The notes under the pieces: generated by a model
Seen by the model: only the letters and a program-made list of their open reading frames with translations
Database searches by the model: none
What the model was told of the DNA's origin: nothing
DNA from: Spiribacter curvatus
Lineage (GTDB): Bacteria > Pseudomonadota > Gammaproteobacteria > Nitrococcales > Nitrococcaceae
Direction: 5' to 3'
Assembly (NCBI RefSeq): GCF_000485905.1
Contig: NC_022664.1
Location: 1,364,001-1,428,000 of the forward strand
DNA: 64,000 nt
In this document: positions 1 to 64,000 of the stretch, piece by piece
How the letters are laid out: each line of letters starts with the position of its first letter
How positions within the stretch are numbered: the first letter of the stretch is position 1
Translations under genes and position numbers: made by a program

Positions 1-197
1 GACGTCTCGCCGACACCGAGGGCGTCCCGCCCTATGTCATCTTCCACGATGCCACTCTGCTGGCGATGGTCGAGCAGCAACCGAGCAATCTCGAGGAGTT
101 CGCGGCACTGCCCGGCGTCGGCGCCCGCAAACTCGAGCGCTATGCTGAAGCCTTCCTCGATACGCTGGCGGCGTTACCCGACTCGTCCATGCGTTAA
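1..197 (+). CDS. C-terminal end of an HRDC-domain protein, probably RecQ helicase (partial)
   Basis: Only the last 64 codons are present; the gene enters from outside the window and the frame starts at base 3. The peptide reads as the end of an HRDC domain, with PYVIFHDATL, then AALPGVGARKLERY and a short tail. This helical domain binds nucleic acid and closes RecQ helicases; it also occurs in RNase D. The PYVIFHD and LPGVGxxKLxRYG-type pattern followed by an immediate stop fits RecQ better. It ends 9 bases before the ABC transporter start. The parent protein cannot be confirmed from this fragment. Confidence 0.7.
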   Translation, partial: RLADTEGVPPYVIFHDATLLAMVEQQPSNLEEFAALPGVGARKLERYAEAFLDTLAALPDSSMR

Positions 198-206
198 ACT
201 GGGGCG

Positions 207-2051
207 ATGGCAGCTTCTCCGCATTCAACCACGGCCTCCTCCGGCACCTCGAACCAGGGCTGGCGGGAGTATCTGGGGGTCTTCCGCTACAGCCGCCGCG
301 CCATTGAGCTGGTCTGGCAGACCAGTCGGCTGCTTACCGTGGTGCTTGCCACGGGCACGCTGATCGCTGGCCTCCTGCCCGCCGCCGCGGCGTGGGTCGG
401 ACAGCTCATCGTCGACGGCGTGGTGGCGGCGATCGATGCCAATGCCGGCATCCCCGCCGACCTGCTCTGGCTGGTGGCGCTGGAGGGTGGGATCATGATG
501 GGGATCGCCGGCGCTCAGCGAGCCATCCAGATCGCCCAGTCGCTGCTGCGCGCCCAGCTCGGACAGCGGGTCAACGTCATGATCCTCGAGAAGGCGCAGT
601 CCCTTGAGCTGGCGGATTTCGAGGACTCGGAGTTCTACGACAAACTCACGCGGGCCCGGCGCGAGGCCTCCAGCCGGCCACTCAGCCTGGTCAACCGCAC
701 CTTCGGCCTGATCCAGAACGGCATATCGCTGGCGAGTTTCGCTGGTCTGCTACTCGGTTTCTCACCCTGGGCCGTCGCGATTCTGGTCGCTGCCGGTCTG
801 CCGCAGTTCTTCTCCGAGGCGAAATTCTCCGGTGATGCATTCCGACTGTTCCGCTGGCGCAGCCCCGACACACGGCGGCAGATGTACCTCGAGACAGTCC
901 TGGCGCGGGAGGACAGCGCCAAGGAGGTCAAGCTCTTCGAGCTCGGGCCGCTGTTCCTGCAACGCTACCGCGACATCTTCAAACGGCTCTATCGCGAAGA
1001 CCGTCGCCTGACGCTGCGACGCGATCTGTGGGGGTTTGGCCTGGGGCTGATCGCTACGCTGGCGTTCTATGGCACCTATGCCTGGATCGTCGTGACCACC
1101 GTGGCCGGTCAGATTACGCTTGGGCAGATGACGATGTATCTGAGCGTCTTTCGCCAGGGGCAGAGCGCGGTCAGCGCGAGCCTGACGGCCATCAGCGGGA
1201 TGTACGAGGACAACCTCTACCTGTCCAACCTCTATGAATACCTCGAACAGCCCATCACGGTGGGCAGCGGCGAGGCGACCGCCGGTGCCGATCCGGGTGA
1301 CGGCCTGCGATTCGAGTCAGTGAGCTTCCGCTATCCCGGCAGTGAGCTCGATGCCCTGTCCGATGTCTCGCTGCATCTCACGCCCAGCCGCAGCATCGCG
1401 CTGGTGGGGAGCAACGGATCGGGCAAGACCACCCTGATCAAGCTGCTGGCCGGACTCTATGCCCCCAGTAGCGGGCGGATCCTGCTCGATGGTACCGATC
1501 TACGTGATTGGGACAGCAGCGCGCTGCGCGAGCGCATCGGCATCATCTTCCAGGATTTCATGCGCTATCAGCTGCCGGTGGGCGAGAACATCGGCGCCGG
1601 CGACGTGGCTCATTTCAGCGACGAGGAGCGCTGGCAACGCGCGGCCCGCAAGGGACTGGCGGAGACCTTCATCGAAGACATCCCCGGCGGCTACCACGCC
1701 CAGCTGGGTCGCTGGTTCCGCGACGGCCGCGAGCTCTCGGGCGGTCAATGGCAGAAGATCGCCGTCGCCCGCGCCTTCATGCGCGAGGGTGCCGATGTGC
1801 TGGTGCTCGATGAGCCAACCGCGGCGATGGATGCCGCGGCCGAGGCGGAGATATTCGAACACTTCCGGGCCCTCACCGAGGACCGGATGGCGATCCTGAT
1901 ATCACATCGCTTCTCGACCGTGCGCATGGCCGACGAGATTATCGTCATGGATGGCGGTCGGATCATCGAGCGCGGCAACCACGACTCACTGCTCGCCGAG
2001 AATGGCCACTATGCCCGTCTGTTCCGGCTCCAGGCGGCAGGCTATCAATAA
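207..2051 (+). CDS. ABC transporter, fused membrane and ATP-binding half-transporter
   Basis: A 614-residue half-transporter in the inner membrane that should work as a homodimer. Residues about 30-330 form the membrane domain, with hydrophobic segments near 45-65, 75-95, 170-200 and 275-320. The nucleotide-binding domain has Walker A GSNGSGKTT (401-409), signature LSGGQ (510-514) and Walker B ending in LDEP (Asp about 535). This is the layout of type IV exporters. The substrate is not evident; the protein resembles the multidrug/peptide/lipid exporter group and has no peptidase domain. The Shine-Dalgarno is weak (GGGG). The stop overlaps the tmcA start by one base, so the two genes are probably co-transcribed. 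Confidence 0.85.
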   Translation: MAASPHSTTASSGTSNQGWREYLGVFRYSRRAIELVWQTSRLLTVVLATGTLIAGLLPAAAAWVGQLIVDGVVAAIDANAGIPADLLWLVALEGGIMMGIAGAQRAIQIAQSLLRAQLGQRVNVMILEKAQSLELADFEDSEFYDKLTRARREASSRPLSLVNRTFGLIQNGISLASFAGLLLGFSPWAVAILVAAGLPQFFSEAKFSGDAFRLFRWRSPDTRRQMYLETVLAREDSAKEVKLFELGPLFLQRYRDIFKRLYREDRRLTLRRDLWGFGLGLIATLAFYGTYAWIVVTTVAGQITLGQMTMYLSVFRQGQSAVSASLTAISGMYEDNLYLSNLYEYLEQPITVGSGEATAGADPGDGLRFESVSFRYPGSELDALSDVSLHLTPSRSIALVGSNGSGKTTLIKLLAGLYAPSSGRILLDGTDLRDWDSSALRERIGIIFQDFMRYQLPVGENIGAGDVAHFSDEERWQRAARKGLAETFIEDIPGGYHAQLGRWFRDGRELSGGQWQKIAVARAFMREGADVLVLDEPTAAMDAAAEAEIFEHFRALTEDRMAILISHRFSTVRMADEIIVMDGGRIIERGNHDSLLAENGHYARLFRLQAAGYQ

Positions 2052-4078
2052 TGCCGGGCGGTTGGCGGTCGCTGATCTGGATCGAGGGAGACGCCGTCAC
2101 CTGCCGCCGGCGGGCCCTGCAGCTTCTCGATGAACGGGCGACGGCGGCCATCGGCTGGATTGGCTCCCTGGAGACGGGCGCTGGAGCGCGCACCAACACC
2201 ATCCGGCGGGTACCACCGGGGCATGGCCGACAGCTACTCGGGCAGACACTATCGGTCGGGGTCCTCGATGCGCATGCCGGCCTTGATCCCGACGATCTGG
2301 GCGCCCTCTCGGGCACGATCGACGGGTCTGGCATCGGACTGCTACTGACGCCCCCCGCAGCGGTATGGCCCCAACAACCGGACCCGGTCCTCGCCGCGCT
2401 GCTCAGCGAGGGCGTCGCCCCCGATCCACGCGGCTCGGTGTTCATCACACGATTGATCGATTGCCTGACCGATGATCCGGCAGTCCAGCGTCTGACAACC
2501 ACCAATCAGCCCTTACCCTTACCCGCCGGCAGCGCCGTCTGCCGCGAGGATACGCCGCGACAGCCCACCGATGACCAGCAACAGATCATTGAAGCGATCG
2601 ACGCCCTGGCCCGTCGCTCCGAGGGTGGGACACTGCTGGTTACGGCGGACCGGGGTCGCGGCAAATCCGCGGCACTGGGGATGGCAATCCAGACCATGTC
2701 ACTCGCCGAGACGCCACGACTGACCGCGCCCTCGCGGGCCGCCACCACCACCGCACTCGCCTGCGCCGGCGATCGAGGGCCACGATTTCTGGCACCAGAG
2801 GCCGTCACACCGGCATCTTCACTGCTGCTGATCGATGAGGCAGCCGCCCTGCCCCTACCGCTGGTCGTCCAGCTCGTCGACGATAACCCCCACTGCGTAC
2901 TGACCGGCACTGTCCATGGTTATGAGGGCAGCGGTCGCGGTATGAACCTGCGTCTGGCAAAGACACTCGCCGATCCGGAACGATGGTTTGAGCACCGGCA
3001 TCTCGCCGAACCGGTCCGGTGGGCGGCTGATGACCCGCTGGAGGCCCTCATCGACAGGATCCTGTTGCTCAGTGCCGAGCCCGAGGCCCATCGCGCACCA
3101 GACGCCGTGACGATTGATTCGGTCGAGCCACAGGCGCTCGCCGGCTCGGAGCAGGATCTGCGCGACGCCTTCGGACTGCTGGTCGCCGGCCATTACCAGA
3201 CCCGGCCACGGGATCTGCGCCAGTTGCTCGACGATCCATCCGTCCGGCTCTATGCCGCGCGGGATCAGGGCCGGATCATTGGCGTGCTCGCGGCACGGAC
3301 CGAGGGTGGAATCGATCCCGAACTGTGCCGGGCCATCCACCTGGGGCAACGGCGGCCCAGCGGTCATCTCATCGCCCAGTCGCTCACCTTCCATGCCGGG
3401 GTGGCGGATGCCGCGGGACATCGGGGCTGGCGCATCCAGCGCATCGCCGTCCATGAGCAGGCCCGACGCCACGGCGTCGGGCGGCGCCTGATCGAGGCCG
3501 CCCGTCGTGATGCATCGGCGGCGGAGATGGACTGGCTCGGTACGAGCTTTGGAATGACCGCCGGGCTGCTCGATTTCTGGGTGGCCTGTGGGTTCAGGCC
3601 GGTACGGGTGGGCAACCGCCGCGACGCGCGCAGCGGGACATTTTCGGTGATCCTTCTGCGCGCGTTGAATGCCGCTGGGCAAGCGCTGGAAGAAGCGGCC
3701 GATCGGCGTTTTGCCCGTCATCTGCCGGATCAGCTGAACCATAGCCTCCATGGTCTGTCCGTTTCCCTGCGGAGTCGGCTCCGCCCCGGCCCGCTCGACG
3801 ACTGGGAGCGAGACGCCATCGACCGGGCGGACCTGCAGGCCTTCGCGACTGGCCATCGCCCGCTACTGGACAGTCATGCCGCGGTGGCTCGCTGGGCGGG
3901 GCTGACCCGTGCTGGAGATAATGAAGCGCCCTGCGATCAGGCCCTGATTGCAGCCGCGGTCGAACAGCCACTTGATACCGCCGCGATGGCGCAGGCAGCC
4001 GGTGTTTCAGGCCGCCGCGACGCCATCGCCCGACTGCGTCACCTGATCGCCCAACGCCCGAGGCTCCACCATGAGTGA
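2051..4078 (+). CDS. tmcA: tRNA(Met) cytidine acetyltransferase TmcA
   Basis: TmcA uses ATP and acetyl-CoA to make N4-acetylcytidine at the wobble position of elongator tRNA-Met. The 675-residue length matches the family. Visible parts are an N-terminal DUF1726-like region, a helicase-like ATPase module with a P-loop (GRGKS, Lys about 205) and Walker B LLIDEAAALP (Asp about 262), then a GNAT domain with the acetyl-CoA loop QARRHGVGRRL near 470-480 and a C-terminal tRNA-binding tail. The start overlaps the ABC transporter stop by one base. The end overlaps the uvrA-like start by 8 bases, so all three are probably one transcript. Confidence 0.95.
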   Translation: MPGGWRSLIWIEGDAVTCRRRALQLLDERATAAIGWIGSLETGAGARTNTIRRVPPGHGRQLLGQTLSVGVLDAHAGLDPDDLGALSGTIDGSGIGLLLTPPAAVWPQQPDPVLAALLSEGVAPDPRGSVFITRLIDCLTDDPAVQRLTTTNQPLPLPAGSAVCREDTPRQPTDDQQQIIEAIDALARRSEGGTLLVTADRGRGKSAALGMAIQTMSLAETPRLTAPSRAATTTALACAGDRGPRFLAPEAVTPASSLLLIDEAAALPLPLVVQLVDDNPHCVLTGTVHGYEGSGRGMNLRLAKTLADPERWFEHRHLAEPVRWAADDPLEALIDRILLLSAEPEAHRAPDAVTIDSVEPQALAGSEQDLRDAFGLLVAGHYQTRPRDLRQLLDDPSVRLYAARDQGRIIGVLAARTEGGIDPELCRAIHLGQRRPSGHLIAQSLTFHAGVADAAGHRGWRIQRIAVHEQARRHGVGRRLIEAARRDASAAEMDWLGTSFGMTAGLLDFWVACGFRPVRVGNRRDARSGTFSVILLRALNAAGQALEEAADRRFARHLPDQLNHSLHGLSVSLRSRLRPGPLDDWERDAIDRADLQAFATGHRPLLDSHAAVARWAGLTRAGDNEAPCDQALIAAAVEQPLDTAAMAQAAGVSGRRDAIARLRHLIAQRPRLHHE

Positions 4079-7000
4079 TTCCTGCATCCGTATCCGCGGT
4101 GCCCGCCAGAACAATCTCCGCAATCTGGATCTCGATCTGCCCACCGGCGAGTTCACGGTGATCACCGGCGTTTCCGGCTCAGGTAAATCGTCGCTCGCCT
4201 TCGACACCATCTACGCCGAGGGTCAGCGCCGCTACGTCGAAACCTTCTCGCCCTACGCCCGACAGTTCCTCGATCGCATGGATCGACCGGCCACCGACCG
4301 GGTGGAAGGCATCCCACCGGCGATCGCCATCGATCAGACCAACCCGGTCCGCACGTCGCGCTCCACGGTGGGCACGATGACCGAGCTCAACGACCACCTC
4401 AAGCTGCTGTTCGCCCGCGCAGCACGGCTCTACTGCGGCGGCTGCGGGCGCGCGGTAACCCGGGACACCGCGGATGGGGTCTATCACCGACTCCGCGAGC
4501 AATGCCCGGACGCCCGTGTCGTGATCGCCTTCGATACCGCCATCCCCGAGCACTACGACTCCGCGGAGATCCGCAGCCTGCTCGAGCGTCAGGGCTATAC
4601 GCGCATTCGCGACATCAGTGATGAGCGGCTGCGGGTGACCCAGGATCGTGTCCGGGTGGAGGCCGCCCGGCGCGACCGTCTGGTAGAGGCGGTCGAGGCC
4701 GCGTTCCAGCACGGGCGTGGTCATCTGGTGGTGGAGGTGCTCAACGACCAGCGCGAGGTGAGCGCCGAGCATCGCTTCTCACAGGCGCTTCATTGCGCCG
4801 ATTGCAACCGCCATTACCGCGATCCGAGCCCAAGTCTGTTCTCGTTCAACTCTCCGGTGGGCGCCTGTGAGACCTGCCGCGGTTTCGGTCGGATCATGGG
4901 GATCGATGACGGGCTGGTCATCCCCGATCCGGGCAAGACCCTGGCGGGCGGTGCCATCCGGCCCTGGCAGTCCGGCAAGTCCGCGGAATGCCAGAAGGAC
5001 CTGATCCGGCATGCCCAGCGTCGTGGTGTTGCCACTGACATCCCCTGGCGTGACCTGCCCGCCGCGGATCGCGACTGGGTGATTGAGGGCGAGGGCCGCG
5101 GACGTCAGCGTTGGTACGGCGTACGCGGGTTTTTCGACCGGTTGGAGTCGAAGAGCTACAAAATGCATGTCCGGGTACTGCTCTCGAAATACCGGAGCTA
5201 TGACCTTTGCCCGGACTGCGGCGGGGCAAGACTCAACCCCGAGTCCCTGCTCTGGCGACTCGGCGATCATGTCGAGGCCAATGACGCGGTGGCGCCCGCC
5301 GAGCGCCATCATCCGCGAGGCATGACGCTGGGCGAGGCGGCCTTCCAGGCCCTGCCCGGGCTGAACATGCATGACCTGATGAGCCTCCCGCTCGCGCAGG
5401 TCGAGCGGTTCTGCAATGCGCTCCATCTGCCTGCCCCCATGGACGAGGCCGTACCGCTACTGCTCGAGGCGATCCAGACCCGGCTGGGGTTCCTGGCGCG
5501 GGTGGGTGTCGGCTATCTCACCCTGGATCGTCAGTCGCGGACGCTCTCAGGGGGGGAGGTCCAGCGGATCAATCTGACCACCGCACTGGGGACCTCACTG
5601 GTCAACACGCTATTCGTCCTCGATGAGCCCAGCATCGGGCTACATCCCCGCGACATCGAGCGTATCACCGGCGTGATGCACCGCCTGCGCGATGCCGGCA
5701 ATACCCTGTTGGTGGTGGAGCATGATCCGGACATCATGCGCGCCGCCGATCGAGTGATCGACATCGGCCCTGGCCCCGGTCGCGAGGGGGGCAGCATTCT
5801 GTTCAACGGCACTCCCGAAGCGCTGATCCAGGATAGCCAGTCCCTGACCGGTGCCTATCTGCAGGGGCGACGGCGCGTCGAGGCGGGTAGCGGGCGTCAG
5901 GCGCGACCGCAGCCGGATCAGTGGCTGACCATCCGCGGCGCGCGGGAGCACAATCTCACCGGTGTCGACATCGATCTGCCGCTACACCGGCTGGTCTGCC
6001 TGACCGGGGTATCGGGATCGGGCAAGTCAACGCTGCTCGAGTCGATCGTCTATCGGGGGCTGCGCAAGCGGTTGGGTGAGGCGGTTGACCCGCCCGGCGC
6101 CCATGATGGCATCGACAATGCCGAATCGATCGATGAGGTGGTCCTTGTCGATCAGTCCGCGATCGGCCGCACCACACGCTCCAACCCAGCGAGCTATGTC
6201 GGTGCCTTCGATCCGATCCGCAAGGCCTTCGCCCGCGAGCCACTCGCCCGGGAGCGTGGTTATACCGCCGGCACCTTCAGCTTCAACGCCGGCGCCGGCC
6301 GCTGCCCCGCCTGTGGCGGCAACGGTTTCGAGCATGTCGAGATGCAATTTCTCTCCGATGTGTATCTGCGCTGTCCGACCTGTGATGGCCGACGCTATCG
6401 CGATGCGGTCCTCGAGGTGCGACTGGCGCCAGCGGCCGGCTGTGAACAGGCACCGGCCTCCATCGCCGAGTGCCTCGACATGACCGTCGATGCGGCCCGG
6501 CAGTTCTTTGCCGACCAGAACGACGTGCTCCGCGGGCTCGAGCCGCTGGCGGCCGTCGGCCTCGGTTACATGAAACTCGGCCAGCCAGTCCCCACCCTGT
6601 CCGGCGGCGAGGCGCAGCGCCTCAAGCTCGCCGGCCATCTCGCCAAGGCCCGGCGGCGTGGCGGCGGGCACAAACTGTTTCTGTTCGATGAGCCCACCAC
6701 CGGTCTGCACTTCGAGGATATCCGGGTCCTGCTCACTGCACTTGAGCGGCTGCTGACGGTCGGCCACTCGGTCATCCTCATCGAGCATAACCTTGATGTC
6801 ATGCTGGCCGCCGACTGGCTGATCGATCTTGGCCCGGAGGGCGGCACCGGTGGCGGACAGCTGCTCGCCACCGGATCGCCGGAAACGGTCATGACGGTCG
6901 AGGACAGCCACACGGGGATGGCGCTGAAGCGCTATGCCACCGATCGGCAAGCGCCGCCGCCACCGCCGAACCACGACCGGATGGCCGAGCCCAGCGCCCC

Positions 7001-9590
7001 AGCGGTCCGGCCGTCCGAACCGCGGGCCATCGAGATCCGCAACGCCCGCGAGCACAACCTGCGCGGGATTGATCTGCGCATTCCGCAGGACCAGCTCACG
7101 GTCATCACCGGGCTGTCGGGCTCGGGCAAGAGCACGATCGCCTTCGATATCCTCTTCAACGAGGGGCAGCGGCGTTACCTCGAGTCACTCAACGCCTACG
7201 CGCGGCAGTTCGTCCAGCCCGCCGCTCGTCCCGACGTCGATGCAGTCTTTGCGATTCCACCCACGGTCGCCATCGAACAACGCACCAGCCGTGGCGGACA
7301 CAAGAGCACGGTCGCCACAATGACCGAGCTCCATCACTTCCTGCGCCTGCTGTTCGTCAAGCTCGGGACCCAGTACTGTCCGGACTGCGACCGGCCTATC
7401 CGCGAGCAGAGCCAGGCCTCCATCGCCGCCCGGCTGATCGAGGACTGCCGGGGCGAGTCCGTGACGCTGCTGGCACCATTGGTGGTCGCTCGCAAGGGCT
7501 ACTACACCGATCTTGCCCAGTGGGCCGCCGGCAAGGGATTCACGCATCTGCGGGTGGATGGCGAGGACCGTCCCACCGATCAGTGGCCGCGGCTGGATCG
7601 CTATCAGGAGCACGACATCGATCTGCCGGTGGCGACGGTGACGCCGGATCCCGCCAATGAGAAGGCGCTCGATACCGCACTCGAGCATGCGCTCGGATAT
7701 GGCAAGGGCCAGGTTCGAGTGGCGACGGCGAGCGGGGCTGTAACGCTCTACTCCACACAACGGGCCTGCCCGGGCTGTCATCGAAGCTTCGCTCCCCTCG
7801 ACCCGCGGCTTTTCTCCTACAACACCCGCCATGGCTGGTGCCCGAGCTGTTATGGCACCGGCGCCATGCTCAAGGGCTTCGACGCCGAGCAGACCGGCGA
7901 GGAGCGCCAGTGGCAGCTGACTGAAGACGACACAACCCGCCCCTGTCCAGTCTGCAACGGCCATCGGCTAAGGCCTGAAGCCCTGTCAGTGCGCTTTCTG
8001 GACCGGGGCATCGCCGACTATGGGGCACTTTCGGTAGAACAGACCGCGGCCTTTTTCCGGGGCATCACACTCGCGGCGCGCGAGGCGCGGATCGCCGATG
8101 ACGTCATCGCTGAACTGCAGGGGCGGCTGGGTTTTCTGGAAGCAGTGGGTCTTGGCTACCTCACGCTGGATCGATCGGCGCCCACCTTATCGGGTGGCGA
8201 AGCGCAGCGTATCCGCCTCGCCGCCCAGCTCGGCTCCAATCTCCAGGGTGTCTGCTACATCCTCGATGAACCGACGATCGGCCTGCATGCCCGCGATAAC
8301 CGCATGCTCCTCGATACACTGGCGGCCCTCCAGGCAAAGGGCAATACCATGGTCGTTGTCGAGCATGATGAGGATACGATCCGGCGCGCGGAGCATGTCA
8401 TCGATCTCGGGCCGGGTGCCGGTGTCGAGGGCGGGCGCATCGTGGCCGAGGGCCAGCTCGATGATCTGCTCGCCAACCCGGACTCGGTCACCGGCCGGGC
8501 GCTGGCCCATCCGCTTGAGCATCCACTGCGTGGTCAGCGCCGCGATCCGCATGAAGCGGACGCCATCGAGCTGGGCGGCGTTCACGCCCATAATCTGCGT
8601 AATGTCAGTGCCCGCATCCCGCTGGCATGCATGACCGATGTGAGCGGTGTGTCCGGATCGGGCAAGAGCACCCTGGTCCGGGAAGTCCTGCATGGCAGCC
8701 TGGCCCATCGCGTTGGTCGCAAGGGAGATATCAACGCCCCCACGCGGGGGTGCCGGACCATAACGGGTTCAGCGTCAATCGACCGTGTGCTCGAGGTGGA
8801 TCAGACACCGATCGGCAAGACGCCGCGGTCCTGCCCGGCGACTTATGTCGGTATCTATGACGAAATCCGGCGCCTGTTCACCCAGACTGAAGAGGCCCGT
8901 ATCCGCGGCTATGGGCCGGGCCGGTTCTCTTTCAACACCCGCGAGGGGCGATGCCCGGAATGCGAGGGACAGGGCATGCGCCGGGTGGAAATGAACTTCC
9001 TGCCCGATGTAACGGTTCCCTGCGAGAGCTGCCACGGACAACGTTTTACGCCAGAGACGCTGGCAGTGACCTGGCGAGGCTGCTCGATTGGCGATGTCCT
9101 GAACATGGAGATCGAGACCGCGGTGGATTTCTTCGCCGCCCATCATCGCCTGCACCACACGCTCAGGCTGCTGCGCGACACGGGCCTCGGCTATCTGACG
9201 CTTGGCCAGCCCAGTCCGACCCTCTCCGGCGGTGAGGCGCAGCGCATCAAGCTGGTCAGTGAACTCGCCAAGGCACGGCCGGAGACGGGCGGCGCCCGAC
9301 CGGCAAAGACCCTCTACATCCTCGATGAACCGACCGTTGGTCTGCATATCGCCGATGTCGAGCGTTTACTCGGCGTTCTCCATCGCCTCGTGGATGCCGG
9401 TCACAGCGTCGTGGTGATCGAGCATAACCTGGATGTCCTCGCCGAGGCGGACTGGCTCATCGATCTGGGCCCGGAAGGCGGTGACGGCGGCGGCCGGATC
9501 GTTGCTCAGGGCACGCCCGAGCAGGTCTGCCGAAACCGGACGTCGCACACCGGCCGGTTGCTGGGCGAATTCATGGGCCCTCGCCCCTGA
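4071..9590 (+). CDS. Giant tandem UvrA-like protein (two UvrA units in one chain)
   Basis: At 1839 residues this is about twice the length of UvrA (about 940). It holds four ABC ATPase modules with P-loops at residues 33, 646, 1014 and 1526 ([36 protein letters not shown]). Each has its own LSGGE signature and LDEP/FDEP Walker B. UvrA-type zinc-finger CxxC pairs occur in both halves, for example [20 protein letters not shown] and CPSC. UvrA normally dimerises to find bulky DNA lesions and loads UvrB; this chain looks like a covalent dimer. Residues about 145-245 resemble the UvrB-binding insertion of UvrA; whether UvrB is bound is unknown. A normal uvrA may exist elsewhere in the genome. Fused UvrA-like proteins of this size are known in other proteobacteria. 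Confidence 0.88.
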
Positions 9591-10004
9591 TCAGTGGCGG
9601 CCGCCCCGTTTGAAGTCAGCCAGGCGCTGACGGTCGCGGCGGTCGGGGCGGTGATCGGGCCGTGGCTGCGCTGCCGATGCGGCACGAAGCGATTCGCGCT
9701 GCTGCTCCCGGGCGCGCACGCTGTCCGGCGTCTCGGTATAGAGCATCTGCGCCTGCGCGGCTGGACCGCGTTGCTCGGAGAGACCGTCGACGTGGACCTC
9801 AAAAGTCTGCGGGCCCTTGTGAATCACAAGCCGCTGACCGATGCGCACGGCGCGGGCTGGCTTGGCCCGAACCCCGTCGACATCGACCTTGCCTCCCTTG
9901 ATCGCATCCACGGCCAGACGGCGGGTCTTGAAAAAGCGCGCCGCCCAAAGCCAACGATCCAGACGAACCGACTCAGCCCCCGACATGGCCGCCATAACTG
10001 CCAT
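9591..10004 (-). CDS. hslR: S4-domain ribosome-associated heat shock protein Hsp15
   Basis: Hsp15 binds 50S subunits that carry a stalled peptidyl-tRNA and helps to recycle them. The S4 RNA-binding domain is clear: VRLDRWLWAARFFKTR, then a KGGKVDVDG turn and IGQRLVIHK. The basic, disordered tail (QPRPDHRPDRRDRQR) is also typical. Three in-frame ATGs lie close together (10004, 9995, 9986). None has a strong Shine-Dalgarno, and the third gives MSGAESVRLD, closest to known Hsp15 starts. Any of them overlaps the end of the CBS gene upstream, so translation is probably coupled. It is convergent with the uvrA-like gene, with no gap. Confidence 0.88.
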   Translation of the reverse strand: MAVMAAMSGAESVRLDRWLWAARFFKTRRLAVDAIKGGKVDVDGVRAKPARAVRIGQRLVIHKGPQTFEVHVDGLSEQRGPAAQAQMLYTETPDSVRAREQQRESLRAASAAQPRPDHRPDRRDRQRLADFKRGGRH

Positions 10005-10431
10005 GCAGATAACTGGTCAGGGCCGCGACCTCCATATCCCGTTCGCGAACCACCGCCGTGCTCAGATCCCGCACCGAGATCATACCCAGCACCCGCTGTT
10101 CGTCCATGACCGGCAGATGGCGGACATTGCACTGTGCCACCAGGGCAAGCGCCTGATCAGTGCTCGCCGCGGGCGAAATCCAGAACACCTCCCGGGTCAT
10201 CACCGACTCCAGCGGGGTCTCTTCCGGATCGAGCCGCTGCCCGAGGACACGGCGCAGCACATCACGCTCGGTAAAAATCCCCAGCAGGGCCTCGTCGGGC
10301 GTCATGACCAGCACGGCACCGATGTTGCGCCGGTTCATCAGCGACACGGCGTCGGCGACTGAACTGTCAGGACCCAGCGCCTGAAGGCCACCACTGCCCT
10401 CGCGCAGCAGCGATCGCATTGTATTGGGCAT
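9973..10431 (-). CDS. Two-CBS-domain protein
   Basis: This 152-residue soluble protein consists almost entirely of two CBS repeats (residues about 15-70 and 80-135), recognisable by GAVLVMTPDEALLGIFTERD and HLPVMDEQRVLGMISVRDL. A CBS pair folds into a Bateman module that usually binds adenine nucleotides and senses energy or ionic state. No catalytic domain is attached, so it probably regulates a partner that is not evident from the neighbours. The start is supported by GGAGG eight bases upstream of ATG 10431. The end overlaps hslR, suggesting one transcript. Confidence 0.85.
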   Translation of the reverse strand: MPNTMRSLLREGSGGLQALGPDSSVADAVSLMNRRNIGAVLVMTPDEALLGIFTERDVLRRVLGQRLDPEETPLESVMTREVFWISPAASTDQALALVAQCNVRHLPVMDEQRVLGMISVRDLSTAVVRERDMEVAALTSYLHGSYGGHVGG

Positions 10432-10461
10432 ACCCCTGTCCTCCGGTTGTTCTGACGCCGG

Positions 10462-10941
10462 TCAGACCAGCGCGCTTTCCGCAATTACGATACCGTCACG
10501 ATCGGCACAGAGCCATTCGCCCGGCGTCAGGGTGGCACCCGCCAGCGTCACGACCACACCGACTTCGCCCTCACCGTTGGGCTGACTGCGGCAGGGATGG
10601 GTATTGATCGCCTTGATGCCGATATCCAGGTTCGCGAGATCGGCGGCATCACGCACGCATCCATAGATCAGCAACCCCGCCCAGCCATTGTCACGCGCCT
10701 TGGCGGCGAGCTGGTCCCCCATCAGCGCACAGCGCAGCGAGCCCGAGCCATCGACCACCAGCACTCGTCCCTCGCCAGGCGTTTCCAGTACGTCGCGGAC
10801 CCGGCTGTTGTCCTCAAACGTCTTCACTGTCTGTATGGTCCCCGCGAATCCGTAGCGACCACCGAAATCGCCGAAAATGGGGGCGAGCACGCGCAGTTCG
10901 TCGGCGTGGTCGTCGCAGAGATCTGTCGTCTTGATTGCCAT
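10462..10941 (-). CDS. rraA: RraA family protein (regulator of ribonuclease activity / aldolase-like)
   Basis: A 159-residue RraA-type protein. E. coli RraA binds RNase E and damps its activity; relatives act as 4-hydroxy-4-methyl-2-oxoglutarate aldolases. Recognisable blocks are TTDLCDDH at the N terminus, GDFGGRYGFAG, VVDGSGSLRCALMGDQLAAKA and the YGCVRDAADL motif. ATG 10941 was chosen because AGGAG lies seven bases upstream; an in-frame ATG at 10968 lacks this and would give an uncharacteristic extension. The motif order and length fit gammaproteobacterial RraA, but an aldolase role is not excluded. Confidence 0.87.
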   Translation of the reverse strand: MAIKTTDLCDDHADELRVLAPIFGDFGGRYGFAGTIQTVKTFEDNSRVRDVLETPGEGRVLVVDGSGSLRCALMGDQLAAKARDNGWAGLLIYGCVRDAADLANLDIGIKAINTHPCRSQPNGEGEVGVVVTLAGATLTPGEWLCADRDGIVIAESALV

Positions 10942-11014
10942 CCGGACACTCCTTGGATAATGCTCCAACGCTAACGGTCCGCCGGACGCCGAGCAACTCC
11001 ATCGCTATTACGGT

Positions 11015-11042
11015 TTGACAGCCGGCCGCGGCGGCGGACAAT
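11015..11042 (+). promoter_or_regulatory. Possible sigma-70 promoter for the phosphoribulokinase gene
   Basis: A perfect TTGACA (11015-11020) is followed after 16 bases by GACAAT (11037-11042), four matches to the -10 consensus. A start about seven bases downstream would fall at or next to the ATG at 11050, giving a leaderless or nearly leaderless transcript. No Shine-Dalgarno is visible before that ATG, which agrees with this. Seen by eye only. Confidence 0.4.
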
Positions 11043-11049
11043 ACGGTCG

Positions 11050-12063
11050 ATGACAGCCAGTATTTCCCCCGACAAGGCACCGCGCCCTGGCGCCAACCAG
11101 CTGCCGGCACGACTCGCCGACCCTGAGCGTCCCATCATCATTGGTGTGGCCGGCGACAGCGGGAGTGGCAAGAGCACCTATACCCAGGGCATCGAATGGC
11201 TGTTGGGGCCAGAGCGCGTCAGTCAGATCAGCCTCGATGGCTACCACGCCGAGGATCGGGCCACGCGACGGATCACGGGACGGACCCCGCTCGATCCCGA
11301 CGCCAACCACCTTGAGCAGGCGGTCAGTCATATCAAGCGCCTGCGCGCCGGTGAGGCGGTCGAGGTGCCTATCTATGACCATGAATCGGGCGCATTCCGC
11401 GCCCCGCGCCTGCATACGCCGACACCGATCGTCGTGGTCGAGGGCCTGCACACGCTCTACCCGGCATTCCGGCCGCTGCTCGACTTCTCCGTCTATGTCG
11501 ATACCGACGCGGCGGTCAAACATGACTGGAAACAGCGCCGCGATACCCGGGAACGGGGGTATGCCCAGTCCGATGCCGCCGCCGAGATTGAGCGTCGGGC
11601 GAATCAGTACGAGCAGTGGATCGCCCGCCAGCAGGATGTCGCTGATGTCATCCTGCGCATTCATCCGAGCGAACTGAGTCGCCTGGCTGTGGGCCAGCTC
11701 AGCGCCGAGATGCCCGAAACCTGCTATCACCTGGAGATGATCGTGACGCCGCGCGACGACGATCAGCAATCGCTGTTCCTGCCGGTGGACCTGAGTAACA
11801 TGACCCGTCAGGAGGCGATGCCATTCATGCTCGCCACGGTGCCCAGTCAGTTCCGCGGTGAGGCCGTCAACGTGCTGCACGTTGACGGCTATATGGCCCC
11901 CACGGCGCTCGAGACCCTGGAGTACGCCATTGCCGCCTTTGTCGGTCTGGATGCCCCAGCGGGTGACCCCGGCAGTGACAGGCCCCAGCCGGCCACGGTC
12001 CGCTTCGCCCAAATGCTGGTGGCCTGGCCCATCCTCAATCGCATCGTCGCGCTGAGCAGCTAA
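11050..12063 (+). CDS. Phosphoribulokinase-family kinase
   Basis: A 337-residue P-loop kinase of the phosphoribulokinase/uridine kinase family. Walker A is GVAGDSGSGKST (residues about 34-45), followed by SLDGYHAEDR (substrate loop), PIYDHESG, VVEGLHTLYP and LLDFSVYVDTD...KHDWKQRRDTRERGY. These blocks follow true phosphoribulokinases of the longer form II type more closely than uridine kinases. Phosphoribulokinase makes ribulose 1,5-bisphosphate from ribulose 5-phosphate. No RuBisCO or other Calvin cycle gene lies in the window, so the product's fate is open. The last four bases overlap the convergent patatin gene. Confidence 0.78.
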   Translation: MTASISPDKAPRPGANQLPARLADPERPIIIGVAGDSGSGKSTYTQGIEWLLGPERVSQISLDGYHAEDRATRRITGRTPLDPDANHLEQAVSHIKRLRAGEAVEVPIYDHESGAFRAPRLHTPTPIVVVEGLHTLYPAFRPLLDFSVYVDTDAAVKHDWKQRRDTRERGYAQSDAAAEIERRANQYEQWIARQQDVADVILRIHPSELSRLAVGQLSAEMPETCYHLEMIVTPRDDDQQSLFLPVDLSNMTRQEAMPFMLATVPSQFRGEAVNVLHVDGYMAPTALETLEYAIAAFVGLDAPAGDPGSDRPQPATVRFAQMLVAWPILNRIVALSS

Positions 12064-13028
12064 TCCCTGAGAAAGGTGTCGATCGCTGGCTGCAGGCGGT
12101 CGACCGCCGCCGCTCCCTCGGAAATCGCCTCTTCACCGCGGTGCAGCTCGAGCAGGTCGATATGAGCGAGGTCCGGCGTAACGATCAGATCGGGCGGATC
12201 ACCGGCCATGCGACTGCGGGTGATCCGATCCTGCATGACATTGATCGAGGTGGCGATCACATCGAACACACCCGGCGCCGAGTCCGCACCACCGCTCTCG
12301 AACTGGGCCTGGAGTGTCTCGGCGCCGTCCCGCAACCCGCCCGTCAGCCGTCGCCACCAATCACTGGCGGTGGCCGCCTCCGCCCCGTGGGCTGGAGCGG
12401 GATCACTCGAATGGATATCGGTCTGACGCAGCGGAGACTGGATACGACGCCCGACCAGTCCCCCACTGAGATTCACGGCAATGACACGATCCGCGCCCAT
12501 GGCGTGGCAGAGTGAGACGGGTACCGGGTTGACCAGACCGCCATCGACCAGCCACTCACCCTCCACCTGAACGGGTGTGAACAGACCGGGTAGCGCCATT
12601 GACGCCCGCACCGCGGTCGCCAGATCACCCTCACGCAACCACCGCTCCTGGCCGCTGTAGAGGTCGGTGGCGACGACACCGAGCGGACAGCCGAGCTCGT
12701 TGAAATCCGCTACACCCAGTGTCTCGTTGAGCTGCGCCATCAATCGGCGACCCTGGACGAAGCCCCCGTTACCCAGCGCGAAGTCGATATAGCTGAAAAC
12801 ATCTCGACGCTTGAGCGATCTGACCCAGTCCTCGAAGGCATCGATCCGAGCGCTGCCGAACATGGCGCCAACGATGGCCCCTACCGATGTCCCGGCAATG
12901 ATGTCCGGCTCGATTCCCTGGCGCTGCAGCGCCCTGATAACGCCAATATGCGCCCAACCGCGGGCGGCACCGCCACCGAGGGCCAGGCCAATGCTCGAGC
13001 GTCTGGCCGCGTGCGACGGCTCAGTCAT
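12060..13028 (-). CDS. Patatin-like phospholipase (RssA/NTE type)
   Basis: A 322-residue soluble esterase of the patatin family. It has the glycine-rich oxyanion loop GGGAARGWAHIG (about 18-29), the nucleophile motif GTSVG (Ser near 47) and the catalytic Asp in DGG (DGGLVNPVP, near 167), so the Ser-Asp dyad is intact. Such proteins hydrolyse phospholipids or lysophospholipids; the exact substrate is unknown. The start overlaps the yceI-like stop by 8 bases, and the gene is the last of a minus-strand run with the CDP-alcohol transferase and the YceI protein. Confidence 0.87.
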   Translation of the reverse strand: MTEPSHAARRSSIGLALGGGAARGWAHIGVIRALQRQGIEPDIIAGTSVGAIVGAMFGSARIDAFEDWVRSLKRRDVFSYIDFALGNGGFVQGRRLMAQLNETLGVADFNELGCPLGVVATDLYSGQERWLREGDLATAVRASMALPGLFTPVQVEGEWLVDGGLVNPVPVSLCHAMGADRVIAVNLSGGLVGRRIQSPLRQTDIHSSDPAPAHGAEAATASDWWRRLTGGLRDGAETLQAQFESGGADSAPGVFDVIATSINVMQDRITRSRMAGDPPDLIVTPDLAHIDLLELHRGEEAISEGAAAVDRLQPAIDTFLRD

Positions 13029-13614
13029 CCTGCCGGACCGCCTCGAACTCGACGATCAGCTCGATGGCGTCGCTGACCAGATCCCCCTGCAGCGCATAAT
13101 CCATGCCGAATTCACTACGCTGGATCGTTCCCCGTGCGGACCCGCCCAGGGTATCGGCACCGCCAATCGGGTGATCACCACGGCGGTTGAGAGTGAGATC
13201 AAGCTCGATGGCGCGAGTGACACCCAGCAGGGTGAGATCACCGCTCAGCACCCCCTGACGGTCATCGACGGGCTCATAGCCGCTCGCCTCGAAGGCAATG
13301 ACCGGGTGGGCATCGACCGCAAGGAAATCGCCACCCCGCAGATGGCCATCGCGTTCATCATGACCGGTGAAGACCGTCTCCGCCGCGACCTCGACACGCC
13401 CGGACACCAACGTCTGCGTCTGCGCATCATAGACGAAGCCACCGGAGACGTCGGTGAACTGACCCAGCACATCGGCGAACCGGGCATGCCCGGCCAGAAA
13501 GCCGACGCTGACGTGGCTCTCGTCGATGCGAAAACGCTCCGGCTCTGCCCGGACGACGGTCGTCACAACCAGGCAGAGCGCAAGCAGGGTTGATTGCCAT
13601 AGATATCGAGCCAT
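13021..13614 (-). CDS. YceI family periplasmic protein
   Basis: A 197-residue secreted protein with an N-terminal signal peptide (MARYLWQ then a hydrophobic stretch to about residue 22, cleaved near VRA). The body is a YceI lipocalin-like beta barrel: FRIDESHVSVGFLAGH, a G-x-F-D-V type core, GDLTLLGVTRAIELDL and the closing FGMDY. YceI proteins bind polyisoprenoids or similar lipids. ATG 13614 is chosen for GAGGAG seven bases upstream and because the signal peptide begins there. It sits between a phospholipid synthesis enzyme and a phospholipase, suggesting a lipid-related role. Confidence 0.88.
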   Translation of the reverse strand: MARYLWQSTLLALCLVVTTVVRAEPERFRIDESHVSVGFLAGHARFADVLGQFTDVSGGFVYDAQTQTLVSGRVEVAAETVFTGHDERDGHLRGGDFLAVDAHPVIAFEASGYEPVDDRQGVLSGDLTLLGVTRAIELDLTLNRRGDHPIGGADTLGGSARGTIQRSEFGMDYALQGDLVSDAIELIVEFEAVRQDD

Positions 13615-13625
13615 GACCCATCTCC

Positions 13626-14342
13626 TCAGTGGTCGGGCAACCGCCATAAAGCGATGATATCCACTATAAATGAATAGCTGAGCAGTACCAGCAGGGCAGC
13701 GGCCAGAGGCGGCACCCACAACGCCGGAAACCCGGGGGCCAGGAAAACCGCCAGGCTGATCGCCTGAATCCCACAGACGATACGCCGTCGCTGGGACGCG
13801 GGCAGTGGCTGGCGCAGCGACGGGCGCCAGCGGCCGGCGAGGATGAAGCCGTAGCGCCAGGCGCCGATCGCCAGCACCCAGACGCCGGCGAGGCCGAGCT
13901 GGAAGATCCACAGCGTGAGCACCAGCAATAGCACCGCGTCCAGCTCCATATCGAAGCGGGCACCCGCCGCCGTCGCACAATCGAGTCGGCGCGCAACCCA
14001 TCCATCAAGGGCATCCAGCAGGACCGCCGTTATACCCAGCGCGAACGGCAGTGCTGGCTCGGCCGGCAGCGCCCCGGCCGAGGGCAGCAGCCCAATCAGC
14101 AGCATGACCAGCAGACCGCGCCCCATGGTCACCCGATCAGCCGGGGTCAGGGGGCGGTTACCACGCTGGCGCCAGACCATCAGTGCCATCGCGGCATAGG
14201 CCACCAGGGCAAGAACCATGACGCCCGCTGGCAGATCGAGCACCCGTTGCAGGCCACCCGCGGCCGCTGCCAGCACAATGGCGGCGACAAGGAAATCAGG
14301 GAGAATCTGTAACGGCGACTCGTCGGTCTCAGGGGGAACCAA
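13626..14342 (-). CDS. CDP-alcohol phosphatidyltransferase family membrane protein
   Basis: An integral membrane enzyme with about six hydrophobic segments and the complete CDP-alcohol phosphotransferase signature: D-x2-DG-x2-AR-x8-G-x3-D-x3-D, running from LDALDGWVARR to FDMELD (near residues 120-145). Relatives join a CDP-linked lipid to an alcohol, making phosphatidylglycerophosphate, phosphatidylserine or similar. The acceptor cannot be told here. I chose TTG 14342 because GGAG lies seven bases upstream; an ATG at 14522 would run through the divergent dehydrogenase start and code for an uncharacteristic, arginine-rich segment. It heads the operon with the YceI-like and patatin genes. Confidence 0.82.
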   Translation of the reverse strand: MVPPETDESPLQILPDFLVAAIVLAAAAGGLQRVLDLPAGVMVLALVAYAAMALMVWRQRGNRPLTPADRVTMGRGLLVMLLIGLLPSAGALPAEPALPFALGITAVLLDALDGWVARRLDCATAAGARFDMELDAVLLLVLTLWIFQLGLAGVWVLAIGAWRYGFILAGRWRPSLRQPLPASQRRRIVCGIQAISLAVFLAPGFPALWVPPLAAALLVLLSYSFIVDIIALWRLPDH

Positions 14343-14402
14343 TGCTACGCTCCGGCTATCCGATCGGTTTCTCCGAATTCTAGCAGCACAGGGGACAATC
14401 AC

Positions 14403-15380
14403 GTGGTGACGGACGGGCAGAGCAGCTGGGCTTTCTGGATCACGCATCCAGGCGTAGGCGCCCTTCGGGCAGAAACGGTCAGCCAGCCCCAGGCGGGGGA
14501 GCTCGGCATCCGCACGCTCCACTCCGGGATCAGCCGCGGCACCGAATCGCTGGTCTGGCAGGGGCGGATCCCCGAGAGTCAGTACGAGCGGATGCGCGCG
14601 CCGTTTCAGGCGGGCTCATTCCCGGCGCCGGTCAAATACGGCTACGCCAGCGTCGGCGTCGTCGAGGCCGGACCCGATGCGTGGCAGGGGCAGACCGTAT
14701 TCTGTCTCTATCCCCACCAGAGCCGCTACACGGTGCCGGCGGCCGCCGTCCAGCCACTGCCCACAGGACTGCCAGCGGAACGCGCCATTCTCGCCGCCAA
14801 TACCGAGACTGCGCTGAATATCTGCTGGGATGCCGCCCCGCGGGCCGGCGAGCGAATCAGCGTGATCGGTGCGGGCGTCGTCGGTGCGCTGACAGCCGCC
14901 CTGTGCGCGGAAATGCCAGGTACCGAGGTGGAGTTGGTGGATATCAACCCGGCCCGTCGCACCCTCGCCGATCCGCTGGGGGTCGATTTCGCCCACCCGG
15001 ACGGCGCCCGCCGCGGCAACGACCGGGTCATCCACGCCAGCGGCAGCGAGGACGGTCTGGCCCTTGCGCTGGGAGTCGCCGCCGATGAGGCCACCCTGGT
15101 CGAGGCGAGTTGGTTTGGCGATCGCCATCCCCGCGTCCCGCTGGGCGAGGCCTTCCACTCCGGCCGCCTGACGCTGCGGGGCAGCCAGGTGGGACAGATC
15201 CCGCCCGCCATGCGAGCGCGCTGGACCTACGCCCGGCGCCTGGGCAAGGCGCTGGCGTTGCTCGCCGGGCATCCCCAATGGGACTGCCTGATCGATGGCG
15301 AAACAGCCTTCGACCAACTCCCCGAGGCGATGGCCGACATCGTCAACGGCTCGGGGCTCTGTCATCGCGTTAACTACTGA
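14403..15380 (+). CDS. BchC-like zinc-independent MDR dehydrogenase
   Basis: A 325-residue oxidoreductase of the medium-chain dehydrogenase fold. The N-terminal GroES-like part has LHSGISRGTESLVW and KYGYASVGVV; the Rossmann part has IGAGVVG (near 155) and a diagnostic acidic end VELVDIN. The usual catalytic-zinc cysteine is replaced by the Ser of GISRGTE, the pattern of bacteriochlorophyllide dehydrogenase BchC and relatives. No photosynthesis genes are nearby, so a different substrate is likely. It heads the plus-strand cluster with the pterin-synthase-like, glycosyltransferase and methyltransferase genes. The start is one of two consecutive GTG codons, with GGGG upstream. Confidence 0.8.
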   Translation: MVTDGQSSWAFWITHPGVGALRAETVSQPQAGELGIRTLHSGISRGTESLVWQGRIPESQYERMRAPFQAGSFPAPVKYGYASVGVVEAGPDAWQGQTVFCLYPHQSRYTVPAAAVQPLPTGLPAERAILAANTETALNICWDAAPRAGERISVIGAGVVGALTAALCAEMPGTEVELVDINPARRTLADPLGVDFAHPDGARRGNDRVIHASGSEDGLALALGVAADEATLVEASWFGDRHPRVPLGEAFHSGRLTLRGSQVGQIPPAMRARWTYARRLGKALALLAGHPQWDCLIDGETAFDQLPEAMADIVNGSGLCHRVNY

Positions 15381-15389
15381 GGAGTCAGC

Positions 15390-15794
15390 ATGTACAGCGT
15401 CAACGTCCGCGACCACTTCATGATCGCGCACAGCTTCCAGGGTGAGACATTCGGGCCCGCGCAGGCCCTTCACGGCGCCACCTACGTCACCGACGCAACG
15501 TTCTTCCGCGATCGGCTCGACGCCGATAATGTGGTGGTCGACATTGCCCGCGCCACGGACGTCCTGCACCGGATACTGGGCCGCTATAACCTGACCAATC
15601 TCGACACCCTTCCGGCGTTCGAGGGCGTGAACACCACCACCGAGCATCTCGCCCGACACATTGCCGATACGCTCGCCGGCGCCATTCATGACGGTGAGCT
15701 CGGCGAGACGGCGCGCACGCTGGACCGGATCCGCATTACGCTGCATGAATCGCATATCGCCTCGGCGGCCTACGAGCGTCCGCTGCAGCCGTGA
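15390..15794 (+). CDS. 6-pyruvoyltetrahydropterin synthase-like protein, atypical active site
   Basis: A 134-residue protein with the tunnelling fold of 6-pyruvoyltetrahydropterin / 6-carboxytetrahydropterin synthases (PTPS/QueD). FMIAHSF supplies the first zinc His (H14), NTTTEHLARHIA and LHESHIASAAYE match the pterin-binding half, with the anchoring Glu kept. The HGH zinc pair reads HGA (H28, A30), and the position of the catalytic Cys four residues before H28 is Ala. The Asp-His dyad of QueD is also not apparent in GRYNLTNLD. It may therefore not perform standard PTPS or QueD chemistry. GAGGAG precedes the ATG. It is coupled to the next gene through a GTGA overlap. Confidence 0.83.
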   Translation: MYSVNVRDHFMIAHSFQGETFGPAQALHGATYVTDATFFRDRLDADNVVVDIARATDVLHRILGRYNLTNLDTLPAFEGVNTTTEHLARHIADTLAGAIHDGELGETARTLDRIRITLHESHIASAAYERPLQP

Positions 15795-16867
15795 GCGACT
15801 GCCACTTCCTGGTACCCGGCGCGCTGGCGCGACCCACCGGCGGCAGCCGTTACGACCGGACCATCATCGCCGGGCTGCGCGCGGCGGGACGCTCGGTGTG
15901 GGTGGATGAGCTGCCCGGCCGGTACCCCGACGCCGATGCGACCGCCCGCCAGGCCGTGGCCACCGCGCTGTCAAGGCTCCCGTCGGGGCAGCGGGTCATC
16001 GTCGATGGCTTGGTGCTGGGGGGGCTTGAGCGCGTATTCGCCAGGCACGCCGGGCGGCTCCGCGTTGATGCATTGATCCACCACCCGATTGCCGATGAGA
16101 CCGGCATCGAGGCCGATCGCGCGCGGCAGTGGATCACCGACGAAGCCCGGGCGATCGCCCTGGCTGAGCGGGTCATCACCACCAGCGCATTCACCGCGCA
16201 ACGCCTCAGCGCACTCGGTATCCATGACGGTGGCGTTCACGTTGTGCCGCCGGGCTGCACACCCCGCCCCCTCGCCGCTGGTTCGCCCGGTGACACCCCC
16301 ACGCTGCTCTGCGTCGCCTCACTGACCCCACGCAAGGCGCAGCATCACCTGCTCAATGCCCTCTCCCGGCTCGTCGACCGACCATGGCATTGCCGACTGG
16401 TGGGCACGACCGATCTCAATCCGGATTATGCCGCGGCGATTGCTGCACAACGCGATCGGCTGGGCCTTGCCGATCGCGTCGAGCTCTGCGGCGCCATCGA
16501 TCACCAACAGCTCGACGCGGCCTATCGGGCGGCCGATCTGTTCATCCTGCCCTCGGTCTACGAGGGCTTCGGGATGGTGATCAGTGAGGCGGTCGCCTAC
16601 GGTCTGCCCATCGTCACCACCACTGGGGGAGCGCTGGCTACCACCCTCCCGCCGGGCGCGGGTATCGCCGTTCCACCGGATGACGTCGAGGCACTCACCA
16701 CCGAGCTGGCGGAGCTGCTCGATCGTCCCGAACGGCGGCAGGGGCTGGCCCGCGGCGCTCGACATGCTCGCAATCAGCTCAACGACTGGGATCAGAGCAT
16801 CGCCGATTTCATCGATATCCTGGAGGAGGATCCACCATGCCCGAGCGATTCCCGGCCAGCTGGCTGA
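15791..16867 (+). CDS. Glycosyltransferase family 4 (GT-B)
   Basis: A 358-residue GT-B glycosyltransferase. The C-terminal donor domain shows VHVVPPGC, LLCVASLTPRKAQHHLL and the E-x7-E motif in LFILPSVYEGFGMVISEA (near 250-270), followed by the nucleotide-sugar pocket GLPIVTTTGGA. This is typical of retaining GT4 enzymes using NDP or GDP sugars. No membrane segment is visible, so it acts in the cytoplasm or at the membrane surface. The GTG start overlaps the pterin-synthase-like stop, and its last 31 bases overlap the methyltransferase start. Its place between these genes suggests it glycosylates the cluster's product. Confidence 0.87.
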   Translation: MSDCHFLVPGALARPTGGSRYDRTIIAGLRAAGRSVWVDELPGRYPDADATARQAVATALSRLPSGQRVIVDGLVLGGLERVFARHAGRLRVDALIHHPIADETGIEADRARQWITDEARAIALAERVITTSAFTAQRLSALGIHDGGVHVVPPGCTPRPLAAGSPGDTPTLLCVASLTPRKAQHHLLNALSRLVDRPWHCRLVGTTDLNPDYAAAIAAQRDRLGLADRVELCGAIDHQQLDAAYRAADLFILPSVYEGFGMVISEAVAYGLPIVTTTGGALATTLPPGAGIAVPPDDVEALTTELAELLDRPERRQGLARGARHARNQLNDWDQSIADFIDILEEDPPCPSDSRPAG

Positions 16868-17692
16868 CGCTCCGCGAGCCGGCCGATCATGCGGCTCCCC
16901 CCCCCCGCCCCGGAGCCGGCCGATCATGCGGCTCGCGCCGACGATCTCGCCGAGATCCTCGCCGCATTCCTGCCGACGGATCGGTCTGTCACCATCGCCG
17001 ATCTCGGCGCGGGGGCCGGCAGCAATCTCCGCTACCTTGCCCCGCGACTGCCACAGCGCCAGCAGTGGACACTCATCGACCATGACACCGAGCTGCTCGA
17101 ACGTGCCGTGGCGGCCGCCCCCACTGATGCAAGCGCCAGTGACACGCGCGTCCTTGCCCGTGCCCATCCAGCGGAGCTGGCCGGTTTCCCCGACTGTCTG
17201 CCGGAGACACCGGATCTGCTCACCGCCTCGGCCCTGCTGGATCTTGTCTCCGAGGACTGGATGCGGCGGGTCGTGGATATCTGCTGCCAGCGGCGTATAC
17301 CGGCACTGTTCGCCCTGAGCGTGGATGCTCGACTGTCGCTCGCACCCGCCGTATCAGGCGATCAGCTCGTCGAGGCCGCGGTACTCACCCATCAGCGTGG
17401 ATCGAAGGATATGGGACCGGCGCTGGGACCGGACGCCAGCGCCCTCGCGGCCCGACTGTTTGCCGAGCGCGGGGCACAGGTCGACTGTCGCCGGAGTGAC
17501 TGGCGGCTCGGCCCCGAGGAGGCCTCACTCCAGCGACTCCTCATTGAGGGCTGGCACCAGGCCGCCCGCGTGCAGCGCCCCGACGCCACCGAGACCATCG
17601 ATCACTGGCTGAACGAACGGCTGCGGTTGCTCGAGCGAAGCGACATCCGCGTGGGTCATCAGGACCTGCTGGCTATCCCGTGCCGCGACTGA
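16837..17692 (+). CDS. SAM-dependent methyltransferase, frameshifted at a poly-C tract
   Basis: A class I methyltransferase: the downstream frame carries motif I IADLGAGAGSN, then WTLIDHD and LLTASALLDLVS. The natural start is probably ATG 16837, with GGAGGA upstream, giving MPERFPASWLTLREPADHAA. A run of ten C (16897-16906) then throws it out of frame and it stops at 17085. With nine C the frame continues into the methyltransferase domain to 17692 (284 residues). In the present sequence only an internal ATG at 16889, without a good Shine-Dalgarno, opens the domain frame (267 residues). It may be phase variable, mutated or a base-calling error. It lies between the glycosyltransferase and the UPF0104 gene. 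Confidence 0.75.
16876..16934 (+). repeat. 22-bp direct repeat pair enclosing a C10 tract
   Basis: The same 22 bases (starting gagccggccgatcatg) occur at 16876-16897 and 16913-16934, a period of 37 bases, with the ten-C run between. The unit encodes EPADHAA twice. Because 37 is not a multiple of three, the extra copy shifts the frame; loss of one unit, like loss of one C, restores a full methyltransferase reading frame. Confidence 0.9.
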
Positions 17693-18561
17693 TCCGGCTG
17701 CTGATCAGTCTGCTGATCCTTGGCTTCATCGCCGAGCGGTTCGGTGCCGGGGTACTCGAGCAACTCCAGCAGGTGGACGGGCGCTGGCTTGTCGCCGGCC
17801 TCCTGATCACCGTCGCCCAGGTCCTGCTATCGGCCTGGCGATGGCGGTTCACCGCGGCGCAGCTGGCAGTGCCGCTGCGCCCCGGCGTCGCGGTCCGTGA
17901 GTACTACCTGGCGACATTGGTCAATCAGATACTGCCCGGCGGTGTTGTCGGTGATGCCCAGCGTGCCTGGCGTCACAGTCACAATACGCCCCGTCGTGGC
18001 CCCGCATTCCAGGCCGTTGTGATCGAACGCTTCTCGGGGCAGCTGGCGATGGTCGCGCTGGCGCTGGTGGTCTGGGGGTATTGGCGCCCAGGCGGGGCAC
18101 TGGCGTTACCGGACGCCTGGTTCACCGGGGCAGTTGCGCTGATGGGTGCCATCGGCGCCGCATTCGCCGCCTTGGCACTGATCACCGGATGGCGCCCGCA
18201 CTGGCTGATCGACTGGTGGCAGGCACTGCGCTGCGCACTGCTGGCGCCGCGTGTTCTGCCCATTCAGCTGATCGCCTCCATCCTGGTGGCGGCCAGTTAT
18301 ATTGGTGTCTACGCAACCTGTGTGCTGTCACTGGCGCCGGAGTCGTCGCCCGCGACCTGGTTGCCGCTGATCCCGCTGGTGCTGTTTGCGATGTTGATCC
18401 CGGCGAGTATCGCCGGCTGGGGATTACGGGAGGGCGCTGCAGCCGTCCTCTGGCCACTCGCCGGCCTTCCGGCGGCGGAAGGTGTCAGTGCTGCCGTTCT
18501 CTACGGGGCCTTGTCACTGGTCGCGAGTACACCCGGCCTGATCGCCGTCATGCGCCATTGA
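17680..18561 (+). CDS. UPF0104 / lysylphosphatidylglycerol synthase-type membrane protein
   Basis: A 293-residue integral membrane protein with about seven or eight hydrophobic segments spread over the whole chain. The family motifs are visible: LISLLILGFIAERF at the start, YYLATLVNQILPGGVVGDAQRA (near 68-90) and VIERFSGQLAMVAL (near 110). It matches the flippase-like transmembrane half of MprF without the synthase domain. Such proteins are thought to move lipids or lipid-linked molecules across the membrane. The start is GTG 17680, overlapping the methyltransferase stop by 13 bases; the last 14 bases overlap the convergent RibD-like gene. It may export or flip the cluster product. Confidence 0.83.
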   Translation: MPRLIRLLISLLILGFIAERFGAGVLEQLQQVDGRWLVAGLLITVAQVLLSAWRWRFTAAQLAVPLRPGVAVREYYLATLVNQILPGGVVGDAQRAWRHSHNTPRRGPAFQAVVIERFSGQLAMVALALVVWGYWRPGGALALPDAWFTGAVALMGAIGAAFAALALITGWRPHWLIDWWQALRCALLAPRVLPIQLIASILVAASYIGVYATCVLSLAPESSPATWLPLIPLVLFAMLIPASIAGWGLREGAAAVLWPLAGLPAAEGVSAAVLYGALSLVASTPGLIAVMRH

Positions 18562-19372
18562 AGTCGAGCCGATAGAGTCGATCCGCTCCCAGCGCGAAGG
18601 GCTCGACGGTGGGCCGCCACGCCTGGTCCATATGGTCGATCGTCGGCAGGTTCAGCCCTGTTGGACCCGAGCCGATGATCACCGGCGCCACGACCAGGTA
18701 GAGCGAGTCCACCAGGCCTGCCGCGAGCCATGCCGAGACGGTCTGCGCGCCTCCCTCCACCAGCAGGCGGCGGATACCTGCCGCGGACAGACACTCCAGC
18801 ACCGCTGCCGGTGACCCATCCAGGAGCGGAAAATGTCGATCCACCGGCGGCGCTGTGGCGGTCGGGGGGGTCACCGCCCAGGTCGGCGCGGCGCCATCCA
18901 CGAATACATGCCGATGGGGGGTTAGATGATCGCGGCTGATCACGACCACGCGCGTCGGGTTGGGACCGCTGACCGCCCGGACCGTCAGCTGTGGGTCATC
19001 GGCGACGACCGTTCCGGCCCCGACCAGCACCGCGTCGCAGAGCGCCCGAAGGCGGTGCAGATGGACCCGGTCAGCCTCGCCGGTGACGTAGCGTGAGTGG
19101 CCGCTTGGAGTGGCGATCCGGCCGTCCAGGCTCTGTCCGAGTTGGGCAACGACCCGCGGCCGCCCCGTCACCGGACGGGTCAGAGGGGCGTAGCGGGCGC
19201 TCAGCGCAGCGTCGATCGCAGGGGCCGACAGACCGGCCACATCCGCTGGTTCCAGACATTGCGCATCGGCCGCGACCGATCCGCCGATGGCCTGACCCCG
19301 ACACTGGCGGATGAGCGCCGGCCAGACCGTCTCTGGCCGCTGCCCCGTTCCTGAAACGTCTTTTTGTGCCAT
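18548..19372 (-). CDS. RibD C-terminal-type (dihydrofolate reductase-like) reductase
   Basis: A 274-residue protein with the reductase fold of RibD: VVAQLGQSLDGRIAT (near 73-87), ALCDAVLVGAGTVVADDPQLTVR and LLVEGGAQTVSAWL. In riboflavin synthesis this domain reduces the ribosylamino-pyrimidine intermediate with NADPH. There is no deaminase domain; instead an N-terminal stretch of about 65 residues has no clear motif. It is divergent from the RibA-type gene across 62 bases and convergent with the UPF0104 gene. It probably reduces a pyrimidine or pterin intermediate made from GTP. The annotated ATG lacks a clear Shine-Dalgarno. Confidence 0.83.
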   Translation of the reverse strand: MAQKDVSGTGQRPETVWPALIRQCRGQAIGGSVAADAQCLEPADVAGLSAPAIDAALSARYAPLTRPVTGRPRVVAQLGQSLDGRIATPSGHSRYVTGEADRVHLHRLRALCDAVLVGAGTVVADDPQLTVRAVSGPNPTRVVVISRDHLTPHRHVFVDGAAPTWAVTPPTATAPPVDRHFPLLDGSPAAVLECLSAAGIRRLLVEGGAQTVSAWLAAGLVDSLYLVVAPVIIGSGPTGLNLPTIDHMDQAWRPTVEPFALGADRLYRLDFNGA

Positions 19373-19434
19373 ATTGGCGGAATTGTTACAGGCCTGGACG
19401 GTCTATTGCGAGAAATCGTCTTCAAGGAGCAGGC

Positions 19435-20547
19435 ATGCAGCGCATCCGGCGCGCACTGATCGATCTCAGGCGGGGCGAACCCGTTCACTTGGCGCATCCG
19501 GCCGGCGGAATGCTGATACTGGCGCTCGAGAACCTGAGCGACGCATTGCTGGGCCGCGCGCGAACGCTCGCCGCCGGCGACCCCTACCTGCTGATCACGC
19601 GACACCGCGCCCATGCAATGGGTCTGGATGACGGCGACCGTCATGATCTGGCCATGACATTGGATGCCGATCATCCCGTTGAGACCGCCATCGAGCTCGC
19701 GAGCGATCAGGCCGACTCGCCGGTGGACCGGGGCAGCCGGGCCGCCGAAGCCGCTGAGCAGGAGGCCCTCAACCTTGCCCGACAGGCGACGCTGCTACCG
19801 GCGCTGGTCGCCATCGCCACCGGCGAGGAAGACGCACGGCTCAATGACGAGATCGGGCGCGGCGAGGTCCTCTCCATCGAGATAACCGATATTCATAGCG
19901 CATGCATCGAGAACGCTCGACAGCCTGAGCGTATCAGCGAGGCACGCGTGCCGTTGGCGGATGCGGAGCAATCACGATTCATTCTCTACCGCGAGGCGGA
20001 CGGCCTGCTCGAGCATGTGGCACTGATTGTCGGCGATCCCACGCAATGGCCGGACACCCCTGCCCTGCGCATGCACTCCGCCTGTCTCACCGGCGATCTG
20101 TTCGGTTCGCTGCGCTGCGACTGCGGCGAGCAGCTCAGAAGCGCGGTGGGGACGATCGCCGACGAAGGCGGGGGTATCCTCCTCTACCTCGCCCAGGAGG
20201 GTCGCGGCATTGGTCTCGCCAATAAGCTCCGCGCCTATGGCCTGCAGGACACCGGACTGGACACCGTTGACGCCGATCGGCTGCTTGGCTTCGGGGCGGA
20301 TGAGCGCCGTTACGAGGTAGCGGCTGCGATGCTGGACGACCTCGGCATCGATCGGGTTCGGCTGATGACGAACAATCCCGGCAAAATCGCCGCGCTGGAG
20401 CGTCACGGCATTGAGATCGCGGGGCGCGAGGCGATTCATGGCGCACTCAACCGACACAACCAACGCTATCTGACCACCAAGGCCGAGCGGGCCGGCCACT
20501 GGCTGGAAGAGGTGATCACCGGTACCGCCGATCGCCACTCGCGCTAG
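19435..20547 (+). CDS. ribA: GTP cyclohydrolase II (RibA type) with an extra N-terminal domain
   Basis: GTP cyclohydrolase II opens GTP and releases formate and pyrophosphate, giving the diaminopyrimidine that starts riboflavin and some pterin routes. The C-terminal 200 residues are canonical: zinc cysteines in MHSACLTGDLFGSLRCDCG, then LAQEGRGIGLANKLRAYGLQ and MTNNPGKIAALERHGIEI. The N-terminal 170 residues lack the acidic active-site motif of RibB and look like a degenerate or unrelated domain. ATG 19435 has AAGGAG five bases upstream; an in-frame ATG at 19366 would run into the divergent RibD-like start. It could serve riboflavin synthesis, the local cluster, or both. Confidence 0.87.
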   Translation: MQRIRRALIDLRRGEPVHLAHPAGGMLILALENLSDALLGRARTLAAGDPYLLITRHRAHAMGLDDGDRHDLAMTLDADHPVETAIELASDQADSPVDRGSRAAEAAEQEALNLARQATLLPALVAIATGEEDARLNDEIGRGEVLSIEITDIHSACIENARQPERISEARVPLADAEQSRFILYREADGLLEHVALIVGDPTQWPDTPALRMHSACLTGDLFGSLRCDCGEQLRSAVGTIADEGGGILLYLAQEGRGIGLANKLRAYGLQDTGLDTVDADRLLGFGADERRYEVAAAMLDDLGIDRVRLMTNNPGKIAALERHGIEIAGREAIHGALNRHNQRYLTTKAERAGHWLEEVITGTADRHSR

Positions 20548-21353
20548 GCGCGCGGCTGCGGCGCCGATAGTCGTGCCAGCGGGAACTGCGCCGTCTCGGT
20601 CAGAACGCGTGCCAGCGATTCGGCGTAATGGGCCGCGAGTTCTCCGCCCAGCGCGGCGTCGCCAGCCCGCGCATCACCCGCCACGCCGGTCCGATTCAGA
20701 TCACCCGCCAACCAGGCGAACCGTGCCGGGCGCGTCTCTGCACCAATCCATTTGAAAGCCGCGAGCGCATCATACTCGATCGAAACGGCATGATCGGCCT
20801 GTTGGTCCGCCACCTGTGTTGGTGCGAAGTGCCGCATCAGCGCCGTCTCCAGCGCACCGCCATGCAGGCCCTCCCGCGCCTCACGGGCGCTGATCGCATC
20901 GACGGGGGGTGGAAAATCGAAGTAGCAGGCCTTCACGACCAGTAGCCCGAGATCCCGGCGCAGCCGCAGCGCTGCGGTGTCCATCGCGGCGAGATTGCCA
21001 CCATGGGCGGAGAACATCACCAACCGACGGAATCCCGATCGTGCCACAGAGGCTCCGATGTCATAGAGCATCGCCTCGAAGGTCGCCGGCTCCAGCGCCA
21101 GGGTCCCTGGAAAGCCCGCATGCTCGATACCCTGGCCAACGTTGAGTGTCGGCAGGCGCAACACCGACCCACCGCCCGTGCAGCGCTCGATCGCGGCCAT
21201 CGACAGGCCCTCAGCAATACAGGCATCCGTCGACAGCGGCAGATGCGCACCGTGCTGTTCGACCGCACCCAGCGGCAGCAGGGCGACCGCGTCGTTACCA
21301 CTGGCGCTGGCCAGTGATTGCGTGGTGTGATCCGCCCACTCCGCGGTGGTCAT
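20544..21353 (-). CDS. Creatininase family amidohydrolase
   Basis: A 269-residue protein of the creatininase superfamily. The metal-binding motifs are intact: LPLGAVEQHGAHLPLSTDA (Glu, His and Asp ligands), FSAHGGN and LHGGALETALM. Members hydrolyse cyclic or linear amides, including creatinine, and the formyl group of formylamino-pyrimidines in archaeal flavin and F420 synthesis (ArfB). Next to a GTP cyclohydrolase gene, the second type of reaction is an attractive guess only. ATG 21353 overlaps the uracil-DNA glycosylase stop as ATGA. The end overlaps the ribA-type gene by four bases, convergent. Confidence 0.83.
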   Translation of the reverse strand: MTTAEWADHTTQSLASASGNDAVALLPLGAVEQHGAHLPLSTDACIAEGLSMAAIERCTGGGSVLRLPTLNVGQGIEHAGFPGTLALEPATFEAMLYDIGASVARSGFRRLVMFSAHGGNLAAMDTAALRLRRDLGLLVVKACYFDFPPPVDAISAREAREGLHGGALETALMRHFAPTQVADQQADHAVSIEYDALAAFKWIGAETRPARFAWLAGDLNRTGVAGDARAGDAALGGELAAHYAESLARVLTETAQFPLARLSAPQPRA

Positions 21354-22030
21354 GCCAGCGTCTCCAACCGATCCAGCCGTGCCGCCAGTAGCCCGGGAAA
21401 GTGTTTGAACCAGGTCGCGTTGAGCGGCGAGGGATGTGGCAGCGGATGCAGTGTCAACCGGCGGAGTGTGCCATCGGGGCCGCGGTAATCGAGGCATAGC
21501 GACTGCTCGAAACGGTCCTCGCGCTGCCAGTACTGTTGCAGTTGCTCACGGACCGCCGCCGTCTGGCCAAGACCGAACCAGAAAAAGGCTTCCCGGCCGA
21601 GCGTGATGACGTCGCTACCGTTCCACAGCTCGAGGAGAACGTCGGCGACCAGTGGTTGGAAGCGTCGCTTCACCGCCATCGGCCAGGCCTTGTTGCCCAG
21701 TGGTTTGTAGGGAACAGTATTGGCCCAGAAGTAGGGAGCACCCGCAGCGAGGGCATCGCGGGTTCCATTCATCTCGCCGCCGTGATGACGCTGAAACAGC
21801 ACCCGCCGCACCTGCCGGCCGCCCGCGCCGATGAATGGAACCCCGACATGGATCTCGTCCCGACCCGGGTCCCGGCCGAAAAAGGCGATCCGGGCATCGG
21901 CCGGCCCAAGTCCGAAAATCGGCTCGGTGGGTTGCCGGCCAGCGGCCTCGTAGACGGCTTCATCACGCCCGGCGAGGCCCTCCGAGGCGCTCTGGAACCG
22001 CTCCATCAGAGCGGTGGGGAGATCGCGCAT
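21350..22030 (-). CDS. Uracil-DNA glycosylase family protein
   Basis: A 226-residue member of the uracil-DNA glycosylase superfamily. The GLGPADARIAFFGRDPGRDE block and PFIGAGGRQVRRVL (residues about 30-65) resemble the uracil-binding motif region, and TLHPLPHPSPLNATWFKHFP (near 195-215) carries the HPSPLN catalytic-loop motif. It should remove uracil from DNA to start base excision repair. It starts one base after the stop of the upstream hypothetical gene and is coupled by ATGA to the creatininase gene. Confidence 0.82.
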   Translation of the reverse strand: MRDLPTALMERFQSASEGLAGRDEAVYEAAGRQPTEPIFGLGPADARIAFFGRDPGRDEIHVGVPFIGAGGRQVRRVLFQRHHGGEMNGTRDALAAGAPYFWANTVPYKPLGNKAWPMAVKRRFQPLVADVLLELWNGSDVITLGREAFFWFGLGQTAAVREQLQQYWQREDRFEQSLCLDYRGPDGTLRRLTLHPLPHPSPLNATWFKHFPGLLAARLDRLETLA

Positions 22031-22031
22031 T

Positions 22032-22451
22032 TCAGTGCACGGTCGCCTGGCGCTCGCGGGTTTCCTTGAGCACGCCGACAACGTCTTCCTCCCAGCTCTT
22101 GGCGAGGGGGGACTGCGCAACCAGCGCCGAGACTTCGTCCGCACTGACCGGGTCGCCGCCGTCGTCACCCACGGCAAGCCGGGAGTGATCCCGGTCACGG
22201 AGCTCGTAGGCACGCTCGCCGCTGTCGCCATCGCCGACCCGCAGGGTGATCTCGTCGGCGTCGACGATTGCCCGCCAGTTGACCTGCGCCATCCAGCCAC
22301 GGGCGTTGGAGTACAGAGACACGCCGGCGAGCTCATGGCCGCTGCCGCGTTGATTGTCCATGACGTGGACGCTGCTCGAGAGGTGCTCGAATGGGTTGTC
22401 TTCGAGGATCTGCAGGAGCTCTTTTTTGGGAATGACGGCCTCTGCTCGCAT
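22032..22451 (-). CDS. Hypothetical protein
   Basis: I do not recognise this 139-residue protein. It is soluble, acidic, begins MRAEAVIPKKELLQ and has a glycine- and aspartate-rich middle (IVDADEITLRVGDGDSGERAYEL) that could be beta strands. No membrane segment or catalytic motif is seen. ATG 22451 has AGGTGG five bases upstream; in-frame ATGs at 22493, 22490 and 22481 would extend it without such a signal. It is the first gene of a minus-strand run with the uracil-DNA glycosylase and creatininase genes, and is divergent from proQ. Confidence 0.65.
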   Translation of the reverse strand: MRAEAVIPKKELLQILEDNPFEHLSSSVHVMDNQRGSGHELAGVSLYSNARGWMAQVNWRAIVDADEITLRVGDGDSGERAYELRDRDHSRLAVGDDGGDPVSADEVSALVAQSPLAKSWEEDVVGVLKETRERQATVH

Positions 22452-22513
22452 CAAATCCACCTTTGCGGTCGCATAATTCATCACCTGCATCATACAACCC
22501 GACCGCCGGTCTG

Positions 22514-22540
22514 TTGACCCATATCCGCATCGCGTATGCT
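22514..22540 (+). promoter_or_regulatory. Weak candidate promoter for proQ
   Basis: TTGACC at 22514-22519 and TATGCT at 22535-22540 are separated by 15 bases, shorter than the ideal 17. They sit about 43 bases before the proQ ATG. Seen by eye only. Confidence 0.3.
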
Positions 22541-22582
22541 CTAGTTGTCGAAATTGATTTCCTGAGCAACGGCTACTCGATC

Positions 22583-23029
22583 ATGTCCAACTCGATTCGC
22601 CAGAGGCAGCGCCGTGCCGAGCGCACCCGCGACTTCCTCAAGGAACTGACCCAACGCTACCCCGCCTGCTTCAGCAGCCAGCGCGATGCGATACGCCCCC
22701 TCGAAATCGGCATTGAAAAGGCCCTGCGCGCAGCCCTTGATCATGACGATGGCGATCAGGCGGCGCCCAACTGGCTCATCCGCCAGGCACTCGCCCGATA
22801 CACCCGCTCACCGGCGTATCTGAATGCCATCATCGCTGGGCACGAACGGATCAATCTACAGGGCGAAGCGGTCGAGGCGGTCACCGAGTCCGCGATCAAC
22901 CGCGCCCACGAGCAGCGTGCTGAGCAGAAACAGCGCAGCGCCGAGCGTAAACGCCAAAAGGCCGAGGAGGCCGAGGCGCGCAAACGCCAGGAGAAGCTCT
23001 CGCAGCTCGCGGAGCGCTTCAATCAGTAA
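22583..23029 (+). CDS. proQ: ProQ/FinO-domain RNA chaperone
   Basis: A 148-residue RNA-binding protein. Residues about 12-100 form a ProQ/FinO domain: FLKELTQRYPACFS, RPLEIGIEKALRAAL, IRQALARYTRSPAYLNAIIAG and INLQGEAVEAVT. The last 45 residues are a charged helix rich in Gln, Glu, Arg and Lys (RAEQKQRSAERKRQKAEE). ProQ proteins bind structured small RNAs and mRNA 3' ends. ATG 22583 gives MSNSIRQRQRR, normal for the family; a longer frame from 22463 would overlap the divergent gene. Confidence 0.9.
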   Translation: MSNSIRQRQRRAERTRDFLKELTQRYPACFSSQRDAIRPLEIGIEKALRAALDHDDGDQAAPNWLIRQALARYTRSPAYLNAIIAGHERINLQGEAVEAVTESAINRAHEQRAEQKQRSAERKRQKAEEAEARKRQEKLSQLAERFNQ

Positions 23030-23058
23030 CCCCTGCCAAGCCGCAACAGGACACCCCA

Positions 23059-23241
23059 GTGAGCTCATCCATTGATCTGAAGGCATTGAGTCGGGACGCG
23101 CTGGCCTCGCTGCGCGACCGGGTCGAGACCGAACTCGAGGCGCGTGCATTCGAGGATCAGCTGCGCCGCGAACTGCAGTCCCACCTCAGCCGGCAGGCCT
23201 GGATCGACGATCATCATCAGGCGCAGCGGCGCCGGCGCTGA
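23059..23241 (+). CDS. Small hypothetical protein
   Basis: A 60-residue protein starting at GTG 23059. It is strongly helical and charged, with a heptad-like LKALSRDALASLRDRVETELEARAFEDQLRREL and a basic end QAQRRRR. It has no membrane segment and no family I recognise. It lies 29 bases after proQ and 14 bases before the BtuF-like gene on the same strand. The Shine-Dalgarno (ACAGGA) is weak. Codon bias matches the neighbours, so it is probably real. Confidence 0.5.
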   Translation: MSSSIDLKALSRDALASLRDRVETELEARAFEDQLRRELQSHLSRQAWIDDHHQAQRRRR

Positions 23242-23255
23242 GCCAGTCTCCAACG

Positions 23256-24152
23256 ATGGCGCAACGCATTGTCTCGCTGCTTCCCGGAGCCACGGAGATT
23301 GTCGCCGCGCTGGGACTCGCCGACCGGCTGGTGGGTATTTCCGCTGAATGCGACCAGCCATCCGCCCTGATGGATCGGCCACGCGTCAGCATCGCCGCCC
23401 TGGATACCGGGGAAACGGACCCCGCTGCGATCGACCGCGAGGTGCGGGCACGACTGGCGAGCGGCGCGCCGCACTTCCGCGCTGACAGCGACGCCCTGCG
23501 GGCACTGCGACCCGACCTCGTGCTCTCGCAGTCGCTTTGTGATGTCTGTGCCGCCACCCCCGACAGCCTGACCGCCAGGGCGATTGGCGATGCCACGGTG
23601 CTGGCGCTGGATGGTCGCGACCTCAAGGGACTGCTTCGGGATATCGAGCGGGTGGCGGCCGCCGCTGGCGTGCCCGATCGGGGCGTGAGGCTTATCCAGT
23701 CACTCGAACGACGGCGGCGGACGGTCGCCGAGCGGCCGCGCTCAACCGCGCGGGTGCTCGCCGTGGAATGGCCGGAGCCATTGTTCATCGGCGGCCACTG
23801 GGTACCGGATATGATCGTGACGGCCGGCGCCCGGGCGCTGAATGCGCCGGGCGATCACTCGGTCGCAATCGACTGGGACCAGGTCCGCGATTTCGCACCA
23901 ACGGTCGTACTGGTACTCCCCTGCGGACAGTCCATTCGCGGAGCGGCGACCGGACTGCAGTCGCTGCAACAGCGGCCGGGCTGGCGCGCACTCCCCGCCG
24001 TCCGGCGCGGTGAGGTCTATCTCCTCGATGGCAACCGATACTTCAGTCGCCCGGGGCCCGCGGCGTTCACGGGTCTCGAGATCACCGCGCATATCCTCGG
24101 TACCGACGCCACCGACCCGGCACCCGGCGCCTGGCGCCGCGCCACGGAGTAA
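23256..24152 (+). CDS. BtuF-like cobalamin/metal-chelate binding protein without a signal peptide
   Basis: A 298-residue protein of the BtuF/FhuD periplasmic-binding fold: RIVSLLPGATEIVAALGLADRLVGIS at the start, LRPDLVLSQSLCDVC, then EWPEPLFIGGHWVPDMI and RPGPAAFTGLEITAHIL. Members bind vitamin B12 or iron chelates. The protein begins directly at the domain, with no signal peptide or lipobox, so it appears cytoplasmic, as do several cobalamin-binding homologues. A B12-dependent ribonucleotide reductase is in the same window but no BtuCD genes are. It is followed with a one-base overlap by the SLC13 transporter. Confidence 0.78.
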   Translation: MAQRIVSLLPGATEIVAALGLADRLVGISAECDQPSALMDRPRVSIAALDTGETDPAAIDREVRARLASGAPHFRADSDALRALRPDLVLSQSLCDVCAATPDSLTARAIGDATVLALDGRDLKGLLRDIERVAAAAGVPDRGVRLIQSLERRRRTVAERPRSTARVLAVEWPEPLFIGGHWVPDMIVTAGARALNAPGDHSVAIDWDQVRDFAPTVVLVLPCGQSIRGAATGLQSLQQRPGWRALPAVRRGEVYLLDGNRYFSRPGPAAFTGLEITAHILGTDATDPAPGAWRRATE

Positions 24153-25948
24153 TGCCGATGGGTTGGGAGGGATGGCTGACGATCCTCATCGTGCTCTCGG
24201 TTCTGGGCGGACTGGCAACCGGCCTCGCCTCGCCGGTGGGCATTCTCTTCACGGGGCTGGCCCTGTTGGTCACAGCAAGCGCAGTCACCGGAAGCGAGCA
24301 ACTGCTGGATGCCGCGACCGCCGCGGAGGGGTTTGGCAGTAGTGGCCTGATCACGGTTGGACTGCTGTTCGTCGTGGCCTCAGGACTCACCCGCACTGGA
24401 GCGATCGCGATGATCGCCGAACCACTCATCGCCCGGTCCCGTGGGCTGCGCTCTGCCCAGCTGGGCCTGCTGACTCCGGTTGCCGCGCTCAGCGCGTTTC
24501 TCAACAACACCCCCATTGTCGCGGTCTTCCTGCCGGTGGTGGATGACCTCGCGCGACGTCTGCAGTTACCGGCCTCGCGCCTCTATCTGCCCCTCAGTTA
24601 TGCCGCCATCCTGGGCGGGACCTGCACGCTGATCGGCACCAGCACCAACCTCATCATCAATGACCTCGCGAGCGCCGGCCGCGGGATGGAAGGCCTTGGC
24701 TTGTTTGATCTTGCCTGGGTCGGCGTACCGATCACGCTGGTCGGGCTTGTGTATCTGTTAACAGCCTCTCCATGGCTCCTGCCCGATCGCCGTGACAGCG
24801 CTGCCGATCGACTCGACCCACGGCAGTACACCGTCGAAGTCGAGGTGATCCGCGACGGACCGCTGGTCGGCAAGTCGATCAAGGACGCCGGGCTACGGCA
24901 TCTGCCGGGACTGTTTCTCGCCGAGATTGAGCGCGAAGGCCAGCTCATTCCCGCTGTCGGCCCCAGCGAACGGTTGCGCGCCAGTGATCGGCTGGTGTTT
25001 GTCGGGGTGCTGGAGTCGGTGGTCGACCTGCATAAGATGCGGGGGCTGCGGCCGGCCACCCGGGCCGTCGAGGATCTCAATGAGCCGCGGCGTGAGCGCT
25101 GTCTGGTCGAGGCCGTTGTCTCCGAGGCCTGTCCACTGGTGGGCCGCAGCATTCGTGCCGGGCGCTTCCGCGAGCGCTATCAGGCCGCCGTCATCGCCGT
25201 TGCCCGTGGTGGGCGTCAGCTGCCCGGCAAGATCGGTGATATCGTCCTGCGCCCCGGCGACACCCTGCTGCTCGAGACCCACCCGAGTTTCGTCGACCGC
25301 CAGCGCGATGCGCGCGACTTCTATCTCGTCAGCGGCGTCGAGGACTCGGCACCGCCGCAGCACGACAAGGCCTGGCTGGCGATACCGATCCTCGCCGCTA
25401 TGGTGGCGCTCGCGGCGACGCCCTGGATGAGCATGCTCAACGCCGCCCTGCTCGCCGCCATGGCGCTGGTGGTGACACGCTGCATGCAGCTCGGCGAAGC
25501 GATCCGCAATGTCAACTGGAATGTCCTGCTGGTCATCGGCGCCGCGCTCGGCATCGGCCAGGCCATGGACAATAGCGGCGCCGCCGCCGCCATCGGCGGC
25601 CAGGTCATGGCACTCACTGACGGCCGGCCGCTGCTCGCCCTCGCCGCCATCTATCTGCTGACAATGGTCACCACCGAAATGATCACCAATAACGCCGCGG
25701 CGGTGCTGATGTTCCCCATCGCCATGGCGGCCGCAGAGTCGCTCGGTGTGTCCGCCACGCCGTTCGCCATTGCAATCATGATCGCGGCATCGGCAGCATT
25801 CGCCACACCCATCGGCTACCAGACCAACCTCATGGTCTTTGGCCCGGGCGGCTATCGCTTCGGCGACTATGTCCGCTTTGGTCTGCCGCTCAACCTCATT
25901 GCCATGACCCTGGCATTGCTGATCATCCCCAGGGTCTGGCCGCTGTAA
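24152..25948 (+). CDS. SLC13/DASS-type permease with two TrkA-C domains
   Basis: A 598-residue inner membrane transporter. Hydrophobic segments lie at about 5-190 and 415-598, and between them two RCK_C (TrkA-C) domains occupy about 225-300 and 310-390, seen as VIRDGPLVGKSIKDAGLRHL and VSEACPLVGRSIRAGRFRE. The membrane halves carry the repeated family motif (SAFLNNTPIVAVFLPV and MITNNAAAVLMFPIA) and TPIGYQTNLMV. Relatives import sulfate, dicarboxylates or other anions with sodium. The substrate is not evident from context. Confidence 0.87.
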   Translation: MPMGWEGWLTILIVLSVLGGLATGLASPVGILFTGLALLVTASAVTGSEQLLDAATAAEGFGSSGLITVGLLFVVASGLTRTGAIAMIAEPLIARSRGLRSAQLGLLTPVAALSAFLNNTPIVAVFLPVVDDLARRLQLPASRLYLPLSYAAILGGTCTLIGTSTNLIINDLASAGRGMEGLGLFDLAWVGVPITLVGLVYLLTASPWLLPDRRDSAADRLDPRQYTVEVEVIRDGPLVGKSIKDAGLRHLPGLFLAEIEREGQLIPAVGPSERLRASDRLVFVGVLESVVDLHKMRGLRPATRAVEDLNEPRRERCLVEAVVSEACPLVGRSIRAGRFRERYQAAVIAVARGGRQLPGKIGDIVLRPGDTLLLETHPSFVDRQRDARDFYLVSGVEDSAPPQHDKAWLAIPILAAMVALAATPWMSMLNAALLAAMALVVTRCMQLGEAIRNVNWNVLLVIGAALGIGQAMDNSGAAAAIGGQVMALTDGRPLLALAAIYLLTMVTTEMITNNAAAVLMFPIAMAAAESLGVSATPFAIAIMIAASAAFATPIGYQTNLMVFGPGGYRFGDYVRFGLPLNLIAMTLALLIIPRVWPL

Positions 25949-26001
25949 CGCGGGACCGCTAGGCTGTCGGCATGACTCAAGGCAATCGATCGGAGGCTTC
26001 A

Positions 26002-27423
26002 ATGGGGGCGCATTTCAATCCGGATCACGCACGGGAGATGGTCGAGGCGGATTGGCACGAGAGCATCCGCCCGGCACTGGAGGCGTTCATTGGCATCCCG
26101 GCAAAGTCGCCCGCCTTCGATCGGGACTGGTCGGACAACGGCCATATCGACGCAGCGGTCGCGCTGGCGGAGGACTGGTGCCGGCAGCAGGCCCCGACCG
26201 GCAGTCACGTTGAGGTGATCCGTCTGACCGGGCGGACCCCGCTGCTATGGGTGGATATACCCGGCACCGGTGCCGGTGAGACCCTGCTCTACGGGCATCT
26301 CGACAAGCAACCCGAAGCCAGCGGCTGGGACACTGACAAAGGCCCCTGGACGCCGGTGGTCGAGGGTGACCGCCTTTACGGCCGTGGTGCGGCGGATGAC
26401 GGGTATGCCGTGTTCGCATCGCTCGAAGCGGTCCGGCTCCTGCATGACCAGGGCATCCCCCATCCACGCTGCATGCTGCTCATCGAGTGTGCCGAGGAGA
26501 GCGGCAGCCCGGATCTGCCGGCCTATATCGACTATCTCGGCCGTCGGCTGGGTCAGCCGGGGCTGGTGGTCTGCCTCGATTCGGGCTGCGCCAACTACGA
26601 CCAGCTCTGGGTCACCACCTCGCTGCGCGGCATGGCCGCCGGCGATCTGAGGGTGCGGGTCCTCGAGCAGGGCGTGCATTCCGGTGACGCCGGCGGCGTC
26701 GTGCCATCAAGCTTTCGCATTGCCCGCTCGCTCCTCGATCGCATCGAGGATGCCGCGACTGGAGCGGTCCGCCTGCCAGCGCTCCAGGCCGATATCCCCG
26801 CCGAGCGACAGGAGCAGGCGCAACGGGCAGCGACGGTCGTCGGTGGCGATCTGGCCGGGAAGTTTCCATGGGCGAATGGGACCCAGCCAAACAGCGATTC
26901 CACACAGACACTCATCCTCAACCGCACCTGGCGCCCCGCATTGGAGGTGATCGGCGCCGATGGCCTACCGGCACGCGCTGAAGCCGGCAATGTCCTGCGA
27001 TCCGAGACTGCACTGCGGCTCTCGCTCCGGCTGCCGCCCACCGTGGACGGTGACACAGCGACCCGGGTGATGGCGGACACCCTGACGGCCAATCCGCCAC
27101 AGGGCGCCGAGGTCAGTTTTCGGGCCGCTGGAGCCGCCAACGGCTGGAACGCGCCGGCATTCGCCGGCTGGTTGGGGGACAGTCTGGTCGCGAGCTCGGA
27201 GCACTGGTTTGGCAAACCGGCGGTCTTCATGGGCGAAGGCGGTAGTATCCCACTGATGAATCTCCTTGGCCGCCATTTCCCGGCAGCGCGATTCCTGGTC
27301 ACTGGTGTGCTGGGCCCGGGCTCGAACGCCCATGGCCCCAATGAATTCCTCCACATGCCGATGGCGAAACGCCTCAGCGGTGTGGTGGCCGAGGCACTGG
27401 CCGCCCAGGCGGCGGCCGGATAA
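26002..27423 (+). CDS. M20 family metallopeptidase
   Basis: A 473-residue M20-type dipeptidase or deacylase. The di-zinc site is visible: YGHLDKQPE (His), GRGAADDGYAVFA (bridging Asp) and IECAEESGSPD (catalytic Glu pair), with a dimerisation domain inserted near 200-330 and HGPNEFLHM at the end. It should cleave dipeptides or N-acyl amino acids in the cytoplasm. ATG 26002 has GGAGG five bases upstream; the in-frame ATG at 25972 lacks one. It is 53 bases after the transporter and may be in its operon. Confidence 0.87.
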   Translation: MGAHFNPDHAREMVEADWHESIRPALEAFIGIPAKSPAFDRDWSDNGHIDAAVALAEDWCRQQAPTGSHVEVIRLTGRTPLLWVDIPGTGAGETLLYGHLDKQPEASGWDTDKGPWTPVVEGDRLYGRGAADDGYAVFASLEAVRLLHDQGIPHPRCMLLIECAEESGSPDLPAYIDYLGRRLGQPGLVVCLDSGCANYDQLWVTTSLRGMAAGDLRVRVLEQGVHSGDAGGVVPSSFRIARSLLDRIEDAATGAVRLPALQADIPAERQEQAQRAATVVGGDLAGKFPWANGTQPNSDSTQTLILNRTWRPALEVIGADGLPARAEAGNVLRSETALRLSLRLPPTVDGDTATRVMADTLTANPPQGAEVSFRAAGAANGWNAPAFAGWLGDSLVASSEHWFGKPAVFMGEGGSIPLMNLLGRHFPAARFLVTGVLGPGSNAHGPNEFLHMPMAKRLSGVVAEALAAQAAAG

Positions 27424-27435
27424 GCGGATCCGGCG

Positions 27436-28206
27436 CTACCAGGGAATCGGGGCGCCATCCCAGGCGAAAAAGCCGCCCGAGTCCTCAAGGCTCGCCGCAT
27501 CGATACGCTCGAGGAGCTTGCCGGCGGCGAACTCGGTCCGGAACAGCTTGCCCTCGGGGACGCGCTTCTGGAATGGCTCTGACAGCCCGGTGTCGGTGGT
27601 GCCGGGGTGCAGCGCGAGGCAGATCACCCGCCGCGCCCGACGCCGGCACTCGATGGCCATATCACGGGTGAACATGTTCTGCGCCGCTTTACTGGTCCGA
27701 TAGCCGTACCAGCCTCCCAACCGATTGTCGGTGATACTGCCAACCCGCGCCGAGAGACTGGCGAACACCGCCCGATCGGCATGGTTGAGCAGTCCCAGGC
27801 AATACCGGCCGATCAACGCCGGAGCCAGCGCGTTCACCCGATAGTTTGCCAGCATCGCCTCGGCATTGATGTCCTCGAGGCGTTTTTCCGGCCAGATGCC
27901 CCGAGCCTCGTCGTGGAGCAGACCGAATGCATTGATGAGCAGATGCAGGCGCGGGCTGTCGCCACGCAGCGTCTCGGCCAGCCGGGCGATGCTCGACTCA
28001 TCGAGGATATCCACCGGTACCGGCACACAGCGCTCACCATAGGCCTCGCGAAGCGCTGTGAGCCGCGGGCCCTGGGGCGTCCGCGAGGCTGCCCAGACCC
28101 GGCGCGCGGGTGAGTCGGCCAGGAGCTGCTCGACCAGCGCCGCACCAATTCCCCCGCTGGCCCCCACCACCAGGACGTTCGAGTCGCCATCGAGCGTATT
28201 CATCAT
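27436..28206 (-). CDS. Short-chain dehydrogenase/reductase
   Basis: A Rossmann-fold SDR of about 256 residues. The NAD(P) motif is VVGASGGIGAAL near the start, the catalytic Ser lies in VFASLSARVGS and the Tyr-Lys pair is in YGYRTSKAAQN. The short length and motif spacing fit classical SDRs of the CsgA / C-factor-like group. The substrate is unknown. Three closely spaced ATGs exist (28218, 28206, 28203); AGGA sits five bases before the one at 28206. It is divergent from the exonuclease gene across about 30 bases. Confidence 0.83.
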   Translation of the reverse strand: MMNTLDGDSNVLVVGASGGIGAALVEQLLADSPARRVWAASRTPQGPRLTALREAYGERCVPVPVDILDESSIARLAETLRGDSPRLHLLINAFGLLHDEARGIWPEKRLEDINAEAMLANYRVNALAPALIGRYCLGLLNHADRAVFASLSARVGSITDNRLGGWYGYRTSKAAQNMFTRDMAIECRRRARRVICLALHPGTTDTGLSEPFQKRVPEGKLFRTEFAAGKLLERIDAASLEDSGGFFAWDGAPIPW

Positions 28207-28237
28207 TCCAGTCCTCATGCCGCGTTATAATCGAATT

Positions 28238-29251
28238 ATGTCAGTCCCACTCATCCAGCCCACCCGTCTGGGTCTCTACTGTGCCGCCGGCGACTTCCAC
28301 ATCGATCCCTGGCGACCCGTGCCACGGGCCCTCATCACCCATGCCCACGCCGATCATGCCCGCCCCGGGAGCGGTGAGTACTGGGGCAGCCATGCGGGAC
28401 TCGGGCTGATGCGACGGCGGTTGGGCCCCAGGGCCGTGCTCAACGGCGTGCATTACCGCCAGGCATTGCGGTTCGGTCCGGTCACGGTCAGCTTCCATCC
28501 CGCCGGCCACATCCTCGGCTCGGCACAGATCCGCGTCGAGCACGAGGGCGAGGTCTGGGTCGCCTCCGGAGACTATAAACGTGATCCCGATCCGACCTGC
28601 GCGGCCTTTGAGCCGGTGCGCTGCGATACCTTCATCACTGAAGCCACTTTCGCCCTGCCCGTCTACCGCTGGCCGCCGGTGGAGACAGTCGCCGCGGACA
28701 TCCACCATTGGTGGCGACGCAACGCCGCGAACGGGCGCACGACAGTGCTCTTTTCCTATGCCCTCGGCAAGGCCCAGCGCCTGATGGCGGCGCTGCCGAC
28801 GGAGCGCCCCGGCCCGATCTATCTCCACGGTGCCGTAGCACCACTCACCGAGGACTATCGCGAGGCGGGCATTGCCCTGCCGGACACCCATCGGGTCAGT
28901 GAGGCACCGAAGGACGAGGACTACGCGAGCGCACTGGTGATCGCGCCGCCCAGCGCCGCCGGGTCCACCTGGATGCGCCGGTTCCGCCGTCCGGCCCTCG
29001 GCTTTGCATCCGGCTGGATGCGGATTCGGGGTAACCGCCGGCGTCGGGGCTATGATCGTGGCTTCGTCATCTCCGATCATGTCGATTGGCCGGGACTGCT
29101 TCAGACCATCGAGGACACCGGCGCCCGGGAGATCCTCACCACCCATGGCCGTGCGGACGAACTGGTCCGCTATCTGGGCGAGCAAGGCCTGCAGGCCCGG
29201 CCGCTGGCGACGCTCTACGGTGATGACGGAGACAGTGGGGAGGACGGCTGA
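28238..29251 (+). CDS. Ligase-associated DNA exonuclease (metallo-beta-lactamase fold)
   Basis: A 337-residue nuclease of the metallo-beta-lactamase/beta-CASP type found beside ATP-dependent ligases. It has the metal motif THAHADHARPG (HxHxDH), SFHPAGHILGSAQI, SGDYKRDPDP, FITEATFALPVYRW, the final His region ISDHVDWP and ILTTHGRADEL. It should process DNA ends for repair. ATG 28238 begins the family N terminus; an upstream in-frame extension would overlap the divergent SDR gene. It is the first gene of a four-gene repair cassette and ends with a one-base overlap to the ligase. Confidence 0.9.
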   Translation: MSVPLIQPTRLGLYCAAGDFHIDPWRPVPRALITHAHADHARPGSGEYWGSHAGLGLMRRRLGPRAVLNGVHYRQALRFGPVTVSFHPAGHILGSAQIRVEHEGEVWVASGDYKRDPDPTCAAFEPVRCDTFITEATFALPVYRWPPVETVAADIHHWWRRNAANGRTTVLFSYALGKAQRLMAALPTERPGPIYLHGAVAPLTEDYREAGIALPDTHRVSEAPKDEDYASALVIAPPSAAGSTWMRRFRRPALGFASGWMRIRGNRRRRGYDRGFVISDHVDWPGLLQTIEDTGAREILTTHGRADELVRYLGEQGLQARPLATLYGDDGDSGEDG

Positions 29252-30849
29252 TGCAGGGTTTCGCCGATCTGTTCCGTGCGCTCGACGAGCAGCGCGGCAC
29301 CAACGCCAAGGTCGACGCCATGACCGAGTACTTCCGCCAGGTATCAGCCGCTGACGGCGCCTGGGCGGTCTACTTCCTCAGCGGCCGTCGACTGAAACGG
29401 CTGATCGGCCCGGTGCAGCTGCGCGAGTGGCTGACGCAGATGACCGGCCTGCCCGCCTGGCTGATTGAGGAGACCCATCAGCATGTAGGCGATCTGGCCG
29501 AGACGGTCGCGCTGATGCTCGAGACACCGACACGCACCGCTGGCGACGGCGACGGCGCGGATCCCGGCCTCGCCACCTGGGTGGAGTCACGGATCCTCCC
29601 GCTCCGCGATCTGGATGACGCAACCCGTCGCCATCAGGTCACCACGGCATGGTGCGAGCTCGACGAGGCAGGGCGATTCCTCCACACCAAGCTGCTCACC
29701 GGCGCGCTGCGGGTGGGGGTCTCACAGACCCTGGTGGAACGGGCCCTGGCGCGGGCCAGTGGTCATCCACGTCCGGTCATCGCCCACCGGATGATGGGCC
29801 AATGGTCTCCCGAGCCTGCGTTCTACACCGGACTCTTCGATGCGAGCTCCGGGCAGGAAGACGCCTCCCGCCCCTATCCCTTCTTTCTCGCCCATCCCCT
29901 CGAGGGCGATCCGCGCGAATCGCTGGGTGCCATTGACGACTGGCAACTGGAGTGGAAGTGGGATGGCATACGTGCCCAGCTGGTACGACGCGACGACGCG
30001 GTCTATCTCTGGTCGCGGGGCGAGGCGCTGGTCACCGAGACCTTTCCCGAACTGATCACGGCCGCCGACGCACTGCCGGCGGATACCGTGATCGATGGCG
30101 AGATCCTCGCATGGCAGGACGACGTCCTGCCCTTCGCCCAGTTGCAGCGCCGTCTGGGGCGTAAGCGCGTGACGCGTCGGTTCATGAACGAGGTCCCGGT
30201 GAGACTGATGGCCTACGACCTGCTTGAGGCCAACGGCGAGGACCTGCGCGGTGAGCCACTGACATCCCGCCGCACCCGGCTTGAGGCCCTGATGGCGCCG
30301 ATGGAACCGCCGCTCATGATTTCACCGCTGATTGAATCAACGAGCTGGTCGGATCTTGCCGGCCGCCGCGACGAATCCCGTGACCGGGGCGTCGAGGGCA
30401 TCATGCTGAAAGGCCGCGACACCCGATACGGCACGGGTCGATCCCGTGGCCCATGGTGGAAATGGAAGGTCAGCCCGCTCACCCTCGATGTCGTGCTGCT
30501 CTATGCCCAGCCCGGTCATGGACGGCGGGCCAACCTCTATACCGACTACAGCTTCGCGGTCGCCGATGGGGATCAGCTGGTGCCCATCGCCAAGGCCTAC
30601 TCCGGGCTCGACGATCGCGAGATCCGGCGCCTCGACCGATGGATCCGACGCAACACGAAAGAGCGGTTTGGCCCGGTCCGCTCGGTCGAACCCGTGCAGG
30701 TCTTTGAACTCGCGTTCGAGGGCATTGCCCCCTCGTCCCGGCACAAATCCGGGCTTGCACTGCGCTTTCCACGGATCGTCCGCTGGCGCGAGGACCTGGG
30801 GCCGGCCGATGCCGATACGCTGACCCAGGCGCGGGCGCTGCTGCCTTGA
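29251..30849 (+). CDS. ATP-dependent DNA ligase (Lhr-helicase cassette)
   Basis: A 532-residue ATP-dependent DNA ligase. The nucleotidyl-acceptor Lys is in EWKWDGIRAQL (K236), followed by SRGEALVTETFPEL, DTVIDGEIL, GVEGIMLKGRD and WWKWKV (motif V), then an OB-fold. The first 200 residues form the DNA-binding domain. It seals nicks by adenylylating the 5' phosphate. It is distinct from NAD-dependent LigA, which should be elsewhere. It is coupled on both sides, overlapping the nuclease by one base and the helicase by four, so the products probably act together. Confidence 0.92.
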   Translation: MQGFADLFRALDEQRGTNAKVDAMTEYFRQVSAADGAWAVYFLSGRRLKRLIGPVQLREWLTQMTGLPAWLIEETHQHVGDLAETVALMLETPTRTAGDGDGADPGLATWVESRILPLRDLDDATRRHQVTTAWCELDEAGRFLHTKLLTGALRVGVSQTLVERALARASGHPRPVIAHRMMGQWSPEPAFYTGLFDASSGQEDASRPYPFFLAHPLEGDPRESLGAIDDWQLEWKWDGIRAQLVRRDDAVYLWSRGEALVTETFPELITAADALPADTVIDGEILAWQDDVLPFAQLQRRLGRKRVTRRFMNEVPVRLMAYDLLEANGEDLRGEPLTSRRTRLEALMAPMEPPLMISPLIESTSWSDLAGRRDESRDRGVEGIMLKGRDTRYGTGRSRGPWWKWKVSPLTLDVVLLYAQPGHGRRANLYTDYSFAVADGDQLVPIAKAYSGLDDREIRRLDRWIRRNTKERFGPVRSVEPVQVFELAFEGIAPSSRHKSGLALRFPRIVRWREDLGPADADTLTQARALLP

Positions 30850-33305
30850 GTACCCAGGCGCGGGCAAGGCTGACCGAGTGGTTCGCGCAGAACGGCTGGC
30901 AGCCGGCCGATTTTCAGCACACCGCATGGGATGCCTATGGCCGGGGCGAGAGTGGGCTCATCCACTCCGCCACGGGCTCCGGGAAATCGTTGGCGGCCTG
31001 GGGCGGAGCGCTGATCGAGGGGCTGGACGAGGCGGCTGCCGGGGGTCGGCGACCGGCCGGGTTCAGAGTCCTGTGGATCACGCCGTTGCGCGCACTCGCG
31101 GGTGACACCGTCCAGAATCTGGCAACAGCCGCCGCCGGTGTGGGTCTCGACTGGCGGGTCGAGAAACGGACCGGTGATACCCGCAGCAGCACCCGGACCC
31201 GTCAGCGTCAGCGGCCACCCGAGGCCCTCGTCACCACCCCAGAGAGCCTCTCGCTGCTGCTCTCCTACCGCGATGCCGGCCGCCAGTTCGAGGATCTCCA
31301 GGCCGTGATTGTCGATGAATGGCATGAGCTCATCGGTACCAAACGGGGCGTCCAGCTCGAGCTCTGCCTGGCGCGGCTGCGACAGCTCTCCCCCGGACTG
31401 CGCACCTGGGGACTGTCGGCGACGCTGGGCAATCTCGACGAGGCCCGTGACTGCCTGCTCGGTCAGGAGACGACGGCGGGGCGGCTGATCGAGGGCCCGG
31501 CCGCACGCCCCATTGATATCCGCACCCTCGAACCCGGGACCAACGAGCGCTTTCCATGGGCCGGTCATCTGGGTACACGACTGATCGACGGCGTGATCGC
31601 CGAGCTAGAGGGGCCCGGGAGCTGCCTGCTTTTCACCAACACCCGCTCGCAGGCGGAGCTGTGGTTCGAATCGCTGGTCCGCGCCCGTCCGGACTGGATC
31701 GAGGGACTGGGGCTGCACCACGGTTCCATCGATCGCTCACTCCGCGACCGGATCGAGGCGGGACTCGCCGCCGGCACGTTCCGCTGCGTGGTCGCCACCG
31801 CGAGCCTCGACCTCGGCGTGGATTTCGCACCGGTGGACCGAGTCATTCAGGTCGGCAGTCCCAAAGGCGTCGCCCGCCTCGCGCAGCGCGCCGGTCGGAG
31901 TGGTCACCAGCCTGGCCGCCGCAGCACCGTGCTATGCGTGCCCACCAATGCACTGGAGATGGTCGAGATCGCCGCCGCCCGACGCGCCTGGGCGGCCGGT
32001 GAGGTGGAGGCGCGGCGGCCGCTGCGCGACAGCCTCGATGTCCTCGCTCAGCATCTGGTCACACTGGCCGCCGGTGACGGCTTTGACGCCGATGCCCTCT
32101 ATGCGGAGGTCCGCGGCACACATGCCTTCGCGGGACTGGAGCCGGCGGCGTGGCAGTGGACACTCGACTTTGTCACTCATGGCGGTCCGGTCCTTGCCGC
32201 CTATCCGGATTTCCAACGCGTAGTGCGGGACACGGAGGGCCGACACCGCATCGCCGGTCGGAGCCAGGCGAGTCGCCATCGCATGAGCATCGGCACGATC
32301 ACCAGCGATGCCGCCATCGCGGTGCGCTATCAGGGTGGCGGCCATATCGGCACCATCGAAGAGAGCTTCATCGCGCGTCTGCGACCGGGCGATGTGTTCC
32401 TGTTCGCCGGACGCAGCCTCGCTCTGGTCCGTGTCCGGGATCTGACCGCCTACGTCCGCCGCGCCAGCGCTCGGCGACAGGCCGTCCCTCGCTGGCAGGG
32501 CGGACGGCTGCCCCTGTCGACTGCCCTCGCCGACCATGTGCTCGCACTGCTCGCCGATGCGGCTGAGGGCCGCTTCGAGGCACCGGAGACGGCGGCTATC
32601 CGGCCGCTGTTGAGCGTACAGGCCGAGTGGTCCGCCCTGCCCCGACCGGGCACCCTGCTGATCGAACGGACACGCTCCCGCGAAGGGAAACATGTGTTCA
32701 TCTATCCCTTTGCCGGCCGGCTTGCCCACGAGGGATTGGCCACGCTCTGCGCCTGGCGGCTCGGGCAGCATACGCCGGCCACCTTCAGCCTGTCGGTCAA
32801 TGACTATGGCTTTGAGCTGATGGGCCGCGACATCCCCCATCTGGATGCGCCAGGCTGGCAGGCCCTTTTCGACGACCGGGATCTGATCGATGACCTGATG
32901 AGCGCCATGAACGCCAGTGAACTGGCCCGCCGCCAGTTCCGCGACATCGCTCGGGTGGCGGGACTGGTGTTCCAGGGCTATCCGGGCAAGGGCAAGAGCG
33001 CGCGGCAGCTACAGGCATCCAGCGGACTGATGTTCGATACCATCGATCGCTACGATCCGGACAACCGGCTGCTCGATCAGGCGCGCCGCGAGGTGCTCGA
33101 CAGTACCCTCGAGGTGGAGCGGCTGCGCACCACGCTGCAGCAGATGGCGGATGCCGAGCTGCTCATCCACACCACCGATCGGTTCACGCCGCTGGCCTTC
33201 CCGCTCTGGGCCGAACGGCTGCGCAACCGGTTGACCACACAGAACTGGCAGGATCGTGTTGCCCGCATGGTCGCGCAGTTGGAAAAGGCCGCTGGTCAAC
33301 CATGA
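30846..33305 (+). CDS. Ligase-associated Lhr-type DEXH helicase
   Basis: An 819-residue superfamily 2 helicase of the Lhr-Core kind. Motifs: SATGSGKSLAAWGG (I), TTPESLSLLLS, VIVDEWHEL (II), LSATLGN (III), FTNTRSQAELW (IV), ATASLDLGVDF and QRAGRSGHQPG (VI), then the winged-helix and Lhr C-terminal domains. It should translocate 3' to 5' on single-stranded DNA and unwind RNA:DNA or DNA duplexes. The start is TTG 30846, overlapping the ligase stop; the end overlaps pdeM as ATGA. Confidence 0.92.
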   Translation: MSTQARARLTEWFAQNGWQPADFQHTAWDAYGRGESGLIHSATGSGKSLAAWGGALIEGLDEAAAGGRRPAGFRVLWITPLRALAGDTVQNLATAAAGVGLDWRVEKRTGDTRSSTRTRQRQRPPEALVTTPESLSLLLSYRDAGRQFEDLQAVIVDEWHELIGTKRGVQLELCLARLRQLSPGLRTWGLSATLGNLDEARDCLLGQETTAGRLIEGPAARPIDIRTLEPGTNERFPWAGHLGTRLIDGVIAELEGPGSCLLFTNTRSQAELWFESLVRARPDWIEGLGLHHGSIDRSLRDRIEAGLAAGTFRCVVATASLDLGVDFAPVDRVIQVGSPKGVARLAQRAGRSGHQPGRRSTVLCVPTNALEMVEIAAARRAWAAGEVEARRPLRDSLDVLAQHLVTLAAGDGFDADALYAEVRGTHAFAGLEPAAWQWTLDFVTHGGPVLAAYPDFQRVVRDTEGRHRIAGRSQASRHRMSIGTITSDAAIAVRYQGGGHIGTIEESFIARLRPGDVFLFAGRSLALVRVRDLTAYVRRASARRQAVPRWQGGRLPLSTALADHVLALLADAAEGRFEAPETAAIRPLLSVQAEWSALPRPGTLLIERTRSREGKHVFIYPFAGRLAHEGLATLCAWRLGQHTPATFSLSVNDYGFELMGRDIPHLDAPGWQALFDDRDLIDDLMSAMNASELARRQFRDIARVAGLVFQGYPGKGKSARQLQASSGLMFDTIDRYDPDNRLLDQARREVLDSTLEVERLRTTLQQMADAELLIHTTDRFTPLAFPLWAERLRNRLTTQNWQDRVARMVAQLEKAAGQP

Positions 33306-33970
33306 CCCTGCAGTCACTCAGTTTCGCGGGCCAGACACTCGATCTACTCCCGCAGCGGGCGGTGTTCTGGCGACAGACCGGCGCGCTGCTGCTGGCCGAT
33401 CTGCATCTGGGCAAGGCCGCGGCCTTCCGACGCGCCGGGCTTGCGGTCCCCGAAGGCGACAACCAGTCGACACTGCAGCGCGTGGATGCGCTGATCAACG
33501 CCTGGCAGCCGCGATCACTGATCCTGCTTGGCGATATCCTGCACGCCTCGCTCGCCGCCGATCCAGCCCTGCACCAACAACTGCTGGACTGGCGCACGGG
33601 CCATCCCTCACTCGCGATCATCGCCATCATTGGCAACCATGACCGCGATATCCGTCAGCTCGAGCCCGCCGTTGACTGCCGGGTCGAGGGACTCGAGACA
33701 AACGGTCTGATCCTTCGCCACCACCCCCCGGAGAACGCCTCGGCGGGGCCCTGGATCGGTGGGCACTGGCATCCCATGGTGCGGCTGGCCGCCGGCGGCG
33801 ACAGCCTGCGACTGCCGGCGTTCATTCACGAACCCGGCGATGGTCTGGTGGTACCCGCTTTCGGTGGTCTGACCGGCGGTGTACTGATTGAGCGACGGCC
33901 GGGACGACGGCGCTATGTAACCAGTGAGGCCGCCGTGTTCGGGATCGACGCCCCTCAGCGCTCGGACTGA
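33302..33970 (+). CDS. pdeM: Ligase-associated DNA damage response endonuclease PdeM
   Basis: A 222-residue calcineurin-like phosphoesterase. The metal ligands are seen in LLLADLHLGKAAAFRRAG, LLGDILHA, IGNHDRDI and GGHWHPMV. In this cassette the family member is a manganese-dependent DNA endonuclease (PdeM/MPE). It is the last of the four coupled repair genes and overlaps the convergent DUF423 gene by 16 bases. Confidence 0.9.
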   Translation: MTLQSLSFAGQTLDLLPQRAVFWRQTGALLLADLHLGKAAAFRRAGLAVPEGDNQSTLQRVDALINAWQPRSLILLGDILHASLAADPALHQQLLDWRTGHPSLAIIAIIGNHDRDIRQLEPAVDCRVEGLETNGLILRHHPPENASAGPWIGGHWHPMVRLAAGGDSLRLPAFIHEPGDGLVVPAFGGLTGGVLIERRPGRRRYVTSEAAVFGIDAPQRSD

Positions 33971-34374
33971 ACCCGCATCCGCCGCACCATCCAGAGCCAG
34001 CGAAGCACCCAGATCCAGCCGATCATGAGCGTGACACCCCCAAGCGGCGTTACCGGCCCAAGCAGGCCCGGTCCGCCCAGGGCCAGCCAGTAGATGCTGC
34101 CGGAGAACAGAACGCAGCCGAGCCCGATCAGTAATGCGGCGTGGCTGCGCACCTGGGCGGCCGGGAAACGGTCGGCCATGGCGCCCAGCACGAACAGCGC
34201 CAGACCATGGATCATCTGATAGGTCGCGGCCGTCTCCCAGGCGGCGCGCGTTGACGCCGGCAGGTCAGGATTCAGGGCATGGGCACCGAGCGCGCCAAGC
34301 AGCACACCCGTACCCACTAGCAGGACGCCCACCACGAGGCTGGGATAGCCGGCAATCCTTTCGTTCGAATCCAT
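33955..34374 (-). CDS. DUF423 small membrane protein
   Basis: A 139-residue membrane protein with four hydrophobic segments (about 12-32, 50-70, 78-98, 105-128) and the DUF423 signature GALGAHALNPDLPAS followed by WETAATYQMIHGLALFVLG. Function unknown; the family is widespread in bacteria. It is separated from the photolyase gene upstream by a rho-independent terminator, so it is probably transcribed on its own. Its end overlaps pdeM. Confidence 0.88.
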   Translation of the reverse strand: MDSNERIAGYPSLVVGVLLVGTGVLLGALGAHALNPDLPASTRAAWETAATYQMIHGLALFVLGAMADRFPAAQVRSHAALLIGLGCVLFSGSIYWLALGGPGLLGPVTPLGGVTLMIGWIWVLRWLWMVRRMRVQSER

Positions 34375-34392
34375 GATTGCAACCCTTTACAC

Positions 34393-34418
34393 AAAAAAAA
34401 GCCGACAGGAGTGTCGGC
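34393..34418 (-). terminator. Rho-independent terminator after the photolyase gene
   Basis: On the minus strand a perfect seven-pair stem, GCCGACA with TGTCGGC (34401-34407 and 34412-34418), with a four-base loop, is followed by eight T (34400-34393). It lies about 90 bases beyond the photolyase stop and just before DUF423, closing the MFS-tsaB-zur-M23-photolyase run. Confidence 0.9.
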
Positions 34419-34506
34419 CAAGAGGAGGAGAGAGAGGTAAACTCTGTGTTGCGATGCAGTATAGCACTTCATCGACCTGCGCCAACAACCGTGTGATCCG
34501 TTCTGT

Positions 34507-36060
34507 CTATTCCCCACGCATGCGGCTCCGCAATGTCTCCGCCTGGGCACGGATTGCCGCGCGCTGCCCGTCGGTCTTGCGCTGCAGGTTGCGGTACTGG
34601 AACTGCAGTCGCCGATTACCGGCAAGCTGTTCCTCGTGCCGGTCGAGGAAGTCCCAGTAGAAAGTGGTGAACGGACAGGCCGTCTCGCCCACCGCCTCTT
34701 TCGGGTTGTACCGGCACTGCGCGCAGGCGTTGCTCATCCGGTCGATGTAGGCACCGCTGGCACAGTACGGCTTGGTTCCGACGACACCCCCGTCGCCGAA
34801 CTGGCTCATCCCCAGGGCATTGGGAAGGCTGACCCAGTCGGCGGCATCGAGATAGAGCGCCATATGCCACTCGTGGAAGGCGTACGGATGGACCCCGTAG
34901 AGCTGAGCGAATAACCCCAGCACCATCAGGCGCTGGATATGGTGGGCATAGCCATGGCGCAGCAGCGCCGACATCGCATCGGCGACACAGGCCATGTCGG
35001 TCTTCCCATCCCAGAAAAACGACGGCAGATCAGCCTGGTGGTCGAGGGCATTCAAATCGGCATAATCGGGCATCCGCAGCCAGTACACTCCGCGGATGAA
35101 TTCCCGCCATCCAAGGATCTGGCGGACGAATCCCTCGACCGCGTTGAGCGGCGCATCGCCTGCCGCCAACGCCGCCTCTGCCCGCTCCAGACAGGCTCGT
35201 GGGTCGAGCAGATGCAGGTTGAGCGAGGTCGAGAGCCGGGCATGATAGAGCAGCGGCTCGCCCACCCAGATCGCATCCTGCCAGGTCCCGAACGCCGGCA
35301 GTCGGTAGCGGATGAAATCATCCAGCGCGACCTGCGCCTGATCAGGCGTCACGGGTTGATTGAAGTCGGCTGCATCGCCCGGGTGATCGCCATACCGCTG
35401 ATGGACCATATCGATCACCCCGTGGGTGATGGCATCGGGCTCGAAGACCGGGTGCGCCGGTAACTCACCCGGGCCCGCCGAACCGAAGGCGGCGCGGTTG
35501 TCCTTATCGAAATTCCACGCCCCGCCGCTTGGCTGCCCACCGTCCATGAGCACGTCATGGCGCTTGCGCATGCTGCGGTAGAAATACTCCATGGTCAGGC
35601 TCTTACGCCCTTTCGCCCAATCCTGGAATGCCTCGCGGCTTGCCAGAAAGTGACGGTCCCGATGCCACTCCAGGGGCACCTGCGCCGCGGTTACGACATC
35701 GCACAGGCCCTGCTCAACCGACCAGTCGCCCGCCTCCATCAGCACGACGGTATCGGGCTCCAGCACCGGCAGGTCGGCGGCCAGCCGGTCGGCGGGCCCG
35801 TTGATGGTCGCCGACCGGTCGGCATCGTCGGCGGCGTGGTAGTGAACGGTCACGCCGCGTTCCCGCAATTCATCGCGTAAATGGCGCATCGCAGCGAAGT
35901 AGAGCACGAGGCGCTGCTGGTGGACCGCCCCGCCAGTCGGGTCGCTGACCGTTTCCGCCATCCAGACAGCATCCTGCCGCGGGTCGACATCGCTGAGTAG
36001 CGGGCCGTTGCGATCAAGTTGATCGCCCAGCACGACGATCAGTCGCCGGATTGTGCTCAT
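34507..36060 (-). CDS. Photolyase/cryptochrome-related protein with an iron-sulfur cluster (FeS-BCP type)
   Basis: A 517-residue flavoprotein of the prokaryotic photolyase-related group. The N-terminal domain begins RRLIVVLGDQLDRNGPLL; the C-terminal FAD part has GWREFIRGVYWLRMPDY, a HHIQRLMVLG helix and YLDAADWVSLPNALGMSQF. A cysteine-rich end (YCASGAYIDRMSNACAQCRY, then GETACPF) matches the 4Fe-4S ligands of bacterial (6-4) photolyases. It should repair (6-4) photoproducts with light. Its ATG overlaps the M23 peptidase stop (ATGA). Confidence 0.9.
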   Translation of the reverse strand: MSTIRRLIVVLGDQLDRNGPLLSDVDPRQDAVWMAETVSDPTGGAVHQQRLVLYFAAMRHLRDELRERGVTVHYHAADDADRSATINGPADRLAADLPVLEPDTVVLMEAGDWSVEQGLCDVVTAAQVPLEWHRDRHFLASREAFQDWAKGRKSLTMEYFYRSMRKRHDVLMDGGQPSGGAWNFDKDNRAAFGSAGPGELPAHPVFEPDAITHGVIDMVHQRYGDHPGDAADFNQPVTPDQAQVALDDFIRYRLPAFGTWQDAIWVGEPLLYHARLSTSLNLHLLDPRACLERAEAALAAGDAPLNAVEGFVRQILGWREFIRGVYWLRMPDYADLNALDHQADLPSFFWDGKTDMACVADAMSALLRHGYAHHIQRLMVLGLFAQLYGVHPYAFHEWHMALYLDAADWVSLPNALGMSQFGDGGVVGTKPYCASGAYIDRMSNACAQCRYNPKEAVGETACPFTTFYWDFLDRHEEQLAGNRRLQFQYRNLQRKTDGQRAAIRAQAETLRSRMRGE

Positions 36061-36881
36061 TCGCGCCTTGCCTCCTGCATCGGGGGAACCAGCATCGACG
36101 GGTCGATACGCTGGTCAAACCAGTTCATCCGCCAGTCGAGATGCGGTCCGGTCACACGACCGGTTGCTCCCACCTCAGCGACGATCTCGCCCTGACGGAC
36201 CCGATCGCCGGGTGCCACCCGCATCGCCGACAGATGCAGGAAGCTCGATGACAGACCCTGACCATGGTCGAGGATCAGTGTTCCACCGGAGAAGAAAAGA
36301 TCCTTCGCGGCGAGGGTCACCACCCCATCGGAGGGCGCGCGGACCGGCGTTCCGGTGGGCCGCGCGATATCGATACCGTAATGCGGCTGCCGCGGCTCAT
36401 CGTTGAGGATGCGCTGACTGCCAAAGATGCCCGAGATGGGGCCAGTCAGCGGCCAGACCCAGCCAGCGTCGAAGTGGCGCGCCGCCAGTCGCCTGGATCG
36501 AGCCGCCCGAACCGCCGCCGCATCGCGGCGGATCCGCTTCAGGGTCTCGGCATCGGGACTGACCTGATTGCGGTCGAGCCCGTCGATGCGCTGAATGTCG
36601 TAATCACGTCGCGCCACCCGAAGGGTGCGTTGCTGACGCGCGCCGTCAGCGAAAACCGCTGTCACTGTCACGGTTTTGGGCGCATCGCGGCCCAGTCCCA
36701 GCACGAATCGCCCATCGGCATCCACAGGGATCTCGTGCCCCATCGCCCGGACCCTGGCGTCGGGTGCCACCTGCCCATGCAACAGACCACCCTGGCGACG
36801 GGGCCCCTCCATCTCCAGCGCCGCCGCTCCCAGCGAGAGGCATAGCAGGAGCAGTCCGATCGTCGTATGGGTGATGGTCAT
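36057..36881 (-). CDS. M23 family metallopeptidase
   Basis: A secreted cell-wall peptidase of about 274 residues. The signal peptide is MTITHTTIGLLLLCLSLGAAA. The M23 LytM domain fills the C-terminal half: QPHYGIDIARPTGTPV with the zinc His and Asp, SSSFLHLSAM and GPHLDWRMNW. HLDW stands where many relatives have HLHW. It should cut peptide cross-links in peptidoglycan or regulate amidases. I take ATG 36881, which has AAGGA about nine bases upstream; in-frame ATGs at 36899 and earlier would precede the signal peptide. Confidence 0.87.
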   Translation of the reverse strand: MTITHTTIGLLLLCLSLGAAALEMEGPRRQGGLLHGQVAPDARVRAMGHEIPVDADGRFVLGLGRDAPKTVTVTAVFADGARQQRTLRVARRDYDIQRIDGLDRNQVSPDAETLKRIRRDAAAVRAARSRRLAARHFDAGWVWPLTGPISGIFGSQRILNDEPRQPHYGIDIARPTGTPVRAPSDGVVTLAAKDLFFSGGTLILDHGQGLSSSFLHLSAMRVAPGDRVRQGEIVAEVGATGRVTGPHLDWRMNWFDQRIDPSMLVPPMQEARRE

Positions 36882-36903
36882 CGCAGGGATCCTTTCCATG
36901 AGG

Positions 36904-37392
36904 TCAGGACGGTGCATCCGCCAGCGGGCGACAGCGTGGACAGATACCCTCGATTTCAACAGTCTGCTCGAGCTGCACGAATCCCAGCTCACCCGCGCGA
37001 TGGTCAAGTGATGCCTCGATCGCATCGTCATCGAGCTCAGCCACTCGATGGCAGTAGCGGCAGATCAGGAACTGGCCGTTGTGACTGTGCTCGGGATGCC
37101 CGCAACCGACATAGGCGTTGATCGAGGCCAGCCGATGGACAAACCGCTCAGCCATGAGGAAATCCAGCGTCCGGTACACAGTCGGCGGGGCCGCCGCGGC
37201 GGTCCCTTCCCGCAGCCGTGCCAGCAGATCATAGGCCTTGACCGGCTGGTGACTCTCCCAGATCAGCTCCAGCACCCGGCGTCGCAGCGCGGTGAGCCGC
37301 CGGCCCCGCTGCGCGCAGAGACGCTCCGCCTCGGCCAGCGCCTCATCGATGCAGTGCTGATGATCGTGATCGTCGCCGGGGAAAGCCCTCAT
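36904..37392 (-). CDS. zur: Fur family transcriptional regulator, Zur type
   Basis: A 162-residue Fur-type repressor. The winged helix covers residues about 20-90 (LTALRRRVLELIWESHQPVKAYDLL and PPTVYRTLDFLMAERFVHRL); the metal and dimer domain has GHPEHSHNGQFLICRYCHRV and a final CPRC. The two CxxC pairs and the N-terminal His-rich stretch fit Zur, which represses zinc uptake genes. No zinc transporter lies beside it. It sits in a minus-strand run between tsaB and the M23 peptidase, itself a zinc enzyme. Confidence 0.88.
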   Translation of the reverse strand: MRAFPGDDHDHQHCIDEALAEAERLCAQRGRRLTALRRRVLELIWESHQPVKAYDLLARLREGTAAAAPPTVYRTLDFLMAERFVHRLASINAYVGCGHPEHSHNGQFLICRYCHRVAELDDDAIEASLDHRAGELGFVQLEQTVEIEGICPRCRPLADAPS

Positions 37393-37451
37393 CCGCCTCG
37401 TCTCCTGCCTGGGGGTATCAAGCCTAAGCGCTCGCTTGCCGACGGGAAACC

Positions 37452-38138
37452 CTAGGCCGGGCGGGCGACGCGATTGCGCAGATAGACCGGTTCCAGCTCT
37501 GCGGCGGGGATGGCGTCTCCGCGGGCCAGAGCATGCCGCGCCAGCTCCATGGCCGCTCCCATGTCGGGGACGCAGTCGGACCAGACCCCCGTCAGACCGG
37601 TCGCCTGCGCGAGCGGCGGATAGGCGGCGAAGCCACTGCCAGCGCCGCACCATTGCCCGGCGGGAAGGCTCGGGCTGACCGGCGGACCCAGCCACTCGGC
37701 GGAGACCGCCACCGTGGTTGATTCTGTCCCTGCGCCGCGGCGGAACAGTCCGCCATAGACCTCACCCATGCGTGCATCCAGCAGCACCACCGCGCCGTCC
37801 GGCGCGGCATCGGCCTGCAGCACGGCCTCGGCGACGACCTGGAGGGTCGATAGTCCCACCACCGGCCGATCCAACCCCATCGCCAGACCCTGACCGACCC
37901 CAGTGCTGATGCGCACACCGGTGAAGCTGCCGGGCCCACGGGTACAGGCAATGGCATCAACCGCCGGACGAGCGATCCCGGCCTCCGCCAGCAACTCATC
38001 CGCGAACGCGAGGATCGTAGCGCTCTGGCCCCTGCGCGCATGCGCGACCCGGCTGAGCACTGTTCCGTCGACGGCCAGCGCGACGCTGCAAGGCCCGGTG
38101 GTCGCATCGATACCAAGCATCACGGATGACGGGTTCAT
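37452..38138 (-). CDS. tsaB: tRNA threonylcarbamoyladenosine biosynthesis protein TsaB
   Basis: A 228-residue ASKHA-fold protein that partners TsaD and TsaE in making t6A at position 37 of ANN-decoding tRNAs. Typical motifs: MLGIDATTGPCSVAL, HARRGQSATILAFADELL and TRGPGSFTGVRIS, VGLSTLQVVAEA. Length matches the family. Its ATG overlaps the MFS stop as ATGA, and zur follows 59 bases downstream. Confidence 0.94.
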   Translation of the reverse strand: MNPSSVMLGIDATTGPCSVALAVDGTVLSRVAHARRGQSATILAFADELLAEAGIARPAVDAIACTRGPGSFTGVRISTGVGQGLAMGLDRPVVGLSTLQVVAEAVLQADAAPDGAVVLLDARMGEVYGGLFRRGAGTESTTVAVSAEWLGPPVSPSLPAGQWCGAGSGFAAYPPLAQATGLTGVWSDCVPDMGAAMELARHALARGDAIPAAELEPVYLRNRVARPA

Positions 38139-39424
38139 GGCTCGGCCTCCGGTTCGGGTGCATCGGCGATATCCGCCTCGAAATCGAATTCCAGCTGGAT
38201 TTCCTCGTAATAGGGATCAAGTCCACCGGCGTAAACCGCTTCCTGGGGCACGATGCGGTAGGTGGATGGCTCACCCACAGGGATCGGCGGACCAATGCGC
38301 TGCCGCAGCCAGGCGAAACCGCCCAACAGCAGTCCTGCGCCCGCGAGGGTCCAGAACAGCCCCGCCGGACCGATGAATGACATCAGCTGCGAGGCGACCA
38401 GCGGACCAAGGATCATCCCTGAACCGTGAACCAGCAGCAGACTTGCACTGGCACCCAGCATCTGTTGCGGCTCAATGAAGTCATTGGCGAGCGAGAGGGA
38501 GATCGGATAGAGCGTAAAGGCCAACCCGCCCCAGAGGATCGCCATGCCGATGACCAGCAGCTCACTGGTGCCGGTCACATAGACGATGCCAACGCTGGAG
38601 GCGGTCATCAGAAAGCTCACCCCCATCAGCACATCCCGGCGGTTGAAGCGATCCGAGAGATGCCCGATTGGCCACTGCAGCAGGAACCCGCCGAGGATGC
38701 TCAGCCCCATCAGCCAGGCAATACGGCTGTCGCTGAACCCGACGCTGCGGGCATAGACCGGCGCCAGCCCCAGGAACGCCCCGCCCACAACGCCAGCAAG
38801 CGCGGAACCGACTACTCCGAGCGGCGAGGCATCGAACAGGTGGCGCAGGCCGACCCGCTCGACCACCGGCAGTGCCGGCGAGGCGATCCGGGTGATCGTG
38901 ACCGGCACCACAGCCGCGGCGATCAGCATCGCGGCAAGACTGAAGAGCTCGAACCCGCCCGGCTTACCGATCATCAGCAGGAACTGCCCTCCACCCAGGC
39001 CGACGTAACTGACGATGCTATAGACCCCGAGCACCTGTCCGCGGCGCTCACTGGGTGTCCGGTCATTGAGCCAGCTCTCCGTCACCATATAGAGACCGGC
39101 GAGACTGAAGCCATAGGCCACCCGCATCGCCCCCCAGAGCCAGGGGTCGATCAGCATCGGGTACACCAGGGTACTGATCGCCGCCATCGCAGCGAAGGCC
39201 GCGAAACTGCGGATGTGACCGACCCGCGAGATAATACCGGCGCAGACCAGCGTCGCCAGCACGAATCCGACCGAGTAACCGGCCGTCACGATACCGATGA
39301 CGCCGGTGTTGAAGGCCTCCTCGGACATGCGCACACCGACCAGTGTCGTGAGCAGCCCGCCACCAGTCAGCAGCAGTCCGAACGATACGAACAGTGCAAT
39401 CAGCGGTGAGAGCGTGCGCTGCAT
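38135..39424 (-). CDS. MFS transporter (YcaD-like)
   Basis: A major facilitator with about twelve hydrophobic segments over 390 residues and an acidic tail (FDFEADIADAPEPEAEP). MFS motifs are visible: GIISRVGHIRSF after helix 2, LNDRTPSERRGQVLGVYSI, and GHLSDRFNRRDVLMG in the second half. The pattern resembles the YcaD group, whose substrates are poorly known. I take ATG 39424, just before the first helix; an in-frame ATG at 39496 would add 24 polar residues and cannot be excluded. It is divergent from ectA. Confidence 0.8.
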   Translation of the reverse strand: MQRTLSPLIALFVSFGLLLTGGGLLTTLVGVRMSEEAFNTGVIGIVTAGYSVGFVLATLVCAGIISRVGHIRSFAAFAAMAAISTLVYPMLIDPWLWGAMRVAYGFSLAGLYMVTESWLNDRTPSERRGQVLGVYSIVSYVGLGGGQFLLMIGKPGGFELFSLAAMLIAAAVVPVTITRIASPALPVVERVGLRHLFDASPLGVVGSALAGVVGGAFLGLAPVYARSVGFSDSRIAWLMGLSILGGFLLQWPIGHLSDRFNRRDVLMGVSFLMTASSVGIVYVTGTSELLVIGMAILWGGLAFTLYPISLSLANDFIEPQQMLGASASLLLVHGSGMILGPLVASQLMSFIGPAGLFWTLAGAGLLLGGFAWLRQRIGPPIPVGEPSTYRIVPQEAVYAGGLDPYYEEIQLEFDFEADIADAPEPEAEP

Positions 39425-39509
39425 GCGGATACCGACCGTGGGTGGGCGTGGAGTGCGTTGCGAAGTGTCTCGAGGATAGTCGACCTGCCGCGGCATTGCT
39501 ACTATCAGT

Positions 39510-39525
39510 GCCTGTCATGACAGGC
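39510..39525. promoter_or_regulatory. Perfect 16-bp palindrome upstream of ectA
   Basis: GCCTGTCATGACAGGC is a perfect inverted repeat, ending 17 bases before the ectA start codon and lying between the divergent MFS and ect genes. It could be a repressor operator or a hairpin in the ectA leader. No known regulator can be assigned by eye. Confidence 0.5.
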
Positions 39526-39542
39526 CAGCCCGGGGGGCGGAA

Positions 39543-40076
39543 TTGATCGACGAAGAAATCCCTGACAAGGGCATCCGGCTGCGCTCACCCACCGCCGATG
39601 AGGGGGGTGCCATGTGGGCAGTGGCACGGGATACACAGACCCTTGATCTCAATTCGAGCTATCTCTACATGCTGCTCGCGCGCGATTTCGCCGATACCTG
39701 CGTCATCGCCGAACACGACGGCCGGGTCGTCGGCTTTGCCAGCGGCTATCGCCGACCGCGACATCCCGAGGTCGTGTTCCTCTGGCAGGTCGGCATCCGA
39801 CCCGGCCTGCAGGGTCAAGGACTGGGCAAGCGTCTCATCGCCGCGTTCCTGAGACAGCCTGGCGCTGACCGTGCCAGCATGCTCGAGACCACCATCGCCC
39901 CCGACAACGGCGCCTCGCGGGCTCTGTTCCAGTCAATGGCCCGGGAGCTGGATGCGGAGTGCCAGATCAGTCCCTGTTTTCGGGCGGAAGACTTTCCGGA
40001 TGAAGGTCACCCAACCGAGGAACTGTTCACGATCGGCCCGTATCGGCCGTCGGCACTCAATCGACTGGCCCCCTGA
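39543..40076 (+). CDS. ectA: L-2,4-diaminobutyrate N-acetyltransferase EctA
   Basis: EctA acetylates diaminobutyrate with acetyl-CoA in the second step of ectoine synthesis. The 177-residue GNAT protein has the EctA N terminus IRLRSPTADEGGAMW, LDLNSSYLYMLLARDFADTC, VVFLWQVGIRPGLQGQGLGKRL (acetyl-CoA loop) and ETTIAPDNGASRALF. The start is TTG 39543, preceded by a G-rich stretch (GGGGGGCGGA). ectC follows after 48 bases, with no ectB between, so the aminotransferase for the first step must be encoded elsewhere. Confidence 0.93.
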   Translation: MIDEEIPDKGIRLRSPTADEGGAMWAVARDTQTLDLNSSYLYMLLARDFADTCVIAEHDGRVVGFASGYRRPRHPEVVFLWQVGIRPGLQGQGLGKRLIAAFLRQPGADRASMLETTIAPDNGASRALFQSMARELDAECQISPCFRAEDFPDEGHPTEELFTIGPYRPSALNRLAP

Positions 40077-40124
40077 ACGGGTCACCACCCCATCAATGCA
40101 TTCAACCGCAAAAGGATTCGAACC

Positions 40125-40514
40125 ATGAAGATCGTTGATCTGGAAGACATCAAAGGCTCCGAGCGTGAAGTCCACGGCCCCGGCTGGACCAGTCGCCGCC
40201 TACTCCTCAAAAAGGACGGCATGGGCTTTTCGTTCCACGAAACCATCATTCCGGCCGGCGCCGAAATGACGCTCTGGTACAAAAACCATCTCGAAGCGGT
40301 CTATTGCGTCGAGGGCAACGGCAGCGTCGAGGATCTGGCCACCGGCGAGCGCCATGAGCTGCGGGATGGCGTGCTTTATGCACTCGACCAGCACGACCGC
40401 CATGTACTGCGCGGTGGGACAGAGGACATGCGCCTGATCTGCGCCTTCAACCCGCCGGTCACGGGTCGTGAGACCCATGACGCGGATGGCGCCTACGAAC
40501 TGGTCGAGGACTGA
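40125..40514 (+). CDS. ectC: L-ectoine synthase EctC
   Basis: EctC closes the ring of N-acetyl-diaminobutyrate to give ectoine, a compatible solute for life at high salt. The 129-residue cupin starts [18 protein letters not shown] and contains [36 protein letters not shown] and [13 protein letters not shown], all characteristic of the family. Length is normal. Its last 22 bases overlap the convergent helicase gene. Confidence 0.95.
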
Positions 40515-42421
40515 TCGGCGAAAAACCCGGTCACGGCATCAAGATCGCGGACGAGTGGCATCGGTGGCAGGCTGCGACGAAACAGTCTGCCGTAGGGTTT
40601 GCTGACAATGCGGTTGTCACCGAGCACCAGCACGCCACGGTCCGCGGCATCGCGGATCAGCCGACCCACGCCCTGGCGGAGACCGATGATGGCCTCCGGT
40701 AGCTGATATTCACCAAACGGGCTGCGGCCCTGATCACGCAGCCATGCCGCCCGCGCCTGCAACACGGGATCTCCGGGCGAGGCGAATGGCAGCCGATCGA
40801 TCATCACGCAGGACAGCGCCGGCCCGCGCACATCCACGCCCTCCCAAAACGACTGGGTGCCCAGCAGGATCGCCCCGGCCGTCTGGCGAAACCGCTCCAG
40901 CAGCTGTTTGGGCGCGGCGTCGCCCTGCACCATCAAGGCCGGCCAGCCGCGGCCGCGCAACCACTCGGCCGCCTGCTGCAGTGCCCGATGACTGGTGAAC
41001 AGCATGAACGCCCGCCCTTCACTGGCCTCCAGCACTGGCTCCACGGCCCGCAGATAGGCCTCGTTGAAGCGCGGATCGCGGGGTTCCGGCAGCGATGCGG
41101 GGAGGTATAGCAGGGTGTTTGCGGCGTAGTCGAACGGGCTATCGAGTTGCAGCGTCTGCGCCGACTCCACGCCAAGGCGACGTTGAAAGTGCTCGAACGA
41201 TGCGTTGACGCTCAGCGTGGCCGAGGTCAGCACCCAGGACTGTCCATGGCGTGACCGGCTCCTGCGAAAATGCTCGGCCACGTCCAGGGGTGTGAGCCGT
41301 AGCGCGAACCCCTGGCCCCGGGTCTCCACCCAGGCCACCTCCCGGGCGTCGGTCTCATTGGCGAGAAAGCCGCGCAGCGACGATTGGAGTTCATCACTGC
41401 GTTTATGGCAGTTCTCCAGTCCTCGCCCGCGGGCCGCCTGGGGCGCGAGCGCCCCGGTCAGCGACTCGAGGGCGGCGGCAAGGTCCGAGGCCGCCTCGAT
41501 CGCCGCCTCGGGCGCCTCCGCCCATGCCGTGCGTGTGCCATCACCGAGGGCGAGTCGCAACACCGAGCTCTGACGCTCCACCGCACCAGCGCGTTCCGCG
41601 AGATCGGCCGAGTCGCCGGCCTCCCGCTGCTGCTCGAGCCGGGTGTCGCGTACCAGATCCTGTAGCTGACGACTCGAAATGGTGACGCCGAAAAACCGCG
41701 CGGCGGTCTCTGGTAACTGATGGGCCTCATCGAGGATGTAAACGTCCGCGCTCGGCAGAACCTCACCAAAACCACCCTCACGGAGCGCCCAGTCCGCCAT
41801 CAGCAAATGGTGATTCACGACCACGACATCCGCTTCCTGCGCCTCGCGTCGGGCCTGCATCAGGAAACAGTCGGCATAGAGCGGGCAGTTCTGGCCCAGG
41901 CAGTTATCCGCTGTGGAGGTCACCCGCGGTTGTAGCCGTCCTTCGGCACTACCGGCGGGTGCTTCGGCCAGATCGCCGCTACGCGTGCGGCCCGCCCAGG
42001 CCCGAAGCTGCTGGAGACCATCGGCCATCGCCGCGGTCTCCAGACGTCCCTCCTCGAGGGTTCGCTCCATGCGGTAGAGACAGAGGTAATTGCCCCGGCC
42101 CTTGAGCAGTGCCGTACGGACCGGGCGCTCCAATGCGGCACGGGCGAGCGGCAGATCGCGATGATAGAGCTGATCCTGCAGCGTCCGCGTCCCGGTAGAA
42201 ATCACCACCCGCTGGCCCGACAGGAGCGCTGGAATCAGATAGGCGAGCGTCTTACCGGTTCCGGTACCCGCCTCCACGACCAGCGATTCATCACCGTCGA
42301 TCGCCTCGGCGACCGCATGGGCCATGCGCAGCTGCTCATCACGCGGCGCGTAGTCATCAAGGATATCGGCGAGTGGGCCATCGGCTGCGAGCGCGTGATC
42401 AAGCGCGGAGTAGTCGGTCAT
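40493..42421 (-). CDS. ATP-dependent DNA helicase, DinG/YoaA family
   Basis: A 642-residue XPD-like superfamily 2 helicase. Motifs: [19 protein letters not shown] (I), iron-sulfur cluster cysteines including [37 protein letters not shown] (II), VLTSATL (III) and [13 protein letters not shown] (VI). YoaA and DinG unwind damaged or RNA-containing duplexes 5' to 3'. The length matches YoaA better than DinG. ATG 42421 has GGTGG upstream and overlaps the dsbB stop by one base. Confidence 0.9.
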
Positions 42422-42927
42422 CAATCCACCGCCGGTCGACGTACGGCCAGATTCACGTAAACGGCGAGCGCTCCGACCATCGCGTAGGTCAACAACGTCC
42501 ATAGCGGAATACTCAGCCCGAGGACCCGATCGACCTCGGCGCATTCCCCGGAGCCCGAGAGCACCATGCCGACCACCTCGGTGATCGGGAATACGCCCAC
42601 CAGATAGTCCAGGCCGGGCCCACAGGCCGGCACCTGATCCGCCGGCAGTGACTGCAGCCATAGATGCCGCCAGGCCAGTCCGATCCCGGCGGCAGCTCCA
42701 ATGGCGCTCAACGCGGCAACGATGCGCCCCGGAAAGAATACGCCCAGCAGTAGTGCCGTCCCGATCGCAACAAAAGCGATTCGCTGGAACACACAGAGCG
42801 GGCAGGGCTCCATTCCGCCGACCCCCTCAAGCACCAGCGCGAACCCCACCAGGCCAAAACACACCAGCGCGATGAAAAGATTGACCCGGGCCGGTTGCCG
42901 CCACTGTTGCTTGATGAACGCGATCAT
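42421..42927 (-). CDS. dsbB: Disulfide bond formation protein B
   Basis: DsbB is the inner membrane quinone reductase that reoxidises DsbA. From ATG 42927 the protein has 168 residues and four hydrophobic segments; the first periplasmic loop holds the CPLC pair (C42, C45) and the second holds two more cysteines (VPACGPG and GSGECAEV). The loop Arg in VFQR is kept. An in-frame ATG at 42969 would add 14 residues; neither start has a strong Shine-Dalgarno. Confidence 0.92.
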   Translation of the reverse strand: MIAFIKQQWRQPARVNLFIALVCFGLVGFALVLEGVGGMEPCPLCVFQRIAFVAIGTALLLGVFFPGRIVAALSAIGAAAGIGLAWRHLWLQSLPADQVPACGPGLDYLVGVFPITEVVGMVLSGSGECAEVDRVLGLSIPLWTLLTYAMVGALAVYVNLAVRRPAVD

Positions 42928-42992
42928 CCACGTAGTCTGCCGAATGGGCGCCGGCCTCGCCATCCCCATCCGTCATCGGATACCGTGATGGC

Positions 42993-44501
42993 ATGACATT
43001 GCTATCACTTGATAACCGCTACCCCGACGAAGCCCCCGACGCCGCTTATGCGTTCTGCGAGCCACGACCGGCGCCCGCACCCGCCATGCAGCTCGCCAAT
43101 CACGACCTGGCCGCGGATCTGGGTCTCGATCCGCAATGGCTCCGGGGCGATGAGGCGGCGGCACTCTGGACCGGGACACAATTACCCGCCGGCACTCGCC
43201 CGGTGGCCCTCGCCTATGCCGGTCATCAGTTCGGGCAACCGGTCCCACAACTCGGTGATGGCCGGGCGCTGATCCTCGGCCAGCTCACCGGCCGGGACGG
43301 GCGATTGCGTGATCTACAACTCAAGGGATCCGGTCCGACGCCCTTCTCACGCGCCGGCGACGGCCGTGCGGCGCTGGGCCCGGTGCTGCGGGAGTATGTC
43401 GTGAGCGAGGCCATGCACGCACTCGGCATCCCGACGACCCGGGCGCTCGCGGCGGCAACGACCGGTGAGACGATCGACCGGCAGTTCGGGCCGGAACCGG
43501 GTGCGGTACTCACCCGCGTGGCGGCAAGCCATCTGCGTTTCGGGACCTTCGAGTACTTTGCGCACCGCGGCGATACGGCGGCGCTGCAGACGCTGACCGA
43601 CAACGCCATCGACTGGCATGACCCGGATCTGCGGGCGCTGCCGGCAGCGGAACGTGCCGCCGGGCTCCTGCAGCGGGTCGCCGATCGCACCGCCGTACTG
43701 GTCAGTGAGTGGCTCCGGGTGGGCTTCATCCACGGTGTGATGAACACCGACAACATGACCCTCAGTGGCGAGACACTGGACTATGGACCCTGCGCGTTCA
43801 TGGATGGCTTCCGGCCCGATCGGGTATTCAGTTCCATCGATGCGCGGGGCCGGTATGCATGGAACCAGCAGCCCCGCATCGGTCACTGGAACCTGGCACG
43901 GCTGGCGGAGTGCCTGATCCCGCTGCTGGACGACGATGAGGACACCGCTGTCAAACGGGCCGAGGGCATTCTGGCGTCCTACTCGACGCGATTCGAAGCC
44001 TGCTATAACCGGGTCCTGGCGGCGAAACTGGGGCTGATCGATCACCAGGACGAGACCCCAGTGGCGTCGGCTGAGGGCAGCGAACTGGCTGAGCGTTTTC
44101 TAGGGCTTATGGCCCGCCACGAGGCCGACTTCACGAATAGCTGGCGCGCCCTGGCAGAGGGATCACCCGACGACAACCGACAGATCGATGCCATGGCCCA
44201 GTGGCTGGGAGACGACAACGAATGGCGGCGCTGGATGGCGGATTACGCGGTGTGCCTCGAGCAGGCCGGCGTCACCGAGTCACAGAGGCGGGCGCGCATG
44301 AATGCGACCAACCCCGCTGTGATACCCCGCAATCACCGTCTGGAAATGGCCATACAAGCGGCTCGGCAGGGTGATATGGAGCCGACTGAACAGCTACTGG
44401 CGGCGCTTCGGTCGCCCTATCAACCCGTTGATGCATCGCAGTGGCTGCAGACACCGCCGGCCCTTGATGAGCGGATCCCCGCTACGTTCTGCGGGACCTG
44501 A
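42993..44501 (+). CDS. selO: SelO family protein adenylyltransferase (YdiU)
   Basis: SelO is a pseudokinase-fold enzyme that transfers AMP to proteins, linked to redox stress. The 502 residues show YAGHQFGQPVPQLGDGRALILGQL, the glycine-rich ATP region LKGSGPTPFSRAGDGRAALG, FIHGVMNTDNM and DYGPCAFMD (metal Asp), and NPAVIPRNHRLE near the end. The C-terminal Cys-rich motif of some members (xCS) appears as TFCGT. It is divergent from dsbB, with a 65-base gap from its start. Confidence 0.93.
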   Translation: MTLLSLDNRYPDEAPDAAYAFCEPRPAPAPAMQLANHDLAADLGLDPQWLRGDEAAALWTGTQLPAGTRPVALAYAGHQFGQPVPQLGDGRALILGQLTGRDGRLRDLQLKGSGPTPFSRAGDGRAALGPVLREYVVSEAMHALGIPTTRALAAATTGETIDRQFGPEPGAVLTRVAASHLRFGTFEYFAHRGDTAALQTLTDNAIDWHDPDLRALPAAERAAGLLQRVADRTAVLVSEWLRVGFIHGVMNTDNMTLSGETLDYGPCAFMDGFRPDRVFSSIDARGRYAWNQQPRIGHWNLARLAECLIPLLDDDEDTAVKRAEGILASYSTRFEACYNRVLAAKLGLIDHQDETPVASAEGSELAERFLGLMARHEADFTNSWRALAEGSPDDNRQIDAMAQWLGDDNEWRRWMADYAVCLEQAGVTESQRRARMNATNPAVIPRNHRLEMAIQAARQGDMEPTEQLLAALRSPYQPVDASQWLQTPPALDERIPATFCGT

Positions 44502-44612
44502 CCGGGCACTCACAACGACAGTCCCGGAGCGTGACAAAGTCACTGTGTTTCCCTCCTGATCGCGGGAGGCTGGTCACGAGAAGGTCAGGCGAACCTTCCG
44601 TGAGGAGGACAC

Positions 44613-45946
44613 ATGACGAACGCTTATCCGACCCATCCTTCCCGCCGGCGTTTTCTCGCCGGTTCCGCCGTGGCGGCGGGCGCCGCGGCAACCGGTATCG
44701 GCGGTAGCGCGCTCGTCGCAAGCGGCGCTGCGAAGGCCGTATCAACCAACGCCCGGATCGTGATCGCCGGGGCCGGCGCGGCCGGTCTGTCGATTGCCAC
44801 ACGGCTCAACCGCCAGCTCGACGGCGCGCGGATCACACTCATCGACAGTCAGCAGGTCCACCTTTATCAGCCCGGACTGACACTGGTTGCCACGGGCGTT
44901 TGGGAAGCGGATCACGTCGAGGACCGAAACGCCCGCTACATGCCGGACAGTGCGGAATGGATCCAGGACGACGTCGTCGCCTTCCATCCGGACCGCAATC
45001 AGGTTGAGACCGCCGGGGGCGACCGGGTCGACTATGATTACCTGGTGGTCACAACGGGGCTGCAGCTGAACTTCGACGAGATTGAGGGAATGGATGCGGA
45101 CCTCATCGGCAGCAACGGGCTGGGTTGCGTTTACGACACGCCGGAGAACGCAGCGCGGACCTGGGACGCCGCCCGCGACTACATCCATAATGGCGGTGTG
45201 GGCTTTTCACCCGACCACCGGGACCCATCAAGTGTGCAGGAGCGCCGCTTAAGGTCACGATGCTCATCGAGGATGCGCTGCAGGACAGCGGCATGCGTGA
45301 TCGTGCCGAGATGCACTATCTGCCGCCGGGTGAGGGGCTTTTCTCCCAGCCGGACATTCACGAGTTCCTCACATCGTATTTCCCGGACAAGCGGAATGTG
45401 GCGATTGACTGGAACCACCCGCTCGCCGGCATCGATCCGGCCAATCGGCGGGCCACCTTCGCGACACCACAGGGATCACGGACGGTCGATTACGATTTCA
45501 TCCATGTGGTCCCACCGATGTCGGCACCGGACATGATCCGCAACGGTGATCTCGGCTGGCAGACGGGCGACTTCCAGGGCTGGCTCGAAGTGGATCAGTA
45601 CAGCATGCAGCATCGCCGCTACCCGAACGTGTTCGGCGCCGGTGACGTTGTCGGAACGCCAGTGGGCAAGACGGCCGCCAGCGTCAAGGCACAGGCCCCG
45701 GTGGTGGCGGATAATCTGGTCGCCGCCATCGACGATCGGGAATTCCCGATGGAGTGGACGGGTTATACGTCCTGCCCACTGATCACCGAGAAGGGTCAGG
45801 CGATGCTGGTCGAATTCGACTTCAGCCTCGAGATGACGCCCTCATTCGATTTCCTCAATCCGTTCGAGCCGCAGTGGGCCCCATGGTTTCTCAAGGAGCG
45901 GATGCTCCATGCGGCCTACAACGCGATGCTCCGCGGTCGGGTCTAA
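44613..45946 (+). pseudogene. Tat-exported SQR-type flavoprotein, frameshifted
   Basis: An FAD oxidoreductase of the sulfide:quinone oxidoreductase / flavocytochrome c sulfide dehydrogenase type. It begins with a Tat signal (SRRRFLAG then a hydrophobic stretch), then VIAGAGAAGLS (FAD) and HLYQPGLTLVATGVW. After base 45203 the frame breaks: adding one T to the T4 run (45204-45207) gives GGVGFFTRPPGPIKCAGAPL and runs to 45946, a protein of 444 residues with the catalytic Cys in PIKCAGAP and a second in YTSCPLIT. As given, the first frame stops at 45536. It is followed by a small membrane protein and a TDT anion channel. It is either a fresh pseudogene or a sequence error. Confidence 0.8.
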
Positions 45947-45957
45947 GGAGAAACGTC

Positions 45958-46305
45958 ATGGAATTCTCGATTTTTGGCATCCTGGCGGTGGTCCTGGAGC
46001 TTTTCCGGCCCATTCTGCTGCCGGTGGGACTCGTGATAGGGGTGGATCTTCTCCTGTTCGCAATGGTGGTGGGCCGGCACCGTCGACTGAATCTGGCGGC
46101 CGGCCTCAGAACGGCCGCGGGCATCGGTGCGCTGCTTGGTATTTCCGCGGCGCTCTACTTCCCCGCCTGGACCGGCGCCAATCTGGCACAGCTCCAGAGT
46201 ATCGTTGACTATCTGGCTATCGTTGCCGCCGGCGTCGGGATCGGATTCGCGTCCGCCTGTATCGTCTATCCGCCGATCCAGCTGCTCATGAAAAGGACCG
46301 CCTGA
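45958..46305 (+). CDS. Small membrane protein (DUF5368-like)
   Basis: A 115-residue protein with three hydrophobic segments (about 5-40, 55-75, 85-108) and few polar residues. It resembles small proteins that commonly follow SQR-type flavoprotein genes, but I do not know its function and the family name is a recollection. ATG 45958 has AAGGAG seven bases upstream. It lies 11 bases after the flavoprotein and 3 bases before the TDT channel, so the three form one operon. Confidence 0.7.
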   Translation: MEFSIFGILAVVLELFRPILLPVGLVIGVDLLLFAMVVGRHRRLNLAAGLRTAAGIGALLGISAALYFPAWTGANLAQLQSIVDYLAIVAAGVGIGFASACIVYPPIQLLMKRTA

Positions 46306-46308
46306 TCC

Positions 46309-47265
46309 ATGACAGAGTCGACCCGATTGCAGCACCTGCCCATCGCCCTTTTCGCCATGGTCATGGGCATTTCAGGGCTGACATTGCTGTGGCAGAAAGG
46401 GGCGATGGTGTTCGGCCTTCCAACGGCGATCGGCCAGGGTTTACTGGTCCTCGCCGGCGGGATGTTCGCCCTGCTGCTGATGGCCTACATCCTCAAGCTC
46501 GCGCGCTATCCCGCCGCCGTTCAGGCTGAGCTGAACCACCCCGTCAAGCTCAGCTTTTTCGCGACCATCAGTATCAGCCTGATCCTGCTGGGAACGGCAA
46601 CACGCCACATACTGCCCGATTTCTCGCTGAGTCTGTGGGCCATTGGCGTCGGCCTGCACCTGGCTCTAACACTGTTCATCGTCGATCGCTGGATGCATCA
46701 CGAGCACTTTCAGATCGTCCATATCAATCCGGCCTGGTTCATCCCGGCGGTCGGCAACATCCTGGTCCCGATCGCCGGGATGACGCATGGCTATGTCGCG
46801 GTGTCATGGTTTTTCTTCAGCGTCGGCCTGATCTTCTGGATGATCCTTCTGACGATCATCTTCTACCGGATCATCTTTCATGATCCGCTGCCGGGCCGAC
46901 TGCTGCCGACGCTGTTCATCCTCATCGCCCCGCCGGCAGTCGGATTCATCGCCTATGCCAGCATGGTGGGTGGTATGGATCCCTTCGCCCGGATCCTGTT
47001 CAACACTGGGCTGTTCATGACGCTGCTTCTGGCTACCCAGATCCGCCGATTCGCCGCGCTCGGTTTTTTCCTGTCCTTCTGGGCCTACTCCTTTCCGCTC
47101 GCGGCAATGACGATCGCGGCGATGGTCTATCACCAGCACACGGGTGCCGATTGGGCGCAGTGGCTGAGTGCAGTCCTGATCGCTGTCACGAGCGCGGTCA
47201 TCCTGTGGCTGTGCCTGCTCACTGTGCGGGCAGCGGGACGCGGACAGATATGCGTCCCTGAATAG
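46309..47265 (+). CDS. TDT/SLAC1 family anion channel or exporter
   Basis: A 318-residue inner membrane protein with about ten hydrophobic segments. IALFAMVMGISGLTLLWQKG at the start, HINPAWFIPAVGNILVP in the middle and the C-terminal FLSFWAYSFPLAAMTIA match the tellurite-resistance/dicarboxylate transporter (TehA, SLAC1, Ssu1) fold. Members pass small anions; yeast Ssu1 exports sulfite. Next to a sulfide-oxidising flavoprotein, sulfite or other sulfur anion export is a reasonable inference. Confidence 0.85.
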   Translation: MTESTRLQHLPIALFAMVMGISGLTLLWQKGAMVFGLPTAIGQGLLVLAGGMFALLLMAYILKLARYPAAVQAELNHPVKLSFFATISISLILLGTATRHILPDFSLSLWAIGVGLHLALTLFIVDRWMHHEHFQIVHINPAWFIPAVGNILVPIAGMTHGYVAVSWFFFSVGLIFWMILLTIIFYRIIFHDPLPGRLLPTLFILIAPPAVGFIAYASMVGGMDPFARILFNTGLFMTLLLATQIRRFAALGFFLSFWAYSFPLAAMTIAAMVYHQHTGADWAQWLSAVLIAVTSAVILWLCLLTVRAAGRGQICVPE

Positions 47266-47410
47266 TCGTTGGCAGAGCCCGGTTTGATTTGCTTGCGATC
47301 AATTCCGCTCGCGCTGACGCTTTCCCGAAGGATCCGCAGTCGGTAGGCTAACCGGTGAAGATTAAAACGCTTACAAAGCGATTTCCTATCCACCATCAAG
47401 GGGTGAATTC

Positions 47411-47749
47411 ATGACCGACAATAGTTTCCGTAACGACCGGCGCCGTCTCCTGCGGGGTGCGCTCATGGGCGCTGCCGCTGCACCGATTGGCTACATGGGC
47501 GTTCGCGGCTCCAACGCACTCGCCCAGGATATGCCCAAACTCGCCGAGGACGATCCGCAGGCGATCGCCCTGAACTACGTCCATGATGCGACCGAGAAGG
47601 ACGACATGCGCGAATCCGACGCGGTCTGCGCCAATTGCCGGCTCTACCTCGGTAGCCGTGATGATGAGTGGGGCGGTTGCACTGCATTCCCGGGTAAGGC
47701 CGTTAATACCAACGGCTGGTGCAGCGCCTGGGTGCGGGCGAGCAGCTAA
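47411..47749 (+). CDS. High-potential iron-sulfur protein (HiPIP)
   Basis: A 112-residue periplasmic electron carrier with one 4Fe-4S cluster. The four ligands are C73, C76, C90 and C104 (C-x2-C-x13-C-x13-C), in AVCANCRLY, GGC and NGWCSAW. A Tat signal (NDRRRLLRGALMG, cleaved near ALA) exports the folded protein. HiPIPs take electrons from cytochrome bc1 to terminal oxidases or reaction centres and are typical of purple bacteria and their halophilic relatives. It lies 145 bases after the anion channel gene; that gap holds nothing I recognise. A strong terminator follows. Confidence 0.95.
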   Translation: MTDNSFRNDRRRLLRGALMGAAAAPIGYMGVRGSNALAQDMPKLAEDDPQAIALNYVHDATEKDDMRESDAVCANCRLYLGSRDDEWGGCTAFPGKAVNTNGWCSAWVRASS

Positions 47750-47770
47750 GGCCGAATCACGTTCGAACGC

Positions 47771-47806
47771 AAGCCCCCGGTCTCGTCCTCCGAGCCGGGG
47801 GCTTTT
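47771..47806 (+). terminator. Rho-independent terminator after HiPIP
   Basis: A perfect ten-pair stem, AAGCCCCCGG (47771-47780) with CCGGGGGCTT (47795-47804), continued by CTCG/CGAG inside, and followed by T residues (TTTTATT overall from 47803). It lies 21 bases after the HiPIP stop and separates it from dsbG. Confidence 0.92.
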
Positions 47807-47856
47807 ATTAGGTCGATCGTCGGAACAACCCACGGACCCAACCCGAGGCACTCTCC

Positions 47857-48630
47857 ATGATCCGATCCCTGCTTTCCGCACTGGCTCTGCTGATGCCCGT
47901 CCTGGTCCTCGCCCAGGCAGACGACACCGCGCTTCCGGCACCGATCATGGCGCTGGAGGATCGGGGCGCCACCATTGGTGAGGCCTTCGAGGCGCCCGGC
48001 GGGCTGACCGGCTACACCGTCAGCTTCCAGGGTCAGACACTCGCCGCTTACGTGACCTCTGACCAGCAGCATGTACTCGTCGGGACACTGCTGGATGGTG
48101 ATGGCACCAACCTGTCCGAACCCGTCCTCTCCGCCGCCGCCAACGCCGCAAGGCCGGAAAGCGAGTGGGACGCGGTCGCGGATGCAGGCTGGATCGCCGA
48201 TGGCAGTCCCGATGCGGAACGCGTGATCTACTCGTTCACCGATCCCAACTGTCCCTATTGCAGTCGTTTCTACAAACAGAGCCGGGACTGGGTCGAGGCG
48301 GGCGACGTGCAGATCCGCCATGTGATGGTGGGGGTCCTCCGAGAGGACAGCCTGGGCAAGGCCGCGACGCTGCTGGCCGATGACGACCCGGCCGCCGCGC
48401 TGGCCGCACACGAAGCGGCGTTCGATGAAGGTGGCGTCACACCGGCTGATCCCATTCCTGAATCCGCGTCATCGACGGTGCAGTCGAATAACGAGCTCAT
48501 GAGCCGTCTCGGCATCCGCGGCACCCCGTCGGTCTACTACCGTGATGAAAACGGTGACATCCGACTGGCCCGCGGACTGCCCAGGGACGAACGCCTCACC
48601 GCCGTTATGGGTGGCCCGCGCCCCGAATGA
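47857..48630 (+). CDS. dsbG: Thiol:disulfide interchange protein, DsbG type
   Basis: A 257-residue periplasmic thioredoxin-fold protein. Residues 1-20 are a signal peptide. After a DsbC/G-like dimerisation region comes the thioredoxin domain with FTDPNCPYCSRF (C132, C135) and the cis-Pro loop RGTPSVYY. DsbG protects or isomerises thiols in exported proteins; the CPYC site and length favour DsbG over DsbC. dsbB is 5 kb away. It has its own transcription unit after the HiPIP terminator and abuts the convergent aminotransferase. Confidence 0.88.
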   Translation: MIRSLLSALALLMPVLVLAQADDTALPAPIMALEDRGATIGEAFEAPGGLTGYTVSFQGQTLAAYVTSDQQHVLVGTLLDGDGTNLSEPVLSAAANAARPESEWDAVADAGWIADGSPDAERVIYSFTDPNCPYCSRFYKQSRDWVEAGDVQIRHVMVGVLREDSLGKAATLLADDDPAAALAAHEAAFDEGGVTPADPIPESASSTVQSNNELMSRLGIRGTPSVYYRDENGDIRLARGLPRDERLTAVMGGPRPE

Positions 48631-49488
48631 TCAGTACTGCAGTCGACTGCGGCTGTGATCGATATAGTGCGCCCGGATCCGGCGTGTCGCCGGGCCGGGA
48701 TGGCCGTCGCCGATGGGCACGCCATCAATCGCTGTCACCGGAGTCACAAAGGCGGTGGCACTGGTAATGAAGGCCTCCCGGGCGCCCTGAGCCTCAGCCA
48801 CGGTGAAGGCCCGCTCAACGACCCCGGCACCGGTTTCCCGCGTGTAGTCGAGCACTGCGGCACGAGTGATGCCATGGAGAATGTCCTGCGATATCGGGCG
48901 AGTGACCAGGCTGCCATCGGCGGTAATGATGTGGGCATTGCTCGAGCTGCCCTCGGTGACGTGCCCCCCCTCCACCATCCAGACATCATGCGCACCCCGC
49001 TCGTCGGCGAGGGTCTTCATCATCGAGGGGTAGAGCAACTGCGTCGTTTTGATATCGCGCCGATGCCAGCGCTTGTCCGGCTGGGTAATGATCGACAGGC
49101 CGGACTCGGCTGCCGGTGTATCAAGCAGTGACTGGGCCTGCGTGAAAAGGATCACCGAGGGCTGAGCATTCGTTGGCTGGAGGAAGCTGCGGTCCGCCAC
49201 ACCGCGGCTGATCTGCAGATAGACCAGCCCCTCACGCAGGTCATTGCGGTGAATGAGCTCGCGGTGGATATCCAGCAACCCGGCCTCCTCCGGATCGAAG
49301 TCGATCCCCAGTTCCGCAAGGCTGCGGCGGAGTCGCCTTTGATGGGCATCAAAGTCGACGAGCCCACCGTCGATCACTGCGGTGACTTCATAGACGGCAT
49401 CGGCGAAGAGGACGCCGCGGTCGAAAATGGACAGACTGGCAGATGCCTCCGGCAGGAAACCGCCATTGACGTAGACGATACGTGACAT
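48631..49488 (-). CDS. D-amino acid aminotransferase (class IV PLP)
   Basis: A 285-residue fold-type IV aminotransferase. It starts MSRIVYVNGGFLPEASA with DRGVLFADAVYEV, has the PLP Lys in RRDIKTTQLL (K147) and the cofactor loop GGHVTEGSSSNAHII. The two-Arg and short N-terminal pattern fits D-alanine aminotransferases, which supply D-glutamate or D-alanine for cell wall; branched-chain or aminodeoxychorismate activity is possible. It ends at the dsbG stop, convergent, and begins 44 bases after the pilX-like stop. Confidence 0.85.
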   Translation of the reverse strand: MSRIVYVNGGFLPEASASLSIFDRGVLFADAVYEVTAVIDGGLVDFDAHQRRLRRSLAELGIDFDPEEAGLLDIHRELIHRNDLREGLVYLQISRGVADRSFLQPTNAQPSVILFTQAQSLLDTPAAESGLSIITQPDKRWHRRDIKTTQLLYPSMMKTLADERGAHDVWMVEGGHVTEGSSSNAHIITADGSLVTRPISQDILHGITRAAVLDYTRETGAGVVERAFTVAEAQGAREAFITSATAFVTPVTAIDGVPIGDGHPGPATRRIRAHYIDHSRSRLQY

Positions 49489-49532
49489 CCCTCGATTCCC
49501 CTTGCACTCGGCTCGACTCGATCATCAGGGTA

Positions 49533-50018
49533 TCACCGCAGCACCCGCCAGATGCGAACCGCCGAGCCGTCGATGATCCGTGCCTGCAGCACGACATCCG
49601 CGCCATCGCCGCTGTCATCGGCAAGCGCAGTGAGCCGGTAGCCACAGGCATGGCCACGACAGTCAGCCTGGTTGATCGAGCGGAGCCGCTCAACCAGGAC
49701 CTCGGGCGCGCGACTCAGCAGCGGGTGGTGGGGCGCACCACTCACCGCCCGCCCCTGCGCCCGGATCACCGACCGCCATGCCGCCCGCTGCGGCGCTGGC
49801 ACCGGATCCACCGGTGGCCGGGACCAGTCGCTTGCGCGGTCAGCCCCACGACGCAGGGCGAAAGCTGCGGCCTCGAACGTCCTGGCGCGGTCGATCGCAG
49901 CGGTGACAGAGCGGGCCTGGAGCATGCCCCGCTCCAGCGCCGACAGGGTGATCAACGCAACGATCACCACCACACCGAGGACTCCGATCAGAGCGATACC
50001 GCGCTCATCACCCCTCAC
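49533..50018 (-). CDS. pilX: Type IV pilus minor pilin, PilX-like
   Basis: A 161-residue protein with a short basic leader (MRGDERG) and an N-terminal hydrophobic helix IALIGVLGVVVIVALITLSAL, as in PilX, which lacks the usual Glu at position 5. The C-terminal part has a Cys pair (ADCRGHACGYRL). It should join the tip complex that primes type IV pilus assembly. It follows the pilW-like gene with a four-base overlap. The operon ends here; no pilY1 or pilE follows. Confidence 0.78.
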   Translation of the reverse strand: MRGDERGIALIGVLGVVVIVALITLSALERGMLQARSVTAAIDRARTFEAAAFALRRGADRASDWSRPPVDPVPAPQRAAWRSVIRAQGRAVSGAPHHPLLSRAPEVLVERLRSINQADCRGHACGYRLTALADDSGDGADVVLQARIIDGSAVRIWRVLR

Positions 50019-50887
50019 GGGCGGCCATTCCGCAGCGCAATGGTGGTCTGCACTGACCGACCGGCCGCGATTGGCGCATCCGGCGCGCTCAGCTCAAGCG
50101 CAACCTGCACGGCAACGACATCCAGACCGTCCAGGTCCGCTTCGCCACTGACGGTTCGATCGACGTAGCCATCGCCGTTGTCATCAATGCCCGCTTCGAT
50201 GCTGAGCGAGCGGACCCCGACCACCAATTCCTCACGATCACCCCCCCTCGACTGGCGACGCCGGAACAGGCTGCGACCCCCTCCATCACCCACCGAGGCA
50301 TCGACGAAAAAGGTCGTTCGTTCAGGCACGAATATCTCGATCGGATCGCCCATCGGCCAGTAACCCTCGGTCGGTCGTCGGTTGACCGCCGCAGGTCCAG
50401 GACCTCGATCGAGGGTGTCAGTGGCCGTATCCGCCTGCCGAAACAGCACGCAGCCACTGCCACGCGCGTTGACCGCGGCCACCGGCTGCCCCGCTTCCAC
50501 CCCATGAGCCCGATCGAGCGGCAGGTTTTCACCTCTGACGGGTGCTCCCACCAGACCGGCGTGCCCGAGGCTGCGCATCGTACGGATGGTGAGTCCATTG
50601 CCAGCGCTGATCACCGTTGCGATGGGGTCAACGCCGGACGCAACCAGATTGCGCCGGCGGTCGGGGTGACAGCCCGGATAACCGGCCTGCCGGAGTGTGC
50701 GCGCGATCAGTGCCAGCGCGGTCCCTGCGCCATCCAGTTGACGTGCGGTCGAACGATCCACTCGCTCGATCTGCCGGGCGGTCAGCAGTGACTCCCCGGC
50801 GGTCAGCAGGACGACCGCACCGAGACCCGTGGCAATCAGCAGCTCGACCAGCGTCAGCCCGCACTGGCGACGGTGGCCCGTGGTCAT
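50015..50887 (-). CDS. pilW: Type IV pilus minor pilin, PilW-like
   Basis: A 290-residue prepilin. The leader MTTGHRRQCG is followed by the class III cleavage site G|LTLVELLIATGLGAVVLLTAGE, with Glu at +5. The long C-terminal body, with LIARTLRQAGYPGC and a closing VQVALELS region, is typical of PilW. ATG 50887 overlaps the pilV-like stop (ATGA). An acidic DDNGDGYVDRT loop resembles a calcium-binding turn. Confidence 0.85.
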   Translation of the reverse strand: MTTGHRRQCGLTLVELLIATGLGAVVLLTAGESLLTARQIERVDRSTARQLDGAGTALALIARTLRQAGYPGCHPDRRRNLVASGVDPIATVISAGNGLTIRTMRSLGHAGLVGAPVRGENLPLDRAHGVEAGQPVAAVNARGSGCVLFRQADTATDTLDRGPGPAAVNRRPTEGYWPMGDPIEIFVPERTTFFVDASVGDGGGRSLFRRRQSRGGDREELVVGVRSLSIEAGIDDNGDGYVDRTVSGEADLDGLDVVAVQVALELSAPDAPIAAGRSVQTTIALRNGRP

Positions 50888-51276
50888 GGACGGAATACAT
50901 AGCGCAGCTGGGCAGCCTCGGCCTGACCCGGACGCCGCCAGGCAAGCGTGATGACACCGCGGCCCGCGCGGGTGCGGGGCCACTCAACGCTGGCCTCACC
51001 CTCGGGCAGCCGTTCGGCAACACGATCCCGCCATGCCGCTCGATGGACCGCCGGGAGACCGGACGGGCCGTAGGCCCGCACCTGTTCGGCAAGCGCCATC
51101 GCCAGCACGCGTGCATCCGTATGCCACTGCATCTGGCGCAGGTCGTTGCCGGCCCGGGTCTGGCCAAGGATAAGGCCCAGCAGCCCCATCCCGAGAATGG
51201 CGGAGGCGACCAGCACCTCAACCAGTGAGCTGCCGGCCTGACGGCTACTGACAGGCGTTGTTCTCGTCGCGTGCAT
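50884..51276 (-). CDS. pilV: Type IV pilus minor pilin, PilV-like
   Basis: A 130-residue prepilin. After a 14-residue leader, the cleavage motif is AG|SSLVEVLVASAILGMGLLGLI with the +5 Glu. The small body has QMQWHTDARVLAMALAEQVRA, seen in PilV proteins. It is the first gene of a three-gene minor pilin operon (pilV-pilW-pilX), with coupled starts. No FimT/FimU gene precedes it in the window. Confidence 0.85.
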   Translation of the reverse strand: MHATRTTPVSSRQAGSSLVEVLVASAILGMGLLGLILGQTRAGNDLRQMQWHTDARVLAMALAEQVRAYGPSGLPAVHRAAWRDRVAERLPEGEASVEWPRTRAGRGVITLAWRRPGQAEAAQLRYVFRP

Positions 51277-51351
51277 GGGCCCAACGTAGCAGGCCCCCGG
51301 TGGTGCCGGACGACCGCTGATCGGCCGTCCGATACCGTCAGGCGGTGACCG

Positions 51352-52068
51352 TCAGCCGCATTTACTGTCGCCACAGTTGAGGCAGGTCAGGCAGCCATCC
51401 ATGACCACCATGGCCTTGATGTGACACTTACCGCAGAGCTCAGCGCCCGCGGGATAGCCATCGTCATCCGTCGCGGCATCATTGGCCGGATTGCCTGCCT
51501 GGCCACGATCCATGGCCTCGGCCTTTTTCTGCTCGATATAGCGGCGCTGATGCTCATCCAGCCCCTCCGCTTCGATCATGCCGATGGAGCGCAGATGCTG
51601 CTCGAGCACCTCGCCGATCTCGGCGACCAGGGAGGGCATAAAGCGACCGCCCTTTTTGAAATAGCCGCCGCGCGGGTCAAAGACACTGCGCAGTTCCTCG
51701 ACCAGGAAGGTGCAGTCGCCACCCTTGCGGAACACCGCCGAGATGATCCGTGTCAGCGCCACGATCCACTGAAAATGGTCCATGTTCTTCGAGTTGATGA
51801 ACACCTCGAATGGTCGACGCAGCTCATGCTCCGTGCCCTCGTTGAGTATCAGGTCGTTCACGGTGACATAGAGCGCATGCTCGGAGAGCGGCGTCTTGAT
51901 CTTGTAGGTCTGCCCCTCGAGGCGCTCCGGTCGCTTCAACTCCTCGTGCATGTGCTCGATCGCAGCGGCCGCCGCCGGGGTATGGCCGGCGTCACTGGCG
52001 GGGGCGTCTTCCGCATCCGCCCGGGCGACTTCGTAGTCAACGATCTTGGTATCGATTTTCACTGCCAT
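51352..52068 (-). CDS. nrdJb: Split class II ribonucleotide reductase, C-terminal subunit (NrdJb)
   Basis: A 238-residue protein corresponding to the C-terminal part of B12-dependent ribonucleotide reductases. It contains the TSCPD-type domain (LYVTVNDLILNEGTEHELRR, then MDHFQWIVALTRIISAVFRKGGD) and a cysteine-rich tail with C212, C215, C226, C229, C232 and C237. The tail should hold zinc and the redox-active cysteines that re-reduce the active site of NrdJa. It starts 11 bases after nrdJa, so both are made together, as in Pseudomonas. Confidence 0.9.
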   Translation of the reverse strand: MAVKIDTKIVDYEVARADAEDAPASDAGHTPAAAAAIEHMHEELKRPERLEGQTYKIKTPLSEHALYVTVNDLILNEGTEHELRRPFEVFINSKNMDHFQWIVALTRIISAVFRKGGDCTFLVEELRSVFDPRGGYFKKGGRFMPSLVAEIGEVLEQHLRSIGMIEAEGLDEHQRRYIEQKKAEAMDRGQAGNPANDAATDDDGYPAGAELCGKCHIKAMVVMDGCLTCLNCGDSKCG

Positions 52069-52079
52069 GGCGTCTGTCC

Positions 52080-54236
52080 TCAGAATTTCCCGTAGTACCC
52101 TTCCTTGAGGGCGTCATAGAGGTTGGCGGCGGTATGAACCTCGCCGTCGTACTCGACCTCATCGCCGCCTTTCACCTCGACGGTGCGGCCGTCATCCAGG
52201 CGGAAGCGGTAGATCGTGTTCTCAAGGTCTGACTCCTTGACCAGCACCCCCTGGAACGCCTCCGGATTGAAGCGGAAGGTCGTGCAGCCCTTCAGCCCGT
52301 TGTCATAGGCGTACTGGTAGATGCCCTTGAAGTCCTCATAGGGATATTCCGTGGGGACATTGGCGGTTTTGGAGATACTCGAGTCCACCCATTTCTGGGC
52401 GGCGGACTGAATGTCGACGTGCTGCTTCGGTGTGACATCGTCCGCGGCAATGAAGTAATCGGGCAGGTTACGGGTCTCCGCATCCATGCTCGGCAGCGCT
52501 CCCTCGTCGATGAGCGTGCGGTAGGCGAGCAGCTCGAAGCTGAAGACATCCACCTTCTCCTTCGACTTCTTACCCTCGCGGATCACATTACGGAAGTAAT
52601 GATGCGCAAAGCTCGGCTCGATGCCATTGGAGGCATTGTTCGCCAGCGACAGGCTGATCGTGCCGGTCGGCGCAATGGAGGTGTGATGGGTGAACCGCGC
52701 TCCCTTTTCAACCAGCGCTTCAACCAGCTCCGGCTCCTCGCCGGCGACCCGTTGCATGTAGCGGCTGTAGCGGCCCCAAAGCACTCGGCCCGGGATCGTA
52801 TCGCCGCTGCTATAGCCATCATCGCGGAGCTCCGGCCGCCAGGCGAGCATCCGCTCGGTGACCGTGAATGACTCATCCATGATCGGCGCCGGGCCTTTTT
52901 CCTCGGCCAGTCGCAGGGCCTCGCGCCAGCCCTCCAGCGCCATCTCCCGGGACACCTCTTCGGTAAACGCCAGCGAATCGGCATCGCCGTATTTCATCCG
53001 CAGCATCGTGACCGTTGAACCAAGGCCGAGGAAGCCCATGCCGTGGCGGCGCTTGCGCTGGATCTCCTCACGCTGACGCTCGAGCGGCAGGCCATTGATC
53101 TCGACAACGTTATCGAGCATGCGGGTGAACAGCGCCACTACACGGCGGTATTCGTCCCAGTCGAAGTGGGCACGCTCGGTGAATGGTTCGCGGACGAACT
53201 TGGTGAGGTTCACCGAGCCGAGCAGGCAGGCCCCGTAAGGCGGCAGCGGCTGCTCACCACAGGGATTGGTCGCGCGGATTTCCTCGCAGAACCAGTTATT
53301 GTTCATCTCGTTGACGCGATCAATGAGCACAAAACCCGGCTCGGCGTAATCGTAGGTCGAGGTCATGATCATGTCCCAGATCCGCTGGGCCTTGACCCAG
53401 CGATAGATCCGGCAGGCAACCAGACCATCGTCCCGCGTCAGATACCCGCTGGCGCGGTTCGGCCATTCCCGCCAGAGCACCTGATCGGCATCGTTGACGT
53501 CGACACCCTCGCTCTGCGCCTCTTCGGGCTTCATCGGGAAGGCCAGCGGCCAGTCAGCGCCGTCGCGGACCGCCTGCATGAATCCATCCGTGATGAGCAG
53601 GGAGAGATTGAACTGGCGCAGGCGACCATCCTCGCGCTTGGCGCGGATGAAATCCATGACATCGGGATGGCCGACGTCGAAGGTCGCCATCTGGGCGCCC
53701 CGGCGCCCTCCTGCAGAGGAGACGGTGAAACACATCTTGTCGTAGATATCCATGAACGACAGCGGCCCGGAGGTATAGGCGCCGGCGCCGGACACATAGG
53801 CCCCCTTGGGACGCAGTGTCGAGAACTCATAGCCGATGCCACAGCCCGCCTTGAGCGTCAGGCCAGCCTCGTGGACCTTTTCGAGGATGTCGTCCATCGA
53901 GTCACTGACCGTGGACGAGACCGTGCAGTTGATCGTCGAGGTCGCCGGTTTGTGATCCCAGGCACCGGCGTTGGAGGTGATGCGGCCAGCCGGGATGGCC
54001 CCGCGGCGCAGCGCCCACAGGAACTGTTCGAACCAGTAGCCCCGGTCTTTCTCGGGCTCGACATCGGCGAGCGCCCGGGCGACACGCTGATAGGTGTCAT
54101 CGACCGTCTCATCGATGATCGTGTCTTCCTTGGACTTGAGCCGATACTTCTTGTCCCAGATATCGGCGGAGGCGGGCTGGATGGGGATATCGGTGACGGC
54201 CTTGGGTAGCGCACGCAATTTAGTTGCGGTTGTCAT
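52080..54236 (-). CDS. nrdJa: Split class II (adenosylcobalamin-dependent) ribonucleotide reductase, catalytic subunit (NrdJa)
   Basis: NrdJa reduces ribonucleotides to deoxyribonucleotides with a radical made from adenosylcobalamin, independent of oxygen. The 718 residues hold STINCTVSSTVSDSM (active-site Cys), GCGIGYEFSTLRP, GGRRGAQMATF, the radical-site motif ATNPCGEQPLPPYGACLLGS, and TSIAPTGTISL (phosphate loop). ATG 54236 has AAGGAG six bases upstream; a longer frame to 54359 runs through the NrdR boxes and is not coding. The C-terminal redox tail is on nrdJb. Confidence 0.94.
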   Translation of the reverse strand: MTTATKLRALPKAVTDIPIQPASADIWDKKYRLKSKEDTIIDETVDDTYQRVARALADVEPEKDRGYWFEQFLWALRRGAIPAGRITSNAGAWDHKPATSTINCTVSSTVSDSMDDILEKVHEAGLTLKAGCGIGYEFSTLRPKGAYVSGAGAYTSGPLSFMDIYDKMCFTVSSAGGRRGAQMATFDVGHPDVMDFIRAKREDGRLRQFNLSLLITDGFMQAVRDGADWPLAFPMKPEEAQSEGVDVNDADQVLWREWPNRASGYLTRDDGLVACRIYRWVKAQRIWDMIMTSTYDYAEPGFVLIDRVNEMNNNWFCEEIRATNPCGEQPLPPYGACLLGSVNLTKFVREPFTERAHFDWDEYRRVVALFTRMLDNVVEINGLPLERQREEIQRKRRHGMGFLGLGSTVTMLRMKYGDADSLAFTEEVSREMALEGWREALRLAEEKGPAPIMDESFTVTERMLAWRPELRDDGYSSGDTIPGRVLWGRYSRYMQRVAGEEPELVEALVEKGARFTHHTSIAPTGTISLSLANNASNGIEPSFAHHYFRNVIREGKKSKEKVDVFSFELLAYRTLIDEGALPSMDAETRNLPDYFIAADDVTPKQHVDIQSAAQKWVDSSISKTANVPTEYPYEDFKGIYQYAYDNGLKGCTTFRFNPEAFQGVLVKESDLENTIYRFRLDDGRTVEVKGGDEVEYDGEVHTAANLYDALKEGYYGKF

Positions 54237-54302
54237 GGCATTCTCCTTGCGCTGGTCGATTCGGCACCGGAACCGCGACACACGCGGGTTACCGGCGGTT
54301 AT

Positions 54303-54349
54303 CCACAACATATACAGGCGATTTCCCGTTCCACCACTACATATTGTGC
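54303..54349. promoter_or_regulatory. Two NrdR boxes upstream of nrdJa
   Basis: CACAACATATACAG (54304-54317) and CACTACATATTGTG (54335-54348) both resemble the NrdR box ACACWATATWTWGTGT. Their spacing is exactly 31 bases, three helical turns, as in known nrd promoters. They lie 67-113 bases upstream of the nrdJa ATG. NrdR represses ribonucleotide reductase genes when dATP is high. Confidence 0.8.
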
Positions 54350-54403
54350 AATGACCCATAGCCTAACCCAGGACAGGCACAAGTCAAGCCGGACGGGGCG
54401 GGC

Positions 54404-54886
54404 TCAGCACTCGATATCGTGCTCGGTGACGGGGATGAATCGGGCGCCATCGCACTCGGGCTGCAGGACAAGGATATCGGCCTTACGGAAGATCCCGGGG
54501 CCCAGTCCCTGACTCTGGTGGGCCAGAGCCTCGACGGTCGGGGTCTCCATGGCCGAATCCGGTAGATCGAGCAGGAAACCGACGATGCGCTCATCATCCA
54601 GGGCAAGCGCCCATTCGGTCTCTGTGCGTACCCGTTGGAGCTCACGCTCGAGGTCAGCGTCGGCCGGTGCCTCGCACTGCCCGCCAGCGACCGCGTCCAG
54701 CAGTCGTTCAGCCAGGGCAGCGCTGGCCTCACCGCCGCGGTCACCCGGCACCTGCGCCCCCCCGGCGTCGACGAAAGCGCGGGCGAAAAGCAACCGATCC
54801 GGGTGGGCGGCCTGCCGGACCGCCTGGCGGGCCGTGGCGACGGCGTCACGTATCCGTGCGACCTGCCTCGCTCGAAATGCCGCCAC
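54404..54886 (-). CDS. Hypothetical protein
   Basis: A 160-residue soluble protein that I do not recognise. It begins at GTG 54886 with a helical, Ala- and Arg-rich part (FRARQVARIRDAVATARQAVRQ) and continues with an acidic region and a C terminus resembling beta strands (GIFRKADILVLQPECDGARFIPV). No membrane segment is visible. The start shares one base with the TerB-like stop, so the pair is coupled. Confidence 0.6.
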   Translation of the reverse strand: MAAFRARQVARIRDAVATARQAVRQAAHPDRLLFARAFVDAGGAQVPGDRGGEASAALAERLLDAVAGGQCEAPADADLERELQRVRTETEWALALDDERIVGFLLDLPDSAMETPTVEALAHQSQGLGPGIFRKADILVLQPECDGARFIPVTEHDIEC

Positions 54887-55434
54887 TATTCGTAGCCGTC
54901 GTAGTCGCTGAGCTGGCCGCTGGCGCTGTAGTCGCGCTGGACGCGCAGTTTCGCGGCGATGAAGGCGCTGTGCTCGACATGAAGCAGTTCGGCGATCTTG
55001 CGGACGAGATGCTCTTCGTAGCGATCCATCTCCGAGTCAGCAAGGCAGACCCGCCACAGCAGCTCTACCACCTGGCACTTCTGCTGATAGTCGAATTGCT
55101 CGTTGATCAGCTGACTGAACTCGAAGTGATCCGTCGCGTCGTGCACCTCCTGATCGGCCAGCTCGATCACCTCCGAAGTCTCCTCCGGCGAGAGCCCGAA
55201 AACCTCGATGATGCCGTCGTGGATCGCCTGGAACTCCACGCTGTCGCGCTGGTTGTCCGCCTGTGCCATCTCGATGAGCAGCGCGGCCGTGGCAAGCTGC
55301 AATCGGTGCGACTCGGGATCGTCAGCGGATGCCGCGCCCGGGTTCATGCGCTGTTCATAAAACTGCTTGATGGCTTCAATCATCTCCAGAACCTGTTTCC
55401 TGCTCTCCGTTGTTCCCGTCTTATCAGGGCTCAT
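54886..55434 (-). CDS. TerB-like (tellurite resistance family) helical protein
   Basis: A soluble protein of about 182 residues, mostly alpha-helical and acidic. The pattern LQLATAALLIEMAQADNQRDSVEFQAI and VELLWRVCLADSEMDRYEEHLVRKIAELLHV is the two-helix repeat with acidic metal-binding residues of TerB-like proteins. Function is unknown; TerB relatives bind metal ions at the membrane. Starts at 55434 (MSPDKTG) or 55383 (MIEAIKQ) are both possible; I take the first. It overlaps the lytic transglycosylase stop and is coupled to the next hypothetical gene. Confidence 0.78.
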   Translation of the reverse strand: MSPDKTGTTESRKQVLEMIEAIKQFYEQRMNPGAASADDPESHRLQLATAALLIEMAQADNQRDSVEFQAIHDGIIEVFGLSPEETSEVIELADQEVHDATDHFEFSQLINEQFDYQQKCQVVELLWRVCLADSEMDRYEEHLVRKIAELLHVEHSAFIAAKLRVQRDYSASGQLSDYDGYE

Positions 55435-56947
55435 CCGCCATGTCGACCACGGAAATGGCGGCCGAGCGGGCCACCAGCAGTCGCTGTCCCGCTTGGATGC
55501 GGTCGGGGTCATCGAGTTCATTGAGCCGGATCAGCTGATCGGTATCGACGTCGTGGCGCCTCGCTATGGCGCCCAGCGTCTCGCCAGGACGAACCTCATG
55601 ATGGTTTGCCCCAACGGCCGACGGCATTGATCCTGCCATCGGCAGATCCAGACGCTGCCCGGCACGCAGCCGCCGCGGATCAGCAATCCCGTTAGCCGCC
55701 ATCAGGGCCTGCAGGTCAACGTCATAGCGCTGGGCAATCGCGGACAGCGTCTGCCCCGCCACCACCGGGTGCTCACGCGTTGGACGCTGGTCACGATAGA
55801 GCCGATCGCCGCGCAGATTGGCAATGGCGCTCGCCCAGTCAACCCGCTCTCTCACCGGCAGCACCAGGGCATGGCCCCGGGGAATGAACTTACGTCCGTC
55901 CCAGACCGATGGTCCGAGGCCCGGATTAAGGCGTTGGAGCGCCGAGCGGTCAATCGGTGTTCCAGCCAGCAGTGTGTCCACCGGCGTGTAGTGAGGCAGC
56001 TGCACGCGCAGGGTCTGCAGTGGCGGATCGCGGCGGATCCCACTGAAATGGCGTTCAGCATCCTCGTCCACGCGGGCGGCGGCGATCAACGCCGGATAGA
56101 AGTGCCGCGACGCGAAGCCGAAACGCGGCCCCTCATAGCGCTCGCGCACCGCCATATACTGTTTTGAACCCACCTCGCGCACCGCCCGCCGGATGCCGTT
56201 GAGGCCGTGGTTGTAGGCGGTAATGGCGAGCGGCCAATCGCCCAGCTCATCATGGTTATGGGCAAGCAGTGCGGCCGCGGCGGTACTGCTCTTCCACGGA
56301 TCGAGTCGATCATCGACAACCGGATCGATCCGCAGGAAACGACGTCCGGTCCCGGCGGTGAACTGCCACAGCCCGGCAGCCCCGGCGTGGGAGCGCGCCC
56401 GCGGATTAAAGGACGACTCGACATGTGGCAGGGCGACAAGCTCGGCCGGCACGCCCCGGGCGGCAAGCGCATCGAGGATGTGCGCCCGCCAGCGACCCGA
56501 TCGGACGAGCCCCTCGCGGAAGCGCTCCCGCAATCCTCCCTGAAACCGCAGACGCGACGCCATTTCGCGCGTGGCCGCCGCGCCAATGCCAGCGGGCAAC
56601 CGCGTCAACAGATCTGACTGCAGCGCACCGGCGGGTTGCATCGCCTGATCCGCCAGTGCGTTCAGCGCTTCCCGGTGTCGATCCAGTGCCACCCGGATCA
56701 CCTCGCGACGCGCCTGCCAGTGCGGGGGCTGAGGCACCTCGAGCCGCGCGATGATCCGCAACCCAGGGCCGGCATCGTGGATGACGCCCGCGTCAACGGA
56801 CACCTCGGTATAGATCTGCTGCCAGAATGCGACGGCCGGCTCGAGGGCCGCCGGCACCGGCAGTGACGGTGTGGTCTCCGCCGCCGATGCCGAGATCATC
56901 CCCCCGACCAACAGGATCGTTTGCAGCGCGCGACGAAGCGTTAACAT
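55424..56947 (-). CDS. Membrane-bound lytic murein transglycosylase with LysM repeats (MltD type)
   Basis: A 507-residue exported peptidoglycan lyase. After a signal peptide (to about residue 23) comes the SLT domain with the catalytic Glu in LPHVESSFNPRARSHAGAAG (E177), LWQFTAGTGRRF and ITAYNHGLNGIRRA. Two LysM modules follow (about 390-435 and 455-500), with VVAGQTLSAIAQRYDVD and VRPGETLGAIARRHDVD. There is no lipobox, unlike E. coli MltD. It cleaves glycan strands forming 1,6-anhydro ends. It is divergent from the cardiolipin synthase gene across 62 bases. Confidence 0.9.
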   Translation of the reverse strand: MLTLRRALQTILLVGGMISASAAETTPSLPVPAALEPAVAFWQQIYTEVSVDAGVIHDAGPGLRIIARLEVPQPPHWQARREVIRVALDRHREALNALADQAMQPAGALQSDLLTRLPAGIGAAATREMASRLRFQGGLRERFREGLVRSGRWRAHILDALAARGVPAELVALPHVESSFNPRARSHAGAAGLWQFTAGTGRRFLRIDPVVDDRLDPWKSSTAAAALLAHNHDELGDWPLAITAYNHGLNGIRRAVREVGSKQYMAVRERYEGPRFGFASRHFYPALIAAARVDEDAERHFSGIRRDPPLQTLRVQLPHYTPVDTLLAGTPIDRSALQRLNPGLGPSVWDGRKFIPRGHALVLPVRERVDWASAIANLRGDRLYRDQRPTREHPVVAGQTLSAIAQRYDVDLQALMAANGIADPRRLRAGQRLDLPMAGSMPSAVGANHHEVRPGETLGAIARRHDVDTDQLIRLNELDDPDRIQAGQRLLVARSAAISVVDMADEP

Positions 56948-57009
56948 GGCATCCTCAATAGGGAGAGTGGCTCTCTATCGGATACTAGTCGCGGAGGACG
57001 CCGCAGACA

Positions 57010-58419
57010 ATGCAGCCGATTCAATGGATTCTCGTCGCCGCTGTCCTGCTGATCTCGACCGGCAGCGCCCTGCACGCCCTGCTCTTCAAGCGCGAGCCCG
57101 CGGCGGCATTCGGATGGATCGCATTCTGCCTGCTATTCCCCGTGGTCGGCCCGGTGTTCTATTACCTGCTCGGAATCAACCGGATCTACATGCGTGCCCG
57201 TCAATTGCGCGGTGAACACACAAGCAGCCTCGATGCCACCAACACCCACGTCGCCGATCCCATCCCGACCGCATTCCGCACCCAGGCACAGATCTCGGGC
57301 GCCGTAACGGGGCTGGCGATGACCCATGGCAACGTCATCGACAGCCTGGTGGGCGGCGAGGCGGCCTATCCCGCCATGCTCGAGGCGATCGATCAGGCGA
57401 CCGACCGGGTCTATCTGTCCACCTATATATTCGAGAGCAACAGCGTCGGACAGCGTTTCGCCGATGCCCTCGCCGCGGCCCACGAGCGGGGTGTCGACGT
57501 TCGCGTGCTGGTGGATGGCGCGGGTGAGTACTACAACCGGCCGGCGATCCGGCACCGGTTACAGGCGGATGGCGTTCATGTCGAGCGCTTCCTGCCCCCT
57601 CGTCTGTTCCCCCCGAGTCCCGTCATCAACCTGCGTAATCACCGCAAGCTCCTGATCACCGACGGCACCATCGGCTTTGTCGGCGGCATGAATATCGGTG
57701 ACCGCCATCTCCATGAGCGGCCCGATCATCGTGAGGGTATCCGTGACATCCATTTCCGCGTGCAGGGACCGGTGACCCGACAGCTCGAGGATGTCTTCCT
57801 CGACGACTGGGAGTTCGTCACCGGCGAGCGCCCCGCACTGTCCGCTCCCGCCGGGCCGGAACAGACCGGCACCGCGTTGGGCCGGACCCTCGTGGATGGT
57901 CCCAATGAGGATCTGCATCGGCTGACGATGGTCCTGGTCGGCGCGGTCGCTGCGGCGCGCGAACATGTCGCCATCATGACACCCTACTTCGTGCCACCCC
58001 GGGAACTGGTGGCCGCACTGCAGGCGGCCGCCGTCCGCGGTACCCGCGTCGATATCATCCTGCCGGCTCACAATAATCTGCCATTCATGCACTGGGCGAG
58101 CCGCAACATGCTCTGGGAGCTGGTCAAGTGGGATGTCGGGGTTTACTACCAGCCGGGCCCGTTTGATCACACCAAGCTGATCGTCGTCGACGAGCACTAC
58201 ACTCAGGTGGGCTCGGCCAATCTGGATGCGCGGAGCCTGCGACTCAACTTCGAGATCATGGTTGAGGTCTATGACACGCGCTTCGGTGCCCGAATGGCGC
58301 GGCATATCGAGACGGCGCGGGCGAGCGCCCATCGCGTGACGCTGACAGAGCTCGACGAGCGCCCCCTCCTGCCGCGGATCCGCGATGCCATTGCCTGGCT
58401 GTTCACGCCGTACCTGTAG
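57010..58419 (+). CDS. cls: Cardiolipin synthase
   Basis: A 469-residue phospholipase D superfamily enzyme that joins two phosphatidylglycerols into cardiolipin. Two N-terminal membrane helices (about 3-22 and 33-55) are followed by two HKD motifs: NHRKLLITDGTIGFVGG (near 212) and FDHTKLIVVDEHYTQVGS (near 387). Length and order match ClsA-type enzymes. Cardiolipin rises at high salt, which fits a halophile. The last 17 bases overlap the convergent Grx-DUF3429 gene. Confidence 0.92.
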   Translation: MQPIQWILVAAVLLISTGSALHALLFKREPAAAFGWIAFCLLFPVVGPVFYYLLGINRIYMRARQLRGEHTSSLDATNTHVADPIPTAFRTQAQISGAVTGLAMTHGNVIDSLVGGEAAYPAMLEAIDQATDRVYLSTYIFESNSVGQRFADALAAAHERGVDVRVLVDGAGEYYNRPAIRHRLQADGVHVERFLPPRLFPPSPVINLRNHRKLLITDGTIGFVGGMNIGDRHLHERPDHREGIRDIHFRVQGPVTRQLEDVFLDDWEFVTGERPALSAPAGPEQTGTALGRTLVDGPNEDLHRLTMVLVGAVAAAREHVAIMTPYFVPPRELVAALQAAAVRGTRVDIILPAHNNLPFMHWASRNMLWELVKWDVGVYYQPGPFDHTKLIVVDEHYTQVGSANLDARSLRLNFEIMVEVYDTRFGARMARHIETARASAHRVTLTELDERPLLPRIRDAIAWLFTPYL

Positions 58420-59107
58420 CAGGCAGCAGCGCCAGCCAACCGCCGATCAGTGCAGCGACCGCTCCCACGGTCAGGACGGTGCGAAGGCGTCGGAACCAGC
58501 GCGGCATGACCATCGCGGCATAACGCGCCTCCCAGAACCGCCAGGCCATGAAGCCCACCGCCAGCAGCGGCAGTCCGATCAGCGTCGGCAGAATCAGCGC
58601 GACCCAGCCCACCAGCGCGGGGATGACCGAGGCATGGAATGACGCCGGCGCTGGATGATGCTGACCCATGGCGAGCCCCCAGTGAATCGCGCCGACGAAC
58701 GACAGGATCACCGCGCCATAGGCAAGCAGCCATTCCACCGTCCAGGCCAGTCCAAGCCATGGTCCGGCGGCCGCCGCCGCGAATGGCAGCAGACCAAGAT
58801 AGCCCATCCAGCTGGCAGCGTTCGGATGACGCCCGGGCGCCTCAATCCGCGCGGTCGCCGCCTGCAGACCACCGACAAAGCGCCCATCGATGAACACCTG
58901 CGGTAGCGTGGTCGAGCCGGTCAGGGCCTTGAGACGGGCGAACTGTTCGCGATTGTCCGCCGACCCCATCCCCATCTCGATGGCGCGCCAATCCCGGCCG
59001 CTCGACTCCAGTAATTCATCCAGGCCGCCCAGATCGGTGACAGTGGAGTGAAAGACCACCACCTCTGCACTGGCGGCGAGATCCTTGAGGGTCGGCTCGT
59101 CCGACAT
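58403..59107 (-). CDS. Glutaredoxin-like domain fused to DUF3429 membrane domain
   Basis: A 234-residue protein. Residues about 10-90 look like a glutaredoxin: AEVVVFHSTVTDL, a middle helix, and TTLPQVFIDGRFVGGLQAA (glutathione-binding TLPQVFI and GG turn). The CxxC or CxxS active site is missing (STVTD in its place), so redox activity is doubtful. Residues about 95-234 form a DUF3429 region with four hydrophobic segments (WMGYLGLLPFAAAAAGPW, GAVILSFVGAIHWGLAMG and two more). ATG 59107 is chosen; an ATG at 59140 is the alternative. Confidence 0.72.
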   Translation of the reverse strand: MSDEPTLKDLAASAEVVVFHSTVTDLGGLDELLESSGRDWRAIEMGMGSADNREQFARLKALTGSTTLPQVFIDGRFVGGLQAATARIEAPGRHPNAASWMGYLGLLPFAAAAAGPWLGLAWTVEWLLAYGAVILSFVGAIHWGLAMGQHHPAPASFHASVIPALVGWVALILPTLIGLPLLAVGFMAWRFWEARYAAMVMPRWFRRLRTVLTVGAVAALIGGWLALLPATGTA

Positions 59108-59195
59108 GATTTGCCCCGGCGTTGAGAATTCCGTGTCCATAATAGGGTCGAAGCAACAATAACCCAATTCATCAGCGCGTTTCCCGGAGGTTTTA

Positions 59196-59762
59196 ATGTC
59201 GCGTCTGCGCCTGCTGATACTGAGTCTGATCACGGTAACCACACTGCTCCTGGCCGGCTGTGCGGGTGTCTCTCCCGAGGACTATGCCGGACAGACCCCT
59301 GAGTTCCGCATCGAGGAGTACTTCGACGGAGATGTGAAGGCCTGGGGAATGTTCCAGTCGCGCAGTGGTGAAGTGAAGCGGCGCTTTACGGTGGATATCG
59401 AGGGCACTGTCGACGGTGACCAGATCACGCTTGACGAGCGCTTTACCTACGACGACGGCGAGACCGACCGGCGGGTCTGGGAAATCGAGCGCATCGATGA
59501 GCATACCTATGAGGGCACCGCCGGCGACGTGGTGGGTGTCGCCGAAGGCAAGCGTTATGGCAATGCCCTGAACTGGCAGTACACCCTCGCCCTTGAGGTG
59601 GGCGATCGGACCTGGAACGTCCAGTTCGATGACTGGATGTATCTGAATGACGAGAACACGCTCATCAACACGGCAGAGGTCAGCAAGTTCGGCTTCCGGG
59701 TCGGCACGGTCACGCTGTTCTTCCGCCGCGACAACACGACGGGGGCAGGCAGCAGTGAATAG
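59196..59762 (+). CDS. DUF3833 family lipoprotein
   Basis: A 188-residue exported lipoprotein. The signal peptide ends in a lipobox LLLAGC (Cys at 22), and the mature part has the DUF3833 blocks PEFRIEEYFDGDVKAWGMFQ, FTVDIEG, LDERFTYDDGETDRRVWEI and WMYLNDENTLINTAEVSKFG. Function is unknown; it looks like a lipocalin-like barrel. GGAGG precedes the ATG. It overlaps the following chalcone-isomerase-like gene by eight bases. Confidence 0.88.
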   Translation: MSRLRLLILSLITVTTLLLAGCAGVSPEDYAGQTPEFRIEEYFDGDVKAWGMFQSRSGEVKRRFTVDIEGTVDGDQITLDERFTYDDGETDRRVWEIERIDEHTYEGTAGDVVGVAEGKRYGNALNWQYTLALEVGDRTWNVQFDDWMYLNDENTLINTAEVSKFGFRVGTVTLFFRRDNTTGAGSSE

Positions 59763-60324
59763 CGCCCTAGCAGCCGCCCTCATCATACTGGCGACGGGCT
59801 TCACGTCCGCGGCAACGGCCGTGGTCGAGGAGAAAGGGGCTCGCTTTGAAGAGCGGATCGATCTGGCCGGCGAGCGCCTTGAGCTCACCGGGACTGGCAC
59901 CGTGAAGTACCGGATTGTGTTTACCGTTTATGCCGCCGGGCTCTACCTACCGCCTGGAAAGTCCGGCAGCGACGCCCTGGCGGCGGATACGCCGCGGCGG
60001 CTGGAGATCGAGTATTTCCACGACATCAGTGCCGATGACATTATCCGCGCCGCCAACACCAAGCTGGATGAGCAGCTCAGTGACTCGCAGCGCGAGGATC
60101 TGCAACCGCAGATTGAGCGCTACCACGATCTGTTCCAGGCGGTCAGCGATGGTGATCGCTACCGGATGGACTATGTACCGGGCGAAGGCACAGCGCTCTC
60201 ATTCAACGGTGAACCGGTCGGTCAGGTGGAGGGCGAGGCATTCGCTGCCGCCTATTTCGGTATCTGGCTGGACGCCGACAATCCGCTATCCACCGGGTTG
60301 CGGAACAACCTGCTGACGGACTAG
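59755..60324 (+). CDS. Chalcone isomerase-like exported protein
   Basis: A 189-residue protein beginning at GTG 59755 with a signal peptide (ALAAALIILATGFTSAATA). The mature part has the chalcone isomerase-like fold of bacteria: GTGTVKYRIVFTVYAAGLYLP, RRLEIEYFHDISADDIIRAA, YHDLFQAVSDGDRYRMDYVPG and the closing EAFAAAYFGIWL. These proteins are periplasmic and probably bind fatty acids or other lipids; enzymatic activity is not expected. It is coupled to the DUF3833 lipoprotein gene, a common pairing. Confidence 0.83.
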   Translation: MNSALAAALIILATGFTSAATAVVEEKGARFEERIDLAGERLELTGTGTVKYRIVFTVYAAGLYLPPGKSGSDALAADTPRRLEIEYFHDISADDIIRAANTKLDEQLSDSQREDLQPQIERYHDLFQAVSDGDRYRMDYVPGEGTALSFNGEPVGQVEGEAFAAAYFGIWLDADNPLSTGLRNNLLTD

Positions 60325-61787
60325 CGGATACGGTGCCGGTCAAGCCCTCGAATCACGGGATCGAGGAAGGTGTCGGCGCGCTGCAACGGGGCCGTGGTGA
60401 CGGCGCTGATGGCGATGAACAATGCCACGGCGAGCGCGCCGCCACAGACGGATGCCGGGATACCCAGCGGATCGGTGCCAGTCACCTGCAGATAGGTGAC
60501 GGTCACACCCGCACCCACCATGCTGGCGATCGCACCGGTGGACGTTCCGCGACGCCAGAAAAAGCAGCCGACAATGGCGGGAACGGTCACCAGCAGTCCG
60601 GATGAGGCAGCGACCGACAGAACCGTAATCAGGTCAAGCTGGAGTCGTGCGAAAAGGATCGCGAGCACGGTCGTGATGAGCACGACCGCCTGTCCGGCGA
60701 GCATCTCACGCCCACCCTGCGGTGCCAGCGGCCGGTAAATATCGCGGGCCACCAGCGACGACAGGCTGAGCAGGATGGAATCCACCGTAGAGACCGCCGC
60801 GGCGACGATGCCCACGACCAGCACAATCGCCACCGCCGGCGGAACGGCGCCAGTGGCCAGTAGACGTGGGGTGGCCAGATCGGCCTGATCAAGATCCGGG
60901 ACCAGCTGCAGCGCCGAAACCCCCCAGATCACCGAGATCAGGGTGTAGACGAATCCCAGCACCAGAAACCCCATCAGCATGGTCCGCATCGCGCCGATGG
61001 AGGCGGTGGTAAACAGGCGCTGACTGACCTGTGGATTACTGATGGAGAAGAAAAACCACGGCAGGGTCAGCCCGATGAACGTCGTCAGGCTGAACAGCCC
61101 CGGCCCCGGAACGCTCAGCCACGCCTTGTGAGTGGCGGCGGTCGACGCGAGGAATTCGCCGGGACCGCCCAGCGCCGCCACCACGAACCCCACCGCAATC
61201 AGGCTGGTGATCAGCATCACGATGACCTGCAGTGCGTCGGTCCACAGTACTGAGCGCATCCCTGCGGCAAGGGTCCAGATCAGTGCGAGCGACGCCCCGA
61301 TGAGGATGCCCTGCTCGAAGTTGATGGCGCTATCGGTCATCCCCGATACCAGATAACCGATCCCCATCAGCTGAACGGCGCTGTAAGGCACCAGAAACAC
61401 GCAGGCGGTGATCGCCATGGCGCCGCCGACCAGACGGCTGTCGTAGCGGTAGCTCAGCATCTCCGCCGGCGTAATGAAACCGAATGCACGGCTCGCGAGC
61501 CAGAAACGCGGCCCGAAAATCGCCACCAGGCCGAGCCCGGCAAGATAGACAAGCTCAAAGCCAAGCGCGCCTACACCACCGGCATAGGTCAGTCCGGCAA
61601 GCCCGATCATCATGAAGGCACTGTAAGTGGTTGCGCCGTAGCTGAGGGCCGAGATGACGCCGCCGGCCCGGCGCCCTGCCAGGTAATACTCGGCTGCGCC
61701 GGCACCCAGGCCCCGACGGGCCGCGAGGGCGACACCAAGGCCGATGAGCGCGTACAGGATCAGCGCTGTGATGATCCCGGCCGTCAT
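60321..61787 (-). CDS. Sodium:solute symporter (SSS family)
   Basis: A 488-residue sodium-driven importer with about thirteen hydrophobic segments. The SSS pattern is clear: AEYYLAGRRAGGVISALSYGATTYSAFMMIGLAG near the start, FITPAEMLSYRYDSRLVGG, MRSVLWTDALQVIVML (family signature) and ISNPQVSQRLFTTAS. The substrate is unknown; pantothenate, proline or acetate-type solutes are typical. ATG 61787 overlaps the stop of the small partner gene (ATGA), and the end overlaps the convergent chalcone-isomerase-like gene. Confidence 0.9.
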   Translation of the reverse strand: MTAGIITALILYALIGLGVALAARRGLGAGAAEYYLAGRRAGGVISALSYGATTYSAFMMIGLAGLTYAGGVGALGFELVYLAGLGLVAIFGPRFWLASRAFGFITPAEMLSYRYDSRLVGGAMAITACVFLVPYSAVQLMGIGYLVSGMTDSAINFEQGILIGASLALIWTLAAGMRSVLWTDALQVIVMLITSLIAVGFVVAALGGPGEFLASTAATHKAWLSVPGPGLFSLTTFIGLTLPWFFFSISNPQVSQRLFTTASIGAMRTMLMGFLVLGFVYTLISVIWGVSALQLVPDLDQADLATPRLLATGAVPPAVAIVLVVGIVAAAVSTVDSILLSLSSLVARDIYRPLAPQGGREMLAGQAVVLITTVLAILFARLQLDLITVLSVAASSGLLVTVPAIVGCFFWRRGTSTGAIASMVGAGVTVTYLQVTGTDPLGIPASVCGGALAVALFIAISAVTTAPLQRADTFLDPVIRGLDRHRIR

Positions 61788-61975
61788 GGCCGCCAGTCCG
61801 CCACGAGCCGACCGATCAGGGCGATCACAACCACCCCGAAGATGACCCAGAAAAGAAAGGCGCCCTGCCACATCGCCAGTCCCCGGAGCGGGCCGTACGG
61901 TACGACATAGGCGAGCACGATCGCGACCGCCAGCAGCGCAAGTGTCCTGTGACTGCGTCGACGCCCGTCACTCAT
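61784..61975 (-). CDS. Small two-helix membrane protein paired with the SSS transporter
   Basis: A 63-residue protein with a basic N terminus (MSDGRRRSHR) and two hydrophobic helices (TLALLAVAIVLAYVVPYG and WQGAFLFWVIFGVVVIALIGRL). Small proteins of this kind (DUF3311 or DUF997-like) often precede SSS symporter genes and may act as accessory subunits. It overlaps the symporter start by four bases. Confidence 0.75.
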   Translation of the reverse strand: MSDGRRRSHRTLALLAVAIVLAYVVPYGPLRGLAMWQGAFLFWVIFGVVVIALIGRLVADWRP

Positions 61976-61998
61976 GGCAAGCCTCCTCTGATAGCACC

Positions 61999-63150
61999 TC
62001 AGGCGGTTCGCGCGCGGGGATCGGTCCCGGTCAGCAGCTGCGCCGCCACCACACAGGTGAGCCCGAAGGGAAGATAGCCGGCGTATCCGAGCAACGGCAT
62101 CTCAAAGACATGCAGGATCTGTGCATTGGGGATGTGGTAAGTCCACCGCGCCAGGCTGAAAATGTTCCAGAGCTCCCAGCAGAATCCGCAGAACAGCGCG
62201 GCGAGCACCGCAAGCCAGGGGTCACGCCAGTTCCCGCCTGCAACGCCACTGAACAGGTGGCGCTCGCCAACCGCGCCCTGGATGGCCACAATCAGCAGCG
62301 GCGGAGCGACCCAGACCAGCGCATAGAATGCATCGGGCCGGATGGCGATCGCCACCAGTCCCAGCGCGCCGGCTATCAGTACCGCTTTGGCGGTGCGTTC
62401 CGGCCGTGACGGGCGCAACTGGAGAAACTGATCCAGACCCCGGGACAGGCCCGGCCAGGTCGCGAACAGATCCCGGGTAACCAGCACCGCCGGCAGCACG
62501 GTGCTGAACGGCAGCGCCGATCGCAGAAACCAGTTGAGGGCGTCATTCTCCGCGACTCCCGTCCCGGTGTAGATCCAGTTGCCAGTGAACTGATTGAGGT
62601 ATTCAAACAGATACCAGAATAGTGCGCTTGCCGGGAAAAGCGCGAGAAACCGCCGCGGCTGTTCGATGACAAGAACCCGGCCACCGCGGCGTTGGATCCA
62701 CGCGCTGATCACACCGACGTAAGCCACCCACAGCGGTGTGAAACTGAGTCGACGAACGGTTTCCAGTCCCGGGATGGGCACCCAGGCGATGACCCAGAAC
62801 ACCCCAAGCGCGATCAGCGACAGCCAACCCCAACGTGGGAAAGCCGGTCGTGGCGATACGGACGCTGGCGCTGCCGACGGGTGATGGGCATTGGCCCGCA
62901 GGACCCGGATCACGAAGGGCAGCAGGGTGGCAAGGATCAGGATCGCATAGAGCGCGAAGGCGAGCGGCACGAAACTGCCGGGCGCCGGCTCGATGGGTCG
63001 CGGCGGAAAGCGCAGGTAATCGCCTGGATCGCCGTTGACGATCAGGACACCCACCAGTGGCGCGACGACCATCAGCGCCACGATCGCCAGCGTCTGGAGA
63101 CCGTGACGCCGCCACCCGCCGTATCGCGATTCAGTCTCTGTCGACAGCAT
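61999..63150 (-). CDS. Integral membrane protein of unknown function
   Basis: A 383-residue inner membrane protein with about ten hydrophobic segments. It starts MLSTETESRYGG, has a soluble loop (ALNWFLRSALPFSTVLPAVL) and repeated aromatic motifs (FWYLFEYLNQFTGNWIYTG, FCGFCWELWNIFSLARWTY). I do not recognise the family. The WELWN and YLFEYLN motifs near charged residues could line a binding site. ATG 63150 overlaps the CinA-like stop by 20 bases. The 23 bases before the small symporter partner hold nothing. Confidence 0.68.
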   Translation of the reverse strand: MLSTETESRYGGWRRHGLQTLAIVALMVVAPLVGVLIVNGDPGDYLRFPPRPIEPAPGSFVPLAFALYAILILATLLPFVIRVLRANAHHPSAAPASVSPRPAFPRWGWLSLIALGVFWVIAWVPIPGLETVRRLSFTPLWVAYVGVISAWIQRRGGRVLVIEQPRRFLALFPASALFWYLFEYLNQFTGNWIYTGTGVAENDALNWFLRSALPFSTVLPAVLVTRDLFATWPGLSRGLDQFLQLRPSRPERTAKAVLIAGALGLVAIAIRPDAFYALVWVAPPLLIVAIQGAVGERHLFSGVAGGNWRDPWLAVLAALFCGFCWELWNIFSLARWTYHIPNAQILHVFEMPLLGYAGYLPFGLTCVVAAQLLTGTDPRARTA

Positions 63151-63913
63151 CGATCGCCACCACCCGCCAGTCAAACCCGAGCGCCTCGACCGCCCCTCGC
63201 AGTGCTTCCATGGCCGTTCCGACGGCTGCCGGCGAGCCCCGCAGCCCCAGCTCCAGCGAGAAACCATCCTCCCGCAGCGTCGGCAGGCAGGACAGGCGCA
63301 GATCCGGGTAATCGCGCTCGAAACGCTCGAGCAGCGGGATCATATCGCTTTCACGGGCGCCATCGACAGCGATCGCCTGTTCCGCCAGACGCTCCGCGTC
63401 CTGCCACTGCGAGTAGTGATGATCAAGCACCCAGGCCATCATTGGCCAGGCCATGCTGGGGAAACCCGGCATGAAATGATGGTGGGCAATGCTGAACCCG
63501 GGCACCTGATTGACTGGATTGGGGATCACATCCGATCCCTCGGGAAACTCCACCAGCTGGAGACGATGGGCGGGCTCGACCGGACGGCCAAAGCGCTCCT
63601 CAAGCATCGCGACTCCTTCCGGCTGGGGGATGAGCGGGCGGCCCAGTGCCGCGGCGGCACACTGACGGGTCCGGTCATCGGGCGTGGCGCCGATCCCGCC
63701 GCAGCTGAATACGACGTCACCCCCCGCCAGCGTTTCCTCCAGCGTGCGGGTGATCAGTGTTGGCTCGTCGCTGATCATCCGCACCCAGCGCAGCTCGAGA
63801 CCACGCTCCGCCAGCAGTTCCAGCAGATGGGGGAAATGCTTGTCTGAGCGCTTGCCAGACAGCAGCTCATCGCCAATCACAATCAGTCCGAAGCCAGGGA
63901 TAGAGTCCGCCAT
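63131..63913 (-). CDS. Competence/damage-inducible protein CinA-like (MoCF-binding domain)
   Basis: A 260-residue protein with the MoaB/Mog-type molybdopterin-binding fold that forms the N-terminal part of CinA: FGLIVIGDELLSGKRSDKH, ELRWVRMISDEPTLIT, VVFSCGGIGATPDDRTRQ and NPVNQVPGFSI. The C-terminal nicotinamide deamidase domain of CinA is absent. Such short forms are common in proteobacteria, with unclear function. Its ATG shares one base with the stop of the gene upstream (TAATG). Confidence 0.85.
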   Translation of the reverse strand: MADSIPGFGLIVIGDELLSGKRSDKHFPHLLELLAERGLELRWVRMISDEPTLITRTLEETLAGGDVVFSCGGIGATPDDRTRQCAAAALGRPLIPQPEGVAMLEERFGRPVEPAHRLQLVEFPEGSDVIPNPVNQVPGFSIAHHHFMPGFPSMAWPMMAWVLDHHYSQWQDAERLAEQAIAVDGARESDMIPLLERFERDYPDLRLSCLPTLREDGFSLELGLRGSPAAVGTAMEALRGAVEALGFDWRVVAIDAVDRD

Positions 63914-64000
63914 TACATCGACTCCCGAATCAGTCCCAGCAGCATGCCCTCGAGCTCCGCGAGGCTGGAGACTGGCGTATGCGGGACATCGGGAACGTCC
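63913..64000 (-). CDS. C-terminal end of an unidentified gene (partial)
   Basis: The last 28 codons of a minus-strand gene that continues beyond the window. The peptide ends SLAELEGMLLGLIRESM and gives no recognisable domain. It overlaps the CinA-like start by one base, so the genes are probably co-transcribed. Confidence 0.6.
   Translation of the reverse strand, partial: DVPDVPHTPVSSLAELEGMLLGLIRESM

Follow-up and report, generated by a model that had tools for sequence, protein, structure and literature searches.

A conserved gene cluster around the PTPS-IV subfamily in Spiribacter curvatus: a possible pathway to a GTP-derived, envelope-directed glycoside

Nine core genes of Spiribacter curvatus (Table 1), lying in a 64,000-nucleotide stretch of contig NC_022664.1 (positions 1,364,001 to 1,428,000; the window), encode protein families that recur together across several phyla. 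Whether they form one dedicated pathway to a GTP-derived, probably pterin-type glycoside, with a phospholipid-linked step to the envelope in most lineages including this one, is in our judgement an even call. Gene families, conservation, co-occurrence, gene fusions and the replacement of two genes by an importer were established by computational comparison. All eight proteins named in the first-pass annotation, which had proposed that GTP is converted to a glycosylated, methylated pterin or pyrimidine moved across the membrane, are present in the window, but that gene list was incomplete, as it missed the phosphatidyltransferase.

Table 1. Core genes of the cluster, with window coordinates and the match or model on which each family assignment rests.
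Product	Coordinates	Strand	Basis
CDP-alcohol phosphatidyltransferase (PGT)	13626..14348	-	PF01066 47.3 bits (cut-off 22)
BchC-like dehydrogenase (ADH), medium-chain type	14403..15380	+	weak matches: PF00107, BchC
PTPS-IV (COG0720 subfamily)	15390..15794	+	PF01242 74.7 bits (cut-off 22.4)
GT4-type glycosyltransferase	15791..16867	+	PF00534 105.9 bits
Class I SAM methyltransferase (MT)	16889..17692	+	methyltransferase fold, model pLDDT 94.9
UPF0104/LPG_synthase_TM membrane protein, flippase-like	17680..18561	+	PF03706 111.4 bits
RibD_C reductase without deaminase domain	18548..19372	-	PF01872 136.6 bits, no other Pfam match
RibA-type GTP cyclohydrolase II, degenerate RibB-like N-terminal half	19366..20547	+	PF00925 190.2 bits
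Creatininase-family amidohydrolase, candidate formamidase	20544..21497	-	PF02633 198.2 bits (cut-off 31.3)

The coordinates, with overlaps of 4 bp between PTPS-IV and GT4 and 13 bp between MT and UPF0104, bear out the tight coupling of ADH, PTPS, GT4, MT and UPF0104 on the plus strand. RibD_C, RibA and creatininase do follow these five, as had been noted, but they are interleaved on opposite strands and therefore cannot share one transcript with them. The ninth gene, PGT, is divergent from ADH and falls outside the interval 14403-21353; its start at 14348 (GTG) was inferred from comparison with relatives. The RibA reading frame opens at 19366 with the conserved start probably at 19435, and for creatininase the alternative start at 21353, chosen earlier, is plausible against 21497. 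No riboswitch scored above the gathering threshold in the window and 12 loci, where four tRNAs were the sole matches.

Relatives of the window's PTPS were confirmed in at least 578 stretches of GTDB genomes from several phyla, and the locus set comprised the best 80 of these (at least 578) plus 40 added loci, two of which duplicate earlier contigs. In 101 neighbourhoods, window included, PTPS is flanked by at least 5 kb on each side. A gene was scored there if it fell within 8.5 kb, by family models made from the same set of loci: ADH was present in 101, GT4 in 100, MT in 94, PGT in 80, RibD_C in 78, UPF0104 in 69, RibA in 65, creatininase in 50 and an LtaS-like transferase in 28, while seven had neither RibD_C nor RibA beside PTPS. 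In 91 of the 101 loci ADH immediately precedes PTPS in the same orientation, and 73 of the 80 loci that carry PGT have it divergent from ADH and on its 5' side. In addition, GT4 is fused to MT in seven loci, PGT to the LtaS-like transferase in four and creatininase to RibD_C in one (L083), and a Rhizobium plasmid (L201) carries eleven of the families contiguously, as named by its annotation. Across a sample of 397 Pseudomonadota genomes from 232 genera, PTPS-IV and ADH, taken at E no higher than 1e-25 and 1e-40 respectively, both occur in the identical 32 genomes, covering 22 genera, and neither occurs in the remaining 365 (Fisher p about 7e-48, treating genomes as independent of kinship). Co-occurrence, synteny and fusions thus support the earlier view of one functional unit; co-occurrence of PTPS-IV and ADH beyond close relatives is seen in these same 32 genomes and in other phyla, and the GT4::MT fusions agree with the suggestion that glycosyl- and methyltransfer act together. 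The three kinds of fusion are new observations, as are the near-perfect co-occurrence of PGT with the LtaS-like gene and the importer-variant genomes described below.

The window's PTPS carries the FGPAQ signature of PTPS-IV (FGPAQALHGATY) and is about 60% identical to Streptomyces coelicolor SCO6650 (PDB 3d7j). FGPAQxLHGAT was matched in 104 of 121 rows (two of the rows being duplicate contigs), and the other 17 deviate at Q or L only. The protein has HGAT in place of HGH and zero cysteines; identity as QueD (PTPS-I) was rejected on the missing CxxxHGH motif and on a QueD model score of 35.5 bits against a cut-off of 89.25. On three plasmids PTPS is annotated as a queuosine enzyme. PTPS-IV lacks QueD's Cys, Asp and His, which we take to be catalytic, and one His that we take to bind zinc (His14 was paired with a QueD zinc His by hand alignment, the program alignment having put it elsewhere), and it retains the equivalent of the Glu that presumably anchors the pterin in PTPS. 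With these residues missing, PTPS-IV could be a binding protein. The dehydrogenase matches PF00107 weakly (20.6 bits, cut-off 31.8), and identity as BchC was rejected (44.2 bits against a curated cut-off of 291.25). The FGPAQ signature of PTPS-IV and its PF00925 and PF01872 neighbours were published in 2017 as AGeNNT cluster-node 62, a PTPS-IV neighbourhood of 561 sequences (PMC5445326); the window has all three in common with it, genes for GTP_cyclohydro2 and RibD_C both adjoining PTPS. The section of that paper on cluster-node 62 labels PF00925 as FolE2 and contains no pathway proposal, nor does it bring in GT4, MT, PGT, UPF0104, an LtaS-like gene or an importer variant.

On the GTP side, the window's RibA scored 232 bits against NF001591 (cut-off 148), placing it as a GTP cyclohydrolase II; it is colinear with the RibBA of the same genome and retains the zinc cysteines CLTGDLFGSLRCDCG and the equivalent of Tyr105 (RAYGLQD), with Ala at the position of E. 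coli Arg90. These residue roles are assumed, as is Met at the Tyr105 position being the hallmark of the formyl-retaining SCO6655 type; since the window's RibA has Tyr there and not Met, assignment to that type was rejected. Spoonamore et al. in 2006 reportedly described the S. coelicolor GTP cyclohydrolase II homologues, of which SCO6655 is said to make a formylated product. That organism's system of SCO6650 and GTP cyclohydrolase II homologues, in which SCO6650 is the close relative of the window's PTPS, has no product that we know of, and in Streptomyces loci that include a cluster RibA, that protein has Met at the position where the window's RibA keeps Tyr. Among 71 cluster RibAs, 31 have Met, His or Gln at this position, and in all 31 the loss of Tyr coincides with the presence of creatininase (counted anywhere in the locus, some loci being short); this association was withdrawn as independent evidence because Tyr was lost just once on the tree. 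As the window's RibA keeps the Tyr of the formate-releasing enzyme, the adjacent creatininase is not obviously needed. That the cluster recruited RibA lineages independently is likewise not supported: a first test rejected a single clade (p 4e-5), but L171 and L175, counted in it as canonical, fell inside the cluster type, and without these two, the divergent L177 and also L098, a single RibA clade was not rejected (p-AU 0.208).

The window's creatininase is a candidate formamidase, a role suggested by family membership, which is no proof of activity. The analogy with ArfB drawn at first pass gains a bacterial precedent in BrbF, a Sinorhizobium creatininase-family formamidase that deformylates a GTP-derived formylaminopyrimidine, although two more distant family members failed to replace BrbF (PMC9478397). 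BrbF, of the same family as the window's protein, differs in serving riboflavin synthesis and adjoining marR and cobW homologues (PMC9478397).

The RibD_C protein lacks the N-terminal deaminase of bifunctional RibD. Elsewhere in the genome stands a full riboflavin operon of its own, with a longer RibD (genes named by reading translations, RibD_C and GTP_cyclohydro2 by profile match); the genome as a whole has three RibA-family genes. The cluster's ribA and ribD are therefore not the sole riboflavin genes, and the claim of a GTP-opening input extra to riboflavin synthesis holds, given this operon and a further RibA; a riboflavin-only reading was rejected on the same ground. It appears very improbable that the cluster is a second source of riboflavin, F420, folate or queuosine. 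RibA and RibD_C belong to families of riboflavin synthesis, homologues of PTPS act in the making of folate and queuosine, and a 2016 review places PTPS-IV, as unpublished, in archaeal F420 synthesis; however, none of the nine genes encodes a lumazine or riboflavin synthase, the complete rib operon stands elsewhere, and the QueD signature and score reported above speak against queuosine. The F420 link was rejected because 17 of 25 PTPS-IV genomes, among them the window's, lack CofD; since the Pfam family of CofD has hits in E. coli and further control genomes too, its presence proves no F420, while its absence counts. To our knowledge, none of these four pathways calls for a GT4 together with a phosphatidyltransferase and flippase.

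The best solved relatives of the GT4 include D-inositol-3-phosphate glycosyltransferase and phosphatidylinositol mannosyltransferases, and its match to the solved BH4 glucosyltransferase is weak (E 3.7e-4), far below other GT4 matches. Fold comparison of the methyltransferase yielded no substrate. The pterin glycosides cyanopterin and limipterin combine a GTP-derived pterin with sugars, as proposed for the cluster; their pathways use FolE instead of RibA and are not known to involve a phosphatidyltransferase or an LtaS-like enzyme.

The membrane side of the cluster extends beyond the flippase-like UPF0104 protein named earlier: that part stands, with PGT and an LtaS/GacH-like phosphotransferase added to it. 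The D2DG2AR8G3D3D catalytic motif of CDP-alcohol phosphotransferases is present in 94 of 94 PGT-family reading frames. UPF0104 tracks PGT, both being present in 68 of 101 loci, neither in 20 and one alone in 13 (UPF0104 without PGT in one), which favours a membrane step. A model of an LtaS-like family member (from L150) matches LtaP, LtaS and GacH with Z 20-22 over about 260-290 residues, and E242, S290, D480 and H481, which we take to correspond to the LtaS metal-site residues, are invariant in 16 rows; the family thus has an alkaline-phosphatase-type fold and a conserved metal site in common with these phosphoglycerol transferases. It has no PDB sequence match at E 0.01.

In the window's genome the LtaS-like gene lies at C1:1273990-1275540, about 102 kb from the cluster, where it adjoins an opgH-family gene. 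The family occurs in 24 of the 397 genomes, 18 of them also PTPS-IV genomes, and PGT is present in 23 of the 24 and in none of 34 tested genomes without the LtaS-like gene. This distribution bears on a rival reading in which two co-inherited modules are at work, a soluble, cyanopterin-like pterin glycoside (RibA, RibD_C, ADH, PTPS-IV, GT4 and MT) and an unrelated envelope decoration (PGT, LtaS-like and UPF0104, sometimes beside opgH/opgG), which we consider unlikely while giving it some weight. Consistent with separate modules, 14 of the 32 PTPS-IV genomes lack the LtaS-like gene and PGT alike, five of 23 genomes, all of one family, have both without PTPS-IV, and the LtaS-like gene is distant in this genome. 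However, loci with PGT and the LtaS-like gene close to PTPS occur in Actinomycetota as in Pseudomonadota (121 loci, two duplicates included), the divergent pairing of PGT with ADH is largely kept, and GT4 sits with the envelope module, apart from the pterin genes, both in G344 (L137, L197), a genome with the set split, and in genomes of family f72, linking the two modules.

Family f72 genomes without PTPS-IV and ADH retain PGT, LtaS-like, UPF0104 and GT4, and in all four examined (of five) an NMT1/THI5-like ABC importer lies between UPF0104 and GT4, so that a THI5/ThiY-type importer stands in for PTPS-IV and ADH. Its binding protein was found neither in the loci examined from a relative of these genomes that has PTPS-IV nor in the 120 loci L033-L152 (two duplicates, some short). 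Named members of this importer type handle a pyrimidine, which would fit a reading without any pterin, one that strikes us as quite unlikely: the ribityl-aminopyrimidine phosphate from RibA and RibD_C would be a head group, joined by PGT to lipid as PgsA joins glycerol-3-phosphate, then glycosylated, methylated and flipped, with PTPS-IV a binding or chaperone protein. The lost catalytic residues of PTPS-IV agree with this, and ribityl phosphate may resemble the phospho-alcohols of PGT's family; yet no other pair tested was as constant as PTPS-IV and ADH (32 of 32), the Glu that presumably anchors the pterin is kept, and PGT is missing from 14 of the 32 genomes that retain PTPS-IV.

For the dedicated pathway we prefer, the reactions that follow, like the pterin ring and the transfer by way of lipid, are all inferred. 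In the cytosol, RibA would open GTP to a formylamino- or diamino-ribosylamino-pyrimidinone phosphate, creatininase would strip any remaining formyl group as BrbF and ArfB do, and RibD_C, without a deaminase domain, would reduce ribosyl to ribityl, leaving intact the 2-amino-4-oxo pattern common to pterins. ADH and PTPS-IV would then work as a pair, ADH oxidising the 2'-hydroxyl to a 1-deoxy-ribulosyl intermediate, the same that FolE reaches via Amadori rearrangement. Closure of this intermediate would give a dihydropterin phosphate, and PTPS-IV would process its side chain. GT4 would add a sugar and MT, sometimes fused to it, a methyl group. At the membrane, PGT would couple either the product itself or a phospho-alcohol carrying it to a phospholipid, UPF0104 would bring it across, and the LtaS/GacH-like phosphotransferase would transfer it to an envelope acceptor; the 14 Pseudomonadota genomes that have PTPS-IV but neither PGT nor the LtaS-like gene may leave the product unlinked.

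A bolder version, which we hold to be doubtful, is that, after RibA, C1' reduction by RibD_C and C2' oxidation by ADH together equal the Amadori rearrangement, giving a FolE-independent pterin (or ribityl-pyrimidine) that is glycosylated, methylated, joined by PGT to a phospholipid, flipped by UPF0104 and handed by the LtaS-like enzyme to envelope glycans. All 25 genomes tested have FolE, so there is no need to invoke a pterin route that bypasses it. If true, this version would mean an envelope-anchored redox or light-absorbing cofactor of a kind not known before. A search of open-licence full texts found no description of the product, the nine-gene set or a wider pathway. If the preferred pathway is right, it would give a function to the orphan PTPS-IV subfamily, which has a structure without one, and a common role to orphan creatininase-family and RibD-family proteins, and a compound derived from GTP should then be present at the envelope.

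All eight genes named in the first-pass annotation were found in the window, and their family-level identities were right: a BchC-like dehydrogenase (ADH), a PTPS homologue, a glycosyltransferase (GT4), a class I SAM methyltransferase (MT), UPF0104, RibD_C, RibA and a creatininase. The tight packing that it described for the first five is confirmed: they lie on the plus strand at 14403-18561, and two pairs of neighbours overlap, by 4 and 13 bp. The last three are interleaved on opposite strands. A ninth gene encodes a CDP-alcohol phosphatidyltransferase (PGT), whose catalytic motif is intact in all 94 of the family's reading frames. A uracil-DNA-glycosylase-superfamily protein, encoded on the minus strand at 21350-22336, scores above the Pfam cut-off and far under those of NCBIfam; its gene runs into the 5' end of the creatininase frame in its longest form. 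A second GT4-family copy was seen a few kb downstream of creatininase in four Amycolatopsis loci (L054, L071, L104, L106).

Locations of cluster genes and associated features (unprefixed positions, window; L, fetched loci; G000:C1, contig of the window's genome)
Feature	Location	Arrangement
PGT	13626 to about 14348	Divergent, directly upstream of the five-gene set; left out of the first-pass annotation
RibD_C		Minus strand, interleaved with RibA
RibA	19366-20547	Plus strand, between RibD_C and creatininase
Creatininase		Minus strand, interleaved with RibA
LtaS-like gene and opgH-family gene	L188:9927-13505 (G000:C1 about 1.274-1.278 Mb)	Divergent
opgH/mdoH gene	L125, L127, L129-L131, L135, L138, L140, L141, L202:7079-8881	At the place of PGT
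NMT1/THI5-like ABC importer	L195:11045-14486; also L194, L196, L198	Between UPF0104 and GT4
Rhizobium sp. SL42 cluster	Plasmid unnamed1	Sulfatase, UPF0104, FkbM methyltransferase, PGT, RibA, ADH, PTPS, GT4, MT, RibD, cytochrome b (by annotation)

The window PTPS shares about 60% identity with Streptomyces coelicolor SCO6650 (structure 3d7j). Set against E. coli QueD, it has no cysteine anywhere, Asn and Leu replace what we take to be the catalytic Asp and His, and HGH has become HGA. The first His of the HGH motif and the presumed pterin-anchoring Glu are retained in 14 aligned cluster proteins. All 121 rows of cluster PTPS proteins, two from duplicate contigs, read HGAT, as opposed to the HGH motifs that PMC5445326 gives for other subfamilies. 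With these residue losses and this motif, the window PTPS is therefore neither QueD nor a classical PTPS. It carries instead FGPAQ, described in the same paper as the signature of subfamily PTPS-IV, and this signature contradicts the annotation of the PTPS on three plasmids as 6-carboxytetrahydropterin synthase of queuosine biosynthesis. A passage in a 2016 review (PMC5041015) ties PTPS-IV to F420, as unpublished work; because CofD was not found in 17 of the 25 PTPS-IV genomes tested, the window's included, F420 synthesis cannot be the role of the cluster. PTPS-IV with PF00925 and PF01872 neighbours appeared in print in 2017 (in the part of PMC5445326 on this subfamily), and a search of open-licence full-text literature found neither a product nor a description of the full gene set.

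A scan of GTDB genomes yielded at least 578 confirmed stretches encoding PTPS relatives, the best 80 of which fall in Actinomycetota (with Thermoleophilia among them), Gemmatimonadota, Acidobacteria, Myxococcales and alpha-, beta- and gammaproteobacterial records. Of 397 Pseudomonadota genomes drawn evenly from 232 genera, 32 in 22 genera have PTPS-IV, and the cluster ADH profile matches exactly those 32 genomes and none of the 365 others; in the phylum of Streptomyces, PTPS-IV occurs in 9 of 246 genomes. In the 101 neighbourhoods that extend 5 kb or more to either side of PTPS, ADH is present in 101, GT4 in 100, MT in 94, PGT in 80, RibD_C in 78, UPF0104 in 69, RibA in 65 and creatininase in 50, with the full nine-gene set in 29. 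Both RibD_C and RibA are missing beside PTPS in seven; in one of these genomes (G454) RibD_C lies elsewhere, next to a RibA that the tree groups with those of the cluster, and in another (G074) it lies at a second locus, L200, whose other genes include PGT, an FkbM methyltransferase and an opgH-type gene. Twenty plasmid records match PTPS at E 1e-15, and on a Rhizobium plasmid eleven families are contiguous by annotation. Single-frame fusions join GT4 to MT (7 loci), PGT to an LtaS-like membrane protein (4) and creatininase to RibD_C (1; 566 residues, on Gemmatimonadota contig L083). The spread over several phyla, the co-occurrence in the same 32 of 397 genomes and the plasmid loci therefore place the association beyond close relatives. 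The genes of the cluster very probably serve one pathway.

The ribA and ribD genes of the cluster are likewise not the only riboflavin genes of the organism, as its genome holds a complete operon, read from sequence as glyA-nrdR-ribD-riboflavin synthase-ribBA-ribH-nusB-thiL, and a separate ribA at C1:1812405; the cluster RibA and RibD_C are extra to these. In the operon RibBA (L153:4322-5476; G000:C1 about 490.3-491.5 kb), the GTP cyclohydrolase half is degenerate and its zinc-cysteine motif is missing; this step of the riboflavin route is presumably performed by the ribA at C1:1812405. Colinear with RibBA, the cluster RibA lacks, in its RibB half, an acidic stretch of the operon copy. Arg90 of E. 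coli RibA is replaced by Ala, Asp or Asn in all 26 of the cluster RibAs from outside Actinomycetota, the window's (LAQEGRGIG) among them. The biochemistry of GTP cyclohydrolase II homologues of S. coelicolor was reportedly treated by Spoonamore et al. in 2006. Opening of GTP is the likely source of the product. Since the cluster RibD_C lacks the deaminase domain, its product would retain the 2-amino-4-oxo pyrimidine pattern of pterins; for a pterin as the core compound we put the chances at even. FolE is present in 25 of 25 genomes tested, so that the proposed FolE-independent ring closure, chemically attractive as it is, is not demanded.

The creatininase is a candidate formamidase. It shares its family with BrbF, a bacterial protein that deformylates a GTP-derived pyrimidine (PMC9478397); because two more distant members failed to replace BrbF in that study, membership alone does not prove deformylation. 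In 31 of 71 cluster RibAs, the Tyr at E. coli position 105 is replaced by Met, His or Gln, and creatininase is in the locus of all 31, against 16 of the 40 that keep Tyr. As the loss is a single event on the RibA tree, the association is suggestive only, and it does not account for the window, one of the 16, where Tyr is kept and creatininase present.

As for the envelope, 28 of the 101 neighbourhoods have, near PTPS, a gene for a membrane protein whose domain is of the sulfatase type (LtaS-like). The predicted model of one member, from L150 (mean pLDDT 79), matches LtaP, LtaS and GacH with Z of 20-22 across some 260-290 residues, and the residues presumed to form the metal site do not vary in the 16 rows aligned. 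LtaP, LtaS and GacH transfer phosphoglycerol from phospholipid. The family occurs in 24 of the 397 Pseudomonadota genomes (18 with PTPS-IV, 6 without), with PGT in all of these except G417; PGT was found in none of 34 tested genomes without the LtaS-like gene. In the window's genome the LtaS-like gene (C1:1273990-1275540), separated from the cluster by about 102 kb, is divergent from an opgH-family (periplasmic glucan synthase) gene; members of the two families also lie a few kb apart in G017 (L189) and G026 (L190). Genes of opgH type lie inside 16 of 121 fetched PTPS loci (two duplicate contigs included), and both of those scored exceed the curated MdoH cut-off. From this co-occurrence and these neighbours, PGT and the LtaS-like enzyme therefore form a pair that is usually linked with the PTPS genes, and glucan synthesis recurs nearby. 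In PTPS-IV loci without PGT, an opgH/mdoH gene often stands where PGT would be, divergent from ADH; Methylosinus trichosporium OB3b carries this version of the cluster. On a Methylosinus trichosporium plasmid (L202:13366-14846), an ABC transporter (ATPase and permease) adjoins the RibD-family gene.

In the proposed route, GTP would be converted to a diaminopyrimidine and then to a ribityl compound, which would be oxidised and its ring closed to a pterin; the product would be glycosylated, then methylated, linked to lipid and finally transferred. The first-pass annotation had suggested a GTP-derived pterin or pyrimidine that is glycosylated, methylated and moved across the membrane. The genomes show a conserved unit with an extra GTP cyclohydrolase and reductase and with a glycosyl- and a methyltransferase that act together, joined in most lineages by a dedicated phosphatidyltransferase, a flippase-like protein and a phosphotransferase, while each step of the proposed route, the pterin included, we only infer. 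Lipid-linked transfer to the envelope is a tentative proposal, a little short of an even prospect, and the entire chain from GTP to transfer is unlikely to be right as written; as an outline rather than in every step, it is the best explanation, with about an even chance of being right.

Finally, PGT and the LtaS-like gene are found in six genomes of one Pseudomonadota family (f72), of which five lack both PTPS-IV and ADH. The four fetched of these five (the fifth being G237) all have the order cytochrome b, PGT, LtaS-like, UPF0104, ABC importer, GT4. This importer has a binding protein of the NMT1/THI5-like kind (PF09084), with solved relatives including ThiY and THI5, whose names refer to a pyrimidine. 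In the sixth genome, G344, which has PTPS-IV, no such importer was found at the matching place, and the genes are split between RibA, ADH, PTPS, MT and RibD_C at one locus and PGT, LtaS-like, UPF0104 and GT4 at another (L137, L197). A search of the 120 fetched loci L033-L152 did not turn up the binding protein, and every genome in which the importer was seen lacks PTPS-IV. Most simply, these f72 genomes would take up a pyrimidine- or pterin-like compound in place of making it from GTP, and the imported compound would be acted on by GT4, PGT, UPF0104 and the LtaS-like enzyme. The ligand of this importer could identify the core compound of the pathway.
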